The notes under the pieces: model-generated | What the model saw: only the letters and a program-made list of their open reading frames with translations | Database searches by the model: none | Told to the model about the DNA's origin: nothing | Program-made: the position numbers and the translations under genes | Shown here: piece by piece, positions 1-5,356 of the stretch | How positions within the stretch are numbered: the stretch's first letter is position 1 | How the letters are laid out: each line of letters begins with the position of its first letter | Assembly: GCA_003649445.1 (NCBI GenBank) | Contig: QMRV01000135.1 | Location: forward strand, 1 to 5,356 | Direction of reading: 5' to 3' | Length of the DNA: 5,356 nucleotides | DNA from: Thermoprotei archaeon | Lineage (GTDB): Archaea; Thermoproteota; Thermoprotei; Thermofilales; B15-G2

Positions 1-42
1 CAGAACGAATCCTTTCTGTATTTCGTCTATAATCGAGCTCAC
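1..42 (-). CDS. 5' end of an unidentified protein, cut by the window edge
   Basis: Reading leftwards from a GTG at 40-42, 14 codons stay open to the edge and give MSSIIDEIQKGFVL. Too little is present to assign a family. The call rests on its start region. A TATA-like ATTTTTAAA (minus strand, 66-74) lies 32 nt before the GTG, and a purine block GGGAGG runs directly into GTGAGCTCG. That is the same layout seen at the SWIM, small-protein and VWA genes in this window. The first residues MSSI are identical to those of the VWA protein, although this may reflect shared DNA around the start rather than protein homology. It is divergent from the SWIM gene with 84 nt between the two starts, and is probably part of the same regulon. 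Confidence 0.55.
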   Translation of the reverse strand, partial: MSSIIDEIQKGFVL

Positions 43-65
43 CCTCCCACCTTAGGGTAATGGTG

Positions 66-74
66 TTTAAAAAT
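66..74 (-). promoter_or_regulatory. TATA box for the left-edge divergent gene
   Basis: On the minus strand this reads ATTTTTAAA. It begins 32 nt before the GTG at 42, which places transcription start within a few bases of the start codon if the usual archaeal TATA-to-start spacing of about 26 nt applies. It lies back to back with the plus-strand promoter at 93. Confidence 0.55.
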
Positions 75-92
75 CGGCGGAGGGTTCCGGCA

Positions 93-103
93 ATTTTTAT
101 TCT
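93..103 (+). promoter_or_regulatory. TATA box of the SWIM-ATPase operon
   Basis: ATTTTTATTCT begins 34 nt before the GTG at 127. The same 11 bases occur at 2436-2446 in front of the VWA gene, 33 nt before its GTG. The spacing predicts a leader of only about 2-5 nt. Confidence 0.6.
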
Positions 104-115
104 AGTTCAAGTCCG

Positions 116-129
116 GGTGAGAGGGGGTG
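116..129 (+). promoter_or_regulatory. Purine-rich start block running into the GTG start codon
   Basis: The 14-mer GGTGAGAGGGGGTG ends in the start codon of the SWIM gene and is repeated exactly at 2458-2471, where it ends in the VWA start codon. GGGGGTG resembles the archaeal Shine-Dalgarno consensus GGAGGTG, but it overlaps the start codon instead of lying 5-10 nt upstream. It may therefore act as an initiator or early-mRNA element more than as a normal ribosome binding site. Confidence 0.5.
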
Positions 130-567
130 GGCTCGAAAATAAGCGAATACCTCTCAGAGAGCATCTACATAAGAGATAAAGCTCGAAGAGAGCTCTGGAG
201 AGTACAATGGATCTACGACCCTAAGACAAAGCTACTTTATGTCTTCGCGCCTTCCTCTAAAAAAGACAAGTACTATGAAATAATAATCCACAGGACTGGG
301 CAAGTAGAAAAGCTTTGTGAGTGCCCAGCGAGCCGTCAAGGGAAAAAATGCTGGCACATGCATGCTGCCGCAGTAATCTACAACAAGGTTAATGAGCACA
401 CTTACACAGAACCCGTCTACGGAAAAGGAGACCGAGAAAGATTCACAGGAGAAGACGCCTACAGAGCGCTAGATGAACTAGAAAAACAAACAGACAGCTA
501 CGTAGATCTCTCAAGAATATCGCCTACTCTTAAAACTCTGCTAGATTTTGTCGAGGGATTTCTATGA
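127..567 (+). CDS. SWIM zinc-finger protein
   Basis: A 146-aa protein. Its middle carries a SWIM signature CxCx8CxH: C64, C66, C75 and H77 within LCECPASRQGKKCWHMHAA. A strand-rich stretch (about 23-62) precedes it, as is usual for SWIM domains, which bind zinc and mediate DNA or protein contacts. The N-terminus (1-22) and the acidic C-terminus (about 105-146) look helical and match no family I know. The GTG start at 127 is chosen because promoter and start block match the other genes of the cluster. The stop overlaps the ATPase start (ATGA, 564-567), so the two are probably translationally coupled and made in fixed proportion. SWIM proteins occur beside MoxR and VWA genes in some bacterial operons (from memory), which suggests a substrate-recognition or adaptor role. 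The SWIM call is firm; the role is inferred. Confidence 0.85.
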   Translation: MGSKISEYLSESIYIRDKARRELWRVQWIYDPKTKLLYVFAPSSKKDKYYEIIIHRTGQVEKLCECPASRQGKKCWHMHAAAVIYNKVNEHTYTEPVYGKGDRERFTGEDAYRALDELEKQTDSYVDLSRISPTLKTLLDFVEGFL

Positions 568-890
568 CGGTGCTAGAGCTGACTAGAGAAAATGTTCTCG
601 AAGTGATAAGAGAGCTTCAAGAATTCTTCAAGGGGCTTAGAGAAGAAGTAGAAGTCTATGTTGCCTCCCAGGTGGCAGGCTTGCCTACGCTTCTTATTGG
701 AGGTCACGGCACAGGTAAAACAACTCTAGTTAAAGCGTTCTACAGCACACTAGTAGTAAAAGAGAGAGACTCCTATAGACCTCTCAAAACCTTCATGCTC
801 TTGCTGAAAGAAAGACATACACCAATGGACGTTTTCTACAGCTACCACTTGCCTTCACTGCTGAAAGGAGTCCAGAAAATAGTGCCTTAA
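564..890 (+). CDS. RavA/MoxR-like AAA+ ATPase, N-terminal part ended by an early TAA
   Basis: Residues 1-108 of a MoxR-group AAA+ ATPase. After a helical N-terminus, Walker A is GGHGTGKTT (46-54, Lys52). The stretch LLKERHTPMDVFYSYHLPSLLKG corresponds to the RavA segment after Walker A (there roughly MTRFSTPEEVFGPLSIQAL). The ORF ends at TAA 888-890, just before the expected Walker B strand. Walker B, sensor 1, arginine finger and lid all follow in the same frame after the stop, so this is half of one gene and not a complete small protein. The ATG at 564 overlaps the SWIM stop, with GAGGG 6 nt upstream as ribosome binding site. Alone, this product should bind nucleotide poorly and not hydrolyse it. 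The start and family are well supported; whether the stop is natural is unclear. Confidence 0.8.
   Translation: MTVLELTRENVLEVIRELQEFFKGLREEVEVYVASQVAGLPTLLIGGHGTGKTTLVKAFYSTLVVKERDSYRPLKTFMLLLKERHTPMDVFYSYHLPSLLKGVQKIVP
888..890 (+). other. In-frame ochre stop interrupting the ATPase
   Basis: Codon 109 of a 528-codon frame (564-2150) is TAA. Both sides are in the same frame, so a single base substitution, not an indel, is enough to explain it (from CAA, GAA, AAA, TTA, TCA, TAC or TAT). No further stop occurs for about 420 codons. Confidence 0.85.
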
Positions 891-944
891 GCTATTGGAG
901 CAGAAGCAGTCTACTTAGAAGAAATCTTCTCAAACCAGCTTGTC

Positions 945-2150
945 TTGAGCGCTCTCAAAGACTTCCTCGAAGAAAGAGTATACGACAGCTACCACTGTAA
1001 ATGGCTCTTCTTCACAGCTAGCACTAATCCCCCTAACCAGTACTACCAGAACATACTTCAGTTAAGCAATATGGCGGACTTAGACCGCTTCGACGTAGTA
1101 GTACCGTTTGAGTCTAGGCTCGGAGCAGACTTATTCGAAATAACAAGCCTGTTCGCGGAAGCCTCCGAGAGGAGAGTAGCGCCTCAGCTTTCAGCAAAAC
1201 TAGATGTGAGCAATATTATTGAAGTGAGGAAAGAAGTAATGAGTATTGAAGTAGGCTCTAAAGCGAAGTCAACACTAGCCCTGTTCGGACATGTCTACAG
1301 TGCATGCGTTTTCGAGGACGAAGACAGGCAAAGACACTTCCTTGATAAGTTCTCAGTGCTGGGAGAGGTACCTTGTATGAGATGCACTTTCAGAGGAAGC
1401 CTCTGTAGCAAATTTGCTATACAGCCCTGTAGACTCATACGCTCAACGATAGCTCTCGCCAAAGCCTTGGCGTGGCTACGTGGGGAAAACAGAGTACACT
1501 ACGAGACTGTAATTAAAGCGCTTCACTACACTCTGCCCTTGAGGCTAGTTATCGTAGACGAGAGTACTAAAAACAAAGTGGCTACAGTTAGAGAAGCTGT
1601 AAATGTAGCTATAAGAGAGTTCACAAAGTGGGTAGATGACCACAGGAGGCTTCTCAAAGAACTTAGAACCGCTGTAGAGCTGGCGAAGCGGGGCAAAGTA
1701 AACGACGCTATTAGAGCACTAAATGACTTAAGCTACCGCTACAACAACGACCCAGTAGCACTATCACTAGTACACAGCATTGCACTAAAAATAAACAGAG
1801 CTAAAGAAGAGATAGAAGCATTCATAGAAAAAACAGCAGACAAAAAAGTACTAAAATACTTCATTGAGAATAAAACAGATTTCAAAGACAAAGCCTATAG
1901 GAGACTCAAGAAAGTACTAGACATAACTGAAGCATACAGGTGGGGTGAAGAAGCAAAAAGACTGTTAAACAAACTGCTAATGAAGGGACTTATAAGTGAA
2001 AAAGAATTCGATGCACTCAGCATGATTTTGACAGGACTACAGAAAAGAGAGCATGAACAGTATCTGAGAGAAGATATTAGGATAGTAGTGAGATGGAATG
2101 AAGTAATAATAGAGGGGCCGAAGAAAACAGTAGAAGATCTACTAAAGTAG
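945..2150 (+). pseudogene. RavA/MoxR-like AAA+ ATPase, C-terminal part downstream of the TAA
   Basis: Coding character resumes directly at 891 (AIGAEAVYLEEIF...); the first TTG in frame is at 945, with no ribosome binding site near it. Walker B VYLEE (codons 116-120 of the joined frame) lies upstream of that TTG, so restart there would lose it. Then come sensor 1 TASTNPP (Asn155), LDRF with a likely arginine finger (Arg175), a lid with four cysteines (271, 274, 281, 289) and a sensor-2 arginine near 293, followed by LAKALAWLRGENRVHYETV, typical of MoxR lids. About 200 further residues are charged and helical, ending in a short strand-like tail (about 505-528). The Walker B acid pair is EE where DE is usual. 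The likely role is a hexameric MoxR-type remodelling ATPase partnered with the VWA protein. It is either a recent pseudogene, rescued by readthrough, or a sequencing error. Confidence 0.75.
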
Positions 2151-2152
2151 CC

Positions 2153-2160
2153 ATTTTTAA
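2153..2160 (+). promoter_or_regulatory. TATA box of the small-protein gene
   Basis: ATTTTTAA begins 3 nt after the ATPase stop and 34 nt before the GTG at 2187, matching the spacing of the other three promoters here. It predicts transcription start near 2182, which is downstream of the in-frame TTG (2173) and ATG (2176). Confidence 0.55.
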
Positions 2161-2175
2161 CACGGAAAACTTTTG

Positions 2176-2412
2176 ATGGAAGAGGGGTGGGCTCAAGAAT
2201 TAAGCGAAGTAACAAAAGAACTAGTAAAAGAAATATACAGTCTACTATGCAGGCTTCACGGCGTTGTAATAGCGACAGGCGTTTTCCACGATATCTATGA
2301 GTACTTCTTAGAAAGCTACAAGGAGCTACTAGAGATAAGCGACATCGAAGAAAAGTACTCTAAAGCAGTCGCTCTACTAGCGTCAATTGAAGAATATTTT
2401 CCTGTACTATAA
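2176..2412 (+). CDS. Small acidic helical protein of unknown function, with a disturbed start
   Basis: About 78 residues, acidic and predicted mostly helical (for example the stretch EYFLESYKELLEISDIEEK). No known domain, cysteine motif or membrane segment is seen. It lies between the ATPase and VWA genes, as expected for a small partner of that pair. The start is a problem. In frame, only TTG 2173 and ATG 2176 open the ORF, yet both lie upstream of the predicted transcription start. The conserved start block and GTG used by the neighbours is at 2187, one frame off. Removing one base near 2196-2201 would join that GTG to the body and give MGSRISEVTKEL, close to the MGSKISEYL of the SWIM protein. 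The body frame is convincing; the first about 8 residues are not. Confidence 0.65.
   Translation: MEEGWAQELSEVTKELVKEIYSLLCRLHGVVIATGVFHDIYEYFLESYKELLEISDIEEKYSKAVALLASIEEYFPVL
2181..2208 (+). repeat. Near-copy of the SWIM gene start (127 region)
   Basis: From the GTG at 2187 the DNA matches 127-147 with about two substitutions and one extra T (GTGGGCTC is identical; then AAGAATTAAGCGAA against GAAAATAAGCGAA). The purine block in front is also alike. Similarity stops right after the sixth or seventh codon. Confidence 0.5.
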
Positions 2413-2428
2413 TTTCTTATTTTTCTTC
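2413..2428 (+). terminator. T-rich stretch after the small-protein gene
   Basis: TTTCTTATTTTTCTTC follows the stop codon directly. Archaeal transcription commonly ends at such oligo-T runs without a hairpin. A fresh promoter follows at 2436, consistent with separate transcription units. Confidence 0.4.
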
Positions 2429-2435
2429 CACCCCC

Positions 2436-2446
2436 ATTTTTATTCT
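2436..2446 (+). promoter_or_regulatory. TATA box of the VWA gene
   Basis: ATTTTTATTCT, identical to 93-103, lies 33 nt before the GTG at 2469. The exact repeat 2458-2471 (GGTGAGAGGGGGTG) follows and ends in the start codon. Confidence 0.6.
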
Positions 2447-2468
2447 CCTTCTTTCTCGGTGAGAGGGG

Positions 2469-3890
2469 GTGAGTTCGATAAATAAGGTTCTCGAAGAAAT
2501 ACGGCTATCGCATATTCCCTTACCTCCTCCGCATACTCTTCAGCTAAATTCTAAGGTAAATGTGCCTTACTGCGACTTAGCTACAAGAGTAATTACACTT
2601 AACCCACTATCAAAGAGCATTGAGTGGGATTATAGGCACGAGATAGAGCACTTGAATAAGTGGCCTCGAAGACTGAAGGAAGAATTCAAACACTACTATA
2701 AGGCACTTAAACTTCTACCGGAGAGCGACAAGAAGTTTTTCAGAAAATACAGGTACATCATAGCTAATATTGTCTACGATGCCTTCATAGACTATGAGCT
2801 TTCTCAGAAATATCCTATGGTGAAAGAGCAGATTAAAGCATATCTGAGAGCGTCGGGAGCCTCCAATATACTAGATGAGGCTAGAAAGCTCGCTGTAGAA
2901 GGAAAGAAAGCAAAATGGCTCAACGAAGAAAAGCCATGGCTTTCCTTTATCCATGTCTTTAAGTGGATTAAGAAGCATGGAGTTCCTAGAGTTAGAAGAG
3001 ACTACAGGTCTCCTGTGAGCCCAGAGGAAGTAGCTGAGGCGGTAGTAGAGCTGGTAGATGAAGGCGAAGACGAGAAGAGAGTACTGGAGGAAGCAGAAAG
3101 ACTTCTCAAGAAGCCTCTACCCTACGATAAAATAGTAGAAGCGTTGATTAAAAGCAGATTCAATTTCGCCGTTAAAATGATTTTCGAGTGTAAAATAGCG
3201 GTTAAAGCAGTAAGGAAGACTTACGGTATTTGGCGTCTAGGCGAGCCAGTAGACCAATTATTAGTGAGAGAAACAGTGCGCTCCTACGGAATAGTAATTC
3301 CCTCACATAACACGCTCAAAGAAGTCGAAGTAGAGGCGAGAAAAGGAGTCCTCAAAAAGACTCGTGGCGGGGCGCGCGTAGCTTTAGTAGTAGATTCTTC
3401 TGGCTCAATGTCAGACTACTTGACTTACGCTAGAGACGCGGCGCTAATGTTGATCGGCTTCGCGAAGAAATACGAGTACCCGGTGCTCTTAGTGACTTTC
3501 AATTCCTCGGTGCCGTTTTCTTCGAAGGGGTGGCGGAAAGACTACTTCAAGCTAGCAAAAGAATTCGTGTACGCCTATGGGGCGGGCGGAAACACCTACA
3601 TTACACCGGCGCTCAGAGAAGTACTGAGGTATGCTGAAGAAAACACGACAGTCTACATTATAAGCGACATGGATATCCACGACATAGATCAAGCCTACAG
3701 CGAGTTCAGGAAGCTGAGCTCTTTTAAGCCGAAGCTAGTGCTGTTTCTCATTAGCCCGAGCCTACAGGAAGTAGAAGAAGTCTGCCATGTAGTAAAGCAG
3801 GCTGGAGTAAGCGATGTCAAAGGATACTGGGTTAATCCGAGGGAAGCAAAAAAGCTGACAGAATACGTTATAAAAGAAATAATTAAGTAA
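2469..3890 (+). CDS. VWA-domain protein with an N-terminal HExxH (metallopeptidase-like) region
   Basis: A 473-aa protein. Residues 1-120 contain HEIEH (57-61) and, 43 residues later, NIVYDAFIDYEL (100-111). This is reminiscent of the HExxH plus xAxDxxxN layout of the metallopeptidase-like region in DUF2201/COG3864 proteins, which also end in a VWA-like domain. Glu60 inside the motif is charged, unlike most gluzincins, so protease activity is uncertain. A charged helical middle (about 130-295) leads to a VWA domain (about 300-470) with a full metal-ion-dependent adhesion site: D309-S311-S313 (VVDSSGSM), T376 (GGNTY) and D400 (YIISDMD). It has no signal peptide or membrane segment, so it should be cytoplasmic. 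In MoxR systems the VWA partner binds the ATPase or its substrate through the metal site. The GTG at 2469 is fixed by the shared promoter and start block. The gene is convergent with the recombinase unit, overlapping its last gene by 8 nt. Confidence 0.85.
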   Translation: MSSINKVLEEIRLSHIPLPPPHTLQLNSKVNVPYCDLATRVITLNPLSKSIEWDYRHEIEHLNKWPRRLKEEFKHYYKALKLLPESDKKFFRKYRYIIANIVYDAFIDYELSQKYPMVKEQIKAYLRASGASNILDEARKLAVEGKKAKWLNEEKPWLSFIHVFKWIKKHGVPRVRRDYRSPVSPEEVAEAVVELVDEGEDEKRVLEEAERLLKKPLPYDKIVEALIKSRFNFAVKMIFECKIAVKAVRKTYGIWRLGEPVDQLLVRETVRSYGIVIPSHNTLKEVEVEARKGVLKKTRGGARVALVVDSSGSMSDYLTYARDAALMLIGFAKKYEYPVLLVTFNSSVPFSSKGWRKDYFKLAKEFVYAYGAGGNTYITPALREVLRYAEENTTVYIISDMDIHDIDQAYSEFRKLSSFKPKLVLFLISPSLQEVEEVCHVVKQAGVSDVKGYWVNPREAKKLTEYVIKEIIK

Positions 3891-4029
3891 AGTTTTGCTT
3901 AAACGCCGCTACTATTTCAGCGATTTTCAGCAGGAAGCCGTACTTAGGGTCCTTGAGGTACTTCTCGTACATTTTCGGGTTTTTCTCCCTATACTTCACT
4001 ATTTCCTCCGCCAACTCCGCTAAATTCAC
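3883..4029 (-). CDS. 48-aa protein of unknown function, coupled to the recombinase
   Basis: A short ORF in the otherwise empty gap between the VWA and recombinase genes. It starts with GTG (4027-4029) overlapping the recombinase TGA (4026-4028) as GTGA, and ends with TAA at 3883-3885. The product begins MNLAELAEEIVKYREKNPKM and ends FLLKIAEIVAAFKQNFT. It is charged and mostly helical, with a middle YEKYLKDPKYG, and has no recognisable family. Open frame, amino-acid makeup like the neighbours and the tight overlap argue for a real gene. No clear ribosome binding site is seen, so coupling to the upstream gene is assumed. Its end overlaps the VWA 3' end by 8 nt, and the minus strand beyond is T-rich (about 3866-3882), possibly ending transcription. 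A role as recombinase accessory factor is only a guess from position. Confidence 0.55.
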   Translation of the reverse strand: MNLAELAEEIVKYREKNPKMYEKYLKDPKYGFLLKIAEIVAAFKQNFT

Positions 4030-5189
4030 GTAGACTGCTGGCTATTTAAATCAGCTTTCACCAAGTCAAGTATCTTTGACAGTAGCTCAGGGTTATCTCT
4101 AATCTTCTTCTCAAGGAGTCTAAGCAACTTGATGAAGCGCTCTTCTTCTCTCAAAGCCTTTTCTCTGAGCTCCTCTGTATCCAGCTTGGTTCCGCAGCGA
4201 GGACAGTACTGTGCACTAAACTCTATTCTGAGCCCGCACTTAGGGCAGAACAGAGTTTTCCTCTCCTCTTTCTTTATTCCGTATAATTCTCTGACAGTTT
4301 CTTCGAGGTCGTCTACAGTTATTTTAGCGTATACATCTATCATTTTCCGCGTCTTCCACCCAAAGTACTTCATTAAGAGTAGTTCAGTAAACTTTCTTTC
4401 TTTGTACATTTCTGTAGCTCTCAAGTGCCTCAAGTTATGTGGGAGGAGTAGCTTCGGGTTGAGTCCTATTCTTTTACAAAGTCTGTGAATATACATGGTT
4501 AGCGCAGAAGGCCTAATAGGTTCCCCGAATGTATTGTAGAAAAGCCAGTCTTCTCTCTCCTTAGATCTGTGTTGCTGAAGCCACTCTCTCAGAACATAAG
4601 CATACCTTATTACGAAGACTGTGCGGGGGAGGCTTTTAGAGTACTTTACTCTAACACGGTAGCCTATATCCCAGTCTTCTACGTCGCCGTACTTGAGGCT
4701 GAGTGCTTCACAGCGCCTCAAGCCTCCTTCGTAGAGCATGACTATAATAGACTTGTAGGGCTGGCGGGCGCACTGAATAAGTCTGTTTACGTCCATTGAG
4801 CTGGGTAGCTCGGGAAGCTTTACTTTCTCTTTAGGGTACTTTATTTGCCTAGAAAGCCTGTAGAACACAGGGTGCTCTTTAATATTTGCTTTAGCGAAGC
4901 ACCTAATAGCCCTCACATACACTTTTCTGCTCAAAGGATTAGATATTGAAGACAAGTACTCTTCAACGTCGTCTAGCTCAAGGTCGTCTAGACTTTTACC
5001 CAGCTTCTGGACATAATTTAAGAACAGAAGGCTCCTGTTCAAGTAAGTGTAGAGAGTATCCGGTGAAAGCCCCCGGACAACACAGTGCCTATAAAGCCTA
5101 ACTAAGTCCTCGTAAAGCTCACTCGAAAGCTCTTTCTCAGCTCTCTCCATTAAAGCCCTAATAGTACTCTCAGTATGGTGCCGAATCAC
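4026..5189 (-). CDS. Tyrosine recombinase/integrase with C-terminal zinc ribbon
   Basis: A 387-aa Xer/phage-integrase family enzyme that cuts and rejoins DNA through a 3'-phosphotyrosine. The N-terminal core-binding domain spans about 15-115. The catalytic domain shows Arg158 (GGLRRCEALSLKYGDV), a lysine in KYSKS (Lys182 or Lys185), His251 and Arg254 (PHNLRHLRATEMY), Trp278 in the usual His/Trp place (FGWKT), and the nucleophile Tyr287 (IDVYAKI); all appear intact. After it, CPKC (315-318) and CPRC (329-332) form a zinc ribbon, followed by a charged helical tail (340-387). It is longer than typical XerA proteins (about 280-300 aa) because of ribbon and tail. The GTG at 5189 gives the longest frame, but the TATA box at 5203-5211 predicts transcription start near 5181, which favours ATG 5150 (residue 14). 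No att site or tRNA is visible, so a mobile-element integrase and a resident recombinase both remain possible. Confidence 0.88.
   Translation of the reverse strand: MIRHHTESTIRALMERAEKELSSELYEDLVRLYRHCVVRGLSPDTLYTYLNRSLLFLNYVQKLGKSLDDLELDDVEEYLSSISNPLSRKVYVRAIRCFAKANIKEHPVFYRLSRQIKYPKEKVKLPELPSSMDVNRLIQCARQPYKSIIVMLYEGGLRRCEALSLKYGDVEDWDIGYRVRVKYSKSLPRTVFVIRYAYVLREWLQQHRSKEREDWLFYNTFGEPIRPSALTMYIHRLCKRIGLNPKLLLPHNLRHLRATEMYKERKFTELLLMKYFGWKTRKMIDVYAKITVDDLEETVRELYGIKKEERKTLFCPKCGLRIEFSAQYCPRCGTKLDTEELREKALREEERFIKLLRLLEKKIRDNPELLSKILDLVKADLNSQQST
4194..4247 (-). other. Zinc-ribbon coding segment of the recombinase
   Basis: Encodes CPKC-x10-CPRC (Cys315, 318, 329, 332). It sits about 28 residues after the catalytic tyrosine and so is outside the core enzyme. 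It could help bind DNA or a partner protein. Confidence 0.75.
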
Positions 5190-5202
5190 AGAAAAACCAG
5201 AG

Positions 5203-5211
5203 CTTATAAAT
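5203..5211 (-). promoter_or_regulatory. TATA box upstream of the recombinase
   Basis: On the minus strand ATTTATAAG, a good archaeal TATA box. Its centre is only about 18 nt before the GTG at 5189, too close for that codon to be in the transcript if spacing is the normal 26 nt or so. The ATG at 5148-5150 would then have a leader of about 30 nt. Confidence 0.5.
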
Positions 5212-5233
5212 CGGAACTCTCCACTACTAGGGG

Positions 5234-5283
5234 TCAGCTCCTGCCGAAGTCTTCATCGCTCAGAAGGGGCTAAACTTCATCAC
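5234..5283 (-). ncRNA. Candidate C/D box sRNA (2'-O-methylation guide)
   Basis: Reading the minus strand: box C GTGATGA (5277-5283, perfect), 13-nt guide (5264-5276), box D' CTGA (5260-5263), box C' GCGATGA (5253-5259, one mismatch), 15-nt guide (5238-5252), box D CTGA (5234-5237). The total of 50 nt fits archaeal C/D sRNAs, which guide fibrillarin-dependent methylation of rRNA or tRNA together with L7Ae and Nop5. A TATA-like AATATAAG centred 26 nt before box C supports independent transcription starting at the RNA's 5' end. Weak points are the lack of any gap between D' and C' (a few nt is usual), a second guide longer than the usual 12 or so nt, and little terminal stem. Confidence 0.45.
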
Positions 5284-5305
5284 CGTTATTTACATTTTTT
5301 GGGCA

Positions 5306-5313
5306 CTTATATT
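5306..5313 (-). promoter_or_regulatory. TATA box for the candidate C/D sRNA
   Basis: AATATAAG on the minus strand, centred about 26 nt upstream of box C at 5283, so transcription would begin at or just before box C. Beyond it (5314-5356) I see no gene or repeat. Confidence 0.4.
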
Positions 5314-5356
5314 CATTGTGATAAAGTCTTGTCAAAATGCATTGTTGTTTCCTTTA

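Follow-up and report, generated by a model that had tools for sequence, protein, structure and literature searches.

We propose, at even chances, that the genes in the 5,356-nucleotide stretch analyzed here (the window) make up a MoxR-VWA chaperone module that is carried on an integrative mobile element and serves the surface or transfer apparatus of that element. Support comes from the RavA/MoxR fold of P0007, the intact close relative of the window ATPase, from the VWA fold of the partner protein, from an invariant HExxH and MIDAS, and from SWIM-type genes near MoxR-VWA pairs. Counting against the proposal, all three integrase-linked loci belong to one genome, and linked transfer genes were seen in two genomes of a close clade.

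Gene content of the window

The initial annotation described four genes, encoding a SWIM zinc-finger protein, a RavA-like ATPase, a small acidic protein and a VWA protein with a HExxH region. All four reading frames are real, with motifs that recur in relatives, and the genes were rightly identified, but an adjacent convergent recombinase gene had been overlooked. The features are listed below.

92..126, plus strand: TATA-like box (AATTTTTATT), AT-rich, and G-rich leader upstream of the SWIM gene (from upstream regions and direct repeats)
127..567, plus strand: 146-aa SWIM-type zinc-finger protein with a GTG start (from the ORF and motif)
316-357, plus strand: CxCx(8)CxH motif of the SWIM-type protein
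564..2150, plus strand: MoxR/RavA-type AAA+ ATPase frame of 528 codons, coupled to the SWIM gene through ATGA (family taken from close relative P0007)
699-722, plus strand: Walker A of the ATPase
888..890, plus strand: in-frame TAA inside the ATPase frame (from comparison with P0007)
1305..1406, plus strand: four cysteines of the ATPase, C248, C271, C274 and C281, directly before the sensor-2 helix
2153-2186 and 2436-2468, plus strand: stretches resembling the SWIM-gene leader, before the small gene and the VWA gene, respectively
2176..2412, plus strand: small, acidic protein of 78-79 aa, occupying the slot that separates the ATPase and VWA genes (from the ORF)
2469..3890, plus strand: VWA protein, 473 aa
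2637-2651, plus strand: HEIEH, in the N-terminal HExxH domain of the VWA protein
VWA protein residues D104 and D108: helix after the HExxH (model)
VWA protein residues 245-254 and 283-292: two predicted strands (model)
3393-3410, plus strand: MIDAS DSSGSM, in the C-terminal VWA domain
4026..5189, minus strand: tyrosine recombinase, 387 aa, bearing a zinc ribbon at its C-terminus; its gene converges on that for VWA (from Pfam)

The likeness of the three upstream stretches to one another is based on direct repeats D3, D9 and D20.

The ATPase gene and its interrupted frame

The RavA-like assignment of the ATPase was confirmed through P0007, which models with a RavA/MoxR fold and scores above the Pfam bpMoxR cut-off (30.2 versus 27); AAA+ motifs together with the MoxR fold place the protein among the MoxR/RavA AAA+ ATPases. 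A search of the PDB by sequence gave no match for either the ATPase or the VWA profile at the limits used. The ATGA coupling of this gene to the SWIM gene stands as first described, but the in-frame TAA had escaped notice. The window ATPase differs from P0007 at 14 positions over 528, and four of these differences, the stop included, fall within a 20-residue stretch around the TAA. This clustering is not significant (permutation p = 0.105) and alone proves nothing, but all four differences near the stop require transversions, versus two of the ten remaining differences, and three of the four hit columns that are invariant in 15 of 15 rows, suggesting that the interruption of the frame is a sequencing error or recent decay.

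The four cysteines are kept in 15 of 15 rows (alignment A5 plus the window) and are a candidate zinc or Fe-S site in the ATPase lid; in the ATPase model, the cysteine stretch has a pLDDT of 57-76 for residues 261-290. The CxxC..C lid motif was present in 9 of the 27 MoxR loci recovered by the ATPase search of 398 Thermoproteota genomes, all of them nearer relatives, and in 0 of 18 generic MoxR loci; neither the SMV1 MoxR nor YehL has it. The motif is thus a marker for the nearer-relative branch of MoxR.

The VWA protein and its HExxH domain

The description of the last plus-strand gene as a HExxH-VWA protein was borne out, as both the HExxH and the MIDAS residues (D309, S311, S313 and D400) are intact in 8 of 8 full-length rows, and the protein matches Pfam VWA_2 at 27.7 (cut-off 27). 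A structure search with the model, covering residues 217-473, had ArnB, NorD and Rea1 among the matches listed. With a VWA fold, a MIDAS and a gene that adjoins MoxR, in the window and in relatives, this is a MoxR-partner VWA protein. The two strands preceding the VWA core are modeled at a block-mean pLDDT of 35-53.

The suggestion that the N-terminal part might be a peptidase fared less evenly. The HExxH and the two later aspartates are invariant and helical in the model, and the domain is possibly a zincin metallopeptidase-like fold, a putative reading of its sequence motifs. Set against this, the DUF2201_N profile was negative and the HExxH is missing in some distant VWA partners, namely those of L058 and L026, YehP and the SMV1 VWA protein (the L025 VWA protein is cut at its N-terminus in this comparison). 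PF13203 (DUF2201_N) had no match at E <= 1 in the window protein or at the VWA genes of genomes G001 and G285. Alignment of this profile with the N-terminal part by hhalign scored 15.8 (local) and 16.2 (global), with 100 column shuffles (local) reaching 20.6; these scores lie within the shuffle range, and the profile comparison did not show identity with DUF2201_N.

SWIM-type protein and its co-occurrence with MoxR and VWA

The SWIM assignment held in part. The window motif lines up with its counterparts in L002, L003, L004, SMV1 and the N-terminal region of P0018, but the window protein falls below the Pfam SWIM cut-off (10.9 versus 19.6), whereas the L002 homologue passes it (20.9). The window protein is a putative SWIM protein, called at motif level.

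That these parts recur together, as the initial annotation expected, was upheld by a neighborhood survey of ten MoxR-VWA loci: the window; contigs C19, C62 and C68/C73 of G001; C90 of G002; C104 of G285; C32 of G174; C27 of G059, where MoxR is a fragment; C8 of G021; and SMV1. A SWIM-type protein lies within ~5 kb of the pair in six of the ten (window, C19, C68/C73, C90, C32 and SMV1), with only C19 and C68 passing the Pfam cut-off, the SMV1 call made by record annotation and those for the window, C90 and C32 by motif. No motif turned up in the 8.0 kb of G285, the 15.0 kb of G059 or the 13.5 kb of G021, and C62 starts too near the pair for the presence of SWIM to be judged. The SWIM-type proteins of L004 and L056 have no Pfam SWIM match. 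Since Pfam SWIM gave 0-3 matches per genome in the eight genomes queried, a chance SWIM neighbor of a given gene should be uncommon; this is an estimate, and the G001 loci are not independent of each other.

That the SWIM protein is instead a recombination factor like SWS1, lying by chance near a MoxR machine on mobile elements without being part of it, seems to us very improbable. Such a role would suit L002 and L003, in which the SWIM gene adjoins that of an ATPase with a KaiC/RecA fold (PF06745, 145.3 bits, in L002; by resemblance in L003) and is divergent from MoxR. It is at odds with the ATGA coupling in the window, with the overlapping order MoxR, VWA and SWIM motif in L056, with E. coli yehLMPQ, and with P0018, a single 535-aa ORF in which SWIM and MoxR are joined. 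The P0018 fusion may be a frameshift artefact, because its tail departs from the family alignment.

The variable slot between ATPase and VWA

In the window, the slot between the ATPase and VWA genes holds the small acidic protein, which had no Pfam, PHROG or NCBIfam match and no homologue among 1202 ORFs. The GTG at 2187, at the shared leader, is out of frame with this small ORF; a local sequencing error would fit both this GTG and the in-frame TAA of the ATPase, with recent decay as the alternative. The slot occupant in L001 is a PLD family protein (PF13091, 33.4 bits) and in L002 an unnamed 226-aa protein, matched at 92% identity by one in L007, that looks by eye like a PD-(D/E)xK nuclease and whose one Pfam match, to DUF7078, is sub-threshold. 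The ATPase and VWA genes of G285 and G174 overlap and have no slot gene, and in G002 the SWIM gene occupies this place.

These changing contents (PLD, 226-aa protein or small protein) are the best argument, though not a decisive one, for an archaeal MoxR-VWA conflict system on a mobile element, in which MoxR-VWA would act as the threshold and the slot gene product as the effector, for defence or as an inter-element weapon. MoxR-vWA systems with variable effectors are described in the accessible text of Kaur et al. (PMC7159879), and the bpMoxR score of P0007 also speaks for such a system. We nevertheless judge it unlikely. In L001 and L002 the slot gene is encoded on the opposite strand, two genomes do without a slot gene, and Pfam recognised no VMAP, iSTAND, FtsH or beta-propeller partner, either in the window or among the neighbors scanned. 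PADLOC, run on six proteins other than the small and slot proteins, gave weak and partial matches (best 2.9e-4 for SWIM and 8.1e-4 for P0007). The defence or conflict role raised in the initial annotation was therefore not supported, the neighbors being integrase and transfer or pilus-type genes.

Probable mobile-element context

The window recombinase scores 76.2 bits against Pfam Phage_integrase (cut-off 27.1), with matches to NCBIfam XerA, XerC and XerD below their cut-offs. A recombinase is also convergent with the VWA gene at L001, L002 and L007, three loci of one MAG (G001, Thermoprotei MAG B12_G16), with identities to the window protein of 54-55% (C19, complete), ~54% (C62, cut copy) and 40% (C73, stub); a 123-bp overlap joins contigs C68 and C73 into one locus, so that G001 has three copies. 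An integrase is thus present and recurrent; no att site was mapped, and no tRNA turned up. In G002 and G285, integrase matches sit on contigs other than that of the module, and G318 (15 kb) has MoxR and an integrase with no VWA or SWIM recognised.

No transfer gene is present in the 5.4-kb window itself, which is apparently one complete contig. The 38-kb contig C19 of G001 carries T2SSE (68.2 bits), T2SSF (36.0), HerA/DUF87 (26.4), KaiC (145.3) and a TFIIB-type zinc ribbon (34.4), along with pilin-like genes recognised by eye, and C90 of G002 carries DUF87 (49.3) and TraG (37.1), with T2SSE at 18.5, below its cut-off of 24.9. Beyond the MoxR-VWA pair itself, the 8-kb contig of G285, which has no SWIM or integrase, has six neighbors in common with C19, one of them the TFIIB-type protein.

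Of 398 Thermoproteota genomes sampled, 3 yielded the ATPase at E < 1e-100 and 25 at E < 1e-10, and 11 were hit by the VWA profile at E 1e-3. The six weakest of these 11 (G054, G059, G076, G174, G220 and G338; E 1e-5 to 1e-3) were left out of the VWA family; G059 and G174 are still among the ten loci surveyed, their MoxR having been found by the ATPase search. In G392, VWA is present solely as decayed fragments with stops. Patchy spread, multiple copies in a single genome, decay of some copies and an integrase alongside are what would be expected of a mobile element rather than of a housekeeping operon. Among plasmids, the single match was a weak one from Paracoccus.

The same patchy distribution counts against a machine for inserting cofactors or metals, on the pattern of NorQ-NorD or CoxD-CoxE, in which the cysteine, SWIM and HExxH sites would handle metal, and no metalloenzyme target gene was recognised in the loci by eye and by partial Pfam scans. 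We consider this role improbable.

A provirus module is somewhat easier to entertain, if still rather unlikely, with MoxR and VWA as virion or tail-assembly chaperones of a bicaudavirus-like kind. In the phage collection, the ATPase matches nothing but three SMV1/SMV1a records (28.6% identity, 35% of the query covered, E 3e-6), and in SMV1, MoxR (CDF81351) adjoins VWA (CDF81350), with a SWIM-annotated protein (CDF81344) ~4.5 kb from VWA and an integrase ~6 kb from MoxR. The window VWA protein, however, had no counterpart among the 50,697 phage records (E 0.01) and aligned weakly with the SMV1 VWA protein in a pairwise comparison (E 0.21), short of homology with the bicaudavirus protein; three scans of viral contigs gave no relative. 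The SMV1 MoxR is free of cysteine, and HExxH is missing from the SMV1 VWA protein. Taken in order, the rivals run from the conflict system through provirus assembly and metal insertion to a separate recombination role of SWIM.

Proposed function

In MoxR-VWA pairs, VWA captures a client peptide and MoxR drives its remodelling, as summarised in the portion of PMC7159879 available to us, and in the NorQD model, as given in the accessible part of PMC9976466, a VWA finger lies in the ATPase pore while MIDAS grips the client. For the preferred reading, a chaperone module serving its own mobile element, the VWA protein would dock onto a hexameric ATPase ring, possibly via the two predicted strands ahead of its VWA core, in the way modeled for NorQ/NorD. 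Its MIDAS would grip the client, which ATP hydrolysis by the ATPase would remodel. The SWIM protein could be a zinc-dependent adaptor that picks the client or binds nucleic acid, and the HExxH domain may process the client or serve as a metal-binding scaffold. The likeliest clients would be subunits of the element's own pilus or transfer apparatus, an assignment made because of the gene neighborhood. MoxR-VWA proteins are general remodelling machines with mostly unknown clients, and linkage to an integrase and, in relatives, to pilus or transfer genes shortens the client list.

A more specific version is tentative, and we hold it doubtful: that these are archaeal integrative elements with an AAA+ machine, made up of a MoxR with a four-cysteine lid binding metal or Fe-S, a zincin-VWA protein and a SWIM adaptor, that builds or processes their own transfer filament, and that they carry an exchangeable cargo gene in the slot. 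If true, a MoxR machine gated by metal or redox state would serve archaeal DNA transfer.

Comparison with known systems

The initial annotation knew of no characterised archaeal version of this set. The integrase-linked form was indeed not found in the literature searched, but the combination of SWIM, MoxR and VWA is already known from E. coli yehLMPQ and from SMV1, and a pilus-linked MoxR/vWA association has been described in archaea (PMC4858521, from the text available). E. coli yehL-yehM-yehP-yehQ has MoxR, VWA and SWIM in one cluster, as in the window, but the operon also has YehM and no integrase beside it in 20 kb, and YehP lacks the HExxH and YehL the CxxC..C motif. SMV1 combines the three with an integrase in one mobile genome, in a looser order and with the differences in sequence given above. 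ATV p618/p892, a pair of the same kind, is reviewed as a virion chaperone pair in the section seen of PMC4124505.

In the pilus-linked loci of Makarova et al. 2016 (PMC4858521), T2SSE/TadC genes are accompanied by genes for MoxR, vWA and KaiC-like and TFIIB-like proteins, a likeness by gene type to the 38-kb G001 contig; in the text accessible of that paper, 'SWIM' is confined to a reference title and 'integrase' is absent. Archaeal MoxR-vWA genes with a predicted secretion system (PMC5898192) and halovirus AAA-VWA neighbors (PMC7911831) are also in print, as far as the accessible portions of both papers go. The ternary systems of Kaur et al. 2020 (PMC7159879) have the MoxR and vWA core in common with the window, which is without a recognised ternary partner, and the accessible text of that paper does not contain the terms SWIM and HExxH. 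Proteins of the DUF2201_N-DUF2201 type near MoxR-like ATPases have a HExxH, then N-x3-D-x3-[DN], then a VWA domain, as here, and L056 itself holds a DUF2201-type protein beside an AAA ATPase; the VWA halves of DUF2201 and the window protein match at 83% probability, but the N-terminal parts have no detectable profile similarity.

A literature search that did not have cysteines among its terms, and for which many subscription papers were out of reach, returned no archaeal integrase-linked MoxR-VWA-SWIM element and no cysteine-bearing MoxR lid in the texts accessible. As far as was searched, the integrase linkage, the CxxC..C of the ATPase lid and the variable slot gene appear to be new, and the module ties together bacterial yehLMPQ, the bicaudavirus tail chaperones and the archaeal pilus-linked MoxR genes.

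Interrupted and decayed frames

In the window, the reading frame of the MoxR/RavA-type ATPase is interrupted by a stop codon:
888-890: in-frame TAA in the ATPase gene, within the 864-923 stretch of differences
Comparison with a close relative, in which the ATPase frame is uninterrupted, places this TAA among a short run of transversion differences (864-923), of which three affect invariant alignment columns and one falls within the Walker B region.

Decayed gene copies were found in two further genomes. The VWA gene fragment of genome G392 (loci L010/L023) carries one TGA and five TAA codons and is a relic of a related element. The window-type integrase recurs once more on contig C64 (locus L083) of the Thermoprotei MAG B12_G16, with 62% identity across 243 residues. 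This copy is interrupted by an internal TGA and TAG; the genome therefore holds a decayed integrase copy.

Gene starts and neighboring genes

The small acidic gene of the window shows an oddity in its start region:
2176-2200: leader/GTG context; common leader, out of frame with the small ORF
This frame mismatch may reflect an indel or else a non-standard start. Several genes of the related elements L001, L002, L003, and L007 open with ATGGGCGGGG (MGG...), so that a G-rich run directly follows the start codon; this run may be a signature of translation start.

Directly upstream of the ATPase, and divergent from it, lies a conserved 166-200-aa protein in three related loci:
L002, 9220-9822
L003, 2271-2873
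L022, 3393-3893
Its N-terminal region contains HYDLPVP or VYDIPYP, and a Pfam scan returned only a sub-threshold MerR match. At locus L056, positions 14218-16687 hold a second AAA ATPase together with a DUF2201_N-DUF2201 protein, a few kb away from the MoxR-VWA-SWIM-motif genes of the same genome.
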